Assembly (NCBI GenBank): GCA_949293555.1
Contig: CASFDV010000002.1
Coordinates: 356,210-420,209, forward strand
Length of the DNA stretch: 64,000 nucleotides
Direction of reading: 5' to 3'
Source: an uncultured Bacillota bacterium
Lineage (GTDB): Bacteria > Bacillota_I > Bacilli_A > RFN20 > CAG-826
Shown here: positions 1 through 64,000 of the stretch, one piece after another
How positions within the stretch are numbered: the stretch's first letter is position 1
Layout: every line of letters starts with the position of its first letter
The notes under the pieces: model-generated
The model's input: only the letters and a program-made list of their open reading frames with translations
Database searches by the model: none
What the model was told of the DNA's origin: nothing
Program-made: the position numbers and the translations under genes

Positions 1-457
1 AAGGGTAGGTGCGGATCTTCGTCTGGAAGTAGGCGCCCATCGAGGAGCGGACCGCCTTCGGGGAATGGGGGTCCCCCGCGGGAAGGAGGAGGGCGAGGGA
101 AGAGACGCCGAAGGATGCCATCGAGCGCATGATCGTCCCGATGTTCCCGAGGGTGCTCGGGCTTTCGAGGAGGACGTGGTCCTCGTCCTTGGGAAGAGGC
201 TCCTCCCTCACGAGGAACTCCCCGATCGCGTAGCAGCTTTCCTTCTCGCTTTCCCGGAAGATCTTAAGGTTGTTCTCGACGACAGGGATGTGGATTTCCC
301 TTGCCAGGGCGACGAGCTCCTTCCTTGTCCTCTCCTCCCTCAGGAGAGGGGACAAGTAGAGCTTCCGCGCGACTTCCCTCCCCTTCCTCAGCATCTCGTA
401 GCAAAGGGTCGTCCCGAGGGCGAGCCCGATTCCCTTATCACGTCCGTACCGTTCCAT
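1..457 (-). CDS. SpoU/TrmH-family RNA 2'-O-methyltransferase, C-terminus cut by window edge
   Basis: Probable AdoMet-dependent 2'-O-ribose methyltransferase of tRNA or rRNA (SPOUT fold). The reading frame enters from base 457 and runs open to base 1, so about 152 residues are visible and the C-terminal catalytic knot is missing. The segment STLGNIGTIMRSMASFG matches SpoU motif 1 (N-x-G-x-x-x-R followed by a helix and a strand), and the N-terminal part resembles the substrate-binding region of TrmH-like enzymes. An in-frame ATG exists at 493, but the start at 457 is preferred: TATAGT (464-469 on this strand) lies six bases before it, the leaderless pattern seen throughout this window, and it removes an overlap with the divergent gene at 492. 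Exact substrate unknown. Confidence 0.8.
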   Translation of the reverse strand, partial: MERYGRDKGIGLALGTTLCYEMLRKGREVARKLYLSPLLREERTRKELVALAREIHIPVVENNLKIFRESEKESCYAIGEFLVREEPLPKDEDHVLLESPSTLGNIGTIMRSMASFGVSSLALLLPAGDPHSPKAVRSSMGAYFQTKIRTYP

Positions 458-463
458 GGCATC

Positions 464-491
464 ACTATAGGGCAGGGGATAGAATCGCTCC
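464..491. promoter_or_regulatory. Back-to-back leaderless promoters in a 34-bp divergent gap
   Basis: On the plus strand TAGAAT (480-485) ends six bases before the ATG at 492. On the minus strand TATAGT (469-464) ends six bases before the ATG at 457. Neither gene has a Shine-Dalgarno sequence. Both -10 boxes lie inside the 34 bp separating the two start codons, so each -35 region must fall within or beyond the opposite promoter. Confidence 0.5.
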
Positions 492-1412
492 ATGGCCACG
501 ATCGGAACGAACGTCCTTCTCGAGGAAAGGGAAAGGATCGGGAAGGGGGAGAGGACCTTCTCCTTCTTCCATAGGGAAGGGAGGGAACCCCTCGGGGAGA
601 TCTCCTTCCGCGGCATCGGGGAGCGCGGGGGCCTCCTCTCGCTTTCCCTGAAGGGGGAAAGGCCCCTTCTGGAGGAAGCCTTCTCCTTCCTCCTCTACCT
701 CCTCTTCCTCCGGGACGGGAAGGAGTTCCTCCTCGGGAAGGAAGGCTCGCCCCTCCTTCCTAAGGCAGGCTTCCTCCCGCGGAGGGACGTCCTCCTTCCC
801 CGGGGGGACGGGACCCTCGGGGAGGGAAGCCTCCTTTCCCTCAAGAGGAAGGACTGGCTCATGTCCCTCAAGGGGAAGTACCGCTTCAGGATGGAGGACG
901 ACCTTTATCCCCTTCGCGAGAAAGGATGGGAGGAACGTCCCCGGGTCATCGCCCGGGGGCTCGTCCTCGACGAGGAGGGGAAGGTGCTCCTCCATGAGGT
1001 CAGGAGGGACGACGCCTTCGGGAAGGAAGGCTACCTCGAGACCCCCGGGGGAGGCGTGGACTGGGGCGAGACCCTCGAGGAGGCCCTTAGGAGGGAATGC
1101 CGCGAGGAGCTCGGGAGGGAGGTCCGCCCCCTCCTCTACCTCGGCTCGGTGGAAGACGAGTACCGCCTCATCGGGAGGAGGAACATCACCCATTTCTTCC
1201 TCGCGAGGGCCGTAGGGGAGAAGGAGCCGCTCCACATGGTGTCCCGCGGGGACTCCCTCATAGAGAGGACGCTCGCCCTCAGCCCGCGGGAGGCGCTCGC
1301 CCTGATGAGGGAGAGGAACCAGGAGGGGAAGGTGGGGGCCTTGGTGAGAAGGAGGGAGGAGCCTTTCCTTTCCCTCCTTCCTTGCTTCAGGAAAACACTT
1401 CCCTCCTCTTGA
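492..1412 (+). CDS. NUDIX hydrolase with an extra N-terminal domain
   Basis: Hydrolase of a nucleoside diphosphate linked to another moiety; substrate not predictable. The 306-residue protein carries a full Nudix box at about residues 187-209 (G-x5-E-x7-R-E-x-x-E-E-x-G, seen as GGVDWGETLEEALRRECREE), giving the Mg-binding RECREE helix. The Nudix domain occupies roughly residues 150-300. The first 115 residues are not part of it; alternating strands, a helix around 58-73 and a KAGF-like end suggest a degenerate GNAT acetyltransferase fold, but this is a guess. The start is set by TAGAAT six bases upstream and no ribosome binding site. A small UUCG-capped hairpin (1414-1428) lies just after the stop codon. 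Confidence 0.8.
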   Translation: MATIGTNVLLEERERIGKGERTFSFFHREGREPLGEISFRGIGERGGLLSLSLKGERPLLEEAFSFLLYLLFLRDGKEFLLGKEGSPLLPKAGFLPRRDVLLPRGDGTLGEGSLLSLKRKDWLMSLKGKYRFRMEDDLYPLREKGWEERPRVIARGLVLDEEGKVLLHEVRRDDAFGKEGYLETPGGGVDWGETLEEALRRECREELGREVRPLLYLGSVEDEYRLIGRRNITHFFLARAVGEKEPLHMVSRGDSLIERTLALSPREALALMRERNQEGKVGALVRRREEPFLSLLPCFRKTLPSS

Positions 1413-1444
1413 AAGCCCCTTCGGGGCAGGGATAAAGTAACCCC

Positions 1445-1534
1445 GTGAAGAAGCGCGCCTTGGAAAGAAGGGTCGATCGTATGGATGGCCTCCTTTCCTC
1501 GCACGCGGAGCTTCTCCGGGAGGAAGCCCACTAG
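1445..1534 (+). CDS. Possible 29-residue leaderless peptide ahead of the surface protein
   Basis: A short frame beginning with GTG and ending TAG encodes a basic then amphipathic peptide (MKKRALERRVDRMDGLLSSH at its start). TAAAGT ends six bases before the GTG, the same spacing as at the longer leaderless genes here, which is the only reason to credit it. It ends 33 bases before the surface protein start at 1568, so it would be the first cistron of that transcript or a leader peptide. No family recognised. It may be a chance frame within a 5' untranslated region. Confidence 0.35.
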   Translation: MKKRALERRVDRMDGLLSSHAELLREEAH

Positions 1535-1567
1535 GGAAGGGCCCCGGGGGAGCGGAAGGAGACCAGG

Positions 1568-3505
1568 ATGAAAGGTATCTGGAACAGGCTCCGTCTCGCC
1601 CTCCTCGGGGGCATCCTCGCCTTCGCGGGCGCCGGCATCGTCTCTCCCCTAGCAGGGGCGGTCGTTGCGGAAGCGGCGTCTTCGGATTGGGTCGGGAAGA
1701 CCTTTGAAAAGGTCAGCGCTGTCAGCGATCTCCAAGACGGAGATGCCATCTTGCTTGCAAGAGATAATGATTTTGCGGGTGAGTTTACAAGCAATTATTT
1801 CGAAGACTCAACTGGCACTTCCGGCAATAGCGTTTCGTATGACGAGACTTTCGAAGTCTTTGTTCTCAGTGGCGCTGATGGGAAATTCACCCTTATGTGC
1901 GATGCCCTTGAGGTTGGGTCTTACCTTTACGCAAAAGACGCAAATAACGTCTATTTGACCGAACTTTCGTCCGACGCTGACACTTGGACCGTTACCTTGG
2001 AGGGTGGCTATTTCCGGCTTCAGAGCAGCAGTTTTACCAGCAGATTCCTCCAACATAACGCGAGCCACAATCGCTTCGCTTGTTATAAGACCACCTCAAA
2101 ACAAGCGGATTTGGAAATCTATCGTTTCCGCGAGGTTTCCTATGACGAAATCAAGGTAACTGGGACTCTTGAGAAAACCGAATACCTGGCGGGCGACACT
2201 TTTGATCCGACAGGCATCGAAGTCCATGGTTACATCGGTGGCGTTGACCAGGGCGCGATTGATCTATCCAAGATTACTTGGGAACCTTCCGTTCTGGATG
2301 CTGGAACCACCTCCGTTGATGCTGTGTTTGTGAACGCGGATGGATCTGAGCTTCGCTGCACGGTCGGAGGCATTACCGTCCAGGAACGCGAGGTTACGGA
2401 TATCCAAGTTGCTGTTGGAGAGGAAATTTTGTATGAGGTCGGGGACACTCGCACCTACGAAGGCGTGACTGTGACGGCTGTCTATGCCGACGGGTCCACT
2501 TCCGATGTAACCGCGGCCGCCACCTTCGATCCTGCAAAGGGCACTGTCGTCGGAATTGAAGAGGAGGGACATGATGTTGAGGTCCATGTAACTTACCTCA
2601 CCTTCACGAAGACCTTCTCCTATTCGGTTTCTTTCAGCCCGTCTCTTGAATACAGCGCTTCTATGTCGGATTTCGGTTCAGAGGGAAATATCAAGAGCGT
2701 GGCTTCTATCGGCAGTCTTAGTTGGGCTGTCTCCTTCAGTGATGATGGTACTGAATACTTGGGGTTTGACCAGACCAAGGGTGTTCAGTTTGGGAGTTCT
2801 AGTCACCATTTTAACGAACTGAGGCTTAGGAGTCCGTTGTTTATTGGGAGCGGGAAGTCTCTCGTTACGGAGATCACCGTTAATGCCTCTACAGGTTCCA
2901 AAGGAACCACCAAGCTTTGTGTCTATGTTGGTGGAGAACTTATCGGGGATGACGTACTTGCTATCGACCCTGCTGATTACACCTATCACCTTGACGAAGG
3001 CAAGGTCGGGCATGTTGAAATCGCCTTCCTTCCTTCCTCTGGGAGTAGCCTGAGTAAGGCCCTCTATCTGAAATCAATCACTATCAACGGAACTTCCGTG
3101 ACTGGTACTGGCGATGATTCCGCTATCGCCGCACTGAACAAGCTCGAGGCTGTCGACGGATGCGCTTACAGCACTCCCGAGGAGATCGCCAACCTCGAGT
3201 CCATCGTTGACGAGTACGATGCGACCTGCGCGAATTACCCCGCCTTCGCCGCTGCGATGCTCGACGACTACGAGTCGGGCGACGTGAGCCACGAGAACGG
3301 AATCCAGAAGGACTACGTCGCCGCGGGCGAGAAGGCCGAGTCCATCCGTGGCCGCATTACCACTCCTGAAGTCCAGCCGTTCTTCTCATTCCAGGGAGAC
3401 GGGAGCGACGGGATCCACTGGGCGATCGCCGGGGCGTCGCTCGGGATCGCGGTCCTAGGGGCCGCGGGCTACCTCTTCTACCGCAAGAAGAAGGTCGCGC
3501 GGTAA
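1568..3505 (+). CDS. Exported, C-terminally membrane-anchored surface protein with Ig-like repeats
   Basis: A 645-residue envelope protein. A signal peptide (about residues 1-37) is followed by an adhesin-like beta domain (about 40-190, FEKVSAVSDLQDGD...), two bacterial Ig-like domains of the group-3 type (about 193-272 and 276-355), a jelly-roll-like segment (about 360-515), a helical region, a transmembrane helix near the C-terminus and a YFYRKKK-like basic tail. No LPxTG sortase motif is present, so anchoring is by the helix. A good ribosome binding site (GGAAGGAG) precedes the ATG. Codon use is striking: bases about 1680-3130 are far richer in A/T-ending codons than the two ends of the same gene or any neighbour, as if the exposed core had been swapped in. 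Ligand unknown; adhesion or glycan binding is inferred. Confidence 0.8.
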   Translation: MKGIWNRLRLALLGGILAFAGAGIVSPLAGAVVAEAASSDWVGKTFEKVSAVSDLQDGDAILLARDNDFAGEFTSNYFEDSTGTSGNSVSYDETFEVFVLSGADGKFTLMCDALEVGSYLYAKDANNVYLTELSSDADTWTVTLEGGYFRLQSSSFTSRFLQHNASHNRFACYKTTSKQADLEIYRFREVSYDEIKVTGTLEKTEYLAGDTFDPTGIEVHGYIGGVDQGAIDLSKITWEPSVLDAGTTSVDAVFVNADGSELRCTVGGITVQEREVTDIQVAVGEEILYEVGDTRTYEGVTVTAVYADGSTSDVTAAATFDPAKGTVVGIEEEGHDVEVHVTYLTFTKTFSYSVSFSPSLEYSASMSDFGSEGNIKSVASIGSLSWAVSFSDDGTEYLGFDQTKGVQFGSSSHHFNELRLRSPLFIGSGKSLVTEITVNASTGSKGTTKLCVYVGGELIGDDVLAIDPADYTYHLDEGKVGHVEIAFLPSSGSSLSKALYLKSITINGTSVTGTGDDSAIAALNKLEAVDGCAYSTPEEIANLESIVDEYDATCANYPAFAAAMLDDYESGDVSHENGIQKDYVAAGEKAESIRGRITTPEVQPFFSFQGDGSDGIHWAIAGASLGIAVLGAAGYLFYRKKKVAR

Positions 3506-3518
3506 TCCAAGCTTCCTG

Positions 3519-3549
3519 GGGAGGGCGGCTTCGCCCTCCCTTTTCCTTT
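3519..3549 (+). terminator. Rho-independent terminator after the surface protein
   Basis: A perfect nine-base-pair stem (GGGAGGGCG/CGCCCTCCC) with loop GCTT is followed by TTTTCCTTT. Confidence 0.85.
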
Positions 3550-3584
3550 GGTTCTCCGCTATCCTTCGTGATGGAGATATCTTG

Positions 3585-4043
3585 ATGAAAGAGGTCCGGT
3601 TCACGGAGAAGGAGTTCCAGGAGGCGTCCGACCTATTCCGGGAACGGAGGGCGTTCCGCATCGCCTCGTATGTCTTCCTGGGGCTTTCTGCCATCGCGCT
3701 GATCCTTGGCTTCAATGTCCTCTATGGGGTGGAGATCGAGCCTCCTGAGGGAAGCGACCTCGGGACGGGGATCGCGATGGCCTTCGCCCTCATGGCGATC
3801 TACGCGGCCGCGGTCGTTCCCATCTTCATCGGCTTCGCCCTCCTGATCCTCGCGATATCGCTCCTTCTCGCCGGGCTTCTCATCAAAAGGAAGAAGGCCA
3901 AGGGATATCGTGAGCGAGTCCTTTCCCTGGCAGGTCCTGGAGGAAAGGAAAGGGAGAAACTCCTCATGAAGTCCCTCAGGAAGAGGGACTTTGAGGGCTT
4001 CCTCGCCCTCCAGGGGCCCCTGGACGAGGGGCCGGGGAACTAG
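3585..4043 (+). CDS. Small membrane protein of unknown function
   Basis: A 152-residue protein with an acidic/basic N-terminal helix (about 1-22), transmembrane segments near residues 25-45, 62-80 and 82-103, and a basic cytoplasmic tail (KRKKAKGYRER and following). No family recognised. GGAG lies nine bases upstream. The ATG overlaps the stop of a four-codon frame (ATG at 3571, MEIS, TGA at 3583-3585), itself placed five bases after TATCCT. Transcription could therefore start at that mini-frame. A TTG at 3582 immediately precedes the chosen ATG and cannot be excluded as the start. Confidence 0.65.
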   Translation: MKEVRFTEKEFQEASDLFRERRAFRIASYVFLGLSAIALILGFNVLYGVEIEPPEGSDLGTGIAMAFALMAIYAAAVVPIFIGFALLILAISLLLAGLLIKRKKAKGYRERVLSLAGPGGKEREKLLMKSLRKRDFEGFLALQGPLDEGPGN

Positions 4044-4053
4044 CCTTCCTCCC

Positions 4054-4082
4054 TTGCGCGCCTTTTCTCTTCTCCCTATACT
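4054..4082 (+). promoter_or_regulatory. Promoter of tRNA-His
   Basis: TTGCGC (4054-4059), a 17-base spacer and TATACT (4077-4082), about ten bases before the tRNA. Confidence 0.6.
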
Positions 4083-4092
4083 TACGCCCGCT

Positions 4093-4169
4093 GGCGGATG
4101 TGGTGAAGGGGTCAACACAACCGGCTGTGAACCGGTCATTCGCGGGTTCAACTCCCGTCATCCGCCCCA
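4093..4169 (+). tRNA. tRNA-His (GTG)
   Basis: The 77-base cloverleaf has an anticodon stem CCGG/CCGG enclosing loop CTGTGAA (anticodon GTG), a standard T-arm and an encoded CCA. The acceptor helix has eight pairs because the extra 5' G(-1), diagnostic of tRNA-His, is encoded and pairs with C73. Confidence 0.95.
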
Positions 4170-4181
4170 GCAGGTTCCCTC

Positions 4182-4210
4182 GCGGCCCGGAAGAGGGCCG
4201 CTTTTCGTTT
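4182..4210 (+). terminator. Terminator after tRNA-His
   Basis: Stem GCGGCCC/GGGCCGC with loop GGAAGA, then TTTTCGTTT. Confidence 0.85.
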
Positions 4211-4252
4211 CCCTATGCCTCTCTTCTTCCTTTCGGGGCATACTATTGCCGT

Positions 4253-4735
4253 ATGGACGCAGGAGAGAAGATCGCCACGAGGAGGAACGCCCTTCGCCTG
4301 AGCGTGGACGACCTCGCGAAGAGGTCGGGGATTCCCTTCGACAGGATCGAGAGCCTCGAGTCGAACGAGGAGCAGCCGAGCGCCGAGGAATACCTCAGGA
4401 TTGCGACCGCCCTGGGGACGACTCCGGAAGAGCTCATGCCCGACGGGCTTGACGCCGGGGTGACGAGGGTGGATCCCAAGACCGGGGCCATCCAGGAAGC
4501 GCGGACGAAGAAGAGGAGGATGAGCCCGACCTCCGCGATCGTCCGAGTGATCCTTTGCCCGATCCTCGCCCTCGTCGCCTTGGCGATCTTCATCGTGACG
4601 CTCCTCGGCCTCATCGTCGAGTTCGTGGACTGGCTCTTCGTCGTCGTCCTTGTCTCAGGAGGGGCCCTCTTCGGCCTTGTCGAGGAGACTGTCCGCGCGG
4701 TTCGCTACCTCATCCACTACCGCAAGGGAAAATAA
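4253..4735 (+). CDS. Xre-type helix-turn-helix membrane protein
   Basis: A 160-residue protein with an N-terminal Cro/C1-type helix-turn-helix (about residues 3-60: TRRNALRLSVDDLAKRSGI, then the turn and ESLESNEEQPSAEEYLRIA). A charged linker and two hydrophobic helices (about 93-117 and 122-146) follow, so it is probably a membrane-tethered DNA-binding regulator. Its target is unknown. The frame is open from 4100, across the tRNA gene, but the real start is 4253: TACTAT (4241-4246) ends six bases before this ATG and nothing upstream looks coding. Confidence 0.75.
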   Translation: MDAGEKIATRRNALRLSVDDLAKRSGIPFDRIESLESNEEQPSAEEYLRIATALGTTPEELMPDGLDAGVTRVDPKTGAIQEARTKKRRMSPTSAIVRVILCPILALVALAIFIVTLLGLIVEFVDWLFVVVLVSGGALFGLVEETVRAVRYLIHYRKGK

Positions 4736-4790
4736 GGAAATCCCCCGTAAATCGCGCACGGAATAAGGAAACTAGGCTAGACTATCCCCG

Positions 4791-5207
4791 ATGAAAGACA
4801 AGGGAACGAACATCCTCCTTCTCCTCACCCCGAAGGCGCAGGTCGAGTATCTCTTCGACGACTTCACCGTCCGCCAGGCGATCGAGAAGATGAAGGAGAA
4901 GCGCTACAGCATGATCCCCGTCATCTCGCGCGAGACGGGGAAGTACCTATACTCCCTCCGGGAAGGGGACTTCCTCTACTACCTCGCGGAGCGCCACCTT
5001 TCCTTCCCCGAGCTCGAGAGAAGGCCCCTGGCGAGCATTCCTCCTTCCCGGGACATCCGCGCCGTCCCGGTGTCGGAATCCGTCCCCGCCCTCTTCAAGA
5101 CGATCCTCGGGCAGAACTTCGCCCCCGTCGTTGACGACCAGGGGGTGTTCATCGGGATCGTGACGAGGATGAAGGTCATGGACGCCCTGATGCCGGAGGG
5201 GAAATGA
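4791..5207 (+). CDS. Tandem CBS-domain protein, CbpB/DarB-like
   Basis: The 138-residue protein is essentially one CBS pair (a Bateman module): the first repeat covers about residues 20-65 (FDDFTVRQAIEKMKEKRYSM...), the second about 80-134 (VPALFKTILGQNFAPVVDDQ...). Stand-alone pairs of this size in Bacilli, such as YkuL/CbpB/DarB, bind c-di-AMP or adenine nucleotides and report them to partner proteins. That specificity is known for the family and only inferred here. TAGACT (4778-4783) ends seven bases before the ATG with no ribosome binding site, so the mRNA is probably leaderless. Confidence 0.75.
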   Translation: MKDKGTNILLLLTPKAQVEYLFDDFTVRQAIEKMKEKRYSMIPVISRETGKYLYSLREGDFLYYLAERHLSFPELERRPLASIPPSRDIRAVPVSESVPALFKTILGQNFAPVVDDQGVFIGIVTRMKVMDALMPEGK

Positions 5208-5208
5208 A

Positions 5209-5231
5209 AGAAGGCCCGCGGGCCTTCTTTT
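5209..5231. terminator. Bidirectional terminator between convergent genes
   Basis: The palindrome AGAAGGCCCGCGGGCCTTCT has T-rich flanks on both strands. It ends the CBS gene on the plus strand and the serine hydrolase gene (5252-6127) on the minus strand. Confidence 0.85.
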
Positions 5232-5251
5232 CATGCGCCTTCGGCTCTTCC

Positions 5252-6127
5252 CTATAGCTGGCCGTAGAGGTTCCCGAAGATCGCGTCCATGAGGACTTCC
5301 CTGTCCTCGTCGCGGCAGTCCGCCTGGACGGTGACGACCGCGTCTTTCGCGGGGAATATGACGGAAACCTGGCCGTACTTCCCGTCCATCCGGAAGGAGC
5401 CGTGAGGGCCGAGCCAGTACAGGTAGGAGTAGGGGCCGCCCTCGATCTGCTTCTTCCGGCACTCATGGATCCAGGAGGAGGGGACGACCTCCTTCCCTTC
5501 CCATCTCCCTTCCTGGAGGGCGAGGAGGCCGAGCCTATGGAGCTCGCCGATCGAAAGGAAGAGGCCGCCCGCGCCGAAGAAGCGCCCCTTGGGGTCGCTC
5601 TCCCATGTGGGCCTCGGGATCTTGAGGGGCGAGAAGAGGCGGGGCATGAGGTAGTCCAGGAGGCTCGTCCCGGACCTTCTTTCGATGAGGACCCCCATGA
5701 GGAAGGGGCCGACGTTGCTATAGAGGAAGTTTTCCCCGGGGCGATGGAGGCAAGGGAAGCGGAAGGCTTCCTTGACCCAGTCCGCCTCGGCGGGAAGGCG
5801 CGCCCGGTCCGCGCCCATGAGCCAGGAGCGCTCCTGCCCGAGGCCCATCGTCAGGAGATCCCGCACCCGGCACTCGGGGAGATGATGGAGATCCCCCGAG
5901 GGGATGTCCTCATGGAAGACATCCACGAGCCTCTCCTCCAGGGAAAGGAGCCCTTCCTTATGGGCGATCCCCGCGGCCAGGCTCGTCACGGACTTCGTCG
6001 CGGAGTAGATGTTCCTCCGGACCGCGTCCTCGTAGTCCTTGGAGGCGATGAGGTCCCCTCCTTTCGTGACGCGGAGGTTGTTCACATGGACGAGGCGGGC
6101 GACTTTGTCGAAGTATTCAAGATTCAT
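5252..6127 (-). CDS. Beta-lactamase-fold serine hydrolase
   Basis: A 291-residue protein of the class C beta-lactamase/esterase fold (Pfam Beta-lactamase). The nucleophile motif S-x-x-K is at 42-45 (YSATKS) and the Y-x-N motif at 136-138 (FLYSNVGP), both at the expected spacing. No signal peptide is visible, so it is probably cytoplasmic; relatives act as esterases or peptidases rather than on antibiotics. AAGGAG sits six bases before the ATG, with a -10-like GATAAT further upstream. It is divergent from the MFS gene at 6196. Confidence 0.8.
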   Translation of the reverse strand: MNLEYFDKVARLVHVNNLRVTKGGDLIASKDYEDAVRRNIYSATKSVTSLAAGIAHKEGLLSLEERLVDVFHEDIPSGDLHHLPECRVRDLLTMGLGQERSWLMGADRARLPAEADWVKEAFRFPCLHRPGENFLYSNVGPFLMGVLIERRSGTSLLDYLMPRLFSPLKIPRPTWESDPKGRFFGAGGLFLSIGELHRLGLLALQEGRWEGKEVVPSSWIHECRKKQIEGGPYSYLYWLGPHGSFRMDGKYGQVSVIFPAKDAVVTVQADCRDEDREVLMDAIFGNLYGQL

Positions 6128-6195
6128 GGCGTTCTCCTTGAAAAGAATTATCGCACGGACTCCCGCCTTCCGGAGGAGTTGGCATAATTGCCCGC

Positions 6196-7458
6196 ATGGC
6201 GATCGCGCTTCTTCTCCTGATCTATCTGACCTTCGTCGGGCTCGGGCTCCCGGACACGGTCCTGGGGAGCAGCTTCCCGGCGATCTCGGAGGCGCTCAGC
6301 CTCCCCGGGGACTACGCGGGCTACATCGGGATGGTGGTGTCCCTCTTCACCATCCTTTCCTCCTTCCTCTCGAGCTTCTTCCTCCAGAAGATGAAGACCT
6401 CGGCCTACGTCTTCCTTTCCGTCCTCCTCACCGCGGCGGGCCTCCTCCTCTTCTCTTTCGTCAGCACGGACTATTGGTGGGCCTTCTTCCCGATCGCCGT
6501 CCTCATGGGCTTCGGGGCCGGGGGAGTTGACGCGGCGCTCAATAACTACGTCGCCCTCCACTACAGGGCCGTCCACATGAACTGGCTCCACTGCAGCTGG
6601 GGCGTGGGGGCGAGCCTCGGGCCCCTTCTCGTCGGGGCGCTCATCGATCCCTCGACGAACCAGGGCTGGGACTGGGGGGTCAGGACCATCGCCTTCATCC
6701 AGTGCTTCATCGCCCTCCTCCTCTTCCTCGGGATCCCTCTATGGGACAAGGTCGCGCAGAAGAGGAAGGAAGAGGGGGAGAAGGCCCCCGAGGAGGAGAT
6801 GCCGGTCCAGAAGGGGGACCACCGGAAGCTTCTCAAATCCCCTCTTTTCTACCTATGCGCGGTCGGCTTCTTCTCCTACTGCGCGATGGAGACGACGACA
6901 GGCTTCTGGACGCCGAGCTTCCTTTATAACGCGCTCGGGGTCGACTCCTCCCTTTCGGCGACCCTCGGGTCCTGCTTCTACCTCGGCATCACCATCGGAC
7001 GCTTCCTCTCCGGCCTTCTTTCCTTCCGCATCTCGCCGAAGAACCTCATCCGGGGAGGGGAGGGCCTCATCATCCTCGGGTCGCTGCTCGCCTTGATGGG
7101 GGCCTTCGGAGGGAACTACATCCTAAGCTCCGCGGGGATCGGCCTGGTGGGGCTGGGGTGCGCGCCCATATACCCGGCGATCATCCTCCTCACCCCTTAC
7201 CGGTTCTCGAGAAGGATCAGCCAGGTGGCGATGTCCCTCCAGATGGCGGTCGCCTACATGGGGAACCTCGTCCTCTCGCCTCTATTCGGGCTCTTCGCAG
7301 AGTCGCTCGGGAGGGAAGGATACCTTCTCCTTCCTATCGTCCCCCTCTTCTTCGGAGTCCTGATGCTCCTCGTTCACGAGATTGGGAACAGGATGCTCAG
7401 CAAGCGCGACCTTGCGATGAACGACGAGGAACGGGAGCAGTACCGGATCGAGAGATAG
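6196..7458 (+). CDS. Major facilitator superfamily permease
   Basis: A 420-residue polytopic protein with about twelve transmembrane helices in two halves, separated by a charged loop near residues 183-215 (KVAQKRKEEGEKAPEEEM). The conserved segment FGAGGVDAALNNYVALHY and the following WLHCSWGVGASLGP resemble the FucP/sugar-type branch of the MFS, so a small organic solute is likely, but neither substrate nor direction can be read. CATAAT (6183-6188) ends seven bases before the ATG and there is no ribosome binding site. Confidence 0.8.
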   Translation: MAIALLLLIYLTFVGLGLPDTVLGSSFPAISEALSLPGDYAGYIGMVVSLFTILSSFLSSFFLQKMKTSAYVFLSVLLTAAGLLLFSFVSTDYWWAFFPIAVLMGFGAGGVDAALNNYVALHYRAVHMNWLHCSWGVGASLGPLLVGALIDPSTNQGWDWGVRTIAFIQCFIALLLFLGIPLWDKVAQKRKEEGEKAPEEEMPVQKGDHRKLLKSPLFYLCAVGFFSYCAMETTTGFWTPSFLYNALGVDSSLSATLGSCFYLGITIGRFLSGLLSFRISPKNLIRGGEGLIILGSLLALMGAFGGNYILSSAGIGLVGLGCAPIYPAIILLTPYRFSRRISQVAMSLQMAVAYMGNLVLSPLFGLFAESLGREGYLLLPIVPLFFGVLMLLVHEIGNRMLSKRDLAMNDEEREQYRIER

Positions 7459-7488
7459 AAAAAGCCGGCCCCGGGTGGAGCCGGCCGG
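7458..7488 (-). terminator. Terminator of the 46-residue peptide gene
   Basis: Read on the minus strand, a GC-rich hairpin with CCGGC/GCCGG arms is followed by TTTTTC. It abuts the stop codon of the convergent MFS gene. Confidence 0.65.
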
Positions 7489-7506
7489 TGATTGCCTATC
7501 GTCCCC

Positions 7507-7647
7507 TTACTGGAGCTCGGGGTCCGGGATGTAGTCCTCTTCGTCAGAGAACAGCGGTCCCTGGGCGGCGATTTCCTCGAGCCTGAGGCTGTAGAGGGCG
7601 CCCTGCTCCACGTCGGTAAGAATCGGCTTGACGACGTTCTTGTCCAT
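7507..7647 (-). CDS. Acidic 46-residue peptide of unknown function
   Basis: A short protein rich in Asp/Glu toward its end (SDEEDYIPDPELQ) with no signal peptide, Cys or membrane segment. No family recognised. The ATG at 7647 follows GGAGG by eleven bases. A promoter (TTGAAG, 16 bases, TATATT at 7711-7706) lies about 55 bases upstream, and a terminator follows the stop, so this is an independent transcription unit. That makes a real gene likelier than its size suggests. The frame extends to 7728, but the upstream part lies over the promoter. Confidence 0.5.
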   Translation of the reverse strand: MDKNVVKPILTDVEQGALYSLRLEEIAAQGPLFSDEEDYIPDPELQ

Positions 7648-7705
7648 AGAGTTTTTGTCCTCCTTTCCCGTTGTCCCGGGTTCTTTCTCTCCTCGGGACG
7701 ACACC

Positions 7706-7733
7706 AATATAGTGCCCGGGATGGACACTTCAA
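7706..7733 (-). promoter_or_regulatory. Promoter of the 46-residue peptide gene
   Basis: On the minus strand TTGAAG (7733-7728), 16 bases and TATATT (7711-7706). Confidence 0.5.
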
Positions 7734-7805
7734 GCGCCGGGCTCGTGAAAGCCGTTTCTGTAAGCGTTTCCCCAATAACTCATTTATGAATAACTAGTGT
7801 CCATC
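7720..7805. repeat. 10-bp perfect inverted repeat spanning a promoter
   Basis: GATGGACACT (7720-7729) is repeated inverted as AGTGTCCATC (7796-7805), 66 bases apart. The inner copy overlaps the -35 box of the 46-residue peptide gene. The 7648-7942 gap holds nothing else recognisable apart from this promoter and the terminator at 7910-7938. Confidence 0.4.
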
Positions 7806-7909
7806 GAATGTTTTGCGATACTTCCTGTATGCGGTTTCATGTCTGTGATGTAGTCTCATGATGTTTCCTGGACGATGTTTTCAGGAAGGCGATGAGGACC
7901 TTCCCCATC

Positions 7910-7938
7910 GAAAAAGGCGGCCTCTCAGGGAGGCCGCC
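7910..7938 (-). terminator. Terminator of the GNAT-like gene
   Basis: On the minus strand a nine-base-pair stem GGCGGCCTC/GAGGCCGCC is followed by TTTTT, five bases beyond the stop codon. Confidence 0.85.
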
Positions 7939-7942
7939 CAGG

Positions 7943-9064
7943 CTAGGCGATCTTCTTGAGGAACGCCCGCCTTCTCTTGTGTAGGATAGTCTCGAAGCGC
8001 GACCAGTTGTTCTGGATGTTCTCGTTGTCCTCGAGGTTGAGGTTCGTCTCGCAGTGCTCGATGTTCCCTTCCTTCAGCATGAGCTGGAGCTCGTGGAAGA
8101 TCGCCCAGGCCACCCCGCTGTTCTGATACTTCCTGTCGATCGCGATGAGGGCGAGGTCGAGGACCTTCGGCTTCCTCACGGCATGGAGGAGACGGAGGAG
8201 CGCGATAGGAGTGAGCCTTCCCCCGGACTTCTGGAGGGCCTCCCCGATCGAGGGGAAGCAGAGCCCGACGCAGACGACCTTGTCATTCTCGTCGACGATG
8301 ATGCGGAGCCAGCGCGCGGAGATGACGAGCTTGAACGTCTTGATGAGCTCCTCCCTCTCGCCCTTGGAGAAGGGGACGGTCTGGTAGAGGTCCTTGTAGG
8401 CGTCGTCGATGAGGTCGAAGAAGGCGTCCCCGTAGCGGTCCACGATCTTCCTCGTCGACATCCCGCGGACGACATGGAGCCTCGCCCGTTCCATCGTCCT
8501 CTCCACGATCCGCCCGATCTTGGGGTCGATCTCCCTGGGGGCGAAGATCTTCCTCTCCACCCAGTCGACCTCCTTCTCGTACCCTTCCTTCTCGATGAGG
8601 CGCTGGTAGTAGTCGAAGTTATATTGCTCCTCGAAGGTCGAGAGCTGGTCGAAGCCCTCGATGAGGAGGCCCTCGCGGTCGAGGTCGCTATAGCCAAGAG
8701 GGCCGCATACCTCGTCCATCCCGCGTTCCCTGGCGAACTCCTCCACCTTGGAAAGGAGGAGGTGGGCCACCTCCTGGTCGTCGATGGCGTCGAACCTCGT
8801 GAAGCGGACCCTCTTCTGGCCCCTTCTCTCGTTGGAAGTCCTGGAGAGGATCGCCTGGACGCGCCCGACGATCCTCTTCCCGTCATAGACGGAGTAGAAG
8901 GCGACCTCGTTGTCCTTCCGGTGGTAGTCGTCCTCGCGGAACAGCTTCTTCTCGTCTCCGTATAGCGGCGGGACGAAATAGGGGTTCCCCTTGTAAAGGC
9001 GGAGCGGGAACTCGATGAAATCGCGGATTTCCTTCCTGCTTCTTACCTCTATGAGCTTGTACAT
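7943..9064 (-). CDS. GNAT-superfamily acetyltransferase-like protein
   Basis: A 373-residue soluble protein of the long GNAT-like family common in Clostridia and Bacilli (N-terminal LRLYKGNPYFVPPLYGDEKK, then a beta-rich region with a GRVQAILS strand). It probably has two GNAT lobes. The C-terminal half contains an IDRKYQNSGVAWAIF segment that looks like the acetyl-CoA-binding loop and helix. The substrate of this family is unknown. AAGGAGGAG lies eight bases before the ATG, a conventional start. Confidence 0.7.
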   Translation of the reverse strand: MYKLIEVRSRKEIRDFIEFPLRLYKGNPYFVPPLYGDEKKLFREDDYHRKDNEVAFYSVYDGKRIVGRVQAILSRTSNERRGQKRVRFTRFDAIDDQEVAHLLLSKVEEFARERGMDEVCGPLGYSDLDREGLLIEGFDQLSTFEEQYNFDYYQRLIEKEGYEKEVDWVERKIFAPREIDPKIGRIVERTMERARLHVVRGMSTRKIVDRYGDAFFDLIDDAYKDLYQTVPFSKGEREELIKTFKLVISARWLRIIVDENDKVVCVGLCFPSIGEALQKSGGRLTPIALLRLLHAVRKPKVLDLALIAIDRKYQNSGVAWAIFHELQLMLKEGNIEHCETNLNLEDNENIQNNWSRFETILHKRRRAFLKKIA

Positions 9065-9119
9065 GCCCTCTCCTCCTTAAGTCCCAAGTATTTTGGGCGA
9101 AGGAGCGGGGAAATGCTCC

Positions 9120-10031
9120 CTACTCCTCGGAAACTGACTCGGAGAACGCCTTTTCCCTCGCGATTTGCGCGTTTCTTTCCCATTTCGGGAAGAGGGAAAG
9201 GAACCAGCGGTGCTTCTTCTTGAACTCCTCGTCCTCCTTCGGGGAAGAGGACTCGATGGCCCTGAGGGGATACGCCCCGTTCACCTTCCACCGGTCGAAG
9301 AGGCCCATATGGATGGCGTCCTTCGGGCAATGGAAGGCGCAGCGCATGCATAGGAGGCAGTTTCTACCGAAAAGGATCTTCCCTTCCTCAAGCCTTATGT
9401 TCTTCCTCGGGCAGGAACGGACGCACTGGAGGCAGGAGACGCACCTAGTGGGGTCTACTGCGTAGCCACGTGCCGCCAAGGGGCCGGCGAAGCGCTCGAT
9501 CCGGAAGAACCACCCGACGGGGGAGAGGAGGACCCTTTCCTTAGGGGAGGACGTCTCGTCTTTCCTGAGCTTCCTCAGGAAGGCGTCGAGCAGGAGGCGA
9601 TCGCCCTCCAGGATCCTCTTCACCAGGAAGTCCGGGTAGCGGAAATGGATGTTGTAGGGCATGAGGAGATGCCATTCCCCGTAGAAGGGCTTCCCGGAAC
9701 GCTTGATCCTCCTGAGCAAAGTCCTCGAGGAGGCGTCGTTCAGGAAGTGGGGCTCCCCGCTTTGCTTGAGGATCGCGTAGGCCTTGCCCCGTGAGAAATC
9801 GAGTTTCCTTATGTACCTTTCGTAGTCCATGGGCATGTTGAAGGCATGGATCGGATAGCTGAAGACGACGAGGTCGAACTCCCCGATGTCCGGGGCAGGG
9901 CCCTTGTCTTCGATGGAGTGGAGGAGAACGGAAAAATCTCCTTCTTTCTCCATTCTTTTCTTCAATACTTCAAGCATGGCCTTCGTATGGCCGGTGCCGG
10001 AGAAGTAGAGGACGAGCGCCTTTCCCTTCAT
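9120..10031 (-). CDS. EFR1-type flavodoxin/ferredoxin fusion
   Basis: Electron-transfer protein of 303 residues. The N-terminal flavodoxin-like domain has an FMN-binding loop (YFSGTGHTKAM). The C-terminal domain has two 4Fe-4S motifs, C-x2-C-x2-C-x3-C (CVSCLQCVRSCP and CLLCMRCAFHCP), as in bacterial ferredoxins. This is the architecture of EFR1-family ferredoxins; the partner is unknown. The frame runs open to 10202, but the ATG at 10031 is chosen because it overlaps the stop of the SDR gene (ATGA), indicating translational coupling, and starts exactly at the flavodoxin domain. Confidence 0.85.
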   Translation of the reverse strand: MKGKALVLYFSGTGHTKAMLEVLKKRMEKEGDFSVLLHSIEDKGPAPDIGEFDLVVFSYPIHAFNMPMDYERYIRKLDFSRGKAYAILKQSGEPHFLNDASSRTLLRRIKRSGKPFYGEWHLLMPYNIHFRYPDFLVKRILEGDRLLLDAFLRKLRKDETSSPKERVLLSPVGWFFRIERFAGPLAARGYAVDPTRCVSCLQCVRSCPRKNIRLEEGKILFGRNCLLCMRCAFHCPKDAIHMGLFDRWKVNGAYPLRAIESSSPKEDEEFKKKHRWFLSLFPKWERNAQIAREKAFSESVSEE

Positions 10032-10927
10032 CTTGCTTTCCAGCCAAGGGCGAAGGAAAGCGCCTCCTTGGATTCCTCCTTCAGCCAATCGGGAAGCTTC
10101 GTTTCCCCTGGCTTCCCCCATGCGTGGAAGAGCCCGCGGGGGCCTAGCCACCTTTCTTTCCCGTCGAAGTCCCTCGCCCCGGCCTCGTAGACGGAAAGGC
10201 ATGCTTTCCTCGGGGACATGAAGATCTTCCTCATGATGGGAGGGGCGACCTTGTAGAACCAGGAGGGGTAGGCCTTGTTCTTGGGATCGAAGAGGTCGGT
10301 GCAGCTCACCCCGGGGTGGGCGAAGCGAACGTCCGCGCCTTCATCTTGAAGCCCCATGAGCGCGGACATGAGGAGGCTTTTCGAAAGCGCGTAGCTCATC
10401 GTCCTCCCGCCCGCGCCGTTCATCGTCTCCTCAGGCCTCGTCCAGTCGATCGCCTCCCGCGCCTTCCTCGTCTTCCCGAGGGTCGCCGTGAGGGAGGAGA
10501 CGGCGGCGATGCGGATGCCAGGACATATTTCCAGCAATGCGCGGATGAAGCGGACGGGCTCCACGTAGTTGATGAGGTAGGTCCTTTCGAGACCCGAGGA
10601 TACGTCCGGGGCCTGGTGGTAGATTCCGGCGACGTTGAAGAAAAGCCGGCATCCGGAGGAGCGGATCTCTTGAAGGGATTCCTCGAGCGTCTCAGGAAGA
10701 TCGAAGTCGAAGGAAAGCGCCTTCGCCTTGGTCCCGTACTGCTTCTTGAACTTATCTGCGAGGGCCTCTCCCTTCTTCACGTCCCTCACCAGGAGGAGAA
10801 GCTCCGCGCCTTCCTCGGCCAGGCGCTCGGCCAGGGCGCCCCCGATGCCGCCGGTCGCCCCGTTGAGGGCGACGGGCTTCCCGAGGATATCGGCAGGGAT
10901 CTTGGAAGAAGGCTGGCTCTCTTGCAT
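10028..10927 (-). CDS. Short-chain dehydrogenase/reductase
   Basis: A 299-residue NAD(P)-dependent oxidoreductase with a Rossmann fold. It shows the cofactor motif NGATGGIGGALA (about 22-33), the structural NVAG motif and the catalytic Y-x3-K (SYALSK, about 177-181) with an upstream VSSLTA serine. The substrate is not predictable. It is co-transcribed with the EFR1 ferredoxin gene through an ATGA overlap, so the two may share a redox reaction. TAAAAT ends six bases before the ATG with no ribosome binding site, a leaderless start divergent from the gene at 11018. Confidence 0.85.
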   Translation of the reverse strand: MQESQPSSKIPADILGKPVALNGATGGIGGALAERLAEEGAELLLLVRDVKKGEALADKFKKQYGTKAKALSFDFDLPETLEESLQEIRSSGCRLFFNVAGIYHQAPDVSSGLERTYLINYVEPVRFIRALLEICPGIRIAAVSSLTATLGKTRKAREAIDWTRPEETMNGAGGRTMSYALSKSLLMSALMGLQDEGADVRFAHPGVSCTDLFDPKNKAYPSWFYKVAPPIMRKIFMSPRKACLSVYEAGARDFDGKERWLGPRGLFHAWGKPGETKLPDWLKEESKEALSFALGWKAR

Positions 10928-11017
10928 AGGAACATTTTACAAGGCAGGGGGCCGCTCCATCCATAAGCCCCTCCTCTTTCCCAACATCCAGCAAGCGGAG
11001 TCGGATAGAATCGCCGC

Positions 11018-11512
11018 ATGGATTTCCAATACCGGACGGCGACTCCAGATGACCTCCCTGAGATACTTTCCCTGAGGCGGGAGGTGATCCGGGGGCTAGA
11101 GGAGGAGGGGCTTTTCATCTGGGACGATGAATATCCTTCCGAGCCCCTTTTCGCCGAGGATATCCAAGGCGGGCGCGCCCGGCTCCTTGTTTCGGGAGAA
11201 CGGGTTCTCGGCTTCGCGTCCCTAGGGGTGGCGGAGGAAGAGTTCGGGGAAGGGGTCTTCGATGTCCCTGGCCTCATGACGTTCTCGCGCCTGATGGTCC
11301 GGAAGGAGTTCCGGGGGATGGGAGGAGGGCGCGCTCTCGTCGGAAGCCTCCTGCAGGAGCTCAAGGAGCAAGGCGCCCCCGGGGTCGGGATCCTCGTCCA
11401 CCCGGTGAACGCAGGGGCTCTTCGTTTCTACGGCAAGCTTTCCTTCGAGGATCTCGGCCCCATCAGGAACGAGTGGGGAGAGTTCGTTCGCTTCCGCTTC
11501 CTATTCGAGTAG
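11018..11512 (+). CDS. GNAT N-acetyltransferase
   Basis: The 164-residue protein is a single GNAT domain. Motif A reads SRLMVRKEFRGMGGGRALVG with the acetyl-CoA-binding R-x-x-G-x-G (RGMGGG, about residues 100-105), and motif B has NAGALRFYGKLSFEDLG. Acceptor unknown. TAGAAT (11006-11011) ends six bases before the ATG, giving another leaderless start divergent from the SDR gene. Confidence 0.85.
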   Translation: MDFQYRTATPDDLPEILSLRREVIRGLEEEGLFIWDDEYPSEPLFAEDIQGGRARLLVSGERVLGFASLGVAEEEFGEGVFDVPGLMTFSRLMVRKEFRGMGGGRALVGSLLQELKEQGAPGVGILVHPVNAGALRFYGKLSFEDLGPIRNEWGEFVRFRFLFE

Positions 11513-11631
11513 TGGAAGGAGTTTCTGATAAGGTGCCATCGAGCATTTTTCGTGGTGTCCGCAGTTTATTGCATGTTCGATCTTGCTAGGTGCTCTAACC
11601 TTTCCTCGTTCCTATCCGTTATCCTTAGGAC

Positions 11632-12282
11632 ATGAAGAAGGTCGATGAACGTTATTTCATCCGGAAGCCGGACGAGCCTGCCACGGAGGATATCGACGCG
11701 GTCCTCGCGGAAGGGGAGAGCATCCTTTGGCGCGGGAAGCCCAACAAGAAGTCCTACGTCTGGAACAGCGCCCTGAAGTTCATGGGGTTCGCGATCCTCT
11801 GGCTTCTCTTCGACGGCTTCGCGATCGTCATGATGGCTTCATTTCCCGGGATGCCCTGGTTTCTCTACATCATCATCGGGGTCTTCTTCCTTTTCCATCT
11901 CGTTCCCGTGTGGATGTGGATCTACTCCATGGTGACCGCAGGACGGCGCCACAAGATGGAGGAATACGCCTTCACCGACCGCCGCATCATCGTGAGGAAG
12001 GGCATGGTCGGAGCAAGGATCCAGAGCATCCTCTATAGCGACCTCACTTCCGTGAACCTCAGGGTCGGCCTCATCGAGAAGATGTGCAAGGTAGGGGACA
12101 TCTACATCGTCGCGGGGAAGGAAACCGCCGTGCTCGAGGACCTCGAGGACCCGCAGTTCCTTTATTCGCGCCTCCAAGGGATCGCCAACGACATCAAGGC
12201 GGACATCCTCTACCCGAACGCCCTCCGCCCCGGGGAGAACCCCGGCTACAAGACGAGCTACAGGGGCGAGGACAAGAAGTAG
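11632..12282 (+). CDS. Membrane protein with bacterial PH (bPH2-like) domain
   Basis: A 216-residue protein. The N-terminal ILWRGKPNKKSYVW segment is typical of YdbT/YdbS-like proteins. Two transmembrane helices (about 45-68 and 73-97) are followed by a bacterial PH domain (about 105-190: YAFTDRRIIVRKGMVG, then an IPYSDLTSV-like strand). Such proteins sit in the membrane with the PH domain in the cytoplasm; function is poorly known. TATCCT (11620-11625) ends six bases before the ATG (leaderless). The preceding 118-base gap shows nothing else. It converges on the UvrA2-like gene with eight bases between stops. Confidence 0.75.
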   Translation: MKKVDERYFIRKPDEPATEDIDAVLAEGESILWRGKPNKKSYVWNSALKFMGFAILWLLFDGFAIVMMASFPGMPWFLYIIIGVFFLFHLVPVWMWIYSMVTAGRRHKMEEYAFTDRRIIVRKGMVGARIQSILYSDLTSVNLRVGLIEKMCKVGDIYIVAGKETAVLEDLEDPQFLYSRLQGIANDIKADILYPNALRPGENPGYKTSYRGEDKK

Positions 12283-12290
12283 CCTTTCGC

Positions 12291-14768
12291 CTAGAGATAG
12301 CGTCCGGTCAGGCTTTCCGGGAAGGCCTTGATATCCTCGGGAGTCCCTTCCGCGACGATCCGCCCGCCTTCCTTTCCGCCGCCCGGGCCCATGTCGACGA
12401 CCCAGTCGGCGTTCCGGATGAAATCGACGTCATGCTCGATGACAAGGAGGGTCGCCCCTTTCCCCACGAGCCCGTCAAGCACGTGGAGGAGGGTTTCCAC
12501 GTCCTTCGGGTGGAGCCCGATCGTCGGCTCGTCGAAGACGAAGAGGGTGTCTTCCTGCTCTTTTCCGAGTTCCTCGGCAAGCTTCAGCCTCTGGGCTTCC
12601 CCTCCGGACAGGGCCGGCGTGCTTTCCCCGAGCGTGAGGTAGCCGAGCCCCAGCTCTTCCAGGACGGATAGCTTCCGCGCGATGCTCGGGTAGCCCTTGA
12701 GAAGGAGGCGGGCCCGGGAGACCGTCTCCCCCATGAGCTCAGGAAGAGAAATATCCGTCCCGCCGTCGCAGGGAATCCTGTACCGGAGCGTTCTCTCCGA
12801 GTACCTTCCCCCGTGGCAGCGAGGGCAGGGGATCTCGACGTCGGGGAGGAACTGGACGTCGAGGCTGATGGTCCCGGTCCCGTCGCACTCCGGGCAGCGG
12901 AGGGAGCCGGTGTTGTAGGAGAAGTCTCCCGCATGTAGGCCGTCTTCCTTCGAAGACTGCGATTTCGCGAATTTCATGCGGAGTTCGTCATGGATATTCG
13001 CGTATGTCGCGACGGTAGAGCGGACGTTCGCCCCGATGGGAGTGGCGTCCACGAGCCGGACCCTCCTTATGCCCTCGTGACGGATCTCAAGGACATGGGA
13101 GGGGAGAGGCTCCCCCTTCAGGGATCGCTCCATCCCCGCGACCAGGCTTTCGAGGACCATCGTGGTCTTGCCGGAGCCCGAGACGCCGGTCACCGCGACG
13201 AGCCTCCCTTTCGGGATCCTCATGGAAAGGGGGCGAACCGTGTGGATGGCGCCTGTCCTCATGGAAATCTCCCCGTTCCGGAACATGTCCTCTCTCGCTG
13301 CCCTTTCCCGGACTGCGCCCATCGTCCCCTTGAGGTAGGGGGCGATCTGGCTTCCTGGGCTTTCCATCGCTTCTTCCAAAGGCCCTTGGGCGATGATTTC
13401 CCCGCCCTCCTCGCCGGAGCCGGGGCCCATCTCGACGAGATGGTCCGCGGCAAGGAGGATCCGCGGGTCATGGTCCACCAGGAGGACGGTGTTCCCGTCT
13501 TCCTTCAGGTCTTCCATGACCTTCAGGAGGCCTTCCTGGTTCGATGGGTGGAGGCCGATCGAAGGCTCGTCGAGGACATAGAGGACCCCGGTCGTGCGGT
13601 TCCTGACCGCCCGGGCGAGGATGACCCTCTGGCGTTCCCCGGTCGAAAGCGTGCTCCCGGCCCGGTCAAGCGAAAGGTAGCCGAGCCCGAGGGCGACGAG
13701 GCGCCTGGCGGGCACGAGGAGGCTTTCGAGGATCGCTTCCGCCATCGGGCGCATTTCCGAGGGAAGGCTTCCCGGGACCTCCTGGGCCCAAGCGAGCAGA
13801 TCTTCCAAGGGAAGCGCGCACGCCTCGTCGAGATGGAGCCCGTGGAGAACGGGGTCCCTTGCCCTTCCGGAAAGCCTCGTCCCGTGGCAGCGGGGGCATG
13901 TCCCTTCCTTGAGGAAGCGCTCGACCCTCTTCATGCCGCTTTCGTCCTTGACCTTCGAAAGGGCGTTCAGCACGGTCTTCTTCGCCGAGTAGTAGGTGAA
14001 GTCGAGCTCCGCCAGCTGCTCCGTCCCTCCCTTGGGGCGATAGAGGATGTGCTTCTTCTCCATCGGGCCGTCGATGACGATCCTTTTCTCTTCTTCCGTC
14101 AGGTCCTTGTAGGGGACATCCGTCCTCACCCCCATCGCCCGGCATACGTCCGTCATCAAGGACCACATCAGGGACTTCCAGGGCGCGACCGCGCCTTCTT
14201 CGATCGAAAGGCTTTCATCGGGGACGAGGGCGTTCTCGTCCACCTCCCGCACGATCCCGGTGCCCTGGCACTCGGGGCAGGCTCCTTCCGAATTGAAGGA
14301 AAGCTCCTCCGCGGAGGGCGCGCGGAAGCTCGCCCCGCATTCCGGGCAGCGGAGCGCCTTCCCGAGGGCGACGTCCAGCGAGGGCGGGACCATATGCCCG
14401 TTCGGGCACTTATGGGAAGCCAGCCTCGAGAACATGAGGCGGAGGGAGCTCAGGAGCTCGCTCATGGTGCCGAACGTCGAGCGGATCCCCGGGACGGGGG
14501 GCCGCTGGTGGAGGGCGAGCGCGGCCGGGACGTGCCGGATCTCGTCGACCTCGGCCCTTGCCTCGCCTGTCATCCTCCTCCTCGTGTACGTCGAAAGGGA
14601 CTCCAGGTAGCGGCGCGACCCCTCGCGGTAAAGGACGCCAAGGGCGAGCGAGCTCTTCCCGGAGCCCGACACCCCGGCGATCCCGACGATCTTCCCCAGG
14701 GGAATGTCGACGTCGATCCCCTTCAGGTTATGGACTTTCGCGCCCCGTACTTCGATCTTCTTTTCCAC
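12291..14768 (-). CDS. UvrA2-like ABC ATPase (short excinuclease UvrA paralogue)
   Basis: An 825-residue protein with two ABC ATPase halves: Walker A motifs GVSGSGKSS (about 33-41) and GVSGSGKTT (about 531-539), and signatures STGERQR and LSGGEAQR. It has UvrA-type zinc modules (CPECGA...[26 protein letters not shown]...CPRCHGG). It is about 115 residues shorter than housekeeping UvrA. The sequence passes directly from the [11 protein letters not shown] region to the zinc module, so the UvrB-binding domain appears to be missing, as in class II UvrA (UvrA2/DrrC). That class is linked to DNA-damaging drug tolerance rather than normal repair. It starts with GTG; TATCCT ends six bases upstream (leaderless). 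Confidence 0.8.
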
Positions 14769-14833
14769 AAGATGAGGATACCACCGGCCGGAACGAGGTT
14801 GCCCTTTGGAGGGGAAGCGCTATCATTCGCGCT

Positions 14834-15331
14834 ATGGAAATCAAGAAAGCAAGCCTGTTCCTCCTTGCCGCCGGCGCCCTGCTCCTCGCCGGGTGCGGAC
14901 AAGGAGACCCTTCTTCCGCTTCCTCCTCAACCGAGGAGGGAAGCTCCTCCGTGAACGGGGGAGCGAGCGCCAGCGCGTCCGCTTCCGTTGAGGAAGAGGA
15001 CGGGAAGACCCTCCGCGGCACCTTCCCCAGCGACTGGGACGCCTTCACCGACGACCCCGTCTTCATGGTGTGGGCCTGGGGCGAGGGGATGGACGCCACC
15101 TATTACGAAGGCGAGCCCCTGAAGGAGGAGAACGCGATTCAGATCGTCGTCGACGAGGCGGTCGACGGGCTTCTCGTCCAGCGCTGGAACCCGGGCGCGA
15201 CGATGCTTCCCGAGGAAGGCGCGACTTCCTTCGTCGAGGACGGTGTCCCCGAAGGCGAGATCTGGAACAAGTCCGAGGACGTCACGGAGTTCGGGGAGGA
15301 CGGCTCCTTCTCGATCGTCTGGAAGCAGTAG
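14834..15331 (+). CDS. Small Ser-rich lipoprotein with beta-sandwich domain
   Basis: A 165-residue lipoprotein with a lipobox LLLAGC (lipidated Cys21), then a Ser/Ala-rich linker to about residue 55. The compact C-terminal domain (FMVWAWGEGMDATYYEG, later WNPGATMLP and WNKSEDVTEF) resembles the starch-binding CBM25/26-like modules found in gut Bacilli; that resemblance is by eye only. TATCAT (14821-14826) ends seven bases before the ATG (leaderless). The frame opens much earlier inside the divergent UvrA2 gene, and that part is spurious. Confidence 0.75.
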   Translation: MEIKKASLFLLAAGALLLAGCGQGDPSSASSSTEEGSSSVNGGASASASASVEEEDGKTLRGTFPSDWDAFTDDPVFMVWAWGEGMDATYYEGEPLKEENAIQIVVDEAVDGLLVQRWNPGATMLPEEGATSFVEDGVPEGEIWNKSEDVTEFGEDGSFSIVWKQ

Positions 15332-15348
15332 GCATTGCCGATGCAAGC

Positions 15349-15379
15349 GAAAGGGGAGGCGCCGAAGCCTCCCCTTTCC
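15349..15379. terminator. Bidirectional terminator between lipoprotein and ABC exporter genes
   Basis: An 11-base-pair stem AAAGGGGAGGC/GCCTCCCCTTT with loop GCCGAA can serve both convergent genes. Confidence 0.8.
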
Positions 15380-15395
15380 TCATGCCTTCGGGGGA

Positions 15396-18053
15396 TCACT
15401 CGCTCCGGAGGGCGACGACGGGGTCCTTCTTCGCGGCGAGGCTCGCCGGGACGAGCCCCGAAAGGAGGGTGAGCCCCACGGAGAGGAGGATCATCACGAT
15501 GGCTTCCCACCAGGGGAGCGCGGCGATCGTATAGATGCCGGAGAGCCCGCCGACGATGAGGTTGAGGATGATCTGGAGGAGATAGGTCACGAGGATGCCG
15601 ATGAGCCCGGCGAGAAGTCCCGTGATGAAGGTCTCGGCGTTGAAGAGGCGCTTGACGTCCTTCTTCCTCCCGCCCAGGGAGCGAATGACGCCGATCTCCT
15701 TCACGCGCTCGATGACGGATACATAGGTGATGACCGCGATCATGACGGTGCTGACGACGAGGGAGAGGGCGGTGAAGATGATGAGGGCGGTCGTGATGAG
15801 CTCGATGAGGCTGTTGACCATCGCCAGGACGATGGAAAGGGAGTCCGTGTAGCGGATCTCGGGCCTGTCCTCCGCGGAAAGCTCCTTGCCCCCGACGAGG
15901 ATCGTCCCTTCCCCGTTCCAGGCGTCGAGATACTCCTTCACCTTGTCCATCCCCTCGATCTGGTTCGGGTATATCTCGATCGCGAGTGGGGTGTCCCCGC
16001 CACCCAGGGCGTTCAGCGAGACGAGGACCATGTTCTCGAAGGCGCCCGTGGCCCCCTCGAGCATCGTCTGCTCCGTGAAGGACTGGAGGTAGCCGATCGA
16101 GGAAAGGAGCTGCCCCTCGAACGTGTACTGGTAGGGGTAGATCGCGGGGTCCTTCGAGGTGAGGCCGTCCTGGCCCTTCTCCTCGACGTAGCGGACCACC
16201 TCGGAATCCTTCGCGTCCTCCCTCACCCGGTCCTGGAAGGCCGCGGTGTAGTAGAGCCCGCTGTTGAGGCAGCCGTAGCTCACCCCGTCCTTCTTCCGGA
16301 GGATCGCGGTGATCTTGAGGGAGAGCGACTCCTTTTCCCTTTCCCTGTCCTTGTTGGGGGAGTAGGCGAAGCTCGGGACGGTGTCGAAGGAAGATCCCGT
16401 GCTTTCATAGCGCGTGAAGACGGAGTCGTTGGGGTAGTAGAGGAATTCCTTCCCCATGAGCTCCTCGTAAGAGAAGCGGTTCTTCTCGAGCTCGGGGTCG
16501 TAGAGCTCGCTTCCGATCGCCTGGTAGACGTTGTTGAGGAACTCTTCCTGGCTGAGGTAGCCCGTCTCGGCGAGGGTGAGGTCGCTGAGGGCGTCGTTCC
16601 CGAGGACGATGGCGATCTCGTCCTCCGCCTTGGGAAGGCGGTCCTCCCCGCCGGTCTCGAGGATGTCGTACTGGGAGAGGATGAGCTCGTCGCTATCGGG
16701 GAGGAGCGAGAAGGGCTTGGGGAGCATGTTGACGTAGTCGGCGTAGTCGGTGAACTCGGTCTGGGCGAGGATCGAGCGATAGACGGTGCGGATCGCCCCG
16801 AGGGAGGTCACGTAGCCGGGCATCTCGTAGGGAAGGCCCTGGAGGTTGCTCTCGACGTAGATGTTCGTGGAGACGTCGATCCCGTAGTCGAAGACGATGC
16901 CTGCATAGTATTCCTCGTCCATGGCCTTCACGTACTCGAGGTACTCGGGGGTGATCTCGTTGGAGAACATGAACTCGTTCACCTCGCCCGCGGAGTTGAC
17001 GAGGGCGGTGATGGTCTCGTTCACGTTGACGTAGCCTTCCTCCGTCCCTTCGACGACCGCGCCGATCTGGCCGAGGCTCCCGGCGAGGTTCATCAGGGAG
17101 GTGAGGTCGATCCCCTGCGCCTCGACGGCGATGGGGTTCCCGGAAAGCATGTCCGCCTCCATGTTGTCGATGTAGCCGGTGACGCCGCTAGAGATGGCGA
17201 GGACGGAGCTGACCCCGATGATGCCGATCGAGGCGGCGATCGCGACGAGCGAGGTCCTCTTCCTCTTGCTATAGAGGTTCTGGCCGGACAAGCGGAAGGC
17301 CGAGGCGAAGGAGAGCTTGCTCTTTTTCAGCGTTTCCTCCGCAGAAGGTTCCTCTTTTACGAGATTTCCATCAAAAGGATCGCTATCTTCCTGCACCTTC
17401 CCGTCGAGGAGGCGCACGATCCTCGTGCTGTAGCGTTCCGCGAGGTCGGGGTTATGCGTGACCATGATGACGAGGCGGTCACGGGAGATTTCCTTGATGA
17501 TCTCCATGATCTGGACCGAGGTCTCGGTGTCGAGCGCCCCCGTGGGCTCGTCGGCGAGGAGAATCTCCGGGTCCCCGACGATCGCTCGGGCGATCGCCAC
17601 CCGCTGGCACTGCCCGCCCGAGAGCTGGTTCGGGCGCTTCCCTTCCTCGCCCTCGAGGCCGACCCTCCGGAGGGCCTCCATGACGCGTTCCTTCCTTTGC
17701 TCGCGCTCGACGCCCCGTATTGTGAGGGCGAGTTCCACGTTCTGGTAGACGGTCTGGTGCGGGATGAGGTTGTAGCTCTGGAACACGAAGCCGATGCGGT
17801 GGTTCCGGTAGCTGTCCCAGTCGGAGTCCTTGAAGTCCTTCGTGTCGATCCCATCGACGACGAGATCCCCTTCCGTGGCGTGGTCGAGCCCCCCGATGAT
17901 GTTGAGGAGCGTCGTCTTGCCGCATCCGGAAGGCCCGAGGATCGAGACGAACTCGGTGTCCCGGAAGACGAGGTCGATTCCCTTGAGGGCGTGCACCTCC
18001 CCGACGTCGCCGCCGACGAGGTAGTCCTTCTTCAGTCCCTTGAGCTCAAGCAT
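15396..18053 (-). CDS. MacB/FtsX-type ABC exporter, ATPase fused to permease
   Basis: An 885-residue single-chain ABC protein. The N-terminal ATPase (about 1-225) has Walker A GPSGCGKTT, signature LSGGQCQRVAIARA and Walker B LLADEPTGALD. A transmembrane helix follows near residue 260, then a large extracytoplasmic region rich in Asp/Glu/Tyr, and three C-terminal helices with the FtsX signature (VSVIERVKEIGVIRSLGG and following). LolCDE/MacB-type machines couple ATP hydrolysis to movement of periplasmic or surface parts; cargo is unknown. The start overlaps the end of the MarR gene by eight bases, so the regulator probably controls it. Confidence 0.88.
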   Translation of the reverse strand: MLELKGLKKDYLVGGDVGEVHALKGIDLVFRDTEFVSILGPSGCGKTTLLNIIGGLDHATEGDLVVDGIDTKDFKDSDWDSYRNHRIGFVFQSYNLIPHQTVYQNVELALTIRGVEREQRKERVMEALRRVGLEGEEGKRPNQLSGGQCQRVAIARAIVGDPEILLADEPTGALDTETSVQIMEIIKEISRDRLVIMVTHNPDLAERYSTRIVRLLDGKVQEDSDPFDGNLVKEEPSAEETLKKSKLSFASAFRLSGQNLYSKRKRTSLVAIAASIGIIGVSSVLAISSGVTGYIDNMEADMLSGNPIAVEAQGIDLTSLMNLAGSLGQIGAVVEGTEEGYVNVNETITALVNSAGEVNEFMFSNEITPEYLEYVKAMDEEYYAGIVFDYGIDVSTNIYVESNLQGLPYEMPGYVTSLGAIRTVYRSILAQTEFTDYADYVNMLPKPFSLLPDSDELILSQYDILETGGEDRLPKAEDEIAIVLGNDALSDLTLAETGYLSQEEFLNNVYQAIGSELYDPELEKNRFSYEELMGKEFLYYPNDSVFTRYESTGSSFDTVPSFAYSPNKDREREKESLSLKITAILRKKDGVSYGCLNSGLYYTAAFQDRVREDAKDSEVVRYVEEKGQDGLTSKDPAIYPYQYTFEGQLLSSIGYLQSFTEQTMLEGATGAFENMVLVSLNALGGGDTPLAIEIYPNQIEGMDKVKEYLDAWNGEGTILVGGKELSAEDRPEIRYTDSLSIVLAMVNSLIELITTALIIFTALSLVVSTVMIAVITYVSVIERVKEIGVIRSLGGRKKDVKRLFNAETFITGLLAGLIGILVTYLLQIILNLIVGGLSGIYTIAALPWWEAIVMILLSVGLTLLSGLVPASLAAKKDPVVALRSE

Positions 18054-18462
18054 TTTCCTTCTTCCCCACTTTCCTTGCGATGCGGAGCGCCCATGCGCGT
18101 TCCTCTTCGTCCAGCGGATCGAAGAGCGAGCGTATCGTCTTATGGAGCCACTTCCTCGTTCCTTGGATCTCTTCCTCGCCCTTCTTGGTGAGGGAGACGA
18201 GCACCTTCCGATGGTCGTTCTTGTCTCGTTTTGTCCTCGCCAGCCCGAGGAATAGGAGACGCCGGATGATGACGGCCATCCTCGCCCCGGTGACGCCGGC
18301 CCTCGCGGCGAGGTCCCCGGCGGTCAAAGGGGCATCCTCGTAAAGGATGTCCATGACCCTGTAGTTCCCGTGGTTGAGCCGCCCGAGCGACTGCGCGAGG
18401 CCCTTGACCTCTTCAAGGCCCGCGATCCGGAAGATGGCATCGTCGACTTCTTTCCATCCCAT
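18046..18462 (-). CDS. MarR-family transcriptional regulator
   Basis: A 138-residue winged-helix regulator. Helices lead into LTAGDLAARAGVTGARMAVI (recognition helix) and the wing KRDKNDHRKVLVSLTKKGEE, both typical of MarR. It is the first gene of a two-gene operon with the ABC exporter, the usual arrangement for MarR-controlled efflux. Upstream of the ATG the DNA holds several TTAAC/GTTAA elements (18480-18501), a plausible autoregulatory operator. No clear ribosome binding site is present; a TTAGGT box six bases before the ATG is a possible leaderless -10. Confidence 0.85.
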   Translation of the reverse strand: MGWKEVDDAIFRIAGLEEVKGLAQSLGRLNHGNYRVMDILYEDAPLTAGDLAARAGVTGARMAVIIRRLLFLGLARTKRDKNDHRKVLVSLTKKGEEEIQGTRKWLHKTIRSLFDPLDEEERAWALRIARKVGKKENA

Positions 18463-18479
18463 AGATTTACCTAACCCAC

Positions 18480-18501
18480 GTTAACTAATAACAGGCGTTA
18501 A
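18480..18501. promoter_or_regulatory. Candidate MarR operator
   Basis: GTTAAC (18480-18485) and GTTAA (18497-18501) form an inverted arrangement of TTAAC half-sites 18-40 bases upstream of the MarR start. The symmetry is modest, so this is a suggestion only. Confidence 0.3.
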
Positions 18502-18502
18502 G

Positions 18503-18533
18503 AAAAAGGCAAGCCAAGTTTTCGGCTTGCCTT
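18503..18533 (-). terminator. Terminator of the Mrp ATPase gene
   Basis: On the minus strand an eight-base-pair stem GGCAAGCC/GGCTTGCC is followed by TTTTT. Confidence 0.8.
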
Positions 18534-18554
18534 CTGAAAGCGGTTCCAGCCTCT

Positions 18555-19379
18555 TCAGCCGAGCTTCGCGATGGCGGCGAGGACCCCCTTGAGGTCGTCC
18601 CCCCGGTATTCCTCGATCCTCCCTTCGTCGACGAGGAGGCGCGTCTTCTCCTCGATCGGGAGCTTGGCGAGGAGGGGGAGGCCGTACTTCTTCGCGGCCT
18701 CTTCGCTCTTCCCCTTGCCGAAGGGGTAAACCTTCTCCCCGCATCCAGGGCACTTGACGTAGGACATGTTCTCCACGAGCCCGAGGAGCGGGATGTCCAT
18801 CATCCTCGCCATGTTGACGGCCTTCTCCACGATGAGGGAGACGAGGTCCTGGGGCGTGGACACCACGACGACCCCGTCCACCGGGATCTGCTGGAAGATG
18901 GTGAGGGGGATGTCGCCGGTTCCCGGCGGCATGTCGATGAGGAGGACGTCGACGTTCCCGTACATGACGTCGGTGTAAAGCTGCCCGACGAAGGAGGAGA
19001 GGAGCGAGCCCCTCCAGATGATCGGGGTCGCGGGGTCGTCGACGAGGAGGTTGGCGCTCATGATGGCGGCGCCCCTCTTGCTCATCGCGGGGAAGATGCC
19101 TTCCTCCGTCCCCGAGGCGACGTAGCCCTTGAAGCCGAAGGCCTGGGGGATCGAGGGCCCGGTCACGTCCGCGTCGAGGATGGCGACCTTCTTCCCCTCG
19201 TTCATGAGGCTGACGGCGAGGAGGGAGGTCACAAGGGACTTGCCGACCCCTCCCTTGCCGGAGCAGACGGCGATCGTCTTCCCGATCTTCGTCCCCTCGT
19301 GCGGCTTGAGCCTCTCGATGCGGGAGCCGCAGTTCTCGACGCTGCAGCCTTCGCAGTGGTGGTTGCATTCCTCTGGCAT
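18555..19379 (-). CDS. Mrp/NBP35-type Fe-S cluster carrier ATPase
   Basis: A 274-residue P-loop ATPase of the MinD/Mrp family, which binds and delivers 4Fe-4S clusters to apo-proteins in the cytoplasm. The deviant Walker A is CSGKGGVGKS (about 37-46). The N-terminus has four cysteines (C5, C9, C12, C17) as in NBP35-like proteins, and the conserved cluster-binding C-P-G-C lies in the C-terminal half (VKCPGCGEKVYPFG). DADVTGPSIP and DMPPGTGD are typical. AAGGAAGG precedes the ATG and TATAAT lies about 35 bases upstream, so this gene has an ordinary leader. Confidence 0.88.
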   Translation of the reverse strand: MPEECNHHCEGCSVENCGSRIERLKPHEGTKIGKTIAVCSGKGGVGKSLVTSLLAVSLMNEGKKVAILDADVTGPSIPQAFGFKGYVASGTEEGIFPAMSKRGAAIMSANLLVDDPATPIIWRGSLLSSFVGQLYTDVMYGNVDVLLIDMPPGTGDIPLTIFQQIPVDGVVVVSTPQDLVSLIVEKAVNMARMMDIPLLGLVENMSYVKCPGCGEKVYPFGKGKSEEAAKKYGLPLLAKLPIEEKTRLLVDEGRIEEYRGDDLKGVLAAIAKLG

Positions 19380-19449
19380 GGCGCGTTCCTTCCTTATGAT
19401 TTCTATCGCCGCGGATTATAGACCTTGACCGCGAGGCTATCATTGCCCC

Positions 19450-20316
19450 GTGCTCGAGGTGTTCCTGGATTCGCTCATCGATTCCGCCAAGGTATTCGGC
19501 CTTGCTTTTCTCGTCTACTTCCTCCTCTCCTTCTTCGAGGGGAAGCTCGCGCGGCTTTTGGAAAGCAAGAGGCGCTACGCCCCGGCGATGGGGGCTCTTG
19601 CGGGCGCGATCCCCCAGTGCGGGATCCCCGTCGTCGGAAGCGACCTTTTCCTCAAGGGGCATCTCACCGCGGGAACGCTCCTCGCCATCTTCTTCTCCTG
19701 CAGCGACGAAGCCTTCCCCATCCTCCTCGGGAACTTCGAGGGGGACTGGTGGATGGCCTTCCTCCTCCTTCTCATAAAGATCGTGGGAGGGGCGGCGATC
19801 GGCTACCTCCTCGATCTGATCCTCAGGGACAAGGGCAAGGAGGTGGACATGCACCTCCGGTCCTGCGAGGGCGCGCCTTCCTCCCACATCGGCTGCTGCG
19901 GGCATGAGATCGAGGGCGAGGGCCCTTTCCTGAAGGAGCACCTTCTCCACCCCTTCCTCCATAGCCTCAAGATCTTCGCCTATAGCTTCCTCGTCTCTTT
20001 CCTTTTCGGGATCCTGGTCTTCTACGTCGGGGAAGAGAGCATCCTTTCTTTCCTCGAGGGGCAAAGGGCGCTCACGCCCCTCCTCGCCCTTCTCGTGGGC
20101 CTCATCCCCAACTGCGCATCCTCCGTCCTCCTCTCGACCCTCTATGTGGGAGGAGGCCTTCCTTTCGGGGCGCTCCTCGCGGGGCTGGCGATGAACGCGG
20201 GGCTCGGGCCCCTTTATCTCCTGAAGGACAGGACGAGGTGGAAGGAGAAGGGCCTCGTCTTCCTCTTCCAGGCGCTGGGCGCGCTCGCGCTTGGCTATTC
20301 CTTCCTCTGGCTCTAG
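19450..20316 (+). CDS. Putative 10-TM heavy-metal/arsenic permease (ArsP_2-like)
   Basis: A 288-residue polytopic membrane protein of the putative heavy-metal exporter family. Two repeats each carry a membrane-embedded proline-cysteine motif: GAIPQCGIPVV (about 54-64) and GLIPNCASSV (about 217-226). A His/Cys-bearing cytoplasmic loop (CEGAPSSHIGCCGH, about 139-152) sits between the halves. Known relatives are annotated as arsenic or metal efflux proteins; the metal is unknown. The start is GTG with TATCAT (19438-19443) ending six bases upstream (leaderless). Confidence 0.75.
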   Translation: MLEVFLDSLIDSAKVFGLAFLVYFLLSFFEGKLARLLESKRRYAPAMGALAGAIPQCGIPVVGSDLFLKGHLTAGTLLAIFFSCSDEAFPILLGNFEGDWWMAFLLLLIKIVGGAAIGYLLDLILRDKGKEVDMHLRSCEGAPSSHIGCCGHEIEGEGPFLKEHLLHPFLHSLKIFAYSFLVSFLFGILVFYVGEESILSFLEGQRALTPLLALLVGLIPNCASSVLLSTLYVGGGLPFGALLAGLAMNAGLGPLYLLKDRTRWKEKGLVFLFQALGALALGYSFLWL

Positions 20317-20340
20317 GGCCGGGGGTGCTATCATTCCCGC

Positions 20341-21240
20341 ATGGGCAAGAGGATCTATCGCTTCCAGCCGCGGGAGGGGGTCCTCCTTGAGAAAGCGGAT
20401 TTCACCGGGTTGGACCGGAGGACCGTCGTGGTCGTCCCGCCCGGCGTCCTCGCCTTCTTCGTGAGGGACGGGATCGAGCAGGACCCTCTTTCCGGAGGGG
20501 GGAGCGCCCCCGTCTTCCGGAACAGCGGATATCTCGCCCACCGGAAGAGCCCTGAGGTGGTGGAGGCCATCTTCCTCAACGAGAAGGGCCGGATGAAAGT
20601 GCCCTGGGGGACGAGGAACGGGCTTCACGCCCCCGTCTTCCGCAAGGTCGTCCCTTGCGGGGCGCACGGGGTCCTCGAGATCGGCATCAAGAACGCGCGG
20701 CGCTTCTACCAGAAGGTTTGCGCTTCCCTGCCTAGCTACCGCACGGAGGACGTCCAGGACCTCGTCCTTTCCCTCTTCCTCCCGGAAATCGGGAAGATCG
20801 TCCTTTCCTCCGTGGCGGAAGGGAAGACGGACCTCCTCGCCCCGGAAAGAAGCCTTCCCGGCCTTTCGGAAGAATGCAAGGAGGCTCTGGGACGGCGCTT
20901 CGAGGACGACTACGGCCTCTCGATCCTCTCCTTTGTCGTGGAGAAGATATCCCTTCCTCCTGAGGAAAGGGCCGCCTTGGAAGGCCTCAGGAGCAGGAAC
21001 GGCTGCTGCCCCGAGTGCGGGGCCATCCTCCCTTCCCTTGAAGGAAAATGCCCTTCCTGCGGGAAGGGGATCCTGCGTTGCCCCCATTGCGGCAACGTCC
21101 TCGTCGGGGAAAGCGCCCACTGCCCTTCCTGCGGGATCCTCCTGAAGGAACAAGGGGTTTCTGAGCAAAAGAACAACCAACAAGAAGGAAAAACCTCACA
21201 AAACCCCGTCGAAAGGAAGAAAAATGCCATCCCAGAATGA
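20341..21240 (+). CDS. SPFH-domain protein with double zinc ribbon
   Basis: First gene of the ESCRT-like operon, 299 residues. Residues about 25-215 match the YdjI/virion-core-protein branch of the SPFH (stomatin/flotillin) superfamily: the PPGVLAFFVRDG strand, GVLEIGIKNARRFYQK, and a FEDDYGLSILSFVVEKISLP strand-helix. SPFH proteins polymerise on membranes. No transmembrane helix is seen, so this one is probably a peripheral scaffold. About residues 222-270 hold two zinc ribbons (CPEC...CPSC and CPHC...CPSC), with a Gln/Lys-rich tail. TATCAT (20329-20334) ends six bases before the ATG, a leaderless promoter that probably drives all five genes. The next gene overlaps by 17 bases. Confidence 0.8.
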   Translation: MGKRIYRFQPREGVLLEKADFTGLDRRTVVVVPPGVLAFFVRDGIEQDPLSGGGSAPVFRNSGYLAHRKSPEVVEAIFLNEKGRMKVPWGTRNGLHAPVFRKVVPCGAHGVLEIGIKNARRFYQKVCASLPSYRTEDVQDLVLSLFLPEIGKIVLSSVAEGKTDLLAPERSLPGLSEECKEALGRRFEDDYGLSILSFVVEKISLPPEERAALEGLRSRNGCCPECGAILPSLEGKCPSCGKGILRCPHCGNVLVGESAHCPSCGILLKEQGVSEQKNNQQEGKTSQNPVERKKNAIPE

Positions 21241-22177
21241 TGAGATGACGCTCCAGAAGGACAAGGAAGTCCTGGAAGGGGCGATCCAGGAGCTCAAGCT
21301 CCTCCTCGAGAAGGAGGGCCTTCCCGAGAAGGAAGGGGTGCGGAGGCTCCTCGACGCTTTGGAGGGCCTATTTCCTTCGCGTGATGCGCGCGCATTCGAA
21401 ACGGATGGTAAGATAGCGGGGCATGTGAGGGAGCTTCGCCCTCTCCTCGGGAGAGAAGGCTTCGGGAAGGTGTTCGCCCTCGAAGTCCAGGAAGCCCTCC
21501 GGCTCGTCGAGGCTCGCTCCTCCATCAAGGAGGGGCAGAAAGGAGATGCCATGGCAAAGAAAGGCGGCATCAAGGCGTTCTTCCGGAGGCTTTTCGGAAA
21601 GAAGGAGATCATGGATTTCAGCAAGGAGGACTTCGAGAAGGAAATCGGGCGCGGCAAGGCGAGGCTCGAGGAGCTGAAGGCGGAGCTCCGGGGCTCCAAC
21701 GAGCGGTACAACGCCCTTTTCAACGAGGCGCGGAAGAACCCCGATCCCACTGAGAAGGACCTTGCCGCCGGGGAGCTCGAGATCCTCGCCGACCATATCG
21801 AGAGCGTGAAGGAAGCGATCCACATCATGCAGGACACCATCCAGATCACTTCCCTCGCCTTCGACCAGTACGTCACGCGCGGCCTCGTCGAGCCTTCGGG
21901 GGATCCGAACGCCTTGCAGAACGTCATCCGGAACGTCAAGACGCTCCGTTCCTTCCTCAACACCACCGACGCCCTGATCACCGCCCACGCCCAGAACACC
22001 GAGGCCGCGATCAGCACGGTCCAGGAAACCGTGGCGAGGAGGAGCGAGGAACGGAGGAGGAACCCGCGCCAGAGAAGGGACTCCATCCGCGCGAGCCTCG
22101 AGGGCGGGGAGATTATCGAGAACCCGGCGATGCCCGTCTCGAGCGGGCCGTCCAGCGGAAACAAGGAGGGAGAATAG
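21224..22177 (+). CDS. Coiled-coil protein, probable ESCRT-III/PspA-like partner
   Basis: A 317-residue, mostly helical protein, second in the operon. AAAGGAAG four bases before the ATG fixes the start inside the SPFH gene. The first 100 residues form a helical domain. A basic amphipathic patch follows (KAFFRRLFGKK, about 115-125), suited to membrane binding. A long coiled coil (about 130-270) contains a KARLEELKAELRGSNERYNA stretch and later VKEAIHIMQDTIQITSLAF, with a disordered basic tail after that. The layout (amphipathic N-terminus plus long alpha1/alpha2 hairpin) and its place beside a Snf7-like gene suggest a second, more divergent ESCRT-III/PspA subunit. This is inference, less certain than for the next gene. 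Confidence 0.6.
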   Translation: MPSQNDEMTLQKDKEVLEGAIQELKLLLEKEGLPEKEGVRRLLDALEGLFPSRDARAFETDGKIAGHVRELRPLLGREGFGKVFALEVQEALRLVEARSSIKEGQKGDAMAKKGGIKAFFRRLFGKKEIMDFSKEDFEKEIGRGKARLEELKAELRGSNERYNALFNEARKNPDPTEKDLAAGELEILADHIESVKEAIHIMQDTIQITSLAFDQYVTRGLVEPSGDPNALQNVIRNVKTLRSFLNTTDALITAHAQNTEAAISTVQETVARRSEERRRNPRQRRDSIRASLEGGEIIENPAMPVSSGPSSGNKEGE

Positions 22178-22179
22178 AC

Positions 22180-22803
22180 ATGGGACTCTTTAAGTCGCAG
22201 GCCGACAAGGAGCGCGAGCTCCGCGATTCCGTCCGCCGGTCCGTCCGCGAGATGGACAAGGCCATCGCCGAGCTGGATGACTCCAGGAAGCGCTACATGG
22301 ATCTTGCCAAGGAGGCGCTCCGCCACAAGATCAAGGAGCAGCTTTCCCTCGCCCTCGCCGGCATGAAGACCGCGATCGCCCAGCAGACGAGGATCCGTTC
22401 CTACAAGCTGAACGTCGAGATCATGTACCAGAACTGGCAGACCCTCCGTACCACGAAGGGCTTCCTCCAGACGATGCGCGGGATCAGCCGCGACATGGTG
22501 AAGCTCGCCGATGACAAGGAATACGCCACCGCGGTGAGGGAGTTCGACGCAGCGATCGCCGCCAACGAGAAGCAGGAGGACCGCCTCAACGACTTCCTCG
22601 CCCGCTCCGAAGAGGCCTTCCGCGCCGAAAGCGCCCGCCTGAGCGAGGTGAAGGACGAGGACATCGTCCGTCTCCTCGACGCCGGGTCCGCGATCGAGGA
22701 AGGCGGGGACTCCGAGGAAACCCTCGACAGCCTCATGAAGCGCATCGAGGGCGAGATGGCAAAGGACGCCCTCGCCACTAGCGGCGGGCAGGAAGGGAAA
22801 TGA
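22180..22803 (+). CDS. ESCRT-III (Snf7/CHMP)-like protein
   Basis: A 207-residue all-helical protein closely resembling the eukaryotic/archaeal Snf7 layout. It has a short basic N-terminus (MGLFKSQADKERELRDSVRR), a long alpha1 and alpha2 (about 10-90) and a middle segment LRTTKGFLQTMRGISRDM that reads like the CHMP region preceding alpha3. REFDAAIAANEKQEDRLNDF corresponds to alpha4, then comes an acidic linker and a C-terminal helix (LDSLMKRIEGEMAK, about 183-196) at the position where MIT-interacting motifs occur. ESCRT-III proteins polymerise on and remodel membranes and are recycled by Vps4. The neighbouring AAA gene, which starts on this gene's stop codon (ATGA), is Vps4-like. No enzyme motifs. 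Confidence 0.72.
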   Translation: MGLFKSQADKERELRDSVRRSVREMDKAIAELDDSRKRYMDLAKEALRHKIKEQLSLALAGMKTAIAQQTRIRSYKLNVEIMYQNWQTLRTTKGFLQTMRGISRDMVKLADDKEYATAVREFDAAIAANEKQEDRLNDFLARSEEAFRAESARLSEVKDEDIVRLLDAGSAIEEGGDSEETLDSLMKRIEGEMAKDALATSGGQEGK

Positions 22804-24023
22804 ACGACGTCCAGATGCTGGAGCTCTCCTTCCGGAGCTTCTACGAGCAGGCGCAGGAACTAGAGGCCAAGGGCGATTTCATCAGCGCCCGCAAGGCCTA
22901 TCTCCTCGCCGCCCAGCAGATGGCCAGGCTCGCGGAGGCGAACAAGGGGACGGAGCTGTCCAAGGCCCAGCAGGGAAGGGCCGCGACGATCCTCGAGCAC
23001 GCCCAGCTCGTCGAGGAGTGGGCGAAGAAGCAGCGCGAGTACCTCAAGAACCACCCGCCGGCGCCCCGTCGTCCGAAAAATATCGGAAACGAAGAAGGAA
23101 ACGCGGGTTATGCTGGGAATTCCGGCCCAAGCGAGTTGAATGATGGCGGCAAGCAGTGGGTCTCCGCGAAGAAGCCCGACGTCACTTTCGACGACGTGAT
23201 CGGCCTTGAGCACGCCAAGCGCGAGATCTTCCAGAACTTCATCGACCCGATCCGCCACCCGGAGGTGTTCCGTTCCTACGGCCTCAAGGGAGGCAAGGGG
23301 CTTCTCCTCTACGGGCCTCCGGGGACGGGGAAGACGACGCTTGCCAAGGCGGTCGCCCACGAGATCGACGCCCGCTTCTACTACGTCCGCCCGAGCGACC
23401 TCCTTTCGAAGTGGGTCGGGGACTCCGAGAAGAACCTCGCCTCCCTTTTCGAGGCGGCGAACAAGCCTGGGCCCGCCCTCATCTACATCGACGACTGCGA
23501 GGGGCTCCTGCGCGCCCGGGACGGCTCCTCTCCCCATGACGAGAAGCTGATGGGCGAGTTCCTCCAGCAGCTGGACGGCTTCTCCGGGAGGAAGGAGGAC
23601 CTCTTCTTCCTCGCGGCGACGAACGTCCCCTGGGCGCTGGACCCGGCCGTCCTCCGCGGCGGAAGGATCGACGTCAAGGTGTACGTCGGGCTTCCCAACT
23701 ATTCCGCGCGGAAGGAAATGATCGAGCGCTTCCTCAACGCGAACAAGAACGGCCTTTCCGACGGTTTCAGCATCGACGCGCTCATCGACGAGAGCAAAGG
23801 CCTTGGTGGCGGGGACATCCGCTCCGCGCTCGACCAGGCCGCGCGGGACGCAGCCCACCGCAAGATCCATGGGCAGGGGGACGGGAGGATCCGCATGGAC
23901 GAGGTGCTCCAGACGCTCCGGGCCGCCCACGGGGGAAGGAGCAAGGAGGAGACGAGCCCCGCCCGCTACGCCCAGTGGGGCGGCTTCTCCCTTAGCGACA
24001 TCGACGAGGGGCTCCAGGGATGA
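22800..24023 (+). CDS. Vps4-like AAA ATPase with MIT-like N-terminal domain
   Basis: A 407-residue ATPase. Residues about 7-82 form a three-helix bundle with the MIT pattern (YEQAQELEAKGDFISARKAY, then an LEHAQLVEEWAKKQ helix). A Gly/Asn-rich linker leads to an AAA domain of the Vps4/katanin (meiotic) type: Walker A GPPGTGKT (172-179), pore loop SKWVGDSEKN with W205, Walker B IYIDD (228-232), sensor-1 N275 and arginine fingers R286/R289 (LRGGRID). The usual Walker-B glutamate is Asp232, which may slow hydrolysis. Expected role: disassemble or remodel the ESCRT-III-like polymers of the two preceding genes. ATGA overlaps occur at both ends. Confidence 0.88.
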   Translation: MNDVQMLELSFRSFYEQAQELEAKGDFISARKAYLLAAQQMARLAEANKGTELSKAQQGRAATILEHAQLVEEWAKKQREYLKNHPPAPRRPKNIGNEEGNAGYAGNSGPSELNDGGKQWVSAKKPDVTFDDVIGLEHAKREIFQNFIDPIRHPEVFRSYGLKGGKGLLLYGPPGTGKTTLAKAVAHEIDARFYYVRPSDLLSKWVGDSEKNLASLFEAANKPGPALIYIDDCEGLLRARDGSSPHDEKLMGEFLQQLDGFSGRKEDLFFLAATNVPWALDPAVLRGGRIDVKVYVGLPNYSARKEMIERFLNANKNGLSDGFSIDALIDESKGLGGGDIRSALDQAARDAAHRKIHGQGDGRIRMDEVLQTLRAAHGGRSKEETSPARYAQWGGFSLSDIDEGLQG

Positions 24024-27000
24024 GGAAGGACGGGGACTTCTACCCTCTTTTCGGCGAGGAGGCCTTCCACGAGGCCAAGTGCCCCCACTGCGGGGGCGCC
24101 GTCGAGCCCGACCCCGACGGGAAGCACGCTCGCTGCCTTTACTGCAAGGAGACTTTCTCCATCGCCGGGTCCGACCCCGGGGGACGCTGGGGCGAGAAGC
24201 TCCAGGAAGCCATCTTCGACAGGAACAACTACGACTTCTGGCTTGCCGAGGGAACGATCGAGAACGAGCTCCCCGACCTCCGGGACGCCATCCGGAGAAG
24301 CGAGGGGGAGAAGAGGAAGAAGCTCCGCCTCCTCCTTTCGCGCTTCCTCTACCAGCTCGCCCTTTGCCAGTACTGCGTCTCCCACGTCGACGCCGGGAGC
24401 ATCGTCGAGGGGAAGGAGGAGGTCGAGCGCCTCGAGATCCCGACCCTCGCGACGAAGGCGACGAAGCCCTTCAGCGAGAACCTCAGCTTCAAGGAAGCGA
24501 CGAAGATCGCCGAGGAGGAGGGGGACGTCCAGCTCAAGGAGTTCTACCGCCACGAGGCGCTCATCCTCGACGGGCTCGTGCGCGAGGGGGAGGAGGTCGC
24601 CTCCCGCCCCGGCACGAGGTTCGACGTCTTCATCTCCTACAAGGCCGATCCCGAGAACGCGGAAGGGCAGGCGATCGCCAGGGCGATCTTCGAGCGTCTC
24701 CGCGGGAAAGGCTACTCCGTCTTCTGGAGCGATCCTTCCGCGAAGCTCCAGAGGGGAGGCGAGAGCTTCAACGCCTTCATCTTCCAGGCCCTCTTCAGCG
24801 CCCGGGCGTTCATCCTCGTCTGCGCGGGGAAGCCCGCGTGGTATAGCGGGAGCGAGGGCCGCTGGATCTATAACGAATGGAGGCGGTTCCTGCACCGCCG
24901 CGAGGTCGAGAACGACCCCTCCCTCCTCCTCATCCCCGTCCTTGGGAAAGGATTCGGGGTGGAGGACCTCCACGTGCGGCTCCGCCAGGCGATCCAGGCG
25001 GTCCCCACCGAGGGGAACGCCGGCTGGCTGGAGTCCGTCGTCAGTTCCGTCGAGTCCCTCGACCCCGGGAGGATGCCGCGAAGGGAGGTCCCGAGGGTCT
25101 CCCTTGGCGAGGAGAAGGCGATGGACGTCATCTCCATTTCCTCGGGGAAGAAGTTCGAGCTCGAGAGCCGCGGGGAAGAGGACGAGCGGGAAAGGAACGC
25201 GGTCGACCGCGCGAAGACGAACCTCGACCTCGCCGCGAAGCAGGAGCGGGGACGCCCCGCCTGGAGGCGCTACGTCGAAAGCGCGCGCTCGGCGCTCCTC
25301 CATGTGCCTTCCGAGAAACTGTCCCTCGAGGGAAGCGAGCTCCTCTTCCGGGCCGAATATCTCCTCAATGGCTGGGCAAAGGAGACGATTTCCTGTTTCG
25401 ACAGGATGGCAAGGATCGCCTACGCGGAGTCAGGGGGAAAACCCGTGCCGGGCAAGCCCTACGGCCTTCTTCTGGAGGAGACGGTCGCCTATTTCGAGCC
25501 AAGGAAGGTGAACCGCGAGGCCGGGGTCCATCTCGGAATCCCGGTCGAGAAGGACCTTTCCTGGGAAGGGGATACCCTGTTCCTGGCCTACATCGGCTCG
25601 ATGCCCTGGATGGTTCCCGAAGACACGTCCAAGTACAGGCAGTGCCCTTACTTCCGGTGCGCCGAGGCCACATGGGCGCGCCTCATGGCATACCCCCTTC
25701 CGAAAGACACGGAGAAGGTGAAGGCGTTGTTGAGGGTCATCTATCCTCACCTCACCCATCTCGACCGGGCGGAAGTCGTCCGCCGGATTGACGAAATCGC
25801 CGCCCGCCTCCTCGAGGAAAGCAAAGGGAATCCTTCCAGGAAGAGGCTCTCAGGGGAGCTATCCGCCCTCATCCTGAAGGGCGAGGGCTTCCTCGGGGAC
25901 AAGGTCCCTGTCCGGAAGAACGATCCGGATGCCCTTTGGATCTACCATTTCTCGCACTCTTTCTTCTCCCGCCCGAACTTCCTGAGGGAGAAGGACATCG
26001 TCCCCCTCTTGTCCAAGATGGTCGAAGGAGGCTATCTCCTTTGCGAGGGAGGGGCGAGGAACCGTCTCCAGCAGGCTTTCGACGCCTATTCCTTTGCGGC
26101 GGTACGCTCGCCTTTCCAAAGGAAGAAGGCCGTCCGGTGCTTCCTGAAGCTCGCGGAAATCGTTCCCTATTGCGCCGACTGGAAAGGGGCCGGGAGCTAC
26201 GCTTTCCTCGAGCGGGCCTTCGAGTTCGCCGGCCATCTCATCGCGAAGCGGGCCTTCGATGAGGCCCGGGAAGTGCTTCGCATGATCCCGCGGAAGGTCG
26301 CGCTTACCACCGGGGACAAGAACCGCCTTTCCTGCCTCTTGCTTCTCGCCAATACGGGATGCAACTGCTACGAGGCCCTGGTGAAGACGAGGAAGGACCT
26401 TAGTTCCGACGAGGCCTGCTCCATCGGGGGAGAAGGGAACGCCCTTCTGCTCTATGAGACGGTCGAGCGGGCGAAGTCCAGTCAGGTAAGACTCAAATAT
26501 CTTCGCAAAATCGCGACGATTTATTCAAAACATGCCTATAAGACTGGTTCCTTCCGTCCGAAGAAGATGGCCCTCGAGGTGTTCGGCCTCGTCGAGGAAG
26601 CGCTCAAGGCCAGGCTTTCCTACCTCAAGGAAAGCGGGAAGGAAGCGGGCGGGACGAAGAAGTCCTCGGAGAGGAAGAAAGCCCGGGCGGCCAAAAGAAA
26701 GAGCAGGCAGGCGCAGCGGAATCTCCGTGCGCTCGACGAAGCCGCCGCCTTGGAAGCCCCGGTCACGAAGGGAGACCGCCTCGCGACCTTCGCCCAGTCA
26801 GGCTCGGCTATCGCCGCGGGATCGCTCGCGCTCATCGCGTCGCTCCTCTTCTATCTTTTCCTCAAGAAGGCTCCGGACAGCGATGCCCTGAGGATGGCCG
26901 GGATCTTCTTCCACGTCGGATTCGCCTTTTCCCTCCTCGTCCTTTTCCTCGGGCTGAATTCCTGGACGAGGGGGAGGAGGAAGTTCTTAAATTTCCTTTT

Positions 27001-27259
27001 GGCGGTCCTTCTTACCATCGGGCCCTTCCTCGTCTCCTTGCTTTTTGTCTACCCGGCGGCCTTCGGCGGCGCCCAGGATTGGGCCCGTCCCCTCCTTGCC
27101 GTCTCGCTTTCCGCCTCCTTCGCGATCAACGGGTTCCTTTCTCTTGCGGCCCCGGGCCGCTCCAGGGGGATCAAGCTCGCCTTGTTCATCCCGTTCTTCA
27201 TGTTCGCCCTGCTCTCCCTCCTCGTCCCGGTCTTCCTTCCCTTGGGGCTCCTTGGCTAG
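24020..27259 (+). CDS. Zinc-ribbon/TIR protein with C-terminal membrane domain
   Basis: A 1079-residue protein closing the operon. A zinc ribbon (C21, C24, C39, C42) is followed by a helical linker with C116/C119, then a TIR domain (about 201-330) starting FDVFISYK. The second TIR half, RWIYNEWRRF, places Glu286 where SARM1-type NADases carry their catalytic glutamate, so NAD+ cleavage is plausible. About 600 residues of helical repeats follow, without clear motifs, then a very basic stretch (about 885-905) and five or six transmembrane helices (about 930-1079). It is probably the membrane-bound effector or sensor output of the ESCRT-like system. A short AT-richer patch occurs at about 26485-26550. 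It starts on the stop codon of the AAA gene. Confidence 0.82.
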   Translation: MRKDGDFYPLFGEEAFHEAKCPHCGGAVEPDPDGKHARCLYCKETFSIAGSDPGGRWGEKLQEAIFDRNNYDFWLAEGTIENELPDLRDAIRRSEGEKRKKLRLLLSRFLYQLALCQYCVSHVDAGSIVEGKEEVERLEIPTLATKATKPFSENLSFKEATKIAEEEGDVQLKEFYRHEALILDGLVREGEEVASRPGTRFDVFISYKADPENAEGQAIARAIFERLRGKGYSVFWSDPSAKLQRGGESFNAFIFQALFSARAFILVCAGKPAWYSGSEGRWIYNEWRRFLHRREVENDPSLLLIPVLGKGFGVEDLHVRLRQAIQAVPTEGNAGWLESVVSSVESLDPGRMPRREVPRVSLGEEKAMDVISISSGKKFELESRGEEDERERNAVDRAKTNLDLAAKQERGRPAWRRYVESARSALLHVPSEKLSLEGSELLFRAEYLLNGWAKETISCFDRMARIAYAESGGKPVPGKPYGLLLEETVAYFEPRKVNREAGVHLGIPVEKDLSWEGDTLFLAYIGSMPWMVPEDTSKYRQCPYFRCAEATWARLMAYPLPKDTEKVKALLRVIYPHLTHLDRAEVVRRIDEIAARLLEESKGNPSRKRLSGELSALILKGEGFLGDKVPVRKNDPDALWIYHFSHSFFSRPNFLREKDIVPLLSKMVEGGYLLCEGGARNRLQQAFDAYSFAAVRSPFQRKKAVRCFLKLAEIVPYCADWKGAGSYAFLERAFEFAGHLIAKRAFDEAREVLRMIPRKVALTTGDKNRLSCLLLLANTGCNCYEALVKTRKDLSSDEACSIGGEGNALLLYETVERAKSSQVRLKYLRKIATIYSKHAYKTGSFRPKKMALEVFGLVEEALKARLSYLKESGKEAGGTKKSSERKKARAAKRKSRQAQRNLRALDEAAALEAPVTKGDRLATFAQSGSAIAAGSLALIASLLFYLFLKKAPDSDALRMAGIFFHVGFAFSLLVLFLGLNSWTRGRRKFLNFLLAVLLTIGPFLVSLLFVYPAAFGGAQDWARPLLAVSLSASFAINGFLSLAAPGRSRGIKLALFIPFFMFALLSLLVPVFLPLGLLG

Positions 27260-27298
27260 TTTTCCTTGAAATCGCCACCCCTTCGGTATAATCGCCGC

Positions 27299-27952
27299 AT
27301 GCCAATGGAAGACTTCGTCCGGGAAGCGGAAACGCGCTACCGCGTCTACACGCGAGGGACGCTCCTCGTGTGGTCCCTCGTCTGTGGGATCGCCTCCTCC
27401 ATCCTTTTCAGCCAGGCCTACCTCGTCGGCGCGGACTGGGGGCTCCCCCTTTCCTCCCTCGTCTTCGTGTCCCTCGGGGCGTTCCTCGCCCTGTTCCTTC
27501 TTTCGGTCTCCCTCTTCGGCGGGGAAAGGATTCCCTTCCTCACGAAGGTTTCCGACATCGCCTCGCTCCTCGTCCATGGCTCCTTGTTCCTCGGGACGGT
27601 GCTTGGCCTTAGTTCGATCGGGGGAGTCCTCGCTTCTTATTCGGAAGGCTATCTCTGGGGCGGGCCCTTCGTTTATGGGATCTTCTGGCTCGCGGTGTTC
27701 CTCGAGCTCGGGATGCTTCTGACCCGGCTCGTGAGGATGTACTTCCTCAGGGCCGCTTCCTCTCCCTTCCCTGAGGATCCCCGGGAAGAAGGGGACGAGT
27801 ACGAGATCCAGGAAGGCGGGGGCGAGGTCCAGCCCTTCCAGGACGTCGCGACGAATCCGGAGGAAGGGGAGGACCTCTCCGCGCGCATCGAAGGCCCCGG
27901 GGTCGAGGTCATCGACGCGACCTCCCACAAGATCGAAGGCGGGGACAAGTAG
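27299..27952 (+). CDS. Polytopic membrane protein, unknown function
   Basis: A 217-residue protein with about four transmembrane helices (about 20-42, 48-72, 84-108 and 122-148) and an acidic cytoplasmic tail of about 65 residues (EDPREEGDEYEIQEGGGE). No family recognised. TATAAT (27287-27292), ending six bases before the ATG, shows that it has its own leaderless promoter and is a separate unit from the TIR operon 40 bases upstream. The frame extends to a TTG at 27266, but that precedes the promoter. Confidence 0.65.
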   Translation: MPMEDFVREAETRYRVYTRGTLLVWSLVCGIASSILFSQAYLVGADWGLPLSSLVFVSLGAFLALFLLSVSLFGGERIPFLTKVSDIASLLVHGSLFLGTVLGLSSIGGVLASYSEGYLWGGPFVYGIFWLAVFLELGMLLTRLVRMYFLRAASSPFPEDPREEGDEYEIQEGGGEVQPFQDVATNPEEGEDLSARIEGPGVEVIDATSHKIEGGDK

Positions 27953-27966
27953 GCCCCGCCTTTTCC
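27938..27966 (+). terminator. Terminator overlapping the stop codon of the membrane protein gene
   Basis: Stem GGCGGGG/CCCCGCC, whose loop contains the TAG stop, followed by TTTTCC. Confidence 0.7.
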
Positions 27967-27971
27967 GTTGG

Positions 27972-28004
27972 AAAAAGGCCAGGGAAGGAGGTGACCCTGG
28001 CCTT
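27972..28004 (-). terminator. Terminator of the amidohydrolase operon
   Basis: On the minus strand a ten-base-pair stem AAGGCCAGGG/CCCTGGCCTT is followed by TTTCC. Confidence 0.85.
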
Positions 28005-28022
28005 GGGAGGAGTGCCCTTATT

Positions 28023-28823
28023 CTACTTCAGGTGGAGGCGGAAGAGCGCTTTCGCGTTCTTCCCCATGAGCATCTCGTAGCTTTCCTTGTCGAGTCCCGC
28101 GGCGTTCGCGAAGTACTCCCGGTAGATCGGATGCTCGAGGGAATCCTCCCCGTCGATCGGCATGTCGGTGCCGAAGAGGACGCGCTCGGGCCCGACGGCT
28201 TCCATCACCTTCTTGGCGACCTCCATCTTCACCCACGCGGTGTCCGCGTAGACGTTGGGGTAGTTCCGCATGATCTGGAGGACGTCCTCGTAGCGCCCGT
28301 TCAGCTGCATGTGGGCGGCGATGAAGCGGACGTCGGGGTAGTCCTTCGCCATGTAGGCGAGGTAGCGCGCGTCGCTATATTTGTCCTTCGCCGTGTGGAC
28401 GAGGACGGGAAGCTTCATGTCGCGGGCGAGCTCGATATAGGGCTCGACCTTCTCGTGCGTCAGCTTGATGCGGCTCTCCCAGGGGTGGATCTTGATCCCA
28501 TAGACGATGTCGCGGTTCTCGCTGATGAGGGAGATGAGCTTCTTGCTGAGCGTCTCCTTGTTCGGGTTCACCCATGCGAGGACGCCGATCCTGTCCTCGT
28601 TCCTCCTGGCGTAGCGGAGGGCCGCCTCGAGGCCTTCCTCCTGGCTCACGTGGACGGGCTCCCAGTCCTCGCGGATCTTCTTGGGGTACTCCGTGCAGTC
28701 CGCGTTCGAGATGAGCCCGTACCTGATCCCCTTGGCGTCCATCAGGCGCAGGATCATGTTCCCGCACTTCCTGAGGGTCGGCCAGGAGCCGATGTGCATG
28801 TGGCAGTCGATGATCTTGCTCAT
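28023..28823 (-). CDS. Amidohydrolase-2 family metal-dependent hydrolase
   Basis: A 266-residue TIM-barrel protein of the amidohydrolase family 2 (decarboxylase/hydrolase type). Metal-ligand positions are visible in order: H-x-H (IDCHMHIG, residues 7 and 9), KIHPW, LVHTAKDK, FIAAHMQ and the terminal Asp in FGTDMP. The substrate is not predictable. AGGAGGAAG precedes the ATG at 28823, which overlaps the stop of the uridine kinase-like gene (ATGA); the upstream part of the open frame lies within that gene and is ignored. The two genes form an operon read from 29440. Confidence 0.82.
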   Translation of the reverse strand: MSKIIDCHMHIGSWPTLRKCGNMILRLMDAKGIRYGLISNADCTEYPKKIREDWEPVHVSQEEGLEAALRYARRNEDRIGVLAWVNPNKETLSKKLISLISENRDIVYGIKIHPWESRIKLTHEKVEPYIELARDMKLPVLVHTAKDKYSDARYLAYMAKDYPDVRFIAAHMQLNGRYEDVLQIMRNYPNVYADTAWVKMEVAKKVMEAVGPERVLFGTDMPIDGEDSLEHPIYREYFANAAGLDKESYEMLMGKNAKALFRLHLK

Positions 28824-29440
28824 GAGATCTTCCTCCTTATCTCTTCCAAGAGCTTCTCCACCTCGCCTTCGTCGAGGCCATCCATCCCGTCGTTCCGGAA
28901 CAGGAAGTCCGCTTCCCTCTCCGAGGGGGATATCCATTTCCGGTGCATGGGACGGACGGTGGCGAGGTACTGGTCCAGGACGGAGGAGACGGAGCGCCCG
29001 CGCTCGGCGACGTCCCTCCTGATGCGGCGGAGGAGGCGGATGTCGCCGCTCGTCTTCACGAACACGGCGTAGTCCATCTCCTTCCTATGGGGGCCCGGGA
29101 TGAGGACGAGGGTCCCTTCGGTGATGATGATCGGCGCTCCCTTCAGGCGGCGGGGCGCCCTTCTCACGTGGTCGGCGAAATCGTAGGAGGGGATCTCGAT
29201 CTCCTCCGCCCCCTCGCGGAGGGCGCGGAGCGCCGCATGGTACTCGGCGAAGTCGATGGTCCCGGGGTCGTCGTAGTTGACCTTCGCGCGTTCCTCGCGG
29301 GTGAGGCCGCTCTGGTCGCGGTAGAAGGCATCCAAAGGAAGGACGACGACGTCCTTCAGTTCTTCCCGGAGCCGCTCGGACAGAAGCGTCTTTCCTGATC
29401 CGGAGCCTCCGGCGATCGCGATGACCACCCTCTTGCCCAT
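28820..29440 (-). CDS. Uridine kinase-like P-loop kinase
   Basis: A 206-residue kinase of the uridine kinase/phosphoribulokinase family. It has Walker A AGGSGSGKT (about 10-18), the LPLDAFYRDQ substrate loop, YDDPGTIDF, the ITEGTLVL strand and the lid RRIRRDVAERGRS followed by QYLATVRPMHRKWISPS, all characteristic of Udk. It would phosphorylate uridine/cytidine for pyrimidine salvage, though related phosphotransferases exist. Upstream TACTAT ends four bases before the ATG without a ribosome binding site, a slightly tight version of the leaderless arrangement. Confidence 0.8.
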   Translation of the reverse strand: MGKRVVIAIAGGSGSGKTLLSERLREELKDVVVLPLDAFYRDQSGLTREERAKVNYDDPGTIDFAEYHAALRALREGAEEIEIPSYDFADHVRRAPRRLKGAPIIITEGTLVLIPGPHRKEMDYAVFVKTSGDIRLLRRIRRDVAERGRSVSSVLDQYLATVRPMHRKWISPSEREADFLFRNDGMDGLDEGEVEKLLEEIRRKIS

Positions 29441-29554
29441 CTTTATAGTAAAGGTATAACGAATTTAGTTTCTTTACCACCCATTTTTCCTAAGAATTTC
29501 TAAGGAAAAGTTCCGATTTCCGTGTCTGGCCAGGGAAATGCCCGCATTTGCCCC

Positions 29555-29582
29555 TTGATGGGAGTGCCCCGGTTGGTATAAT
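29555..29582 (+). promoter_or_regulatory. Promoter of tRNA-Gln
   Basis: TTGATG (29555-29560), 16 bases and TATAAT (29577-29582). Confidence 0.7.
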
Positions 29583-29592
29583 CCGCTCCGCT

Positions 29593-29667
29593 TGGGGTGT
29601 AGCCAAGTGGTAAGGCATTGGACTCTGAATCCAAGATGCGCTGGTCCGATCCCAGCCACCCCAGCCA
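29593..29667 (+). tRNA. tRNA-Gln (CTG)
   Basis: A 75-base cloverleaf with acceptor TGGGGTG/CACCCCA, discriminator G and an encoded CCA. Anticodon loop CTCTGAA gives anticodon CTG, reading CAG. Confidence 0.95.
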
Positions 29668-29681
29668 CTCTTGATGGAAGC

Positions 29682-29707
29682 CTATAGCGGACCGCTATAG
29701 GTTTTTT
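29682..29707 (+). terminator. Terminator after tRNA-Gln
   Basis: Eight-base-pair stem CTATAGCG/CGCTATAG closing a short loop, then GTTTTTT. Confidence 0.85.
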
Positions 29708-30128
29708 GCATGCGCGCGGATATTGCTCCTTGGAGGAAATAAGGTTGGAGACCTCGCCGCAGCCATGCCCTTGTTGATAGGTGGGCATCTTGAGCCTTTG
29801 GGTGCTAAGGAAGATGCTTCGTGATTTGTCTCATTTGAGTGTTTTATTTATAAATATTCTTTGAGATAACTCTTATTATTTTATGAATAGATCAAATTAA
29901 CGCGTTGACTATCCCAAAAGTGTTTAGTGAAATACAACAAAAGCGCTTACTGAACAAACACTTATTAGATAGTCGAATGCGCTATGTAATGGGGATGATC
30001 TTCCAAGGTAAGCCATGTGTGGCCCTGGGCACGCGGAAAGTTTCTGCCAATCCAAGGGACGCGTTTCGGTCATGGGGCGGAATTTCGGAACGTCCTCATG
30101 ACCTCTCTTGTGCGGTTGGGTTTCGTGC
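29708..30128. other. AT-rich non-coding island between tRNA-Gln and pepT
   Basis: A stretch of 421 bases without a convincing gene. About 29780-29990 is much richer in A and T than the rest of the window and carries a 19-bp imperfect inverted repeat (29907-29974). A weak frame (ATG 29977 to TAG 30132) overlaps the pepT stop and encodes no recognisable protein. The tRNA-adjacent position and base composition fit a decayed insertion. Confidence 0.4.
29907..29974. repeat. 68-bp element with 19-bp imperfect inverted repeats
   Basis: The arms at 29907-29925 and 29956-29974 match at 16 of 19 positions when one is reverse-complemented (both begin GACTATC and end AGTGTTT). The 30-base centre contains AGCGCT. 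A promoter-like TTGACT, 17 bases, TGAAAT (29905-29933) overlaps the left arm. It could be an operator, a long hairpin or a miniature-transposon remnant. Confidence 0.45.
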
Positions 30129-31337
30129 CTAGGCCCTGACGATCGCTAGGAGCACGTCCATCATCGTCCCGAAGTCCTTGAGCGAGAGGAACTCGTAGCG
30201 ACCGTGGTGGTTGTAGCTTCCCGTGCCTAGGTTCGGGCAGGGGCAGCCGAGGAAGGAGAAGCTCGCCCCGTCCGTCCCTCCGCGGATGGGGTTGCTTTTC
30301 GGCTCGAGCCCGAGGGAGCGGAACGCCCTTTTCGCATGCATGAGCGCCCTCGGGTCCCCCGCGATCACTTCCGCCATGTTGCGGTACTGGTCCTTGATCT
30401 CGAGGGAAAGCTTCGCGGATGGATGGCGCTCCGCGACCTTCCGGACCGCTTCCTCGAGCATCTTCTTCTGGTCGAGGAAGGCGTGGCTGTCGTGGTTCCG
30501 GATGATGTAGGAAAGGGTGCAGGTTGCCGCGCTTCCCTCGAGGGCGAGGGGATGGAAGAAGCCTTCCCTTCCTTCAGTGTTCTCCGGGCGCATTTCCTTG
30601 GGGAGGAGGGAATCGACCTCGTAGGCGAGCCGGAGGGCGTTCACGAGCTTCCCCTTGGCCTCGCCCGGGTGGATGGCGACACCTTCGACATGGATTTTCG
30701 CCGAGGCGGCGTTGAAGTTCTCCCAGTCGATCGCGAGAGGATCGTCCCCGTCGACCGTGTAGGCGAAGTCCGCGCCGAACTTCTCGCGGTCGAAGTGCTC
30801 CGCGCCCCTGCCGATCTCCTCGTCGGGCGTGAAAAGGATGGAGAGGGGGTGGTGGGGGATATTCTCCTTGAGGACTCTCTCGATCGTGCCCATGATGAGG
30901 GCGACGCCGGCCTTGTCGTCTCCTCCAAGCAACGTCCTCCCGTCCGTCACGACGAGGGTGTCGCCCTCCCTGTTCCGCAGGGCAGGGAATTCCTCGGGGG
31001 ACATGCTTGCTTCCTCGGAAAGGACGATCCTGCCCCCGTCGTAGTCCTCGATGATCCTGGGGGAGACGTTCGCGCCGCTTAGTTCGGAGGCGGTGTCCAC
31101 GTGGCTGTTGAGCCCGATCCTCGCGTGGCCCTCCTCACCGGGGATATGGGCGTAAAGCCTCCCGTACTGGTCGATTTCCCCGTCAATTCCAAGTTCTTTT
31201 AGTTCCTTTTGGAGAAGAAGAAGGAGATCCAGCTCCTTTCTCGCGGAGGGCGTCTCCTCGCTATTCTCGTCGCTCTGGGTATCGATCCTCACGTAGCGGA
31301 GGAACCGCTCCAGAGCCTTTTCCACGTACTTGTCCAT
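30129..31337 (-). CDS. pepT: Peptidase T (tripeptide aminopeptidase)
   Basis: A 402-residue cytoplasmic M20 zinc peptidase that removes N-terminal residues from tripeptides. Family motifs are in order: NSHVDTASE (first metal ligands), LLGGDDKAGVA (bridging Asp), FTPDEEIGRGA (catalytic and metal Glu), YTVDGDDPLAIDWENFNAA and the late RGGTDGASFSFLGCPCPNLG. Length matches the family. AAAGGAG lies eight bases before the ATG. Divergent from aminopeptidase C at 31441, so two peptide-degrading enzymes share one intergenic region. Confidence 0.93.
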   Translation of the reverse strand: MDKYVEKALERFLRYVRIDTQSDENSEETPSARKELDLLLLLQKELKELGIDGEIDQYGRLYAHIPGEEGHARIGLNSHVDTASELSGANVSPRIIEDYDGGRIVLSEEASMSPEEFPALRNREGDTLVVTDGRTLLGGDDKAGVALIMGTIERVLKENIPHHPLSILFTPDEEIGRGAEHFDREKFGADFAYTVDGDDPLAIDWENFNAASAKIHVEGVAIHPGEAKGKLVNALRLAYEVDSLLPKEMRPENTEGREGFFHPLALEGSAATCTLSYIIRNHDSHAFLDQKKMLEEAVRKVAERHPSAKLSLEIKDQYRNMAEVIAGDPRALMHAKRAFRSLGLEPKSNPIRGGTDGASFSFLGCPCPNLGTGSYNHHGRYEFLSLKDFGTMMDVLLAIVRA

Positions 31338-31440
31338 CGTTCGGCTCCTTTATAAGCCCTCGCATCCTAGCACTTCCGCCCTCGTCTGGCTTGCACTCGC
31401 ACCATAAGGGGATATAGTCCCGCCAGCAGGAGGATTTTCC

Positions 31441-32802
31441 ATGGATACGAAGAAACTTGAAGGCGCGCTCACCCCGGAACGCACGGAGGAAATCCTCGAG
31501 GACTACGGGACGGAGCCCCTCGCCACGAGGAACAGGCTCGTCCACCACGCCCTTTCCCGCCATTCGGTCGCCGGGGTCAGTTACGTCCCTGAGTCGATCC
31601 ACGACCTCCAGCCCCATTTCTCCGTCGAGATCAAGACGATGGGGGCCTGCAACCAGAAGGCATCGGGCCGCTGCTGGATCTTCGCGGGGCTCAACCTCCT
31701 CCGCGAGAAGATCGCCAAGGAGCTGGACCTCGACAAGTTCGAGCTCTCGCAGAACTACCTCGCCCTCTATGACAAGATCGAGAAGGCGAACTACGCGTTG
31801 GAGTCCGTCCTTTCCCTTGCGGACAGGAACCCGATGGAGGACCGCCTCTTCCGCTTCATCCTCGAGAACCCCGTCAACGACGGAGGCCAGTGGGACATGT
31901 TCGTGAACCTCGTCCTCAAGTACGGCCTCATGCCCTCGGAAAGCTTCCCCGAGACCTACCAGAGCTCCAACACCCGCGAGACGGACGTCCTCGTGAACGC
32001 CGCGATCCGCCGGTTCGGCTACCTTGCCCATGGGCTTGTCGCCGAGGGGAAGAAAGAGGAGGCCCGCGCCCTCAAGGAAGAGACGATGGAAAAGATCTAC
32101 CACCTCTTCCTCAACGCCTTCGGCATTCCTCCCAGGAAGTTCTCCTTCCAGTACACGGACCGGAAGAAGAACGTCCGCCGCGAAGAAGCCACCCCTCTCG
32201 AGTTCTTCGAGCGGCACATCGGGAAGGACTACCTCCTCTCCCTCCAGTCCCTCATCCATAGCCCCACCAAGGACAAGCCTTATCTCCGGAACTACACGGT
32301 GGACTGGCTCGGGAACGTGCTCGAGGGGCGCCCAATCAACCACCTGAACCTCCCGATGGAGAGGATCGAGTCCCTCATCGTCGAGTCCCTCAGGAAAGGC
32401 GAGCCCGTTTGGTTCGGCTCCGACGTCTCCTTCTACCGCGACAGGGCTTCCTACTGCTGGAACGACAAGGCGTTCGACTACGAGACGCCCTTCGGCTTCC
32501 CCGTCGAGTTCGAGAAGGGCGGGATGCTCGACTTCGCCCAGAGCGCGATGAACCACGCGATGCTCATCGTCGGGGTCGACCTGGACGAGGAAGGAAAGCC
32601 CCGCAAGTGGAAGATCGAGAACTCCTGGGGCACCGACAACGGCATCGCCGGCTACTACGTGATGTCCGCGAGCTGGTTCTCCAAGTTCGTCTACCAGGCC
32701 GTGGTCTCCAAGGAGCTCCTGGGCGAGGAGGAACGGAAGGCCGCGGAAGGAGAGCCCGTCCGCCTCAACCCATGGGACCCGATGGGGACCCTCGCCGATT
32801 AG
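31441..32802 (+). CDS. pepC: Aminopeptidase C (bleomycin hydrolase family, C1B)
   Basis: A 453-residue cytoplasmic cysteine aminopeptidase, full length for the family. The catalytic Cys78 lies in ASGRCWIFAG, the His in MNHAMLIVGVD and the Asn in KIENSWGTDNG near the C-terminus, all in papain order. It forms hexameric self-compartmentalised particles in relatives. AGGAGG precedes the ATG and TATAGT lies about 25 bases upstream. A strong terminator follows. Confidence 0.93.
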   Translation: MDTKKLEGALTPERTEEILEDYGTEPLATRNRLVHHALSRHSVAGVSYVPESIHDLQPHFSVEIKTMGACNQKASGRCWIFAGLNLLREKIAKELDLDKFELSQNYLALYDKIEKANYALESVLSLADRNPMEDRLFRFILENPVNDGGQWDMFVNLVLKYGLMPSESFPETYQSSNTRETDVLVNAAIRRFGYLAHGLVAEGKKEEARALKEETMEKIYHLFLNAFGIPPRKFSFQYTDRKKNVRREEATPLEFFERHIGKDYLLSLQSLIHSPTKDKPYLRNYTVDWLGNVLEGRPINHLNLPMERIESLIVESLRKGEPVWFGSDVSFYRDRASYCWNDKAFDYETPFGFPVEFEKGGMLDFAQSAMNHAMLIVGVDLDEEGKPRKWKIENSWGTDNGIAGYYVMSASWFSKFVYQAVVSKELLGEEERKAAEGEPVRLNPWDPMGTLAD

Positions 32803-32819
32803 GAGGCAAAGACGTCATG

Positions 32820-32846
32820 AAGGAGCGGGATCCCGCTCCTTTTTCT
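32820..32846 (+). terminator. Terminator of pepC
   Basis: The perfect palindrome AGGAGCGGGATCCCGCTCCT is followed by TTTTTCTTG. The -10 box of the next gene (TAAAAT at 32849) begins within a few bases of the T-tract. Confidence 0.9.
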
Positions 32847-32860
32847 TGTAAAATCCACTT

Positions 32861-33565
32861 ATGGAACATCTCATCGCCGAACGTCTCTCCCGCATCTACA
32901 ACGAAGGGAGGGAGAACGAGGTCCGCGCCTTGGACGAGGTGAGCTTTTTGCTCGAGGAAGGTTCCTTCAACGTCATCCTCGGGGCCTCGGGGGCGGGGAA
33001 GAGCACCCTCCTCAACCTCCTGGGCGGCATGGACAAGGCGACCTCGGGGCGCCTTCTTCTCGGGGAGGAGGACATCGCCTCCTACGACGAGAAGCGCCTT
33101 TCCCTTTACCGGAGGGAGGACATCGGCTTCGTCTTCCAGTTCTACAACCTCATGGAGAAGCTGACCGCGCTGGAGAACGTCGAGCTTTCGGCTTCCGTTG
33201 CGAAGAACCCCCTTCCCGCGAAGGAGATCCTCGATAGCGTCGGGCTTTCCAAGCGCGCGAGAAACTTCCCGAGCGAGCTTTCCGGAGGGGAGCAGCAAAG
33301 GGTCGCGATCGCCCGGGCAATCGTGAAGAACCCGAAGTTCCTCCTCGCAGACGAGCCCACGGGCGCGCTCGACTCCAGGACGGGCGGCCAGATCGTCTCC
33401 CTCCTCGTCAAGGTCGCCCATGAGTACGGGAAGACGGTCGTCGTGGTGACCCATAACTCCGTCATCGCCGAATGCGCGGAGCACCTCATTCGCCTCCGGG
33501 ACGGGAAGGTCGAGGAAGACCTCGTCCAGGAGCATCCCCGCCTTCCCGAGGAGATCGAGTGGTGA
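32861..33565 (+). CDS. LolD/MacB-type ABC transporter ATPase
   Basis: A 234-residue ATPase with Walker A GASGAGKST (about 45-53), Q-loop FVFQFYNLMEKLTALENV, signature LSGGEQQRVAIARAI and Walker B LLADEPTGALD, the MacB/LolD subclass that powers FtsX-type permeases. TAAAAT (32849-32854) ends six bases before the ATG, so it begins its own leaderless transcript right after the pepC terminator. The permease start codon overlaps its stop (GTGA). Confidence 0.9.
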   Translation: MEHLIAERLSRIYNEGRENEVRALDEVSFLLEEGSFNVILGASGAGKSTLLNLLGGMDKATSGRLLLGEEDIASYDEKRLSLYRREDIGFVFQFYNLMEKLTALENVELSASVAKNPLPAKEILDSVGLSKRARNFPSELSGGEQQRVAIARAIVKNPKFLLADEPTGALDSRTGGQIVSLLVKVAHEYGKTVVVVTHNSVIAECAEHLIRLRDGKVEEDLVQEHPRLPEEIEW

Positions 33566-36264
33566 AGAAGCCTTCCTCCTTCCTTCTCCTCCTCCGGATG
33601 GGGATGCGGGAAGTGCGCCGCTCATGGGCGCAGTTCCTCGCCATCTTCCTCATCGGCGCGATCGCGGTGACCCTTTTCGTGGGCCTTCTTTCGAACGCCG
33701 CGACCTTCGAGTACCAGACGGAAAGGGCCTACGACTCCGGGAACTGCGCCGACATCTTCCTCACGAGCGCCCGCCACGAGGAAGAGGAGGAAGAGGCCAT
33801 CCGGACGATCCTCGGGGACAAGGGGGAGCTGGACGGGCGCTACGAGTTCTTCGGCACCGCCAATGGCAAGAACGCCTACCTCGCCGTCCACGACGGGATG
33901 CCCAGGATCGGGAAGCCCTATTCCCTTTCCACGGGTGAAATCCATACGGAAGACTACTACTGCCTCGTCGACGAAAGCCTCATCCTCGGGCGCGTCGACA
34001 CCGGGCAATACGAGGTCGGGGACCCCCTTCTCTTCGAGGTTCCCCTGAGCGCGTATCTGGACCAGTTCTCCGACATCCAGCTCGACTGGGCTTCGATCGG
34101 GGAAGAGGTCGATGCCGTCCTTGAGGAGAACCCCAGGCTCGCCCTTCTTCTCCAACTCATGGGGATCGACGTGAACGATATCCTCGCTTCTCTCGAGTCC
34201 GCGATCGGAAGCGAGATCGACCTCGAGGAGGCCCTTTCTTTCCTAGACTCCTACGTGAAGGAAGGAGGGACGAACCTCCTGAGGGAGGACTCCCTCATCC
34301 TGCCCCTCGTCGTCACCGGTTCGATGAAGCACCCGGAGAATATCCAGCTGAGTTCCTACCAGATGACGACGATCCTTGCCAGCGACAGTATGCTGAAGGA
34401 AGCCTTCCAGAGCGTGCTTGAGGAAAACTACCAGGGGGTAGGGCTTGAGCTCGCGCGCTTCGGGGCGGCGATCCTCCTGGGATGGGATAGCGCCTCGCTC
34501 CTCGCGGACTCCGCGAGCCCCCTCGCGCTCCCGAACCAATACCTCATCACCGTTGAGGATGATGCGGATATCCCCGCATTGAAGAGGGAACTGCAGGAGT
34601 ATTTCAAAGACGATGTGAACGTCCTCTCCATCAGCGAGCGGGCCGAGATGCCCTTCGCCATCACGATGGAGAACGACCTCCTCCAGGCAAGGCAGTTCAC
34701 CTTCGTCTTCCCGTTCGTGTTCTTCGCCGTCGCGATCCTCATCGTGCTCACCACCACCGGCCAGATGGTCCTCAAGGGTCGGACCGAGATCGGCACGATG
34801 AAGGCGATCGGGCTTTCCCGGAAGGCCGTCTACGGCTACTACCTCGGGATCGTCCTCTCCCTGGTCTTCCTCGGCACCCTCCTCGGGGAGATCCTCGGCC
34901 CCCTCATCGTCCCGGCGATCCTCGGGGTGAAGTACGACCTTCTCTATTCCCTTCCCGCCCGCATCGTCGTCTTCCCGTGGTGGGAAGGCATCCTGACCGC
35001 GCTGGCCTTCCTCCTTCTTGCCGGGCTCGCCACCTGGCTCATGGCAAGGCGCGAGGTCCGGCCCCTTCCCTCGGTGTCCATGAGGCCGAGGAGCCCCAGG
35101 GCCCATTCCCTCTTCCGCGCGGGGCTCATCCCTCCGAAAGGGAAGGCGGGGCCCTTCCTCCTTTCGCTCCGGATGGCGTTCCGGAACATCCGGGTCGAAT
35201 GGGTGCGTTCCTTGATGCTCTTCGTCGGGGTCGCCGGCTGCACGATGCTCCTCGTAACGGGCTACGGCATCGAGAACTCCGTCGACTACGGGGTGGAGCA
35301 CGACCTTTCGGCCTTCTACGACGCCGACTATAGCGCCGTCCTTGCCTCGGGCACGAAGGAGGAGGCTCTCCTTTCCGCATTCTCCGGCGAGGACTGGGCA
35401 AAGGACGTGGAGCCTTATCTTTCGACCACCGGGCCGGTCTCCCTCCCGGATTCCCCTTCCGTTGAGATGGACGTCCGCGTCCTTTCGCGGGAGGACTCCC
35501 ACGTCGAGCTTCCCTTGGCGGAGAACGCCCTCTTCCTTTCTGAGAAAAGCGCGCGCGAGCTCGGGGCCGCCCCCGGGGACATCCTCTCCTTCCAGATCGA
35601 AGGGGTCCTCTACGAGGCGCCTCTCACCGGCATCTACGAGTCCTTCGTCTTCCATGGCATCACGGTCCTCAAGGACCACCCCGCATTCCAGGGGAGGGAG
35701 TTCTCCTACGGGAACTTCTGGCTCGACGTCGAAGGGGAACGGGGCGCGGAGGAGATGGAGGAGCTCGTCTCCGGGGCGCTCGAGGAAGCGGGCGCCCCCG
35801 CCCTCATGGCGCTCACCGGTCGCGCGGAGTACCGCGCCATCATCGAGGACATCATGAGCTCGGTCGACGTGATGACGGGCGCGGTGAAGGTGTTCGCCTC
35901 TCTCCTCGCCATCGTCTCCCTCTATAACCTCGCCCTCCTTTCCTTCCGCGAGAGGGCGCGGGACATCGCGACGCTCCGTGTCCTTGGGTTCAACCGGGTG
36001 GAGATCGCCTCCCTCCTCCTTTCCGAGTCCCTCTCGATCACCGCCCTCGGGGTGGCGCTCGGGATGGGGCTCGGCTACCCCTTCCTCCTCGCGGTGATGA
36101 ACGCGAACAAGGTCGCGATCGTCGAGTACATGTACTGGATCAGCCCGTGGACGTACGTGATCGCCTTCCTTTTGACCTTCCTCCTCGCCTTCCTCGTGAA
36201 CCTCTTCTTCGCGCTCAGGGCGAACAAGGTCGACATGATCAGCTCCCTCAAGTCCGTCGAGTGA
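33562..36264 (+). CDS. FtsX-like ABC transporter permease
   Basis: A 900-residue membrane protein with duplicated FtsX units. A first transmembrane helix (about 22-44) is followed by a large extracytoplasmic region (about 50-395) and three helices with GTMKAIGLSRKAVYGYYLG (about 400-520). A second module follows: helix near 560, extracytoplasmic segment, then helices at about 790-895 with RDIATLRVLGFNRVEI. It pairs with the ATPase at 32861 as an export or envelope-remodelling ABC machine. It begins with GTG at the GTGA overlap; the longer open frame upstream is inside the ATPase gene. Confidence 0.87.
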   Translation: MKKPSSFLLLLRMGMREVRRSWAQFLAIFLIGAIAVTLFVGLLSNAATFEYQTERAYDSGNCADIFLTSARHEEEEEEAIRTILGDKGELDGRYEFFGTANGKNAYLAVHDGMPRIGKPYSLSTGEIHTEDYYCLVDESLILGRVDTGQYEVGDPLLFEVPLSAYLDQFSDIQLDWASIGEEVDAVLEENPRLALLLQLMGIDVNDILASLESAIGSEIDLEEALSFLDSYVKEGGTNLLREDSLILPLVVTGSMKHPENIQLSSYQMTTILASDSMLKEAFQSVLEENYQGVGLELARFGAAILLGWDSASLLADSASPLALPNQYLITVEDDADIPALKRELQEYFKDDVNVLSISERAEMPFAITMENDLLQARQFTFVFPFVFFAVAILIVLTTTGQMVLKGRTEIGTMKAIGLSRKAVYGYYLGIVLSLVFLGTLLGEILGPLIVPAILGVKYDLLYSLPARIVVFPWWEGILTALAFLLLAGLATWLMARREVRPLPSVSMRPRSPRAHSLFRAGLIPPKGKAGPFLLSLRMAFRNIRVEWVRSLMLFVGVAGCTMLLVTGYGIENSVDYGVEHDLSAFYDADYSAVLASGTKEEALLSAFSGEDWAKDVEPYLSTTGPVSLPDSPSVEMDVRVLSREDSHVELPLAENALFLSEKSARELGAAPGDILSFQIEGVLYEAPLTGIYESFVFHGITVLKDHPAFQGREFSYGNFWLDVEGERGAEEMEELVSGALEEAGAPALMALTGRAEYRAIIEDIMSSVDVMTGAVKVFASLLAIVSLYNLALLSFRERARDIATLRVLGFNRVEIASLLLSESLSITALGVALGMGLGYPFLLAVMNANKVAIVEYMYWISPWTYVIAFLLTFLLAFLVNLFFALRANKVDMISSLKSVE

Positions 36265-36329
36265 GCCCTTGGCTCGCATATGGGAGAAAGAGGGCTTAAT
36301 ATCAGGACAACAAGAGGAAAGGAGACAGG

Positions 36330-36476
36330 ATGGAACTCGAACCCGGACGGAAGTACCGCTGCACCATCTGCGGGCAGATCGTCACGCCTCTCGCCGATGG
36401 GAGCTGCCCCATCTGCGGAGCCCCCTTCGAGATGCTCGTGCCCGTGGACGAAGACGGGAACGACATCGCCGAGTAG
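36330..36476 (+). CDS. 48-residue rubredoxin-like/zinc-ribbon protein
   Basis: A tiny protein with two knuckles, C-x-x-C (CTICG) and C-x-x-C (CPICG), separated by 14 residues, and an acidic tail. This is the layout of the rubredoxin-like domain found at the ends of rubrerythrins and in stand-alone electron or zinc proteins. It would bind one Fe or Zn. AAAGGAG lies six bases before the ATG, and a terminator follows 17 bases after the stop, so it is probably a genuine small gene. Confidence 0.75.
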   Translation: MELEPGRKYRCTICGQIVTPLADGSCPICGAPFEMLVPVDEDGNDIAE

Positions 36477-36492
36477 TCGCTCCGGACGTCGG

Positions 36493-36516
36493 AAAGGCCC
36501 TCGCGGGCCTTTTCTT
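36493..36516 (+). terminator. Terminator of the rubredoxin-like gene
   Basis: Stem AAGGCCC/GGGCCTT with loop TCGC, then TTCTTG. Confidence 0.8.
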
Positions 36517-36605
36517 GTGGGTATCGCCAAAATGCCCGATTTAAAGCAAAACCTTGATCTTTTCTGCCGATTTGCAGGTATTTCGCAAAGTTTCCGACTT
36601 CTCCA

Positions 36606-36772
36606 TTGAACAATCCCTGTTACGTGGTATTAATAAGGGGTTTCGCATCGGAAATTTCGATGCCATCGAAGAAATTTCTTCGCAAATTCCTCAAGAAAAT
36701 GCTTTCCTTGCTCCCTTTTCCGTGTAACTTCGCGCATAGGGCCAGCCATTCCACGAGGAAAGGAGGAAATGG
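36606..36772 (+). promoter_or_regulatory. Promoter and structured leader of the giant lipoprotein operon
   Basis: TTGAAC (36606-36611), 16 bases and TATTAA (36628-36633) look like a promoter. The resulting leader of about 130 bases is AT-rich compared with the genes and contains a hairpin (36651-36678: GAAATTTCGAT pairing with ATCGAA and AATTTC around a small bulge). The rest of the 36477-36772 gap holds only the preceding terminator and a short unlikely frame. Confidence 0.4.
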
Positions 36773-39082
36773 ATGGAAAGAAAGCGACTAGCGATCGTCC
36801 TCGCCCTGGGATCCCTCGTCCTGGCGGCGTGCACGCCCGAAGCCGTCTCCAGCACCGGGAGCGGGACGGAAGGCGGCTCGGAGGGATCCTCGGGGGGAAC
36901 GCCCTCGAGCACCCCGCCCCCCATCACGGGATCGGGAAGCGAAAGCGTCCCCGACCCCGAGCCCCCGGGACCCGGGGTCGTCCAAGGGAAGACCGCCCAG
37001 GAGACCGTGGACATGATCTACGAGCTCGCCGGAGCCCACTACCGGCTCGACTACTGGACGACAGGCTACGAGGAAGAGGTCACGACGGAGATCTGGTCAG
37101 GCCGCTACGTCTGCTACGGCGGCCAGGGTTACGTCGCCCTCGACGACTGGGACGGGGAGGGGACGAGGGTCTACTCCTACTACCTCGACGAGGAGGGAGG
37201 CTACACCCTCGGGACGGGCGTCACCTTCTATGACGAAAGGAACGTCCTCTCCTGGTGCGAGGAGATGCAGGACCTCAACCAGATCGCCCTCCTGAACTAC
37301 ATGCCCGGCTGGAGCGTCAGCGAGAACAACCTCTCCCAGGAGGAAGACGGCTCCTGGTCCACCGGGAACTACTACGCGACGATGGCCCTGAGCTACGGGA
37401 TCGGAGGCGGCGTCTACGCCTACTGGGGCTACGTCGCCAAGGTGAACATGGCCTTCCTCGACGACGGGACCTTCAAGGTCACGCTCATCGGCATCACCCA
37501 GGACGGCGCCTACCTCCCCATGCACGAAGGCGTCTTCTCCGAGATCGGGACCGCCCGTGACGCGGGGACCGAGGCCGCCTTCGGGGACTTCGGTATCCCC
37601 GAGGAGGATGCCTCCGGGACGGCCGGCTCCCTCCTCTTCGGGGACGCGCTTGAAATCAACGCGACCCTCGAGCGCGTGGACTACGGCGAGGACGGCGCCG
37701 AGACGGGAAGGACCGTCGAGGCGACCTCCCGCATCGTCTACACGGGGGACAGCTACTACGTGGAGACGAAGGACGGCGAAGGGAACCCCCTCGACGAGCG
37801 GCGCTTCCTGACCGAGGACGGGGTGCTCCAGGAACGGGGCCTCGGCCTTGATAACGCCGTCCATCAGAACCCCACCCCCTGGGGCATGGAGGACTTCGCC
37901 CTCCTGAAGGACATCCTCGAGCCGGAGGCCGTGCGGAAGGAGAAGGACGGAAGCTACCACTACTACGGGAACCGCTACGACGACCTTCTTCCCGCCGTCC
38001 ACCAGGGCGTCGCGGGCCTCGGCTCCCTTTCCTCCGTCGACTTCATCGCGAACGAGGAAGGGATCATCGACGAGATCGTCTTCGCCTATCCCTACTACGT
38101 GACGACGGAAGGGATCTACTCCTACCGCCTCGTCGCCGACCTCAAGTCGCCCGGGCCGATCGATGACCCCGCGCCTCTTGCCGGGCTCCCGGAGAACGAG
38201 GACGCCCTGGCCTACCTGACGCCTTACGACGGGAGGGCGACCTACCGGGCCCGCTTCAGCGAGGGGAGGAGCGAGTACGACACCAACATCTCCGACTGGG
38301 TCGACATGACCTACGACAAGGAAAGGGGCGCCGTGCTCCTGGAGCGCTACGAGCGCTCGAACCTCGTCTCCCGCACTGGCTATCTCGAGCAGGACGGGCT
38401 TCTCGTCCCCTTCGAGGCGCTCGAGGACGGCACCATCCGCCAGACCGGGGAGGGGACCCCCGGGGCGATCGAGGACCTCGCGCTCCACATCGACCCGACC
38501 CTCTTCGTCGAGGAAGGCTACGAGACCGTCCTTCGGGACGAGATCGTCACCCTCCAGGGCGGGGGCTACCTCGGCCCCGAGGAAGTCCGGGACGCCTACG
38601 TCCCCGGCACATTGACCCTCAACATCTACACCTACGGGGAGGAGGAAGTCCTCGAGGGCATCACCTACGCCTACCAGAAGGGGACGGAAGGGACGCGCTA
38701 CGAGATCATCACCTTCCATGAGTCGGAGGGCATCCCCGAGGAGCTTGACCTCGGGAACATCCAGGAATGGGCCCCGCCCGCCACCTGGCGGGAGGAAAGC
38801 GCCCTCGCCTGGCAGGTCCTCCAGGTCCTCGGGGAGGATGCTTCCTCCGTGCCCTACCTCTACGACGAGGAGCTGACGGGGAAGTGGCAGCCCGTCTACT
38901 CCGCGGGGGTCGTCACCCTCCGGAACGAGGCCATCTCCGAGGACTACATAGCCCGCTACGAGGCCCTCCTCCTCTCCCAAGGCTTCCTCCAGGGCGAGGA
39001 CGGCTCCTGGACGAAGGAAGGCATAGGGATCGAAATCGCCATCGCCCCCGCGGAGGGCATCACAATCCGCAAGAAGGCTTAG
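36773..39082 (+). CDS. Giant Tyr/acidic-rich lipoprotein, paralogue A
   Basis: A 769-residue surface lipoprotein. Signal peptide with lipobox LVLAAC (Cys20), a Ser/Gly/Pro-rich linker to about residue 75, then a long protein rich in Tyr, Asp, Glu and Gly, apparently made of beta-rich domains. The segment after the linker (ETVDMIYELAGAHYRLDYW and following) is recognisably similar to the same region of the next gene, so the two are tandem paralogues. No catalytic motif seen; family not recognised. AAAGGAGG precedes the ATG. It is in an operon with the gene 13 bases downstream. Surface glycan or substrate binding is only a guess. Confidence 0.75.
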   Translation: MERKRLAIVLALGSLVLAACTPEAVSSTGSGTEGGSEGSSGGTPSSTPPPITGSGSESVPDPEPPGPGVVQGKTAQETVDMIYELAGAHYRLDYWTTGYEEEVTTEIWSGRYVCYGGQGYVALDDWDGEGTRVYSYYLDEEGGYTLGTGVTFYDERNVLSWCEEMQDLNQIALLNYMPGWSVSENNLSQEEDGSWSTGNYYATMALSYGIGGGVYAYWGYVAKVNMAFLDDGTFKVTLIGITQDGAYLPMHEGVFSEIGTARDAGTEAAFGDFGIPEEDASGTAGSLLFGDALEINATLERVDYGEDGAETGRTVEATSRIVYTGDSYYVETKDGEGNPLDERRFLTEDGVLQERGLGLDNAVHQNPTPWGMEDFALLKDILEPEAVRKEKDGSYHYYGNRYDDLLPAVHQGVAGLGSLSSVDFIANEEGIIDEIVFAYPYYVTTEGIYSYRLVADLKSPGPIDDPAPLAGLPENEDALAYLTPYDGRATYRARFSEGRSEYDTNISDWVDMTYDKERGAVLLERYERSNLVSRTGYLEQDGLLVPFEALEDGTIRQTGEGTPGAIEDLALHIDPTLFVEEGYETVLRDEIVTLQGGGYLGPEEVRDAYVPGTLTLNIYTYGEEEVLEGITYAYQKGTEGTRYEIITFHESEGIPEELDLGNIQEWAPPATWREESALAWQVLQVLGEDASSVPYLYDEELTGKWQPVYSAGVVTLRNEAISEDYIARYEALLLSQGFLQGEDGSWTKEGIGIEIAIAPAEGITIRKKA

Positions 39083-39095
39083 AAAGGAGAACGCC

Positions 39096-41825
39096 ATGAA
39101 AGCCAAGAAATGGATGATCCTCCTCGCGCTGGCCCCGCTCGCCCTGGCCGGCTGCGAGGACCCGGGGAAGGAGGACGCTTCCTCCACCGACCCCAACAGC
39201 ACGCTGAGCGCAAGCTCCTCTCCCGCCTCGCATGACGGGAGCAGCTCCATCCAGGAGGACAAAAGCGAAAGCCTTTCCTCCCGTCCCGAGGAGACGGGGA
39301 GCTCCTCCTCCTCGATCGTCACCGATCCCGTGACCTCGGGATCCTCCAGCATCCCCGACTCCGAGCCCGAACCCGAGCCTCCCCTCGAGGAGCCGGAGGA
39401 GATCGACGCGAGCGCCCAGGACATCGCGGACAAGTTCCTCGAGATCTACGAGGCCCGCCAGTACCGCGTGACCCATACGATCGGCGGCGTCGAATACGTC
39501 GACTACTACACCCCGCGCTACATCACCAACGAGGCGAAGGGGAGGGGCTACGTCATGCTCGAGAGCTGGGACAGGGGCCAGACCCAGGGCAACAAGTATG
39601 TCGTCTACGAGTACTTCGAGAACGGGGACGGGACGATCGACGTCGGCTCGCCCGCGATCATCGACGGCGGCTACTACATCACCTACGTGTACACAATCGA
39701 CCAGTACAACCCGATGGCGTGGATCGACCAGTACCGCGGCTACGGCTACTGGGACAGCTCCGCCTTCACCAACATCTCCCAGGGCTACGAAGGGATCTGG
39801 ACCCTCAACACGAACAACTCCGGGTCCAGCTACATCGCTTCCTACCTCTTCGACTACACCGACCTCACCGGCTGCCACAACATGAGCTTCCACATCATGG
39901 ACGACGGGAGCTTCCGGATCGACTACCACGTGGTGGCCACCGACCCCTCGACCGGCGCGGCGCTCACCGACGAGAACGGCGCGCCCATCGTCGAGACCGC
40001 CGCGAGCGTCCTCATCGACGGGATCGGCACGGCGGAAAGCGAGCGCCTCGAGGAGCGCTTCGCCGGCGGGAAGTACCTCACCCCGACCGGAAGCCTCTTC
40101 TCGAAGATGTACGATAGGCCCGTCTCCTTCCTCGCCACCTACACCCTGAACGCCAGGGACGGGAGCGAGGACCCCGAGATCCAGGGCAAGAGCCGCGTCG
40201 TCTATGGCGAGGACTTCGAGTCCTACCAGGTCCTCAATGAGGACGGGAGCCTCAACTACGCCACCAACTACTTCAAGGGGACGGACGACAGCTACGCCTA
40301 CGGGGTCACCCTCAACGCGAAGAACGAGGTCGTCTGGGACCCGGTCACGGACGATAACGGCCGCCAGGTGTACTGGTACCAGGCGGCGACCGACCTCCGC
40401 GACTACATCAACAGCGAGGACCTCTCGCGTGACCCGACCGACCCGACCCGCTACACCTACGTCTCGGCGGATTCCGACACCTTCATCGACGTCGTCTCCC
40501 TCTTCAACGTCTCCTGGGGGCTGAGCGGCAGGATCGAGCTCCTGACCCTCCACGCGCCAGACGGGGTCATCGAGTCCATCGACTGCCGCATCGTCGACGA
40601 GATGATGCTCAACGAGAACTACTACTACAACATCCACGTCGAGATCGAGGAGGAGGCCCCCGTGGTGGAGGTCCCGACCGCCCTCGAGCCGATCGAAGGG
40701 GTCACCGAGGCCGTCGAGGAGGCCGTGGCCAAGCTCGACGGGGCGACCGCCCTCAGGATCGAGCGCCAGTCGCTCAACTCTTCCAGCGGCGAGTACGTCG
40801 GGAACCGCGCCATCTACTGGGACCCCGTCTCCAGGAGCCAGGTCACCGAGACCCTCTCCAACGGGAAGCGGACCGCCGCGACCGGCCTCAAGGAGGACGG
40901 GGCGGAAGGCATGATCCCCTTCTCCATCAGCAACAACGCCGCCGTCGCCACCGGCCCGAACCAGGAAGGCACCTACGAGTCGACCCTCGACTTCACGCCG
41001 AGCGCCCTCATCTTCCAGGAAGGGGCGGAGGAAGGCACCTACGTCATCCGCCCGGAGATCGACAAGAACACCCTCTCCTCCGTCATGGCGGGCTTCGACA
41101 GCATCTACTCCGGCGAGGATCTCGTCTTCACGATCGAGGACGGCGCCTTCCGCGAGGTGACCTACTCCTATGACTCCGGCTACTTCGGGGTCAGCCACTA
41201 CCGCTTCCTCTTCTCCTACGGGGCGGACGCCGCGATCGACGAGGCCTACTACGGCTCGATCCTCGCCCTGACCCCCTTCGTCATCCCCGACAGCTGGCGC
41301 GCCTGGTGGGCCTCCAGGACCTCGGGCACCAACTACTTCCAGAACATGCTCAACTACTTCCTCCAGAACGACAACAAGTACCCGACGGCGACGCCCTCCG
41401 GGCTGACCGAGGAGGAGGCCGAGGAGCGGCTCGACGCCTACGTGCCCTTCGTCTACCACGAGAAGGTGACCAACTACTACGTCATGCTCTCGAACCAGGA
41501 GGCGGCCCAGGGGGACACCGTCAACCGGCGCTTCTACATGTACTTCTACCCGTCGATCACCTCGACCTACAAGGAGGAGTACTACGACCTCTACCTCGCG
41601 AAGATCCAGGAGCTCGGCTACCGGAAGCTCGACAAGGTGGAGGACGCCGACGAGATCATCTACTCCTACCGGATCAACAGCACCTCGACCAGCAGCTACG
41701 CGGCCGTCTACGAGCAGTGGAAGTCCGCCGACGGGGAAGTGGTGCTCGAGGTCCAGACCAACCTCAACACCTCCCTCAACGTCTACGTCTACGACCTGAC
41801 GAAGGGAACCTATACGAACAACTAG
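39096..41825 (+). CDS. Giant Tyr/acidic-rich lipoprotein, paralogue B
   Basis: A 909-residue surface lipoprotein with lipobox LALAGC (Cys20) and a Ser/Glu/Pro-rich linker to about residue 105, followed by domains parallel to paralogue A (KFLEIYEARQYRVTHTIGG... and LESWDRG versus LDDWDGEG in A). The C-terminal 120 residues (about 790-909) form a further Tyr-rich domain (RRFYMYFYPSITSTYKEEYY). No enzyme motif. AAAGGAG precedes the ATG. It is the second gene of the operon and ends before two stacked terminators. Confidence 0.75.
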   Translation: MKAKKWMILLALAPLALAGCEDPGKEDASSTDPNSTLSASSSPASHDGSSSIQEDKSESLSSRPEETGSSSSSIVTDPVTSGSSSIPDSEPEPEPPLEEPEEIDASAQDIADKFLEIYEARQYRVTHTIGGVEYVDYYTPRYITNEAKGRGYVMLESWDRGQTQGNKYVVYEYFENGDGTIDVGSPAIIDGGYYITYVYTIDQYNPMAWIDQYRGYGYWDSSAFTNISQGYEGIWTLNTNNSGSSYIASYLFDYTDLTGCHNMSFHIMDDGSFRIDYHVVATDPSTGAALTDENGAPIVETAASVLIDGIGTAESERLEERFAGGKYLTPTGSLFSKMYDRPVSFLATYTLNARDGSEDPEIQGKSRVVYGEDFESYQVLNEDGSLNYATNYFKGTDDSYAYGVTLNAKNEVVWDPVTDDNGRQVYWYQAATDLRDYINSEDLSRDPTDPTRYTYVSADSDTFIDVVSLFNVSWGLSGRIELLTLHAPDGVIESIDCRIVDEMMLNENYYYNIHVEIEEEAPVVEVPTALEPIEGVTEAVEEAVAKLDGATALRIERQSLNSSSGEYVGNRAIYWDPVSRSQVTETLSNGKRTAATGLKEDGAEGMIPFSISNNAAVATGPNQEGTYESTLDFTPSALIFQEGAEEGTYVIRPEIDKNTLSSVMAGFDSIYSGEDLVFTIEDGAFREVTYSYDSGYFGVSHYRFLFSYGADAAIDEAYYGSILALTPFVIPDSWRAWWASRTSGTNYFQNMLNYFLQNDNKYPTATPSGLTEEEAEERLDAYVPFVYHEKVTNYYVMLSNQEAAQGDTVNRRFYMYFYPSITSTYKEEYYDLYLAKIQELGYRKLDKVEDADEIIYSYRINSTSTSSYAAVYEQWKSADGEVVLEVQTNLNTSLNVYVYDLTKGTYTNN

Positions 41826-41829
41826 GGAA

Positions 41830-41882
41830 AAGGCGGGGGAACCCGCCTCTTCCCGGGGCGCCTTCCATGGCGCCCTTTTATC
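41830..41882 (+). terminator. Double hairpin terminator after the lipoprotein operon
   Basis: The first stem is AGGCGGG/CCCGCCT (41831-41848). The second is GGGCGCC/GGCGCCC (41856-41875) followed by TTTTA. Confidence 0.8.
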
Positions 41883-41907
41883 TTGCCTTGGGAGGGGTTC
41901 TGCACGG

Positions 41908-43026
41908 TTATCCCGCGATCTCGGGGATATAGAACTCGAGGAAGGCGTTCGCGAGGGGGTCGTGGAAGGCCCCGCTATATTCCCGGTCCCACAGGAGCGT
42001 TTCCCCTGCGGAAAGCACCTCTTCCTTGGGAATTTCCCGTCCCTTGAGGACCTTCGTCCCCGAGAAGCCCTGGAGCCATTCGAGGGAGGAGGCGCGCCCC
42101 TCGTCGTAGAAGCTGTCCTCGAGGAGGAACTTCCCGCCCTCCTCCATGAGGACGTCGTTCATGTAGGTGAAGCCGTCGACGACCATGCTCCGGCGGTCTC
42201 CCTCGACCCCGAGGTTCGGGTCGATCCGGAGGAAGCTCGGGACGTAGCCCTCCCCGTAGGAGGCGGGCGTCCCTTCCTCCCTTTCGGAAAGCCCGACGTC
42301 TTCCTTGAAGGACTCCCAGAGGGCTTGGTCGACCTCCCCGTCCTCCCCGAGGCGGATCCCCTCCTGGTTGACGTCGATCACATAGCTCCGGTTCCTCTCC
42401 TTCTCGTTGAAGGGCTGGAGGACCGCCTCCTCCATATGGCGGCAGTCCGGGCAATCGCTCCGGAGGAAGCCGAGGGTGAAGGGCACGTTCCCCTCGTAAA
42501 GCGCGTCCAGCTGGTCCTTGTCCACGTAGAGCATCGAGGAGGGGCGGACCCGTTCCTCGAGCCAGGCGCCGAGGACCGCGGGATCGCTCGTGAAGGGGTC
42601 GCCGGTCTCGCCGGTCACCTCTTGGTCCACGAGCTTTCCCTTCGAGAAGATCGCGAGGGTCTCGTAGCCTTCGACGATCTCAAGGCCAAGGGCGTCCTTG
42701 CCGCCCCCGAACTCCGCGGGGTCGATCGAATAGACGAGGAGGTTCTCCTTCTCCATCCTTTCCCCGAGCGTCTCCTGGAAGCTCACGTAGCAAAGGCAGG
42801 TGGAGCCATGGTCGGCGACGAGCAGGAGGAAGCTCTCGCCCGAGGACACTTTGGAAAGGAGCCCCGCGTGGGTGAGGTGCACGTAGCGGTCCGCGTATTC
42901 TTCCCCTTCCTCGAACGCCTTCCCGAAGGTCAGGGGCACGGCGTCCCCCTTTTCTCCTTCCGCGCATCCGGGGAGGAGGGGGAGGGGCAGGGCGAGCAGG
43001 AGCAGGGCAAGGGCTTCTTTCTTCAT
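41908..43026 (-). CDS. Lipoprotein with two thioredoxin-like domains
   Basis: A 372-residue lipoprotein with lipobox LLPGC (Cys21). The first half (about 60-165) has a thioredoxin-like strand pattern (ESFLLLVADHGSTCLCY with C77-x-C79). The second half carries a redox-type C192-P-D-C195 after strand FTLGFLRS and before a helix, as in thioredoxin-fold proteins. It may act in extracytoplasmic thiol exchange. The start at 43026 is chosen over the longer frame (to 43164) because the signal peptide begins there and TATCGT ends six bases upstream (leaderless). Confidence 0.7.
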   Translation of the reverse strand: MKKEALALLLLALPLPLLPGCAEGEKGDAVPLTFGKAFEEGEEYADRYVHLTHAGLLSKVSSGESFLLLVADHGSTCLCYVSFQETLGERMEKENLLVYSIDPAEFGGGKDALGLEIVEGYETLAIFSKGKLVDQEVTGETGDPFTSDPAVLGAWLEERVRPSSMLYVDKDQLDALYEGNVPFTLGFLRSDCPDCRHMEEAVLQPFNEKERNRSYVIDVNQEGIRLGEDGEVDQALWESFKEDVGLSEREEGTPASYGEGYVPSFLRIDPNLGVEGDRRSMVVDGFTYMNDVLMEEGGKFLLEDSFYDEGRASSLEWLQGFSGTKVLKGREIPKEEVLSAGETLLWDREYSGAFHDPLANAFLEFYIPEIAG

Positions 43027-43158
43027 GGGGAGACGATAGCACGCCTCGCGCGGAAAATCTCTTCCGCGATGCTTCGGGAAAGTCCGCTTCCCATCGGCAA
43101 TTTCAAGCGCATCTCCTTCAGCAGGGGACCGCGGGGGGAATCTTTTTGAAAAAATCCC

Positions 43159-43275
43159 TTGCACCCCCGCCCCCCGCCCCTATTATTTGCCCCGTCAAAG
43201 ACCGGCTCGTCTGAGCGGCGATTGGCACTTGTCTCGTCCGGGTTCCGACCGGGCACGTGTACTAGGAGGCACGCC
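43159..43275 (+). promoter_or_regulatory. Promoter and structured leader of the pot operon
   Basis: TTGCAC (43159-43164), 16 bases and TATTAT (43181-43186). The leader of about 83 bases contains a stem CCG-CTC/GAG-CGG with one bulged G around GTCT (43201-43217) and a second CCGG repeat, then AGGAGG before the potA start. I could not assign it to a known riboswitch class. Confidence 0.45.
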
Positions 43276-44808
43276 ATGGACACTGCTGATTCCCTCATCA
43301 TCTCGCTCGAGCACGTGCGGAAGGAGTTCCCCGACGGCTTCGTGGCCGTCGACGACTTCAACCTGTCCGTGCGCCGCGGCGAGTTCGTCACCCTCCTCGG
43401 CCCTTCCGGCTGCGGGAAGACGACGACGCTCCGCATGATTGCGGGCTTCTCCATCCCCAGCTCGGGAAGGATCCTCCTCGACGGGGAGGACATCACCTCG
43501 CTCCCGCCCTACAAGAGGCCGGTCAACACGGTGTTCCAGCACTATGCCCTCTTCCCGAACCTCGACGTCTACGAGAACGTCGCCTTCGGGCTCAAGAACA
43601 AGAGGATCCCTTACGAAGGGAAGGACTGGCGGGGACGCCCCAAGACCAAGTACCGGAGGCTTTCCCCGGAGGTCATCGACGAGAAGGTCGCCAGGGCCCT
43701 CAAGATCGTCGACCTCGAGGACATGGAGGACCGCGACGTCTCCTCCCTTTCCGGCGGCCAGCAGCAAAGGGTCGCGATCGCCCGCGCGATCGTGAACGAG
43801 CCCCAGGTGCTCCTTCTCGACGAGCCTTTGTCCGCCCTCGACCGCAAGATGAGGAAGGACATGCAGCTCGAGCTCAAGGAGATGCACCGCAAGCTCGGCA
43901 TCACCTTCATCTACGTCACCCACGACCAGGAGGAGGCCCTCTCCATGTCCGACACGATCGTCGTCATGAAGGACGGGGCCATCCAGCAAATCGGCACTCC
44001 CGAAAGCATCTACAACGAGCCGGTGAACGCCTACGTCGCCGACTTCATCGGGGAGAGCAACATCTATAACGCGACGATGTCGGGGGAGAGGACGGTCCGC
44101 TTCCTCGGCGCCTCCTTCCCCTGCGTGGACGACTTCCCCCTGAACGAGAAGGTCGACGTCGTCGTCCGTCCCGAGGACGTCATCGTCATGCCCTCCGGGA
44201 AGGGAAGGGTCGAGGCGAAGGTCGGCTCCCGCGTCTTCAAGGGCGAGATGTACCAGTACGTCCTCCTCGTCGGCAAAAGCGAGGTCCTCTGCCGGAGCAC
44301 CGAGGAGTACGAGCCCGGGGAGAAGGTCAGCTTCGACGTCCTTCCCAAGAACATCCAGGTCATGGAGAAGGAGCTCGTGGAGAACGAGTACAAGGACGCC
44401 TGGCTCGACGGCAAGGGGAACGTCCTCGTCGGGGAGGAGGAGATCACCTTCCCCGTCGACTACCGCCAGCTCCTGAAGGGGAGCCGCCTCGACGAAGAGG
44501 GCGCCCTCATCGGCCCCAAGGGGAACGCCTACGACCTCAAGGACGCCGACGTCGTCCTCCGCATCGCCCTGGACAAGGTCGAGCTCGAGGACGACCTTTC
44601 CAAGGGGGAATGCCAGGGGACGATCGTCTCCGCGGTATGGCTCGGCGACCACTACCAGTACATGGTCCGCACGGAAGGGGAGGAGGATTTCGTCGCCGAC
44701 ACCCCCTACCAGTGGAACGTGGGCGACGTCGTCGCCATCCACGTCGCCCCCGAGAACCTGCGGATCCAGCTGAGGAAGGAAATCTCCTCCTATGAGCGCC
44801 GCGACTAG
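43276..44808 (+). CDS. potA: Spermidine/putrescine ABC transporter ATPase PotA, long form
   Basis: A 510-residue ATPase of the polyamine importer. Walker A GPSGCGKTT (about 41-49), Q-loop VFQHYALFPNLDVYENVAFG, signature LSGGQQQRVAIARAI, Walker B LLLDEPLSALDRKMRK and the H-loop YVTHDQEEALSMSD identify PotA. An insertion of about 25 residues (RIPYEGKDWRGRPKTKYRRL) lies between Q-loop and signature. The C-terminal regulatory part is about 140 residues longer than in typical PotA (about 370 residues), with apparently duplicated TOBE-like strands. AGGAGG precedes the ATG at 43276; earlier in-frame codons lie in the leader. Confidence 0.9.
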   Translation: MDTADSLIISLEHVRKEFPDGFVAVDDFNLSVRRGEFVTLLGPSGCGKTTTLRMIAGFSIPSSGRILLDGEDITSLPPYKRPVNTVFQHYALFPNLDVYENVAFGLKNKRIPYEGKDWRGRPKTKYRRLSPEVIDEKVARALKIVDLEDMEDRDVSSLSGGQQQRVAIARAIVNEPQVLLLDEPLSALDRKMRKDMQLELKEMHRKLGITFIYVTHDQEEALSMSDTIVVMKDGAIQQIGTPESIYNEPVNAYVADFIGESNIYNATMSGERTVRFLGASFPCVDDFPLNEKVDVVVRPEDVIVMPSGKGRVEAKVGSRVFKGEMYQYVLLVGKSEVLCRSTEEYEPGEKVSFDVLPKNIQVMEKELVENEYKDAWLDGKGNVLVGEEEITFPVDYRQLLKGSRLDEEGALIGPKGNAYDLKDADVVLRIALDKVELEDDLSKGECQGTIVSAVWLGDHYQYMVRTEGEEDFVADTPYQWNVGDVVAIHVAPENLRIQLRKEISSYERRD

Positions 44809-45619
44809 CAGGGTCTCCCGCTTCTTCGCCCTCAAGCGGAAGTACCTCGCCTTCCCCTACGTCCTCTTCCTCGTCCTCTTCATCCTCATCCCCGCGATCC
44901 TCATCCTCTTCTATGCCTTCACCGACGAGACGGGGGCGCCCTCCCTCGACGCGCTCGTGGGCTTCTTCTCGACGCCTTCGAAGCTCTCCGTCCTCCTCGT
45001 CTCCCTCTTCATGGGGCTCCAGACGACGCTCGTATGCCTTCTCCTCGGCTATCCAGCGGCCTATTTCCTCGCCGATCGGAAGATCAACCGGAACGCTGTG
45101 CTCGTGGTCCTCTTCATCATGCCCATGTGGATCAACTTCGTCATCCGCACCGGGGCGACGAGGGACCTCCTGTCTGCGATCGGGCTGGACGGCGGCTCCC
45201 ATCCCTGGGAGGCCACCCTCATCGGCATGGTCCAGAACTACCTTCCCTTCACGATCCTTCCCCTATACACGACGATGCTGAAGCTCGACCGGAGCCAGAT
45301 GGAGGCCGCCGCCGACCTCGGCTGCCCGCCCTGGAAGGTGTTCGTCCGGAACGTCCTCCCGCAGTCCCTGCCCGGCATCGTGAGCGCGAGCGAGATGGTG
45401 TTCATGCCCGTCATGAGCAGCTACGTCATCAGCGACACCCTCTCGGAGGGGAAGATCACCCTCTTCGGGAACAGCATCTATCTGAACTTCAGCAACTCCC
45501 AGTGGAACGAGGGGAGCTTCATGGCGCTCGTCTTCCTCGTCCTCATCGGGATCTCGATGCTCCTCACGAGAGGCTTCGAGAGGGACCCCGCCGCCGAGCG
45601 GGGAGGAGGGCTCTGGTGA
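44792..45619 (+). CDS. potB: Spermidine/putrescine transporter permease PotB
   Basis: A 275-residue inner-membrane permease with six transmembrane helices and the binding-protein-dependent transport loop (EAAADLGCPPWKVFVRNVLPQ... around residues 170-190) that contacts PotA. It overlaps the end of potA by 17 bases and the start of potC (TGATG), a tightly coupled operon. Confidence 0.9.
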   Translation: MSAATSRVSRFFALKRKYLAFPYVLFLVLFILIPAILILFYAFTDETGAPSLDALVGFFSTPSKLSVLLVSLFMGLQTTLVCLLLGYPAAYFLADRKINRNAVLVVLFIMPMWINFVIRTGATRDLLSAIGLDGGSHPWEATLIGMVQNYLPFTILPLYTTMLKLDRSQMEAAADLGCPPWKVFVRNVLPQSLPGIVSASEMVFMPVMSSYVISDTLSEGKITLFGNSIYLNFSNSQWNEGSFMALVFLVLIGISMLLTRGFERDPAAERGGGLW

Positions 45620-46500
45620 TGAGAAGGCCCCGCACCCTCCAGGAGAGGAAGGAGCTCGGCGTCCGCATCGGGGCGAACGCCTACGTCTATCTCCTCCTCT
45701 TCCTCATGTACGTCCCCGTCCTCGCCCTCGTCCTTTTCTCCTTCACGGGCTCCGTGAACTTCGGGACGTGGTCGGGCTTCTCCTTCGAGCTCTACGTCAC
45801 CCTCTTCGAGGACGAGGAAATCATGCGCGCCCTCGGGAACACGGTCATCCTCGCCCTCCTCTCGAGCTTCTGCTCGGTGGTGCTCGGGACGCTCGGCGCC
45901 GTCGGGATCCACGAGTGGAGGCGGCGCTCCAAGAGCCTCGCCGAGGCGCTCACCCAGATCCCCGTCGTCACCCCGGAGATCGTCCTCGCCCTTTCCCTGG
46001 TCATCATGTTCGTCTTCCTCGGGAACTACGTGTACAAGGGCTTCGGGCTCAGCTTCTGGACCCTCCTCATCGGGCATATCTGCCTTTCCCTCCCCTTCGT
46101 CTACCTCTCGGTGAAGCCGAAGCTCCTGCAGATGGACCCGGCCCTCTACGAGGCCGCCCTCGACCTTGGCTCGACGCCGCGGAAGGCGCTCTACCAGGTG
46201 ACGCTCCCGGCGATCCTCCCGGGGATCCTCTCGGGCTTCCTCCTCGCGCTCACCCTCTCCCTCGATGACTTCATCGTCACCTCCTTCACCAGGGGCGCGG
46301 GCCTTCTTTCCGGCGCCCAGATGATCGAGACGATCTCCACCCTCGTCCAGGCGAGGATCAAGAAGGGGCCGCTCCCGCCCCAGATGAGGGCCCTCACCAC
46401 CCTCATCTTCCTCTTCGTCATCCTTGTCGTCGTCCTCGTCACCTTCCTCATGCTCCACAAGAGGAAGGGGAAGCGCCATGCGGAAAGGAGGAACGCCTGA
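45619..46500 (+). CDS. potC: Spermidine/putrescine transporter permease PotC
   Basis: A 293-residue permease partner of PotB with about six helices, and the EAA loop YEAALDLGSTPRKALYQVTL. The start is taken as the ATG in the TGATG overlap with potB; a GTG three bases earlier is an alternative. The stop overlaps the potD start (TGATG). Confidence 0.9.
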   Translation: MRRPRTLQERKELGVRIGANAYVYLLLFLMYVPVLALVLFSFTGSVNFGTWSGFSFELYVTLFEDEEIMRALGNTVILALLSSFCSVVLGTLGAVGIHEWRRRSKSLAEALTQIPVVTPEIVLALSLVIMFVFLGNYVYKGFGLSFWTLLIGHICLSLPFVYLSVKPKLLQMDPALYEAALDLGSTPRKALYQVTLPAILPGILSGFLLALTLSLDDFIVTSFTRGAGLLSGAQMIETISTLVQARIKKGPLPPQMRALTTLIFLFVILVVVLVTFLMLHKRKGKRHAERRNA

Positions 46501-48479
46501 TGCGCCTTGCCGTCCTAGTCCCGCTCTTCCTTCTTTCCTTCGTGCCCTTTTCCCCGATTTCCCTTCATTCCGATGGGGATCTGCAGGAGAAAGCGGAGTA
46601 CCGCGCCCTCTTCATCCCGGAGATGAGGGAAGTCCTTCCCGCCCCTCGGGAGAGGGTGGAGCTCCGTGTCTATAACTCCGCCGACTACATCTCCGAGGAC
46701 CCCGACATCATCCAGATGTTCGAGGACTACGTCCTGGAGAAGGACGGGGTGGAGCTCGAGGTCATCTACGAGACCTTCGACACGAACGAGACGATGCTCT
46801 CGCGCGTGGAGACGGGGGCCGCGGAGTACGACCTCATCTGCCCGAGCGACTACATGATCCAGCGCATGATGCGCCGGGGGATGCTCGAGCCCTTCCCTTC
46901 GGGGGAGGAGAAGCGCCTTTCCTATTCCCACAACGCAAGCGAGGAGGACTGGCCCGACTACTACGATTCCTATTGCTCCCCCTTCCTCGAAGAATGGTTC
47001 GAGAAGATCGAGGGGGTCACCCCGGACGGGGAGAGCCATCCCATCGGGGATTACGCGAAAGGCTACATGTGGGGCACCCTCGGCTTCACCTACAACCCCT
47101 ACTACGAGGAATACGAGGCCCGCGGGCTTTCCCCCGAGGAGGTGAAGGTCCACCTCACGGACTGGAACGTCCTCCTCGACGAGCGCTACCAAGGGACCTA
47201 CCAGATCAAGGACTCCATGAGGGACACCTACTCCGTCGCCCTCATGCAAAGCTACGACGAGGAGCTCCATGTCCTCCGCGACGCCTATCTCGCGGGCGAA
47301 TGGGCGGACGGGACCCCCTACGGGGATGAGGAGTACTCGCGAGACGTGAACGCGATCTTCAACAACCTCACCCGCGTGGACGAGTTCAACGCCCTCCTAG
47401 GGAGGATCCACGGGGAGGAGGCGGAGCAGGAAAGCGTCGACTCCATCCTCGAGAAGGCGGAAGCCTCCCTCCGCGCCCTCTTCGACAACTCCTACGGCCT
47501 CGAGGTCGATAGCGGCAAGCAGGACATCACCGTCGGGCGCTCCGGAATCGGCATCGCTTGGAGCGGCGACGCGGTCTACTCGATCGAGCTCGGCGAGATC
47601 GAGGAGGACGTCTCCCTCTACTACTCCGTCCCCAAGACCGGCGGGAACATCTGGTTCGACGGCTGGGTCATGCAGAGGCACGAGGGGCTCAACGTGGAAT
47701 ACGCGCAGAAGTTCGTCGACTTCCTCTCGCGCCCCGACGTGAGCGCCCTGAACATGGACTACATCGGCTACACCCCCTTCGGCGCGGGGGAGGAGATCCT
47801 TTCCCTCGTCCGCTCCTGGTACGACGCGCGGAGCTACGCCATGTACGTCTATATCGACGAGGGGGACTACGACAACGGCTACCATGACTTCCTCTATGAC
47901 GAGGAAGGGAACCCCGTCTTCCAGGACGGGACGGGGATCCACAGCGAGGTGGAAGTCGACGGGACCATCTACCATGACGTCGACTTCGGCGCCTACGACA
48001 TGTCGGGCTCCGATCTCACGAAGGCCGTCCGGGACGGGGAGGAGCTTTCCTGGGAGGACTACTTCCTCGAGGAGGAATGGGAGGCGCGTCCCGTCGACCT
48101 CGGCTACTTCTTCGAGGGGACGGTCGAGGGGGACGCGATTATCTGGACCGACGAGCTGGAGGAGGTGACCGCGACGAACCTCCTGGGCGAGGAGGAGACC
48201 GTCGTCGTGGGGAGGGGCTTCTACGCCCAGTACCCGGAGATGGAGATGCTCCCCTCCCTTGCCGTCATGGAGGACTACGGTGACGAGAACGAGTCCGTCC
48301 TCCGGATCTGGGAGGCCGTCAAGAGCGACTCCCTCGAGCCCTGGGTCATCGCCGTGCTGGTCGTCGAGGTCGCCCTCATCGGGGGCGGGATCCTCGCCTC
48401 CTGGCTCCTCAAGAGGCGCTCGCGCGCCCTCCGGAAGGCCAGGAAGAAGGAGCGCGAGCCCCTTTCCCAGGCTTCCTAG
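46500..48479 (+). CDS. potD: PotD-like polyamine-binding protein, oversized and C-terminally anchored
   Basis: A 659-residue substrate-binding protein, almost double the usual PotD. The N-terminus is hydrophobic (about 1-20) but has no lipobox Cys. The binding-protein fold is recognisable: VYNSADYISEDP, ETFDTNETMLSRVETG, YDLICPSDYMIQRM, then VGRSGIGIAWSGDAVY and TGGNIWFDGWVM. About 150-200 residues after residue 430 are extra. The C-terminus has a transmembrane helix (about 617-640) and a basic tail, so anchoring appears to be by this helix instead of a lipid. It captures spermidine/putrescine for PotABC; specificity is inferred from the operon. Confidence 0.85.
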   Translation: MRLAVLVPLFLLSFVPFSPISLHSDGDLQEKAEYRALFIPEMREVLPAPRERVELRVYNSADYISEDPDIIQMFEDYVLEKDGVELEVIYETFDTNETMLSRVETGAAEYDLICPSDYMIQRMMRRGMLEPFPSGEEKRLSYSHNASEEDWPDYYDSYCSPFLEEWFEKIEGVTPDGESHPIGDYAKGYMWGTLGFTYNPYYEEYEARGLSPEEVKVHLTDWNVLLDERYQGTYQIKDSMRDTYSVALMQSYDEELHVLRDAYLAGEWADGTPYGDEEYSRDVNAIFNNLTRVDEFNALLGRIHGEEAEQESVDSILEKAEASLRALFDNSYGLEVDSGKQDITVGRSGIGIAWSGDAVYSIELGEIEEDVSLYYSVPKTGGNIWFDGWVMQRHEGLNVEYAQKFVDFLSRPDVSALNMDYIGYTPFGAGEEILSLVRSWYDARSYAMYVYIDEGDYDNGYHDFLYDEEGNPVFQDGTGIHSEVEVDGTIYHDVDFGAYDMSGSDLTKAVRDGEELSWEDYFLEEEWEARPVDLGYFFEGTVEGDAIIWTDELEEVTATNLLGEEETVVVGRGFYAQYPEMEMLPSLAVMEDYGDENESVLRIWEAVKSDSLEPWVIAVLVVEVALIGGGILASWLLKRRSRALRKARKKEREPLSQAS

Positions 48480-48491
48480 GAAGGAAAAAGT

Positions 48492-48520
48492 GGGGCGGAA
48501 CGGGCTTCCGCCCCTTTTCC
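48492..48520 (+). terminator. Terminator of the pot operon
   Basis: Nine-base-pair stem GGGGCGGAA/TTCCGCCCC with loop CGGGC, then TTTTCC. Confidence 0.88.
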
Positions 48521-48573
48521 GAAAGCCCTTTCAGTCCGATAATGGCGAGGAAAGAAAAAAGAGGAGGACCCGC

Positions 48574-49767
48574 ATGCGTTCCCTTGTCTATTTCCAGTCA
48601 GGCGGCCCGACCGCGGTCATCAACTGCTCGCTATACGGCGTCATCGCCGAAGCGTTCAAGAGCAACGAGATCGGAGGGGTCTACGGCTCCATCCACGGGG
48701 TGGAGGGCCTCATCGAGGACAACCTCGCCGACCTAAGGAGGGAGGACCTCGAGGAGATCGAGCTCCTGAAGCAGACCCCCGGGGCCGCGCTCCTCAGCTC
48801 AAGGAAGAAGCTCCCGGGCGAGGAGGACCCCCTCTTCGCCAAGATCGTCCAGACGATCGACCGGCACGACATCGGCTACGTCCTCGTCAACGGCGGGAAC
48901 GACTCGATGGACACCTGCATGAGGCTCGACGAGTTCTTCCGGAAGAGCGGACGGGACGTCAAGGTCCTCGGCATCCCCAAGACGATCGACAACGACCTCG
49001 TCGTGACCGACCACTGCCTCGGCTACCCCTCGGCGGCCCGGCACGTCATGAACCTCGTCAAGATGGCGGTCCTCGACGCGAAGGCCTATAGCGCCGGCAA
49101 GGTCATCCTCATCGAGATCATGGGGCGGAACGCCGGCTGGCTCACCGCCTCAGTAGACCTTCTCCCGGAAGGGGAGAGGCCCGACCTCATCTTCCTCCCG
49201 GAGATGGAGTTCGACCAGGAGAGGTTCCTCTACGAGGTCCGCGAGATCTACCAGAGGAAGGGCCACGTGGTCTGCTGCGTGAGCGAGGGGCTGAACCTCC
49301 CGCGCCGGAACACCGGGGGAGTGGACGCCTTCGGGCACGCCGCCCTGGAAGGGGTCTCGTTCCACCTTTCCGAGATGATCCACGAGAGGCTCGGCTACGG
49401 GACGAGGGTCATGGACCTCTCGCTCGCCCAGCGCGCCGACCCCTACCTGGTCTCCAGAAGCGACCGCGAGGAGGCGATCGCCGCGGGGAAGTACGCGGTA
49501 AGGATGGCCCTCGAAGGGCATTCCGGGGAGATGGTCGCGATGCGCAGGGTGCCAAGCGACCGCTACGAGGTCGAGTGGTTCCTCGCCCCGGTCAAGGACA
49601 TCGCCAACCGCGAGAGGAAGTTCCCGAAGTCCTGGCTCCTTAGCGAGATGGAGCTCTCGGAGTCCTTCCGCGAGTACCTGAGGCCCTTGGTCGCAAGAAG
49701 CGTCCAGGTCATCAACGAGAACGGCATCTTCCAAAGCGCGAGGCTTCGTCTGGAAAGGGCGAAGTAG
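48574..49767 (+). CDS. pfp: Pyrophosphate-type 6-phosphofructokinase
   Basis: A 397-residue phosphofructokinase, glycolytic step fructose-6-phosphate to fructose-1,6-bisphosphate. Two diagnostic positions point to pyrophosphate as phosphoryl donor: the loop GGND (107-110) has Asp where ATP enzymes have Gly (GGDG), and IPKTIDND (134-141) has Lys136 where ATP enzymes have Gly. MGRNAGW and the SEGLN segment are also conserved. GAGGAGG precedes the ATG and GATAAT (48537-48542) is a likely -10. Pyrophosphate use, and so reversibility, is inferred from these residues. Confidence 0.88.
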   Translation: MRSLVYFQSGGPTAVINCSLYGVIAEAFKSNEIGGVYGSIHGVEGLIEDNLADLRREDLEEIELLKQTPGAALLSSRKKLPGEEDPLFAKIVQTIDRHDIGYVLVNGGNDSMDTCMRLDEFFRKSGRDVKVLGIPKTIDNDLVVTDHCLGYPSAARHVMNLVKMAVLDAKAYSAGKVILIEIMGRNAGWLTASVDLLPEGERPDLIFLPEMEFDQERFLYEVREIYQRKGHVVCCVSEGLNLPRRNTGGVDAFGHAALEGVSFHLSEMIHERLGYGTRVMDLSLAQRADPYLVSRSDREEAIAAGKYAVRMALEGHSGEMVAMRRVPSDRYEVEWFLAPVKDIANRERKFPKSWLLSEMELSESFREYLRPLVARSVQVINENGIFQSARLRLERAK

Positions 49768-49788
49768 CTCGTTCCCGCGACCGTTCGA

Positions 49789-49813
49789 GAGGGGAGGGGG
49801 ACCTCCCCTTTTC
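49789..49813 (+). terminator. Terminator of the phosphofructokinase gene
   Basis: Stem AGGGGAGG/CCTCCCCT with loop GGGA, followed by TTTCTAG. It ends at the stop codon of the convergent mutY gene. Confidence 0.8.
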
Positions 49814-50823
49814 TAGAGGATCCCCGCCTTCCTCTTCCCGAAGGAGAAGGCGGAGGGAATGGGGAGCCCCTTCGCCTCTTCCTTGCCGAGGAGAAGATAG
49901 CCTTCCGGGGGAGGAAGGAGGAGCTCGCCCTCATGCCAGTCCATCTCCCAGCGGAGGTGGGTGAAGGCGTGGCTTCCATGGCCGAGGAACGAGAGTGGTC
50001 CTGCTTTTAGGCCCAGGAAGGAAAGGGCTTCCTCCGGGCTTTCCCCTGAAGCGTTCGGGAATTCGGCGAGGGAGGAAAGAAGGCCCTTCTCCGGGCGGAT
50101 CCGGAATACCGTTTTGCCTTCGAAATGCAGGATGAAGACTTGGAGTAGCGTTATTTTCTTGGCAGAACGGGACTTCTTTTTCGGGAATTCCGTTTCCTTC
50201 CCGGCTTCATGCGCCTTGCAGAGCGCTTGGAGGGGGCATTCGCCGCAGCGGGGAGCCCCGTTAGGGAGGCAGACGAGCTCCCCTATGTCCATGAGGGCCT
50301 GGTTGAAAGGGGAGGGATCTTCGTCCCCCAGGGCCTCGAGGAAATAGGCTTCCGCTTCCTTACGGAGGGACGGGCCTTCCTTCTCCGACATCTCAAGGCG
50401 GGAGTATACCCTTTCGAGGTTCCCGTCCACGGCGACGGCCTTCTTATGGAAGGCGATCGCCAGGAGCGCCTTCGCCGTGTATTCCCCGACGCCCGGGAGT
50501 TTGCGAAGACCCTCGTAATCATCAGGGAACATCGCGCTTTCCTGGATTTGGATGGCGGCCTTCCTCAAGTTCTTGGCCCTTGAGTAGTAGCCGAGCCCTT
50601 CCCATAGCTTGAGCATCTCCTCCTCCTTCAAGGAGGCGAGGTCTTCAATAGTAGGCGCGACTTTGAGAATCTCGTGGTAGCGGGAAAGCACGGCGGCCAC
50701 CCTTGTCTGCTGGAGCATCGTCTCGCTCAGGAGGACGTGATAAGGGCTTGGATCGTCCCTCCACGGGAGGGAGCGGCCCATCTGCCGGTACCAGGAAAGA
50801 AGTGAAGGGGCGAGCTTGTCCAT
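49813..50823 (-). CDS. mutY: A/G-specific adenine glycosylase MutY
   Basis: A 336-residue base-excision-repair glycosylase that removes adenine mispaired with 8-oxoguanine. It shows SETMLQQTRVAAVLSRY, the helix-hairpin-helix LPGVGEYTAKALLAIAF with the catalytic VDGNLERV region, and a C-terminal 4Fe-4S loop (CLPNGAPRCGECPLQALC), which has seven rather than the usual six residues in the first spacer. The C-terminal Nudix-like domain is present but short. The start is the ATG at 50823; GAAAAT ends six bases upstream, a weak leaderless box. A TTG at 50865 would extend it by 14 residues. Confidence 0.9.
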   Translation of the reverse strand: MDKLAPSLLSWYRQMGRSLPWRDDPSPYHVLLSETMLQQTRVAAVLSRYHEILKVAPTIEDLASLKEEEMLKLWEGLGYYSRAKNLRKAAIQIQESAMFPDDYEGLRKLPGVGEYTAKALLAIAFHKKAVAVDGNLERVYSRLEMSEKEGPSLRKEAEAYFLEALGDEDPSPFNQALMDIGELVCLPNGAPRCGECPLQALCKAHEAGKETEFPKKKSRSAKKITLLQVFILHFEGKTVFRIRPEKGLLSSLAEFPNASGESPEEALSFLGLKAGPLSFLGHGSHAFTHLRWEMDWHEGELLLPPPEGYLLLGKEEAKGLPIPSAFSFGKRKAGIL

Positions 50824-50877
50824 GGGAGGATTTTCCCAAAGGGAAGAAAGCCCGCCAAGGGACAATGGGCTTTATGC

Positions 50878-51045
50878 TATATTGTCGGAAGGAAGGAAAA
50901 GATGGAACTTTCCAGGGAAGGCGCCTCTTGTCTGAGACTCGAGCACTTTTCCGCTATTCCTTTGGGGCTCCCAGGGAAAGGGGAAGGTCCGTCGGAAGGG
51001 CAGGAAGATTCATCTTCCTGGCATAGGAATGAGGCTCGTCGTTGA
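50878..51045 (+). CDS. Possible 47-residue leader ORF of the ABC operon (start ATG 50902)
   Basis: TATATT (50878-50883) is followed by AAGGAAGG and an ATG at 50902. The frame encodes 47 residues with no recognised family and ends with TGA at 51043-51045, overlapping the first 17 bases of the ABC ATPase gene. The coordinates given include the promoter. Because the ATPase start has no ribosome binding site, translation of this frame could couple to it. It may be a real small protein, a leader peptide, or chance. Confidence 0.35.
   Translation, partial: YIVGRKEKMELSREGASCLRLEHFSAIPLGLPGKGEGPSEGQEDSSSWHRNEARR
51001..51020 (+). promoter_or_regulatory. Hairpin just upstream of the ABC ATPase start
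   Basis: CAGGAAGAT and ATCTTCCTG form a nine-base-pair stem with a two-base centre, ending eight bases before the ATG at 51029. It could be a dyad operator or an RNA hairpin that masks the start. Confidence 0.45.
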
Positions 51046-51901
51046 GAATGCCAGGAAGCGCCTCGGGGACACGATGGCGCTTGACGGGACCTCCCTCTCC
51101 GTCGGGGACGGGATCCTCGGGATCCTTGGGCGGAACGGCGCGGGGAAGAGCACCCTCCTCCGCGCGCTTTCCGGCGTCTACGGCCTCGACGAGGGAACAA
51201 TCACGCTCGACGGGGAGGCGATCTACCTCCAGCATCCGGCCGCGGGAGCCTATTTCCTTCCGGACGACCCCTACTACCCCTCCGGCGTGGATCTCCGCGG
51301 CCTCGGGGAGTTCCTCTCCTGCTTCCATGATTTCGACAGGGAGTCATTCGGACGCTACGCCTCTCTCCTCGGGCTCCCGAACAAGAAGGTCAAGGACTAT
51401 TCCAAGGGAATGCGGAGGCAGGCCTTCCTCGCCGCCGCCCTTTCCGTCCGCTCGCGCTTCCTTCTATTGGACGAGGCCTTCGACGGCCTCGATCCCCTCA
51501 CCCTGCGCCTTATCGGGCAGGAACTATCTTCCCGCTTCAATGAAACTAAGCCTGGGATCCTTGTGATTTCCTCGCATAACGTTCACGCTTTGTTCAAAAT
51601 CGCGAATACGATCCTCCTGATGGACAAAGGGAGGACGAGGAAGCTCAGCGACGTCGGATCGCTCCTTGCGGGGGTCCGCCAGGTCGACCTTCTCTTGCAA
51701 GGGAGCGTGAGGAAGGAAGACATCGAGCGCCTTGGGGCCAAGCCCCTTTCCTTCCGTTCCGCGGGGAACAGGGTCACCTTCCTTACGCGCGAAATCTCTT
51801 CCCTTGAAAGGATCGAGAGGGCGCTCCATCCCCTTTCCTTCTCCGTCCAGACCCCTGATGCGGAGGAGCTTCTCGGCCTTCTCGCGGAGGAAGGGCGATG
51901 A
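51029..51901 (+). CDS. ABC-2 type transporter ATPase
   Basis: A 290-residue ATPase of the YtrB/CcmA-like exporter class: Walker A GRNGAGKST (about 34-42), signature YSKGMRRQAFLAAAL and Walker B FLLLDEAFDGLDP. The C-terminal about 70 residues are the variable regulatory domain. It pairs with the permease whose start overlaps its stop (ATGA). Cargo is unknown; relatives act in cell-envelope stress or drug efflux. Confidence 0.87.
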   Translation: MRLVVENARKRLGDTMALDGTSLSVGDGILGILGRNGAGKSTLLRALSGVYGLDEGTITLDGEAIYLQHPAAGAYFLPDDPYYPSGVDLRGLGEFLSCFHDFDRESFGRYASLLGLPNKKVKDYSKGMRRQAFLAAALSVRSRFLLLDEAFDGLDPLTLRLIGQELSSRFNETKPGILVISSHNVHALFKIANTILLMDKGRTRKLSDVGSLLAGVRQVDLLLQGSVRKEDIERLGAKPLSFRSAGNRVTFLTREISSLERIERALHPLSFSVQTPDAEELLGLLAEEGR

Positions 51902-53019
51902 ACGGCAAGTATTTCCTCTGGTGGTCGGCGAGGACCCTCCCCTACGTCGCGGTGTACCTCGTGCTCGCCGCGGGGTTCGTGACGCTATGCCTCGGGACGC
52001 CGGAGCCGAGCGCGCTCTCCTCGTGGCTGTTTTCCTTCTCCATCATCCTGCCGAGCGGGATCTACGCCGCGGTGCTTTCCCTCCATACCTTCTGGTACCG
52101 CTACTCTAGGAGGAGCGCCGACTTCCATCTCGCCCTTCGGGGCAACCTTCACTCGGTCCGCTGGACGAGGGTGCTCGTCGGCTATCTCGCCTTCCTCCTG
52201 CCCCTCGCCCTCGTCTTCTGGTTCGCCCTCCTGCTGGCCTACGCCCGGGGCGCGAGCATCAGCGGCGCCTTCTCGCCCTTCGCCTTCCTCGCCTTCCTCC
52301 TCATCGAAAGCGCGATCTTCTTCCTGACCGCCTTCCCTTTCTCGCGCGCCCACCACGTCGTGGAGGCGGTCATCGACTACCTTGTCTTCCACGGGGTCCT
52401 CGCGGTCGGGCTCATGCCTCTCGCGCTCCTCATCACCCTGCCCCTTGGGAGGCTCGGCGTCATGACCGATGTCCTCGGGGAAATTCTCGAGGCGTCACTC
52501 ATCCATACCGGCTACCTCGGCTTCCCTGCCTCCGCGGGGAACGCCGTCTTCGCCGACCTCGTCGCCCCGCTCCTCTTCCTTGAGGAGGCGGGATCCTTCT
52601 TCGCCGGGCACGGGGTGCTCGTGAAGATCGACGTCCTCCTTTGCCTGACGCTTTCCGTCCTCGCCCTCGCCGGCATCCTCTTCCTCAAGGAGCCGGGCGG
52701 GGAGCGCTTCGGGGCCGCCCCGGAAGGAATGTCCCTCGAGCGGGTGCTCGTCCATGTGGCGATCGGGGAGTCCCTCTTCTGGCTCTTCCTCGTGGAAGGC
52801 CTCGCGATCCTCTCCATGGCGCGCGCCGACTCGGGCGGCTTCACCTTCCTCGCGCTTCCGCTCCTGGCAGGCGTCACGATCATGGTCCTCGGCGGATCCT
52901 ACATCCTCCTCGCGATGTTCAACCGCTCCTTCCGCCTGAGCAAGAAGGACGTCAGGCTCCTCCTGATCCCCGGGGCCATGGCCCTTCTCGGACTGCTCCT
53001 GTCTTTCTTCGTCCTTTAA
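51898..53019 (+). CDS. ABC-2 type transporter permease
   Basis: A 373-residue membrane protein with about eight predicted hydrophobic segments, starting WWSARTLPYVAVYLVLAAGF. No specific family beyond the ABC-2-like permease partner of the preceding ATPase. The ATG overlaps the ATPase stop. It ends 72 bases before the next gene, which has its own promoter. Confidence 0.75.
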   Translation: MNGKYFLWWSARTLPYVAVYLVLAAGFVTLCLGTPEPSALSSWLFSFSIILPSGIYAAVLSLHTFWYRYSRRSADFHLALRGNLHSVRWTRVLVGYLAFLLPLALVFWFALLLAYARGASISGAFSPFAFLAFLLIESAIFFLTAFPFSRAHHVVEAVIDYLVFHGVLAVGLMPLALLITLPLGRLGVMTDVLGEILEASLIHTGYLGFPASAGNAVFADLVAPLLFLEEAGSFFAGHGVLVKIDVLLCLTLSVLALAGILFLKEPGGERFGAAPEGMSLERVLVHVAIGESLFWLFLVEGLAILSMARADSGGFTFLALPLLAGVTIMVLGGSYILLAMFNRSFRLSKKDVRLLLIPGAMALLGLLLSFFVL

Positions 53020-53091
53020 GCCGGCATTTCCGGGCTCCTTCTCCAGCTTTCCGCATCTGCAGGAGGGAGGGAAAGAATCTATAATCGCCTC

Positions 53092-55404
53092 ATGGTTTTC
53101 CTTTGGGCCTTCCTCGGGCTAATCCTCGGCGCGGCCCTTTCCTCCCTGCCCCTCCTTTTCCGCTCCATCAAGGGGAAATGCCTTCCTTCGAAGGATGTTC
53201 TCCTCGGGAAGGCGATCGACCTCGGGGCAGGTTTCTTCCTTTATCTTCTGCTTTCGCTCTGCACGCTTCTTTATCCCTCGGTCAACGTGACGAACTGCGC
53301 GATCTACATATCCCTTTCCTCCAGCGCGCTCGTCCTCCTTTCCCCTTCCAAGGTCCTCCTGCCGCTTTTCCGGAAAGAGAAGCCCGACTTCCTGAACCCG
53401 CGCTTCTTCTCGATCGCCCTTCTCCTTATCGTCGCGCTTCTGGAGGGGCTGGCCTTCAATTCCGCCTCCTACCAGGCGTATCCGGCCCTTGATCCGATTT
53501 CCTTCGAAAGCGCCCTTCCCCTCGGCCCCGGAGGGACGATCTCGTTCGACGTTCCTGCCGGCGCGCTGAACTTCTTCCTCGAGACAGGGAACGGGATGGA
53601 GTCGAACCTCCTCATCGACTTCCATATGGCGGACGGCTCCATCCTCGAAGTCACCCACTTCGGCACTCCCTATTCCCCCGCCTCATGGATCGTGAGCATC
53701 CCGGAAGGGGCCGTCCGCGTCTTCCTCGAGGCATCCACTGACGGCGCGAGATACCCAGGGGAGAGCTATCTCGTCTCCGCTATCCTTTTCAACCAGAGCG
53801 TCCCCCTCGCCTTCAACACGCTCCGCCTCTTCCTCCTCTGGGGGACGGGAAGCCTCCTCGTCCTTTTCGCCTTCGCCCTCTGGAGGCGGCTCGGGAGGAA
53901 GGAGGAAGCCCTTCTCACGGGGAAGGAGGTCCGGCATTGGTCGCTCCTCCTTGGAGGAGGGGCCTTCCTCCTCTTCTTCCTTCTCTCGCTTGGCCTCAAG
54001 GACATGTTCTACGAGCCTTATCCCTTCAACGAATACTTCTCGGGCGGGATGAACAACGCCTACACCTACTTCAACCTGTTCGACGCCCTCATGCACGGAG
54101 AAGTTTCCCTCCCCCTCGTCCCGAGCGAGGAGCTCCTCGCCCTCGAGGATCCCTGGAACCCCGCGAACCGGGGAGGGGTCCCTTACTACTGGGACGTCGC
54201 CTTCTTCGGGGGGAAGTACTACTCCTACTATGGGATCGCCCCCTGCCTCCTGATGTTCCCCTTCTACTGGCTCGTGGGCGCAGTCCCCAACGGCGACTTC
54301 ATGCTCATCCTCGCCTCAATTCTTTACCTCGCCTTCCTCAGCCACGCGATCGGGGCGTTCATGGAAGCCTATGACATCGAGCTTCCCAGGGGGCAGGGCC
54401 TTCTCGTCCTCTTTCTCGGGATCTTCGGAGGCATGCCTCTTTCGCTCGTCATCTTCAACATGGACGCCTGGAAGTACCGCCTGCCCTTCGCCTATGGCCT
54501 CGTCGGGCTCTTCCTCGCCCTCGGCTTCAGCTTCCTTGCGAAGACGGACGGGAAACGGAGGATCCTCCACCTTGCGGTCGCCGCTCTCGGGGCGGTCCTC
54601 GTCGCCGGCTCGAGGCCGGACATGCTCCTCTTCCTCCTGATGCTCCTTCCTCTTTACCTCGGGATGCTCCTGAAGGGGGATGGGTCTTTCTGGCGGAGGC
54701 TCGTCCCCTTCCTTCCGATGGCGGGGATCCTCGTCCTCGGCGCTTCCCTCCTCATGGCGTACAACTACGTCCGCTTCGGCTCCCTCCTCGAGTTCGGCTC
54801 CTCCTACCAGCTGACCATCGTCGACGGAAGGAACCTCGAGGTGAGCCCCTGGAGCATGCTCCTTGGGATCACGCGCTATTCCTTCACACCCATGGAGCCC
54901 GTGGAGGGCCTTCCCTGGTGGAAGATCGTGACCCTCGAGCTGACGGGGGACACCCACACGTACCTGAACTCCATGCCCGGGACGATTTCCGATCCCGCGA
55001 CGTGGCCGCTCTTCCTTTTGCCCGCCCTCTTCCTGCGGAAAGGGAAGCGCCTCTTTGAAGGGGGAGCGCTTTCCCTCGGGATCCTTTCCCTCTTCCTCGT
55101 CGAAGGAGTCGGCTACTCCCTCGGGGGGACATGCGGGAGGTACGCCCTCCTCGCGATCCCCTTCGCCTCCTTCCTCGGGACGGGGACGCTCCTCCTTCTC
55201 ATGCGGGACGCGAGGGAGATGGATGGAAAGAAGGCGTGGCGCAATTTCGGCCACGCCCTCCTCGTACTCACTCCCTTCCTTCTCCTTGGCGCCCTGACCT
55301 TCAGCCTCTCGATGAGCGTGAACGGCTTCGACGGGGTCTGGGGCGGGGAGATGTGGGGCTACCGCTTCCTCCTGGACGGGGCGATTTCCTTCAAGCCCTT
55401 CTAG
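53092..55404 (+). CDS. GT-C-type membrane glycosyltransferase-like protein
   Basis: A 770-residue polytopic protein with about twelve transmembrane segments and two extracytoplasmic stretches. The segment after the fourth helix (NAYTYFNLFDALMHGE..., DPWNPANRGGVPYYWDVAFF, then KYYSYYGIAPCLLMFPFYWL) matches the pattern of GT-C-like proteins that use lipid-linked sugars outside the membrane. Residues about 145-215 form a soluble beta domain. Function is inferred. TATAAT (53080-53085) ends six bases before the ATG (leaderless). Its 3' end overlaps the convergent GNAT gene by 14 bases. Confidence 0.65.
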   Translation: MVFLWAFLGLILGAALSSLPLLFRSIKGKCLPSKDVLLGKAIDLGAGFFLYLLLSLCTLLYPSVNVTNCAIYISLSSSALVLLSPSKVLLPLFRKEKPDFLNPRFFSIALLLIVALLEGLAFNSASYQAYPALDPISFESALPLGPGGTISFDVPAGALNFFLETGNGMESNLLIDFHMADGSILEVTHFGTPYSPASWIVSIPEGAVRVFLEASTDGARYPGESYLVSAILFNQSVPLAFNTLRLFLLWGTGSLLVLFAFALWRRLGRKEEALLTGKEVRHWSLLLGGGAFLLFFLLSLGLKDMFYEPYPFNEYFSGGMNNAYTYFNLFDALMHGEVSLPLVPSEELLALEDPWNPANRGGVPYYWDVAFFGGKYYSYYGIAPCLLMFPFYWLVGAVPNGDFMLILASILYLAFLSHAIGAFMEAYDIELPRGQGLLVLFLGIFGGMPLSLVIFNMDAWKYRLPFAYGLVGLFLALGFSFLAKTDGKRRILHLAVAALGAVLVAGSRPDMLLFLLMLLPLYLGMLLKGDGSFWRRLVPFLPMAGILVLGASLLMAYNYVRFGSLLEFGSSYQLTIVDGRNLEVSPWSMLLGITRYSFTPMEPVEGLPWWKIVTLELTGDTHTYLNSMPGTISDPATWPLFLLPALFLRKGKRLFEGGALSLGILSLFLVEGVGYSLGGTCGRYALLAIPFASFLGTGTLLLLMRDAREMDGKKAWRNFGHALLVLTPFLLLGALTFSLSMSVNGFDGVWGGEMWGYRFLLDGAISFKPF

Positions 55405-55792
55405 CGCGTTTCCTGCTCAAGGGCCTCACGAGTTCCGTTATCTCCTCGTCCGCGGGGGATTTGCCGCGGAAACCGAGCTTTCTCCAGAACGAGACGTCCC
55501 CGTGGGCGAGGAGGGAGCACTCCTGCGCCCCCATTTCCCTAAGGGGCACGAAAAGGGCGTCAACGAGATAGTGGACCGCCTCTTCGGGAAGCCCTCCTCC
55601 CTGGACGGAAAGGATCCGCCAGCGGGTCGGGGACCGCTTCTCGAGGAGGACGCCCGCCCTAGGGTCCTTCTCCTCGCCGAAAAGGAAGGCCGCCCGCGGG
55701 AAATCCATCTCCGCGGGAGGAAGGGAATCCCCGCCTAGGAAGGCAAGGATCTCTGGGGAGGGCTCGAGGAGGAGACGGAAGGGGAAGCTCAT
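55391..55792 (-). CDS. Small GNAT-like acetyltransferase
   Basis: A 133-residue protein. Strands around [20 protein letters not shown], then [20 protein letters not shown], and a closing FWRKLGFRG match the C-terminal features of GNAT enzymes; the acetyl-CoA loop is degenerate. The ATG at 55792 overlaps the stop of the upstream FAD enzyme gene (ATGA), so the two are translated together. The frame open to 56191 is an antisense-style extension and is not used. Confidence 0.55.
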
Positions 55793-57363
55793 TCCTTCTT
55801 CCCGCCCTCCTCGTGGTATTCCTTCTCGGTGTTGACCTTCCAGACGCCTTCCTTCGGATGCCCCTCGGGTTCGAGGATCGAGGAAACCGCCTCGATCGCG
55901 GTCAGCATCGAATGGTCCATGTTGTTGTAGCGGTGCTGGCCGTTCCGCCCGAGGCAGTAGAGGTTCTCCACGCCCTGGAGCCAGCCCTCGACCTTCCCGA
56001 TGTCCTTGTAGGAGTCGAAGTAGGCCGGATAGGCCTTCTTCACCTTGAGGCGGACCGAGTCGAGGACGTCCTCCGGCCCATCGATGACCCCGATTTTCGC
56101 CAGCTCCTCGATCGCCATCCGGATGAAGTCCTTGTCCTCCATCTCCCAGAGGCCGTCGCCTTCGTTGGCGAAGTACTCGAGCCCGATCCAAACCTTCCCT
56201 TCCTCCTTCACCATGTAGGGGGACCAGTTGTTGAAGATCTGGATGCGGCCCATCCTCACCTCCCTCTCCTGGACGTAGATCCAGGTGTCGGGGACGATGT
56301 TCCCTACCGTCCTCACCTTCGTCTCGTTCCTGATCTTGAGATGGTCGAGGAGGAGCCCGACGGTGATGAAGTCGCGGTAGGGGAGGGCGACCGCCGCCTC
56401 ACGGACGTCTACGGGGGCCGCCCCTTCGGGAAGGGCGAGGAAGAGGTCCTTGAGTGCCATCGTCGAAAGGAAGATGTCGCTTTCCATCCGCTTCTCGCCC
56501 TCGGGGGTCCGGACCCGGAGCGCCTTGATCTTTTCCCCTTCCATCTCGATGCCGACGACCTCGTGGCGGAGGAGCACCTCGCCCCCCATCTCCCGGACGC
56601 GTCCCGCCATCTTCTCGTAAAGGAACCCAGGCCCGTACTTCGGGTACTCGAAACGCTCGATGAGGGAGGTCTCGACCTTCCCGTCTTTCTTCCGGAAGGG
56701 CTTCGCCAGGGCGTTCCAGACGGTCTTCCAGAGGCTCAGCCCCTTCACCCTCTGGGCGCCCCAGTCGGGGGAGATGTCCCGGGGGTTCCTGCCCCAGACC
56801 TTCTCGGTGTAGTCCTCGAAGAACATCTCGTAGAGAGGCTTCCCAAAGCGATTCACGTAGAAGTCGGCGAGGGAGTTCTCGTCTCTTTTATGGAGCATGC
56901 TCCCTAGATAGCCGAAGCCTGCCTTCATCGTCCTCCGGAAGCCCATGTTCCGGAAGGTGCTCGCCTTGAGGGAGATGGGGTAGTCGAAGAAGCGATGGAG
57001 GTAGAGGATCCTCGAGACCCTGTGGCGCGTGAGCATCGCCTCGTCCTCTTTCTCGGGATCGGGACCGCCTTCCTGGAGGGGAATTTCCCTTCCGAGCGCG
57101 AGGTCGTCCCGGGAAGGCTTCCCTTGGAGAGGAAGGATCTCATGCCAGAGGGCGAGCACCTCGGGGGACTTCGTGAAGAAGCGGTGGCCCCCGATGTCCA
57201 TGCGGTTCCCCTTGTACTCGAAGGTGCGGGAGATGCCCCCGATCGCATCGCTCGCCTCAAGGACGATGGGGCGATAGGATCCTTCCCCTCTTTTCAAAAG
57301 CTCGTAGGCGGCGGTGAGCCCGGCCGGGCCCGCCCCGATGATGAGCGCGGTCTTCTTTTCCAT
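55789..57363 (-). CDS. FAD-dependent amine-oxidase/UDP-galactopyranose mutase-like protein
   Basis: A 524-residue flavoprotein. The N-terminal dinucleotide fold is [16 protein letters not shown] (about 8-23), followed by the GG-motif region [29 protein letters not shown]. The C-terminal [20 protein letters not shown] is the flavin-binding end characteristic of UDP-galactopyranose-mutase-like and related NAD(P)/FAD oxidoreductases used in envelope glycan synthesis. Its neighbour is a GT-C-like gene. The start is ATG 57363 because the dinucleotide motif begins there and TATAAT ends seven bases upstream (leaderless); the frame extends to 57687 across tRNA-Cys. Confidence 0.78.
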
Positions 57364-57453
57364 GGAAGGGATTATAAGGCCGGAAGCCTTTCCTGCCTCC
57401 TCGGAATCCCTCGCTCTTCCCCAAGGCTTCCCTTGGGTGTATCCTTCGCGTGC

Positions 57454-57528
57454 GCTTCCGTAGCCAAGCGGTAAGGCAAGTGACTGCAAATCACTTATAC
57501 GGCGGTTCGATTCCGCCCGGAAGCTCCA
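57454..57528 (+). tRNA. tRNA-Cys (GCA)
   Basis: A 75-base cloverleaf with acceptor GCTTCCG/CGGAAGC, discriminator T and an encoded CCA. Anticodon loop CTGCAAA gives GCA. TATCCT (57440-57445) is the likely -10. Confidence 0.95.
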
Positions 57529-57536
57529 AGAGGACG

Positions 57537-57567
57537 AGCCCTGGGGAAACCCCGGGGCTTTTCTTTC
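57537..57567 (+). terminator. Terminator after tRNA-Cys
   Basis: A hairpin with arms AGCCCTGGGG/CCCCGGGGCT (one G-T pair) and loop AAA, then TTTTCTTTC. Confidence 0.85.
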
Positions 57568-57633
57568 ATGAAAAGTCAAGAAAGCCTGCACGGGACCTGA
57601 TTCGTGTTCATTGAAAACATTTCCATGGCCTTG

Positions 57634-57811
57634 TTGACGGATGTCGAGGGGGGGGTCTATAGTCTTCGCACATGAAAGGGCTTTCAATCGAAAATGCGCC
57701 GTTACTAAGCGCTTTCTTCATGAAACCTTTCTACCCCGTCCAAGCGGGAGAGACCTCCGTTCCTCCCGAACGATCCATGTAGCAGGAAGTTTCAGAAAGG
57801 AGAACGGATAC
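57634..57811 (+). promoter_or_regulatory. Promoter and long leader of the SipW/camelysin-like operon
   Basis: TTGACG (57634-57639), 18 bases and TATAGT (57658-57663) form the best sigma-A-like promoter in the window. A leader of about 140 bases follows, containing a hairpin CGGGAG/CTCCCG near 57744-57769, before AAAGGAG and the ATG at 57812. Nothing else is visible in this gap. Confidence 0.6.
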
Positions 57812-58360
57812 ATGAAGATCAAGAAAGCGATGCTGTCGCTCGGGCTCGTGCTCGCCGCGGCCGGCGTCGCCACCGCCAGCGCCTGGGTCATCCAGGACGC
57901 CAACGCCTCCACCCAAGGCGCCGTCGACCAAGGCATCATCCTCGACTGGGGCGAGGGGAGCACCCTCGAGGACCTCACCTCCCTCACCTACGGGAGCCCC
58001 GTCGTCCAGAAGATTACTGTCAAGAAGCCGCAGTACTCCGCGGGCGTGACCGGCTACGCGAAGGTCAGCTTCGCTCTCAGCGGGGACAACATCTCCACCA
58101 TCCAGGTGGAAGTGAGCGACGAGGAATGGAGCACCACTGTCACAAAGGGGGACGCCACGCTCAATTCCGCCATGACTTCCTACGACTACTACGTTGACAT
58201 CACGACCATCGAGGACGCCGGGCTCACCTACTGGGTGCGCTACTCCCTGAGCGCCCAGCCGGGGACCCAGGCCGACGATAGCCAGGGCGGGGTCCAGGCT
58301 CTCGACGCGAAGCTCACCGTCAGCCTCGACTACTCCGCGACCAACGGAGCGGGCGCCTAA
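57812..58360 (+). CDS. SipW-dependent exported protein, camelysin/TasA-like (1)
   Basis: A 182-residue exported protein. The N-terminus (KKAMLSLGLVLAAAGVATAS, then AWVIQDANAS) is the SipW-dependent type of signal peptide found in CalY/TasA-like fibre or matrix proteins. The mature part is a single beta-rich domain without cysteines. A SipW-like signal peptidase is encoded two genes downstream, supporting processing by it. AAAGGAG precedes the ATG; the open frame from 57641 lies over the promoter and leader. It probably forms or decorates surface filaments. Confidence 0.7.
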   Translation: MKIKKAMLSLGLVLAAAGVATASAWVIQDANASTQGAVDQGIILDWGEGSTLEDLTSLTYGSPVVQKITVKKPQYSAGVTGYAKVSFALSGDNISTIQVEVSDEEWSTTVTKGDATLNSAMTSYDYYVDITTIEDAGLTYWVRYSLSAQPGTQADDSQGGVQALDAKLTVSLDYSATNGAGA

Positions 58361-58367
58361 GGAGGAC

Positions 58368-59225
58368 ATGGCAATGAAAAAGAAGAGCCTAATCGTCGGA
58401 GGCATCGCCGCTTTCGCCGCGATCGCCTCTATCGGCACCTCCTTCGCCCTCTACAAGGTCGCCCCGGAGAACAAGGAGGTCGACATCGGCATCCGCACCG
58501 GGACGGACATCAACTACGCGATCTCAGAAGTGACCGGCGCGGAGGGGAACGGCCTCATCACCCCGGATCACCTGACCAACACCTACAACTTCAACATCCA
58601 GGGCAAGAAGGCCGAGGGAACCACCTACACCCAGCCTTATATCCTCGCCAAGCTGACCGTCACGGTGACCTCGGAGAACACCGCGCTCATCGACGCGCTT
58701 CAGACGAACGCCACAATCGGCTACAAGGAGGGGACCTACTTCGCGAACACTGCCGGGCAGAACAGCCTGAACTGGACCGAGACGGACGCGAATACCAAGA
58801 CCGGCACCCTTAGCACGTACATCTACGTCGGCGATGGGTTCGAGGCTGGCGATGCGTATAACGCAGTCACTCTCAGCATCGGTCTTGCCGATTGGATTTC
58901 GGCTGAGTCGCTACTCGCTCTTGCCGGCGATTACAGTGTCTCAATCAGTCTGACGGATGACGAGAGCTACCAGGTTGCCCACGTCGTCGGCTCTATGAAC
59001 GGATGGGCCGTCTCCGACCAGTACGAGATGGTCATGAACATCGAGGCCACGGACAAGCTCGAGTGGATGTGGCTTGGCAGTATCCCGGCCGGGAACGAGA
59101 TCAAGGCGAAGCACGAGAATGGCACTTGGTCCGCCGACCCGAATCTTCAGGTCCCGGAGAATCTGACCGGCGTCTACTGGACCGGGAACGGGACGGACCG
59201 GATTAACACATCGACCTCCAACTAG
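58368..59225 (+). CDS. SipW-dependent exported protein with C-terminal glycan-binding-like domain (2)
   Basis: A 285-residue protein with a similar signal peptide (KKKSLIVGGIAAFAAIASIG, then TSFALYKV) and a camelysin-like beta domain (about 28-200). The C-terminal domain (about 207-280: VVGSMNGWAVSDQYEM, later KHENGTWSADPNLQ) resembles CBM20/48-type starch/glycogen-binding E-set folds. AAGGAGG lies only two bases before the ATG at 58368, so the ATG at 58374 may be the true start (better spacing). Bases about 58840-58980 use more A/T-ending codons than the rest. Confidence 0.68.
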   Translation: MAMKKKSLIVGGIAAFAAIASIGTSFALYKVAPENKEVDIGIRTGTDINYAISEVTGAEGNGLITPDHLTNTYNFNIQGKKAEGTTYTQPYILAKLTVTVTSENTALIDALQTNATIGYKEGTYFANTAGQNSLNWTETDANTKTGTLSTYIYVGDGFEAGDAYNAVTLSIGLADWISAESLLALAGDYSVSISLTDDESYQVAHVVGSMNGWAVSDQYEMVMNIEATDKLEWMWLGSIPAGNEIKAKHENGTWSADPNLQVPENLTGVYWTGNGTDRINTSTSN

Positions 59226-59253
59226 GGCCATCGGCTTCCAAACAACGTTTCAA

Positions 59254-59282
59254 GGGGCGGGGGGCTTCCCCCGCCCTTCCTT
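59254..59282 (+). terminator. Probable attenuating terminator before the signal peptidase gene
   Basis: Stem GGGCGGGG/CCCCGCCC followed by TTCCTTCG, a weak T-tract, so read-through into the signal peptidase gene is likely. Confidence 0.55.
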
Positions 59283-59314
59283 CGATATGGGAATATCCTT
59301 GATATAGGAGGGCC

Positions 59315-59959
59315 ATGGGGAAAGGGAACGAGAAGAAGGAGAGGAAGGGGAATCCCTTCCTGCGCTTCCTCAAGGGGCTCGTCTTTTTCCTCATCGCCCT
59401 GGTCCTTGTCTCCTCCTGCTGGTCCTGGGTGGACCGCGCGTCCGGCTATAACGCGCCTTTCTTCGGGCTTCGGGCCTCCGTCATTTCCTCCGAGTCGATG
59501 GAAACGGTGAATCCGGAGTACGAGGACTTCCTCGAGGGGCACGATGACCGCTACCGGAAGAACGACGTCGTGATCGCGAGGATGCCCTCTTCCTTCGAGG
59601 AGCTCGAGGTGTACGACGTCATCCTCTTCCTGGACGAGGACCTCGGGCTCATCTGCCACCGGATCGTCCAGATCGACGAGGACACGGGGAAGATCTGGAC
59701 GCGAGGGGACGCGAACAACCGCCTGGACGGGGTCGTCGACTTCGAGGATGTGAAGGGGAAGGTGGTCTCCTCGATCCCGGGGATCGGGGTGGTCACCCTC
59801 TACCTCAATTCGCCTTACGGTCTCCTTGGGGTGTCCCTCGCCTTCCTGATCCTTTTCTCCGCGGAGCTCTACCTCGAGCACGAGCGGGAGAAGGAGGGGA
59901 AGGAAGGGTGCCGCTCGGAGCATGAGCCGGGGGAGAAGGGGTATCCCGACGAGATATAG
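59315..59959 (+). CDS. sipW: SipW-like type I signal peptidase (ER-type)
   Basis: A 214-residue membrane serine protease that cleaves signal peptides. One N-terminal transmembrane helix (about 19-37), nucleophile Ser61 in ISSESM, then His115 in LICHRIVQI where bacterial-type enzymes have Lys. This is the ER/archaeal-type dyad typical of SipW, with the GDANNRLDG segment near residue 135. A C-terminal helix (about 170-190) and acidic tail follow. It lies beside its presumed substrates. AGGAGGG precedes the ATG. Confidence 0.85.
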   Translation: MGKGNEKKERKGNPFLRFLKGLVFFLIALVLVSSCWSWVDRASGYNAPFFGLRASVISSESMETVNPEYEDFLEGHDDRYRKNDVVIARMPSSFEELEVYDVILFLDEDLGLICHRIVQIDEDTGKIWTRGDANNRLDGVVDFEDVKGKVVSSIPGIGVVTLYLNSPYGLLGVSLAFLILFSAELYLEHEREKEGKEGCRSEHEPGEKGYPDEI

Positions 59960-59979
59960 CAAAACCCGTCCCTTTCCCA

Positions 59980-60008
59980 TTGATGGGGGTGGGCGCTTGG
60001 TGTATATT
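59980..60008 (+). promoter_or_regulatory. Promoter of tRNA-Arg
   Basis: TTGATG (59980-59985), 17 bases and TATATT (60003-60008). The -35 matches that of tRNA-Gln. Confidence 0.65.
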
Positions 60009-60018
60009 CCGGCTCGCA

Positions 60019-60043
60019 CCCTTCCTTTGGGCGAAAGGAAGGG
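60019..60043 (+). other. Hairpin in the tRNA-Arg precursor leader
   Basis: CCCTTCCTTT and AAAGGAAGGG form a perfect ten-base-pair stem with loop GGGCG. It lies downstream of the -10 box and ends six bases before the mature tRNA 5' end, so it should be part of the precursor. Confidence 0.6.
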
Positions 60044-60049
60044 GGCACT

Positions 60050-60126
60050 GCGCCAGTAGCTCAGCTGGATAGAGTATCAGACTACGAATCTGAGGGTCGC
60101 GGGTTCGAATCCTGCCTGGCGCGCCA
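60050..60126 (+). tRNA. tRNA-Arg (ACG)
   Basis: A 77-base cloverleaf with acceptor GCGCCAG/CTGGCGC, discriminator G and an encoded CCA. Anticodon loop CTACGAA gives ACG (position 34 probably edited to inosine). Confidence 0.95.
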
Positions 60127-60137
60127 CCTGTAGGAAG

Positions 60138-60166
60138 ACCTGCGGGGAAATCCCGCGGGTTTTTGC
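60138..60166 (+). terminator. Terminator after tRNA-Arg
   Basis: Stem CCTGCGGG/CCCGCGGG (one T-G pair), then TTTTTG. Confidence 0.8.
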
Positions 60167-60200
60167 TTTTAGGAGCCTGTGCCAATATACAATAGGCGAC

Positions 60201-60236
60201 GTGGAAGCGTCGGAGGGAGAACGTTATCCAGGCTAG
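60201..60236 (+). CDS. Possible 11-codon leaderless leader ORF
   Basis: A frame beginning with GTG and ending TAG (peptide MEASEGERYPG if GTG initiates) starts seven bases after TACAAT (60188-60193), the leaderless spacing seen at real genes here. It ends 35 bases before the ABC gene at 60272. It may be a leader peptide or simply untranslated 5' sequence. Confidence 0.25.
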   Translation: MEASEGERYPG

Positions 60237-60271
60237 CCCGGACTTCCGCTTCTATTGCGTAAGGGATCGCC

Positions 60272-62143
60272 ATGCTTGAACTGAGGCTTCGTGAAAAACG
60301 GCAGGGCTCCTTCTCCTTGAAGGACGTAAGGCTCTCGCTCCCGGATAAAGGCCTTTTCATCCTGAGAGGTCCCAATGGCTCGGGGAAGTCAACTCTCCTC
60401 GCTATCCTGTCCGGAAGGGACGATCTTTATGAAGGGTCCCTTTCCTGGAACAGGAAGGACGTGAAGGAGGAGCGTCGCTCTCTCTACGTAACCCATATCG
60501 CCCAATATCTCCCGCAGATCCCTCTTGTCTTTGAGGATTTAAACGTTGTCGACAATATACTTGCCCCCTACCGCGATCGCGACCGCGAGAAGGCGCTCAG
60601 CCTCGTGGATAGGATGGGCCTCGGGAAGGTCGCGAATTCCCTGGCTTCCTCCCTTTCCTCCGGAGAGAAGGCCCGTGTGGCGTTCGCCCGCGCCCTTTAC
60701 GGAAACCACCCCGTCATTCTCCTGGACGAGGTCACTGCCTCGCTCGACCCTAGGTCCGCCTCCATCCTGAGGGAGCAGGTCCTTTCCCTTGCCAAGGAAC
60801 GGCTCGTCATCTTTGCGACCCATGAGGAAGAGGACATCCTTCCTGGCGCGACTATCCTCGATGTCAGGGACGGGCTTTCCTATGAAGGAGAGGAGCCCTC
60901 CTCTTCCGATGGCCGCGAAAAGCTGACGGGCACTGCCTTCAAGATGTCTTCCCTCCTCAAGGATTGGGATAAGCCTGTCGTTTGGACGAACCTCGCGCTT
61001 TCCTTCCTCCTTTCCCTCGTCTGCTTCGTGTTCGGCGGGCTGGGCGCGATGGCGGGCTCGAACTATGGGAACATGGGGGACAGGGAGTCTCCCGGGGAGG
61101 AGGTCATCGCGCAATATTTCCTTGCGAACGCCCCGGGAGTGCTCGTCGACCTTAACTCGCCACTTTTCGGAGAGGGCCTCCCCGTCCTCTACCCCGAGTG
61201 GGTGAATGACGATGCGGGCGGACGCCATATGGGCGCTTTCCTCTTCGACTGGGAGAAGCTATCTCCCTATCTAGGGGAGGACTGGTCTCTTCTTCACGGG
61301 CGCCTTCCGGAGAATTCGACGGAGTGCCTCGTCCCGGAGAACTATCTGGTCCGCGTGCAGGAGCTTCACGGAGGCATCGACGAGGAGGAAGCCTTCTCAC
61401 TGATCTCCGAGAAGGAGATTCCTCTCAACGGTTCCTTCCTCCGCCCGGTCGGGGTCTACCCTTCCTTGAACAGCGCCTATTATCTCTCCCACAAAGGCCT
61501 CGCCGTCGAGCTAGGGCTGGGGAACTCGATGGTCCTCGAGATCGAGAATTCCTTCCTTTCCGACTCCCTATTCGTCGGTGGAGAGAACGACGGGAACCAC
61601 ACCCGCGAGATGCTCCCCTTCCCGAAGGGCGTCGATCCAGCGCAGGTTTCCTGTGGCTCCTTCCCTATGGGAAGCGATGTCGGAAAGTATCTTGTCGCCG
61701 AGGACGGGAGCGCGCCCCTCGCCATCCCTTTCGCCGGGCCGAGGGGTCACTCCGCCTTCTCCCTTGTCTTCGCCTTCTTTCTTCCGGCCTACCTCATCGT
61801 CCTTTCCTTCGTCTCCCATTCCAGGGACAGGAGAAGGAACCTCCTCCTTCTGGCTGGAGGCGCGGACAGGGGATTCCTCGCCAAGGAGCAGTCCCTCGCC
61901 TTCCTCCTCCCGTCGCTCCTTGGGTATATGTCCGCGCTCATCCTGTCCGCGCTGGGGATGTGGGGGTACGCCATGTACGTGGGGTCGGCACTCCACATCG
62001 GCATCCTCACCTTCCTGGATCCCTGGTCGATCCTCTCCCTTCCCCTCCTTCTCCTTGGGCTCCTCATCCATGAGTACGTCCTGAGAAGGATCAGTCTCCC
62101 CCAGAACGCCTCGCTCGTCCTTGAGGAGCTGAAGAGGCGATGA
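60272..62143 (+). CDS. ABC half-transporter, ATPase fused to permease (1)
   Basis: A 623-residue chain. The ATPase (about 1-205) has Walker A GPNGSGKST (about 36-44), signature LSSGEKARVAFARAL and Walker B VILLDEVTASLD. The membrane half has a transmembrane helix near 240-262, an extracytoplasmic domain of about 225 residues and three C-terminal helices (about 495-600), an FtsX/MacB-like half with the ATPase placed first. The stop overlaps the start of a similar gene (ATGA), so the two probably assemble as a heterodimer. Cargo unknown. The ribosome binding site is weak. Confidence 0.82.
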   Translation: MLELRLREKRQGSFSLKDVRLSLPDKGLFILRGPNGSGKSTLLAILSGRDDLYEGSLSWNRKDVKEERRSLYVTHIAQYLPQIPLVFEDLNVVDNILAPYRDRDREKALSLVDRMGLGKVANSLASSLSSGEKARVAFARALYGNHPVILLDEVTASLDPRSASILREQVLSLAKERLVIFATHEEEDILPGATILDVRDGLSYEGEEPSSSDGREKLTGTAFKMSSLLKDWDKPVVWTNLALSFLLSLVCFVFGGLGAMAGSNYGNMGDRESPGEEVIAQYFLANAPGVLVDLNSPLFGEGLPVLYPEWVNDDAGGRHMGAFLFDWEKLSPYLGEDWSLLHGRLPENSTECLVPENYLVRVQELHGGIDEEEAFSLISEKEIPLNGSFLRPVGVYPSLNSAYYLSHKGLAVELGLGNSMVLEIENSFLSDSLFVGGENDGNHTREMLPFPKGVDPAQVSCGSFPMGSDVGKYLVAEDGSAPLAIPFAGPRGHSAFSLVFAFFLPAYLIVLSFVSHSRDRRRNLLLLAGGADRGFLAKEQSLAFLLPSLLGYMSALILSALGMWGYAMYVGSALHIGILTFLDPWSILSLPLLLLGLLIHEYVLRRISLPQNASLVLEELKRR

Positions 62144-64000
62144 TCCTCGAGGCCTCTTCCCTAAGGCTTTCGGTCGGAGGGCGCCTCCTCGTCCAGGACC
62201 TATCCTTTTCCTTCAATAAGGGGCTTGTGCTTGTCGAGGGGCCTTCCGGATCAGGGAAGTCGCTCCTTCTCGACGCCTTCATGGGGATCCGCGAGCCGGA
62301 CGGGGGAGAGCTAAGGCGGGGCTTCCGCTCCTTCTCCTATATGGGCCAGCGTGGGACCGTCCTTCTGGACCTCACCCTTGGCGAGAACGTCTCCTCTCTC
62401 CTGGGCGTTCCTCCCGACTCTCCTGAGGTGGCTTTTCTGGCGGATGCCCTTGGCCTCTCCTCGCTGATGGGGAAAAGGGTCCTTTCCCTCTCGATCGGTG
62501 AGAGGGCGAAGGCGGAGCTTCTCCTTTGCCTTCTTCGTCCGGCGGACGCCTATTTCCTGGACGAGCCCTTCTCGAGCCTCGACGCCTCATCCCGGGAAAG
62601 GGTCGCTTCCTTTCTAAATTCCCTCGCCAGGGAGCATCTCGTGGTCGTCGTGAACCACCAGAAGGACACTGGCGGCCTTTCCTGGGAAGCGCGGATCTCC
62701 TTTGACGGAGAAGGAGGCGTTTCCTTGGAAGAGAAAGAAGGAAATCCCAGCAATACGTCCGTGGAAGTTCCTCAAATTGAATCCCCTAGTGTCCGTTTCG
62801 GGTTCCTCGACCATCTCCGGTTGTTCTTCAGGAGGAACATTTCCAGCGCGCTTCTTTTCGCGGTTCTCCCTTTCCTCGGGATGTCATCCCTATTCATGGG
62901 GGTCGCGCTCACCCCCTCGGGGGACGGAACCAGGCTGGCCTTGGAGAAGGACCCCTTCTCACTATTCCGAGCGGAGCTTGACGGGCTTCCCCTGGATCCC
63001 CTGCCGGAAGAAGCCTCACTCTGGACTTTCGCTCTCTCCTTCTATAGCCCGACGGGAGTAGAGCAGGACCTGACCCTGGTCTTGGACCTTGGGAAGGAAG
63101 ACCCTGCCTCCTTCTTCCCGGAGGAAGACATCCCCGAAGGTTCCTCCCTCGTTCCTATGGAAGAGGAAGAGGAAAGCCTCCTCTCCGGCCTCCAGGAGAC
63201 CGCTCTCGTCCTGGAAGGGGCGAGGGGAGCGATCCTCTCCGTCAATCAAGGGGACTTCCTCTCGCTTCTGAACGAAGGAACGCCTGAGGAATGGAAGCTT
63301 TATGTCGAAGGGCTCTATCTCCCGATCATGGACGGGGAGTCGCTCCGCTTCCGGGGCAATGTCGTCGGCGTCGGGGAGGCGGAGCCTGATTTTCTTCCGA
63401 TTGCCCCTTCCCTTGAGGCATCCCTCTCCTGCCCGGAAGGAGGCGAGTTCCTTCTCGGAGAGGATGGGTCGAGCATAGTCGTGGAGGAAGGGGAGCCTTC
63501 CGTTTCCCTCGGCCTCTACCTTTCCCTTTCCGCGAGGGCCACGACCTTTGGGTGCGGGGGATTCGAAAGCTGGGGGAACGCGGTCCTTACGAAGGAAGGA
63601 GCGCTTTCCCTCCTGGAAGAGGCGGACATCCGCATCCTCGACCTCATCCGCGACGGAATCCCCTCCCTTTCGGTCTTCCGCATGATCTTCCTCTTGTCAG
63701 GAGGCTTTCTGCTCGCCCTATCGCTGCTCTCCCTCCTGCTTTCCCGGAAGACCCGGAGAAGGTTCCATAAAGAGGTGGGGAACGCGCTCCTCCTCGCGGG
63801 AAGGCCTGCTTGTCGCACATCGGGGGAGAGGCTCCTCATCGAGGAGATTCTTTTCCTCGCCCCTTCCCTTCTCTCACTCCTCCTTTACGCGATCGCCCTT
63901 CTCCCTCTTGCGAACTTCTGGGGCATGGAGGAGGCCTACGGGGGATATGGCTACGCGGTCGGCCCTGCGGCTTCCCACTATCTTTCGGTGGAATCCCCTC
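62140..64000 (+). CDS. ABC half-transporter, ATPase fused to permease (2), cut by window edge
   Basis: The frame is open to the last base; 620 residues are visible and the C-terminal end is missing. It has the same architecture as the preceding gene: ATPase (about 1-190) with Walker A GPSGSGKSL, a degenerate signature LSIGERAKAEL (Ile where Gly is usual) and Walker B YFLDEPFSSLD, then a helix near 240-262, an acidic extracytoplasmic domain and helices from about 515 onward. The unusual signature suggests one ATP site of the presumed heterodimer is weak. The start ATG overlaps the preceding stop. Confidence 0.8.
   Translation, partial: MILEASSLRLSVGGRLLVQDLSFSFNKGLVLVEGPSGSGKSLLLDAFMGIREPDGGELRRGFRSFSYMGQRGTVLLDLTLGENVSSLLGVPPDSPEVAFLADALGLSSLMGKRVLSLSIGERAKAELLLCLLRPADAYFLDEPFSSLDASSRERVASFLNSLAREHLVVVVNHQKDTGGLSWEARISFDGEGGVSLEEKEGNPSNTSVEVPQIESPSVRFGFLDHLRLFFRRNISSALLFAVLPFLGMSSLFMGVALTPSGDGTRLALEKDPFSLFRAELDGLPLDPLPEEASLWTFALSFYSPTGVEQDLTLVLDLGKEDPASFFPEEDIPEGSSLVPMEEEEESLLSGLQETALVLEGARGAILSVNQGDFLSLLNEGTPEEWKLYVEGLYLPIMDGESLRFRGNVVGVGEAEPDFLPIAPSLEASLSCPEGGEFLLGEDGSSIVVEEGEPSVSLGLYLSLSARATTFGCGGFESWGNAVLTKEGALSLLEEADIRILDLIRDGIPSLSVFRMIFLLSGGFLLALSLLSLLLSRKTRRRFHKEVGNALLLAGRPACRTSGERLLIEEILFLAPSLLSLLLYAIALLPLANFWGMEEAYGGYGYAVGPAASHYLSVESP

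Follow-up and report, generated by a model that had tools for sequence, protein, structure and literature searches.

Organization of the Locus

Three plus-strand genes, referred to below as A, B, and the peptidase gene, occupy positions 57634 to 59959 of the window (the whole 64,000-nucleotide stretch of DNA that was analyzed) and are flanked by genes for tRNA-Cys (57454-57528) and tRNA-Arg (60050-60126); an Rfam scan of the region returned these two tRNAs and nothing else. Gene A (57812-58360) codes for a 182-aa exported protein of no known family whose N-terminus looks, by eye, like that of a SipW substrate. Gene B (58374-59225) codes for a 283-aa exported protein that combines an N-terminal region that belongs to no known family with a C-terminal X25/SusF-like domain (residues ∼200 to 283; 58971-59222, plus strand). 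An intercistronic hairpin with an 11-bp G+C-rich stem (59226-59314, plus strand) separates B from the gene for a 214-aa signal peptidase of the ER/SipW type with the Ser61/His115 pair (59315-59959). The three open reading frames of the preliminary description, two substrate-like and one peptidase, are thus all present at the coordinates that it gave. Independent transcription of the unit is suggested by a terminator-like hairpin 3′ of the tRNA-Cys gene (57536-57560).

The promoter and the leader of ∼140 nt that had been described for this unit are also recognizable: a sigma-70-like site, TTGACG-18-TATAGT (57634-57663, plus strand), has 10 of 12 matches to the consensus, and the leader (57664-57811, plus strand) runs up to the ATG at 57812. 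Two promoter-like sites were found in the surrounding region (57300-60300), with 0.7 expected. The same hexamers occur in a related genome, G025, and those of the sister genome G032 differ (TTTACG and CATAGT, with a spacer that is 2 nt shorter). The possibility of a structured leader was dropped, as its fold is unexceptional (z of −1.3).

The hairpin ahead of the peptidase gene is real (z of −2.0, with 6 of 200 dinucleotide shuffles equally stable), as had been claimed, and common in relatives. A strong stem follows B in 12 of the 15 loci examined, a count that omits the near-identical G032 and includes G075 as judged by eye; it is absent from G062, G225, and G075. The stems are mostly unrelated in sequence, and some of them are followed by T runs; judged individually, those in G012 (7% of random windows have a stem as long) and G181 (4%) are unremarkable. 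Such a stem could act as an attenuator or as a 3′-end stabilizer, either of which would keep the substrates in excess over the peptidase.

Signal Peptidase and Its Predicted Substrates

Identification of the third gene product as an ER-type signal peptidase with Ser61/His115 was confirmed by an alignment of 13 sequences (the one from the window, 11 module peptidases, and one paralogue from the same genome), in which S61, H115, and the GDxN box, G131-D132-x-N134, are invariant in all 13. The protein scores below the cut-offs of both the NCBIfam SipW model NF046067 (39 bits against 190), and so does not qualify as a SipW equivalog, and TIGR02228 (34.8 bits against 51.85). The genome of the window encodes two more SipW-like peptidases, one (locus L084) near a gene for an exported protein of 291 aa and the other (locus L085) near genes for exported proteins of 222 and 807 aa; the profile of the C-terminal domain of B found no copy at either locus. 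A search of viral contigs yielded four loci with a weak peptidase relative, and a search of plasmids yielded none.

Both A and B start with a short basic stretch followed by a hydrophobic segment, as seen by eye and as is the case in SipW substrates, and both are probably exported as surface proteins. Neither has a significant match in Pfam or NCBIfam, including the profiles of TasA and camelysin, and no TasA was retrieved in profile searches of the PDB. As A and B match no profile, the name “camelysin-like,” used in the preliminary description, draws only on the appearance of the N-termini and on operon membership. A profile of the A family (nine homologues were aligned and three more were found later) gave a 52-residue match to a phage coat protein (E value of 4.8e-5) that was judged to be due to chance.

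The wider designation of the locus as a SipW-type secretion module is supported. The order A-B-peptidase is shared by nine genera from two families; for G075, G062, and G228, the copy of A that precedes B came to light only in a later search. In the genus of the window, the C-terminal domain of B is found in 6 of the 37 genomes, and a close peptidase (>50% identical) is found in the same 6. This co-occurrence, the operon order, and the N-termini suggest that A and B are cleaved by the peptidase. Only the SipW association points to fiber formation by A and B, and they could instead be monomers, located at the surface or secreted, that bind glycans and rely on the SipW-type peptidase for export alone. 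This alternative, which we consider possible if somewhat doubtful, gains from the dissimilarity of A and B to TasA, camelysin, or any other fiber protein and from the variety of the partner proteins, some of which carry CBM26 or the same domain as B, but it has to account for a dedicated peptidase that accompanies two small exported proteins across nine genera, an arrangement resembling that of the fiber operons described in PMC4292775.

C-Terminal Domain of B

The VGSMNGW pattern noted earlier in the second substrate is present at residues 205 to 211 of B. No Pfam match was obtained for B or for its C-terminal domain alone. An iterated profile search over the loci assembled a family of 34 sequences, 17 of the module type and 17 of the repeat type, the latter being repeats in lipoproteins and other proteins. 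The best match of the 34-sequence profile in the PDB was SusF (4fe9; E value of 4.1e-4), followed by a dextran-binding surface protein (SGBP; 8.8e-4) and, more weakly, by two amylases (0.0074 and 0.018). Among Pfam families, SusF_SusE was matched by 5 of the 34 members (best E value, 2.6e-5), CBM53 by 4 (0.0086), and X25 by 3 (0.0015); eleven further families were each weakly touched by one member, namely, SusF_N (0.0026) and others that are unrelated. No match to the CBM48 or CBM20 models of Pfam was found for B or any member of the family, and with SusF retrieved first and the amylases weaker, “CBM48/20” is not the best name for the domain. The more general suggestion of a starch- or glycogen-binding-like domain stands in part: B alone has no Pfam match, and the family profile points to remote homology to SusF and, weakly, to X25 and CBM53.

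The two halves of the family contribute unequally to this result. The 17 module-type domains alone retrieved nothing significant from the PDB (the best match was an amylase, with an E value of 0.32), and 2 of them touch CBM53; the 17 repeat-type domains alone retrieved SusF at 1.7e-4. The profiles of the two types align well with each other (hhalign, 97.5%; E value of 6e-12). The link of the module-type domains to SusF is nevertheless not an independent one, because it runs through the repeat-type domains that were recruited by the same profile. One repeat lipoprotein, searched alone, had no significant match in the PDB.

According to PMC9112005, W620, K654, and W661 are among the residues that hold maltotriose in Sca5 X25-2b. 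These residues correspond by spacing to W211, K244, and W252 of B: the W-K-W spacings are 41 and 8 in B, 41 and 7 in Sca5 X25-2b, and 37 to 52 and 7 to 14 across the family. The respective columns of the family alignment, W14, K47, and W55, are conserved in 34, 31, and 31 of the 34 members, so that the Trp-Lys-Trp pattern of ligand binding is present. Two further columns, W34 and W72, are occupied in 17 of 17 module-type domains and in 17 of 34 members of the whole family. PMC9112005 also reports that single X25 halves of Ruminococcus bromii Sca5 bind no maltooligosaccharides alone and that those of SusE and SusF do; B carries one X25-like module only. Predicted models are of low confidence (pLDDT of 41 for B and 49 for the C-terminal domain). 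The domain model consists mainly of strands, and a fold search of the PDB with it gave no match at an E value of ≤0.001, models of such low confidence being liable to meaningless matches. Taken at the profile level, the domain family is related to a starch-binding module, and B may bind an alpha-glucan.

Possible Links to Starch Utilization

Outside the genus of the window but within its family, a GH13 gene lies within 6 kb of the module in 6 of 8 copies, from 4 of 6 genera, with a P value of ∼2e-4 under random placement. This value was calculated from rounded genome sizes and positions entered by hand, with a 6-kb limit that was set once the data were known. The eight genomes exclude G130, which has a remnant only, and the second family (G075 and G062) was considered apart. 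The neighbors are GlgB in G127 and G128 and other GH13 proteins in G092, G181, G228, and G225. Of the two copies without GH13 within 6 kb, that in G177 is immediately followed by a gene for a GH77 glucanotransferase, and that in G145 has a further exported partner with two CBM26 domains (55.3 bits; cut-off, 28.1). Partners of this sort in G018, G128, and G228 carry the same kind of domain as B. In the second family, a CBM48/GH13 protein is encoded downstream of the module in G075, and no GH13 match was found on the contig of the module in G062. Near the module in G092 is a gene for a 974-aa protein (L077:8209-11133) with Flg_new_2 (InlB B-type) repeats, stretches of which look CBM26-like by eye and have no Pfam CBM26 match. 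The presence of GH13, GH77, and CBM26 next to the module in other genera lends partial support to a starch or glycogen reading.

None of the 6 copies in the genus of the window lies within 6 kb of GH13. Elsewhere in the genome of the window, two GH13 proteins, lipoproteins by eye, are encoded beside an ABC transporter, and they have PUD domains, one above the cut-off and one below it. The operon of this transporter includes an unusually long permease subunit of 952 aa (L140:15100-17958). CBM26 (E value of ≤0.001) was detected in 5 of 6 module-bearing genomes of the genus and in 6 of the 31 others (Fisher P value of 0.005, uncorrected for relatedness).

A further connection is offered by an exact 14-bp palindrome, TGAAAGGGCTTTCA (57673-57686, plus strand), that sits just downstream of the −10 box and resembles LacI/CcpA-type operators. 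It is found in all five loci of the genus that retain the upstream region, exactly in G000, G025, and G018 and with one mismatch in G032 and G012. A scan of seven loci from outside the genus (G128, G127, G092, G145, G177, G181, and G225), with approximate start positions for some, found it at up to 2 mismatches in none; G145, G181, and G225 match only looser patterns. Under the same limit, the window contains 6 distinct sites, with 0.52 expected, and 94 kb of GH13-centered stretches from the genome of the window contain 4, with 0.43 expected, a number reached in none of 60 shuffles. These four are located 49 nt upstream of a gene for a pullulanase-type surface lipoprotein, 44 nt upstream of a MalK-type ATPase gene, 75 nt upstream of a lipoprotein gene that lies beside genes for a LacI regulator and a GH13 protein (a site reading CGAAAGCGCTTTCA, at a locus that includes L146:7456-9021 and 6648-7424), and inside an open reading frame of doubtful reality. 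Another palindrome in the window, TGAAAGGGCTTTCG (48520-48533, minus strand), lies shortly after a gene for an extracellular solute-binding protein (46500-48479). The motif is not restricted to starch genes, because the window is enriched in it overall and some sites are intragenic. The unit and starch genes of the same genome have an operator-like site in common, which lends support to a starch link.

These observations bear on a second alternative, in which A and B are SipW-dependent surface proteins or fibers and the domain of B serves subunit interaction or binds some glycan other than starch, such as a host glycan or an exopolysaccharide. It would explain why W34 and W72 are fixed in module-type domains, why the profile of these domains has no significant PDB match, why a dextran-binding protein comes second for the whole family, and why no GH13 gene lies within 6 kb in the genus of the window, but against it stand the retained W-K-W pattern, the GH13, GH77, and CBM26 neighbors in other genera, and the palindrome shared with starch genes. 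On balance, we find this alternative rather unlikely.

Distribution and Decay of the Module

A profile search detected the C-terminal domain in 27 of the 279 genomes of the order, 17 of which were assigned, from their loci, to the module (with G130 having a remnant only) and 10 to other proteins. The latter are, as judged by eye, lipoproteins in G085, G109, G121, and G206 and exported proteins in G262 and G267; G238 and G239 have the domain in open frames of >4,700 aa, and G094 has it in an incomplete protein. The tenth carrier, in G064 from another family of the order, is an exported 451-aa open reading frame (L068:1306-2658, minus strand) that combines CBM26 with the domain and has, by eye, a SipW-substrate-like start. 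Module composition varies as well, with an additional exported gene placed between B and the peptidase gene in G228 and G225.

The module is kept by some relatives and lost by others. The sister genome G032 has a frameshift in A, an early stop in B, and two frameshifts in the peptidase gene. An assembly error was considered as the source of these lesions; since the three frameshifts and the stop are confined to the 2-kb module and the aligned flanking genes have no uncompensated frameshift (their indels are in frame or cancel out), decay is more likely. No A was found in G011, where the first half of B is missing, the peptidase gene contains stops, and a gene for a 638-aa putative lipoprotein (L074:5637-7553) takes the place of both this half and A. 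The remnant in G130 lies beside a GlgB-like gene (by eye), and B is interrupted by a stop in G092. With copies broken in these four genomes, the trait appears to be dispensable. These same lesions might suggest that the module is a decaying remnant that is now functionless in the lineage of the window, which is improbable with all three frames open in the window, the frames of G025 open in the parts covered by contigs, and the promoter, palindrome, and hairpin retained in G025.

Cell Envelope of the Host

Module-bearing genomes appear to come from wall-less Bacilli. Matches to the penicillin-binding protein (PBP) transpeptidase family and to the MraY family were found in none of 16 module genomes, compared with 10 and 12, respectively, of 14 control genomes; completeness reaches 90% or more, with little contamination, in 10 of the 16, and it is 97% for the genome of the window. 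Sortase was found in 1 of 14 module genomes (G025), the other 13 being without it. These absences agree with the accounts, in PMC10868615 and PMC7301438, of RFN20, an uncultured order from the gut in which some families are devoid of peptidoglycan genes and sortase.

Proposed Function

The explanation that we favor, with a probability of about 0.55, is that the unit encodes, in Bacilli that apparently have no wall, a sugar-regulated, SipW-exported adhesin or fiber whose tip binds alpha-glucan. A and B would be exported and cut by the dedicated SipW-type peptidase, and they may form a fiber or a mesh through their N-terminal regions. B would display the X25/SusF-like module, whose W211-K244-W252 site, judging from homology, may bind an alpha-glucan; in relatives, the extra exported protein would add two CBM26 domains (G145) or a domain of the same kind as that of B (G018, G128, and G228). 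The intercistronic hairpin could limit the peptidase to a lower level than that of its substrates, and a putative LacI/CcpA-type repressor, bound to the palindrome that follows the −10 box, could couple expression to sugar supply. Starch chains held at the surface might then be cut by the GH13 lipoproteins and imported by the ABC transporter, the genes for which are present. Assembly of the SipW type may also replace wall anchoring where sortase and peptidoglycan are missing.

A bolder version of this proposal, which we offer tentatively, is that the module is a wall-independent counterpart of the amylosome, i.e., a sugar-regulated, SipW-built fiber with which Bacilli whose peptidoglycan and sortase have been lost would grip starch or glycogen, with exchangeable tips (single or doubled X25-like domains or CBM26) on accessory SipW substrates. 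If confirmed, an adhesin or fiber tying wall-less cells to starch or glycogen would join two fields, those of SipW matrix proteins and of starch-binding modules, and it suggests how uncultured wall-less Bacilli may grip these glucans. The relatives of the module would offer a set of exchangeable tips in the form of domains that are small enough for testing.

Comparison with Known Systems

A search of the open literature, outside of which most subscription papers lie, found no case of SipW matrix proteins joined with starch-binding modules among the papers listed. Three known systems each share a part of the proposed arrangement. The tapA-sipW-tasA genes of Bacillus and the sipW-tasA/calY genes of Bacillus cereus likewise encode a dedicated SipW peptidase together with its small exported substrates, of which B. 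cereus has two, as described in PMC4292775. In contrast to these, A and B do not match TasA, CalY, or TapA in sequence, the substrate genes precede the peptidase gene with a hairpin between them, B has a C-terminal glycan-binding-like module, and the host has no transpeptidase or MraY family matches. Secreted starch systems of gut Firmicutes that bear CBM26, such as the R. bromii amylosome, are similar in the proposed capture of starch at the surface and in the two CBM26 domains found in the partner of a related module, whereas the module of the window itself is without CBM26. The X25 modules of Bacteroides SusE and SusF and of R. bromii Sas20 and Sca5 are similar to the C-terminal domain of B in the family-level match to SusF and in the W-K-W pattern; these, however, are arranged in tandem, on a scaffoldin or on a lipoprotein of the outer membrane, whereas B, as a SipW-type substrate, ends in just one module.
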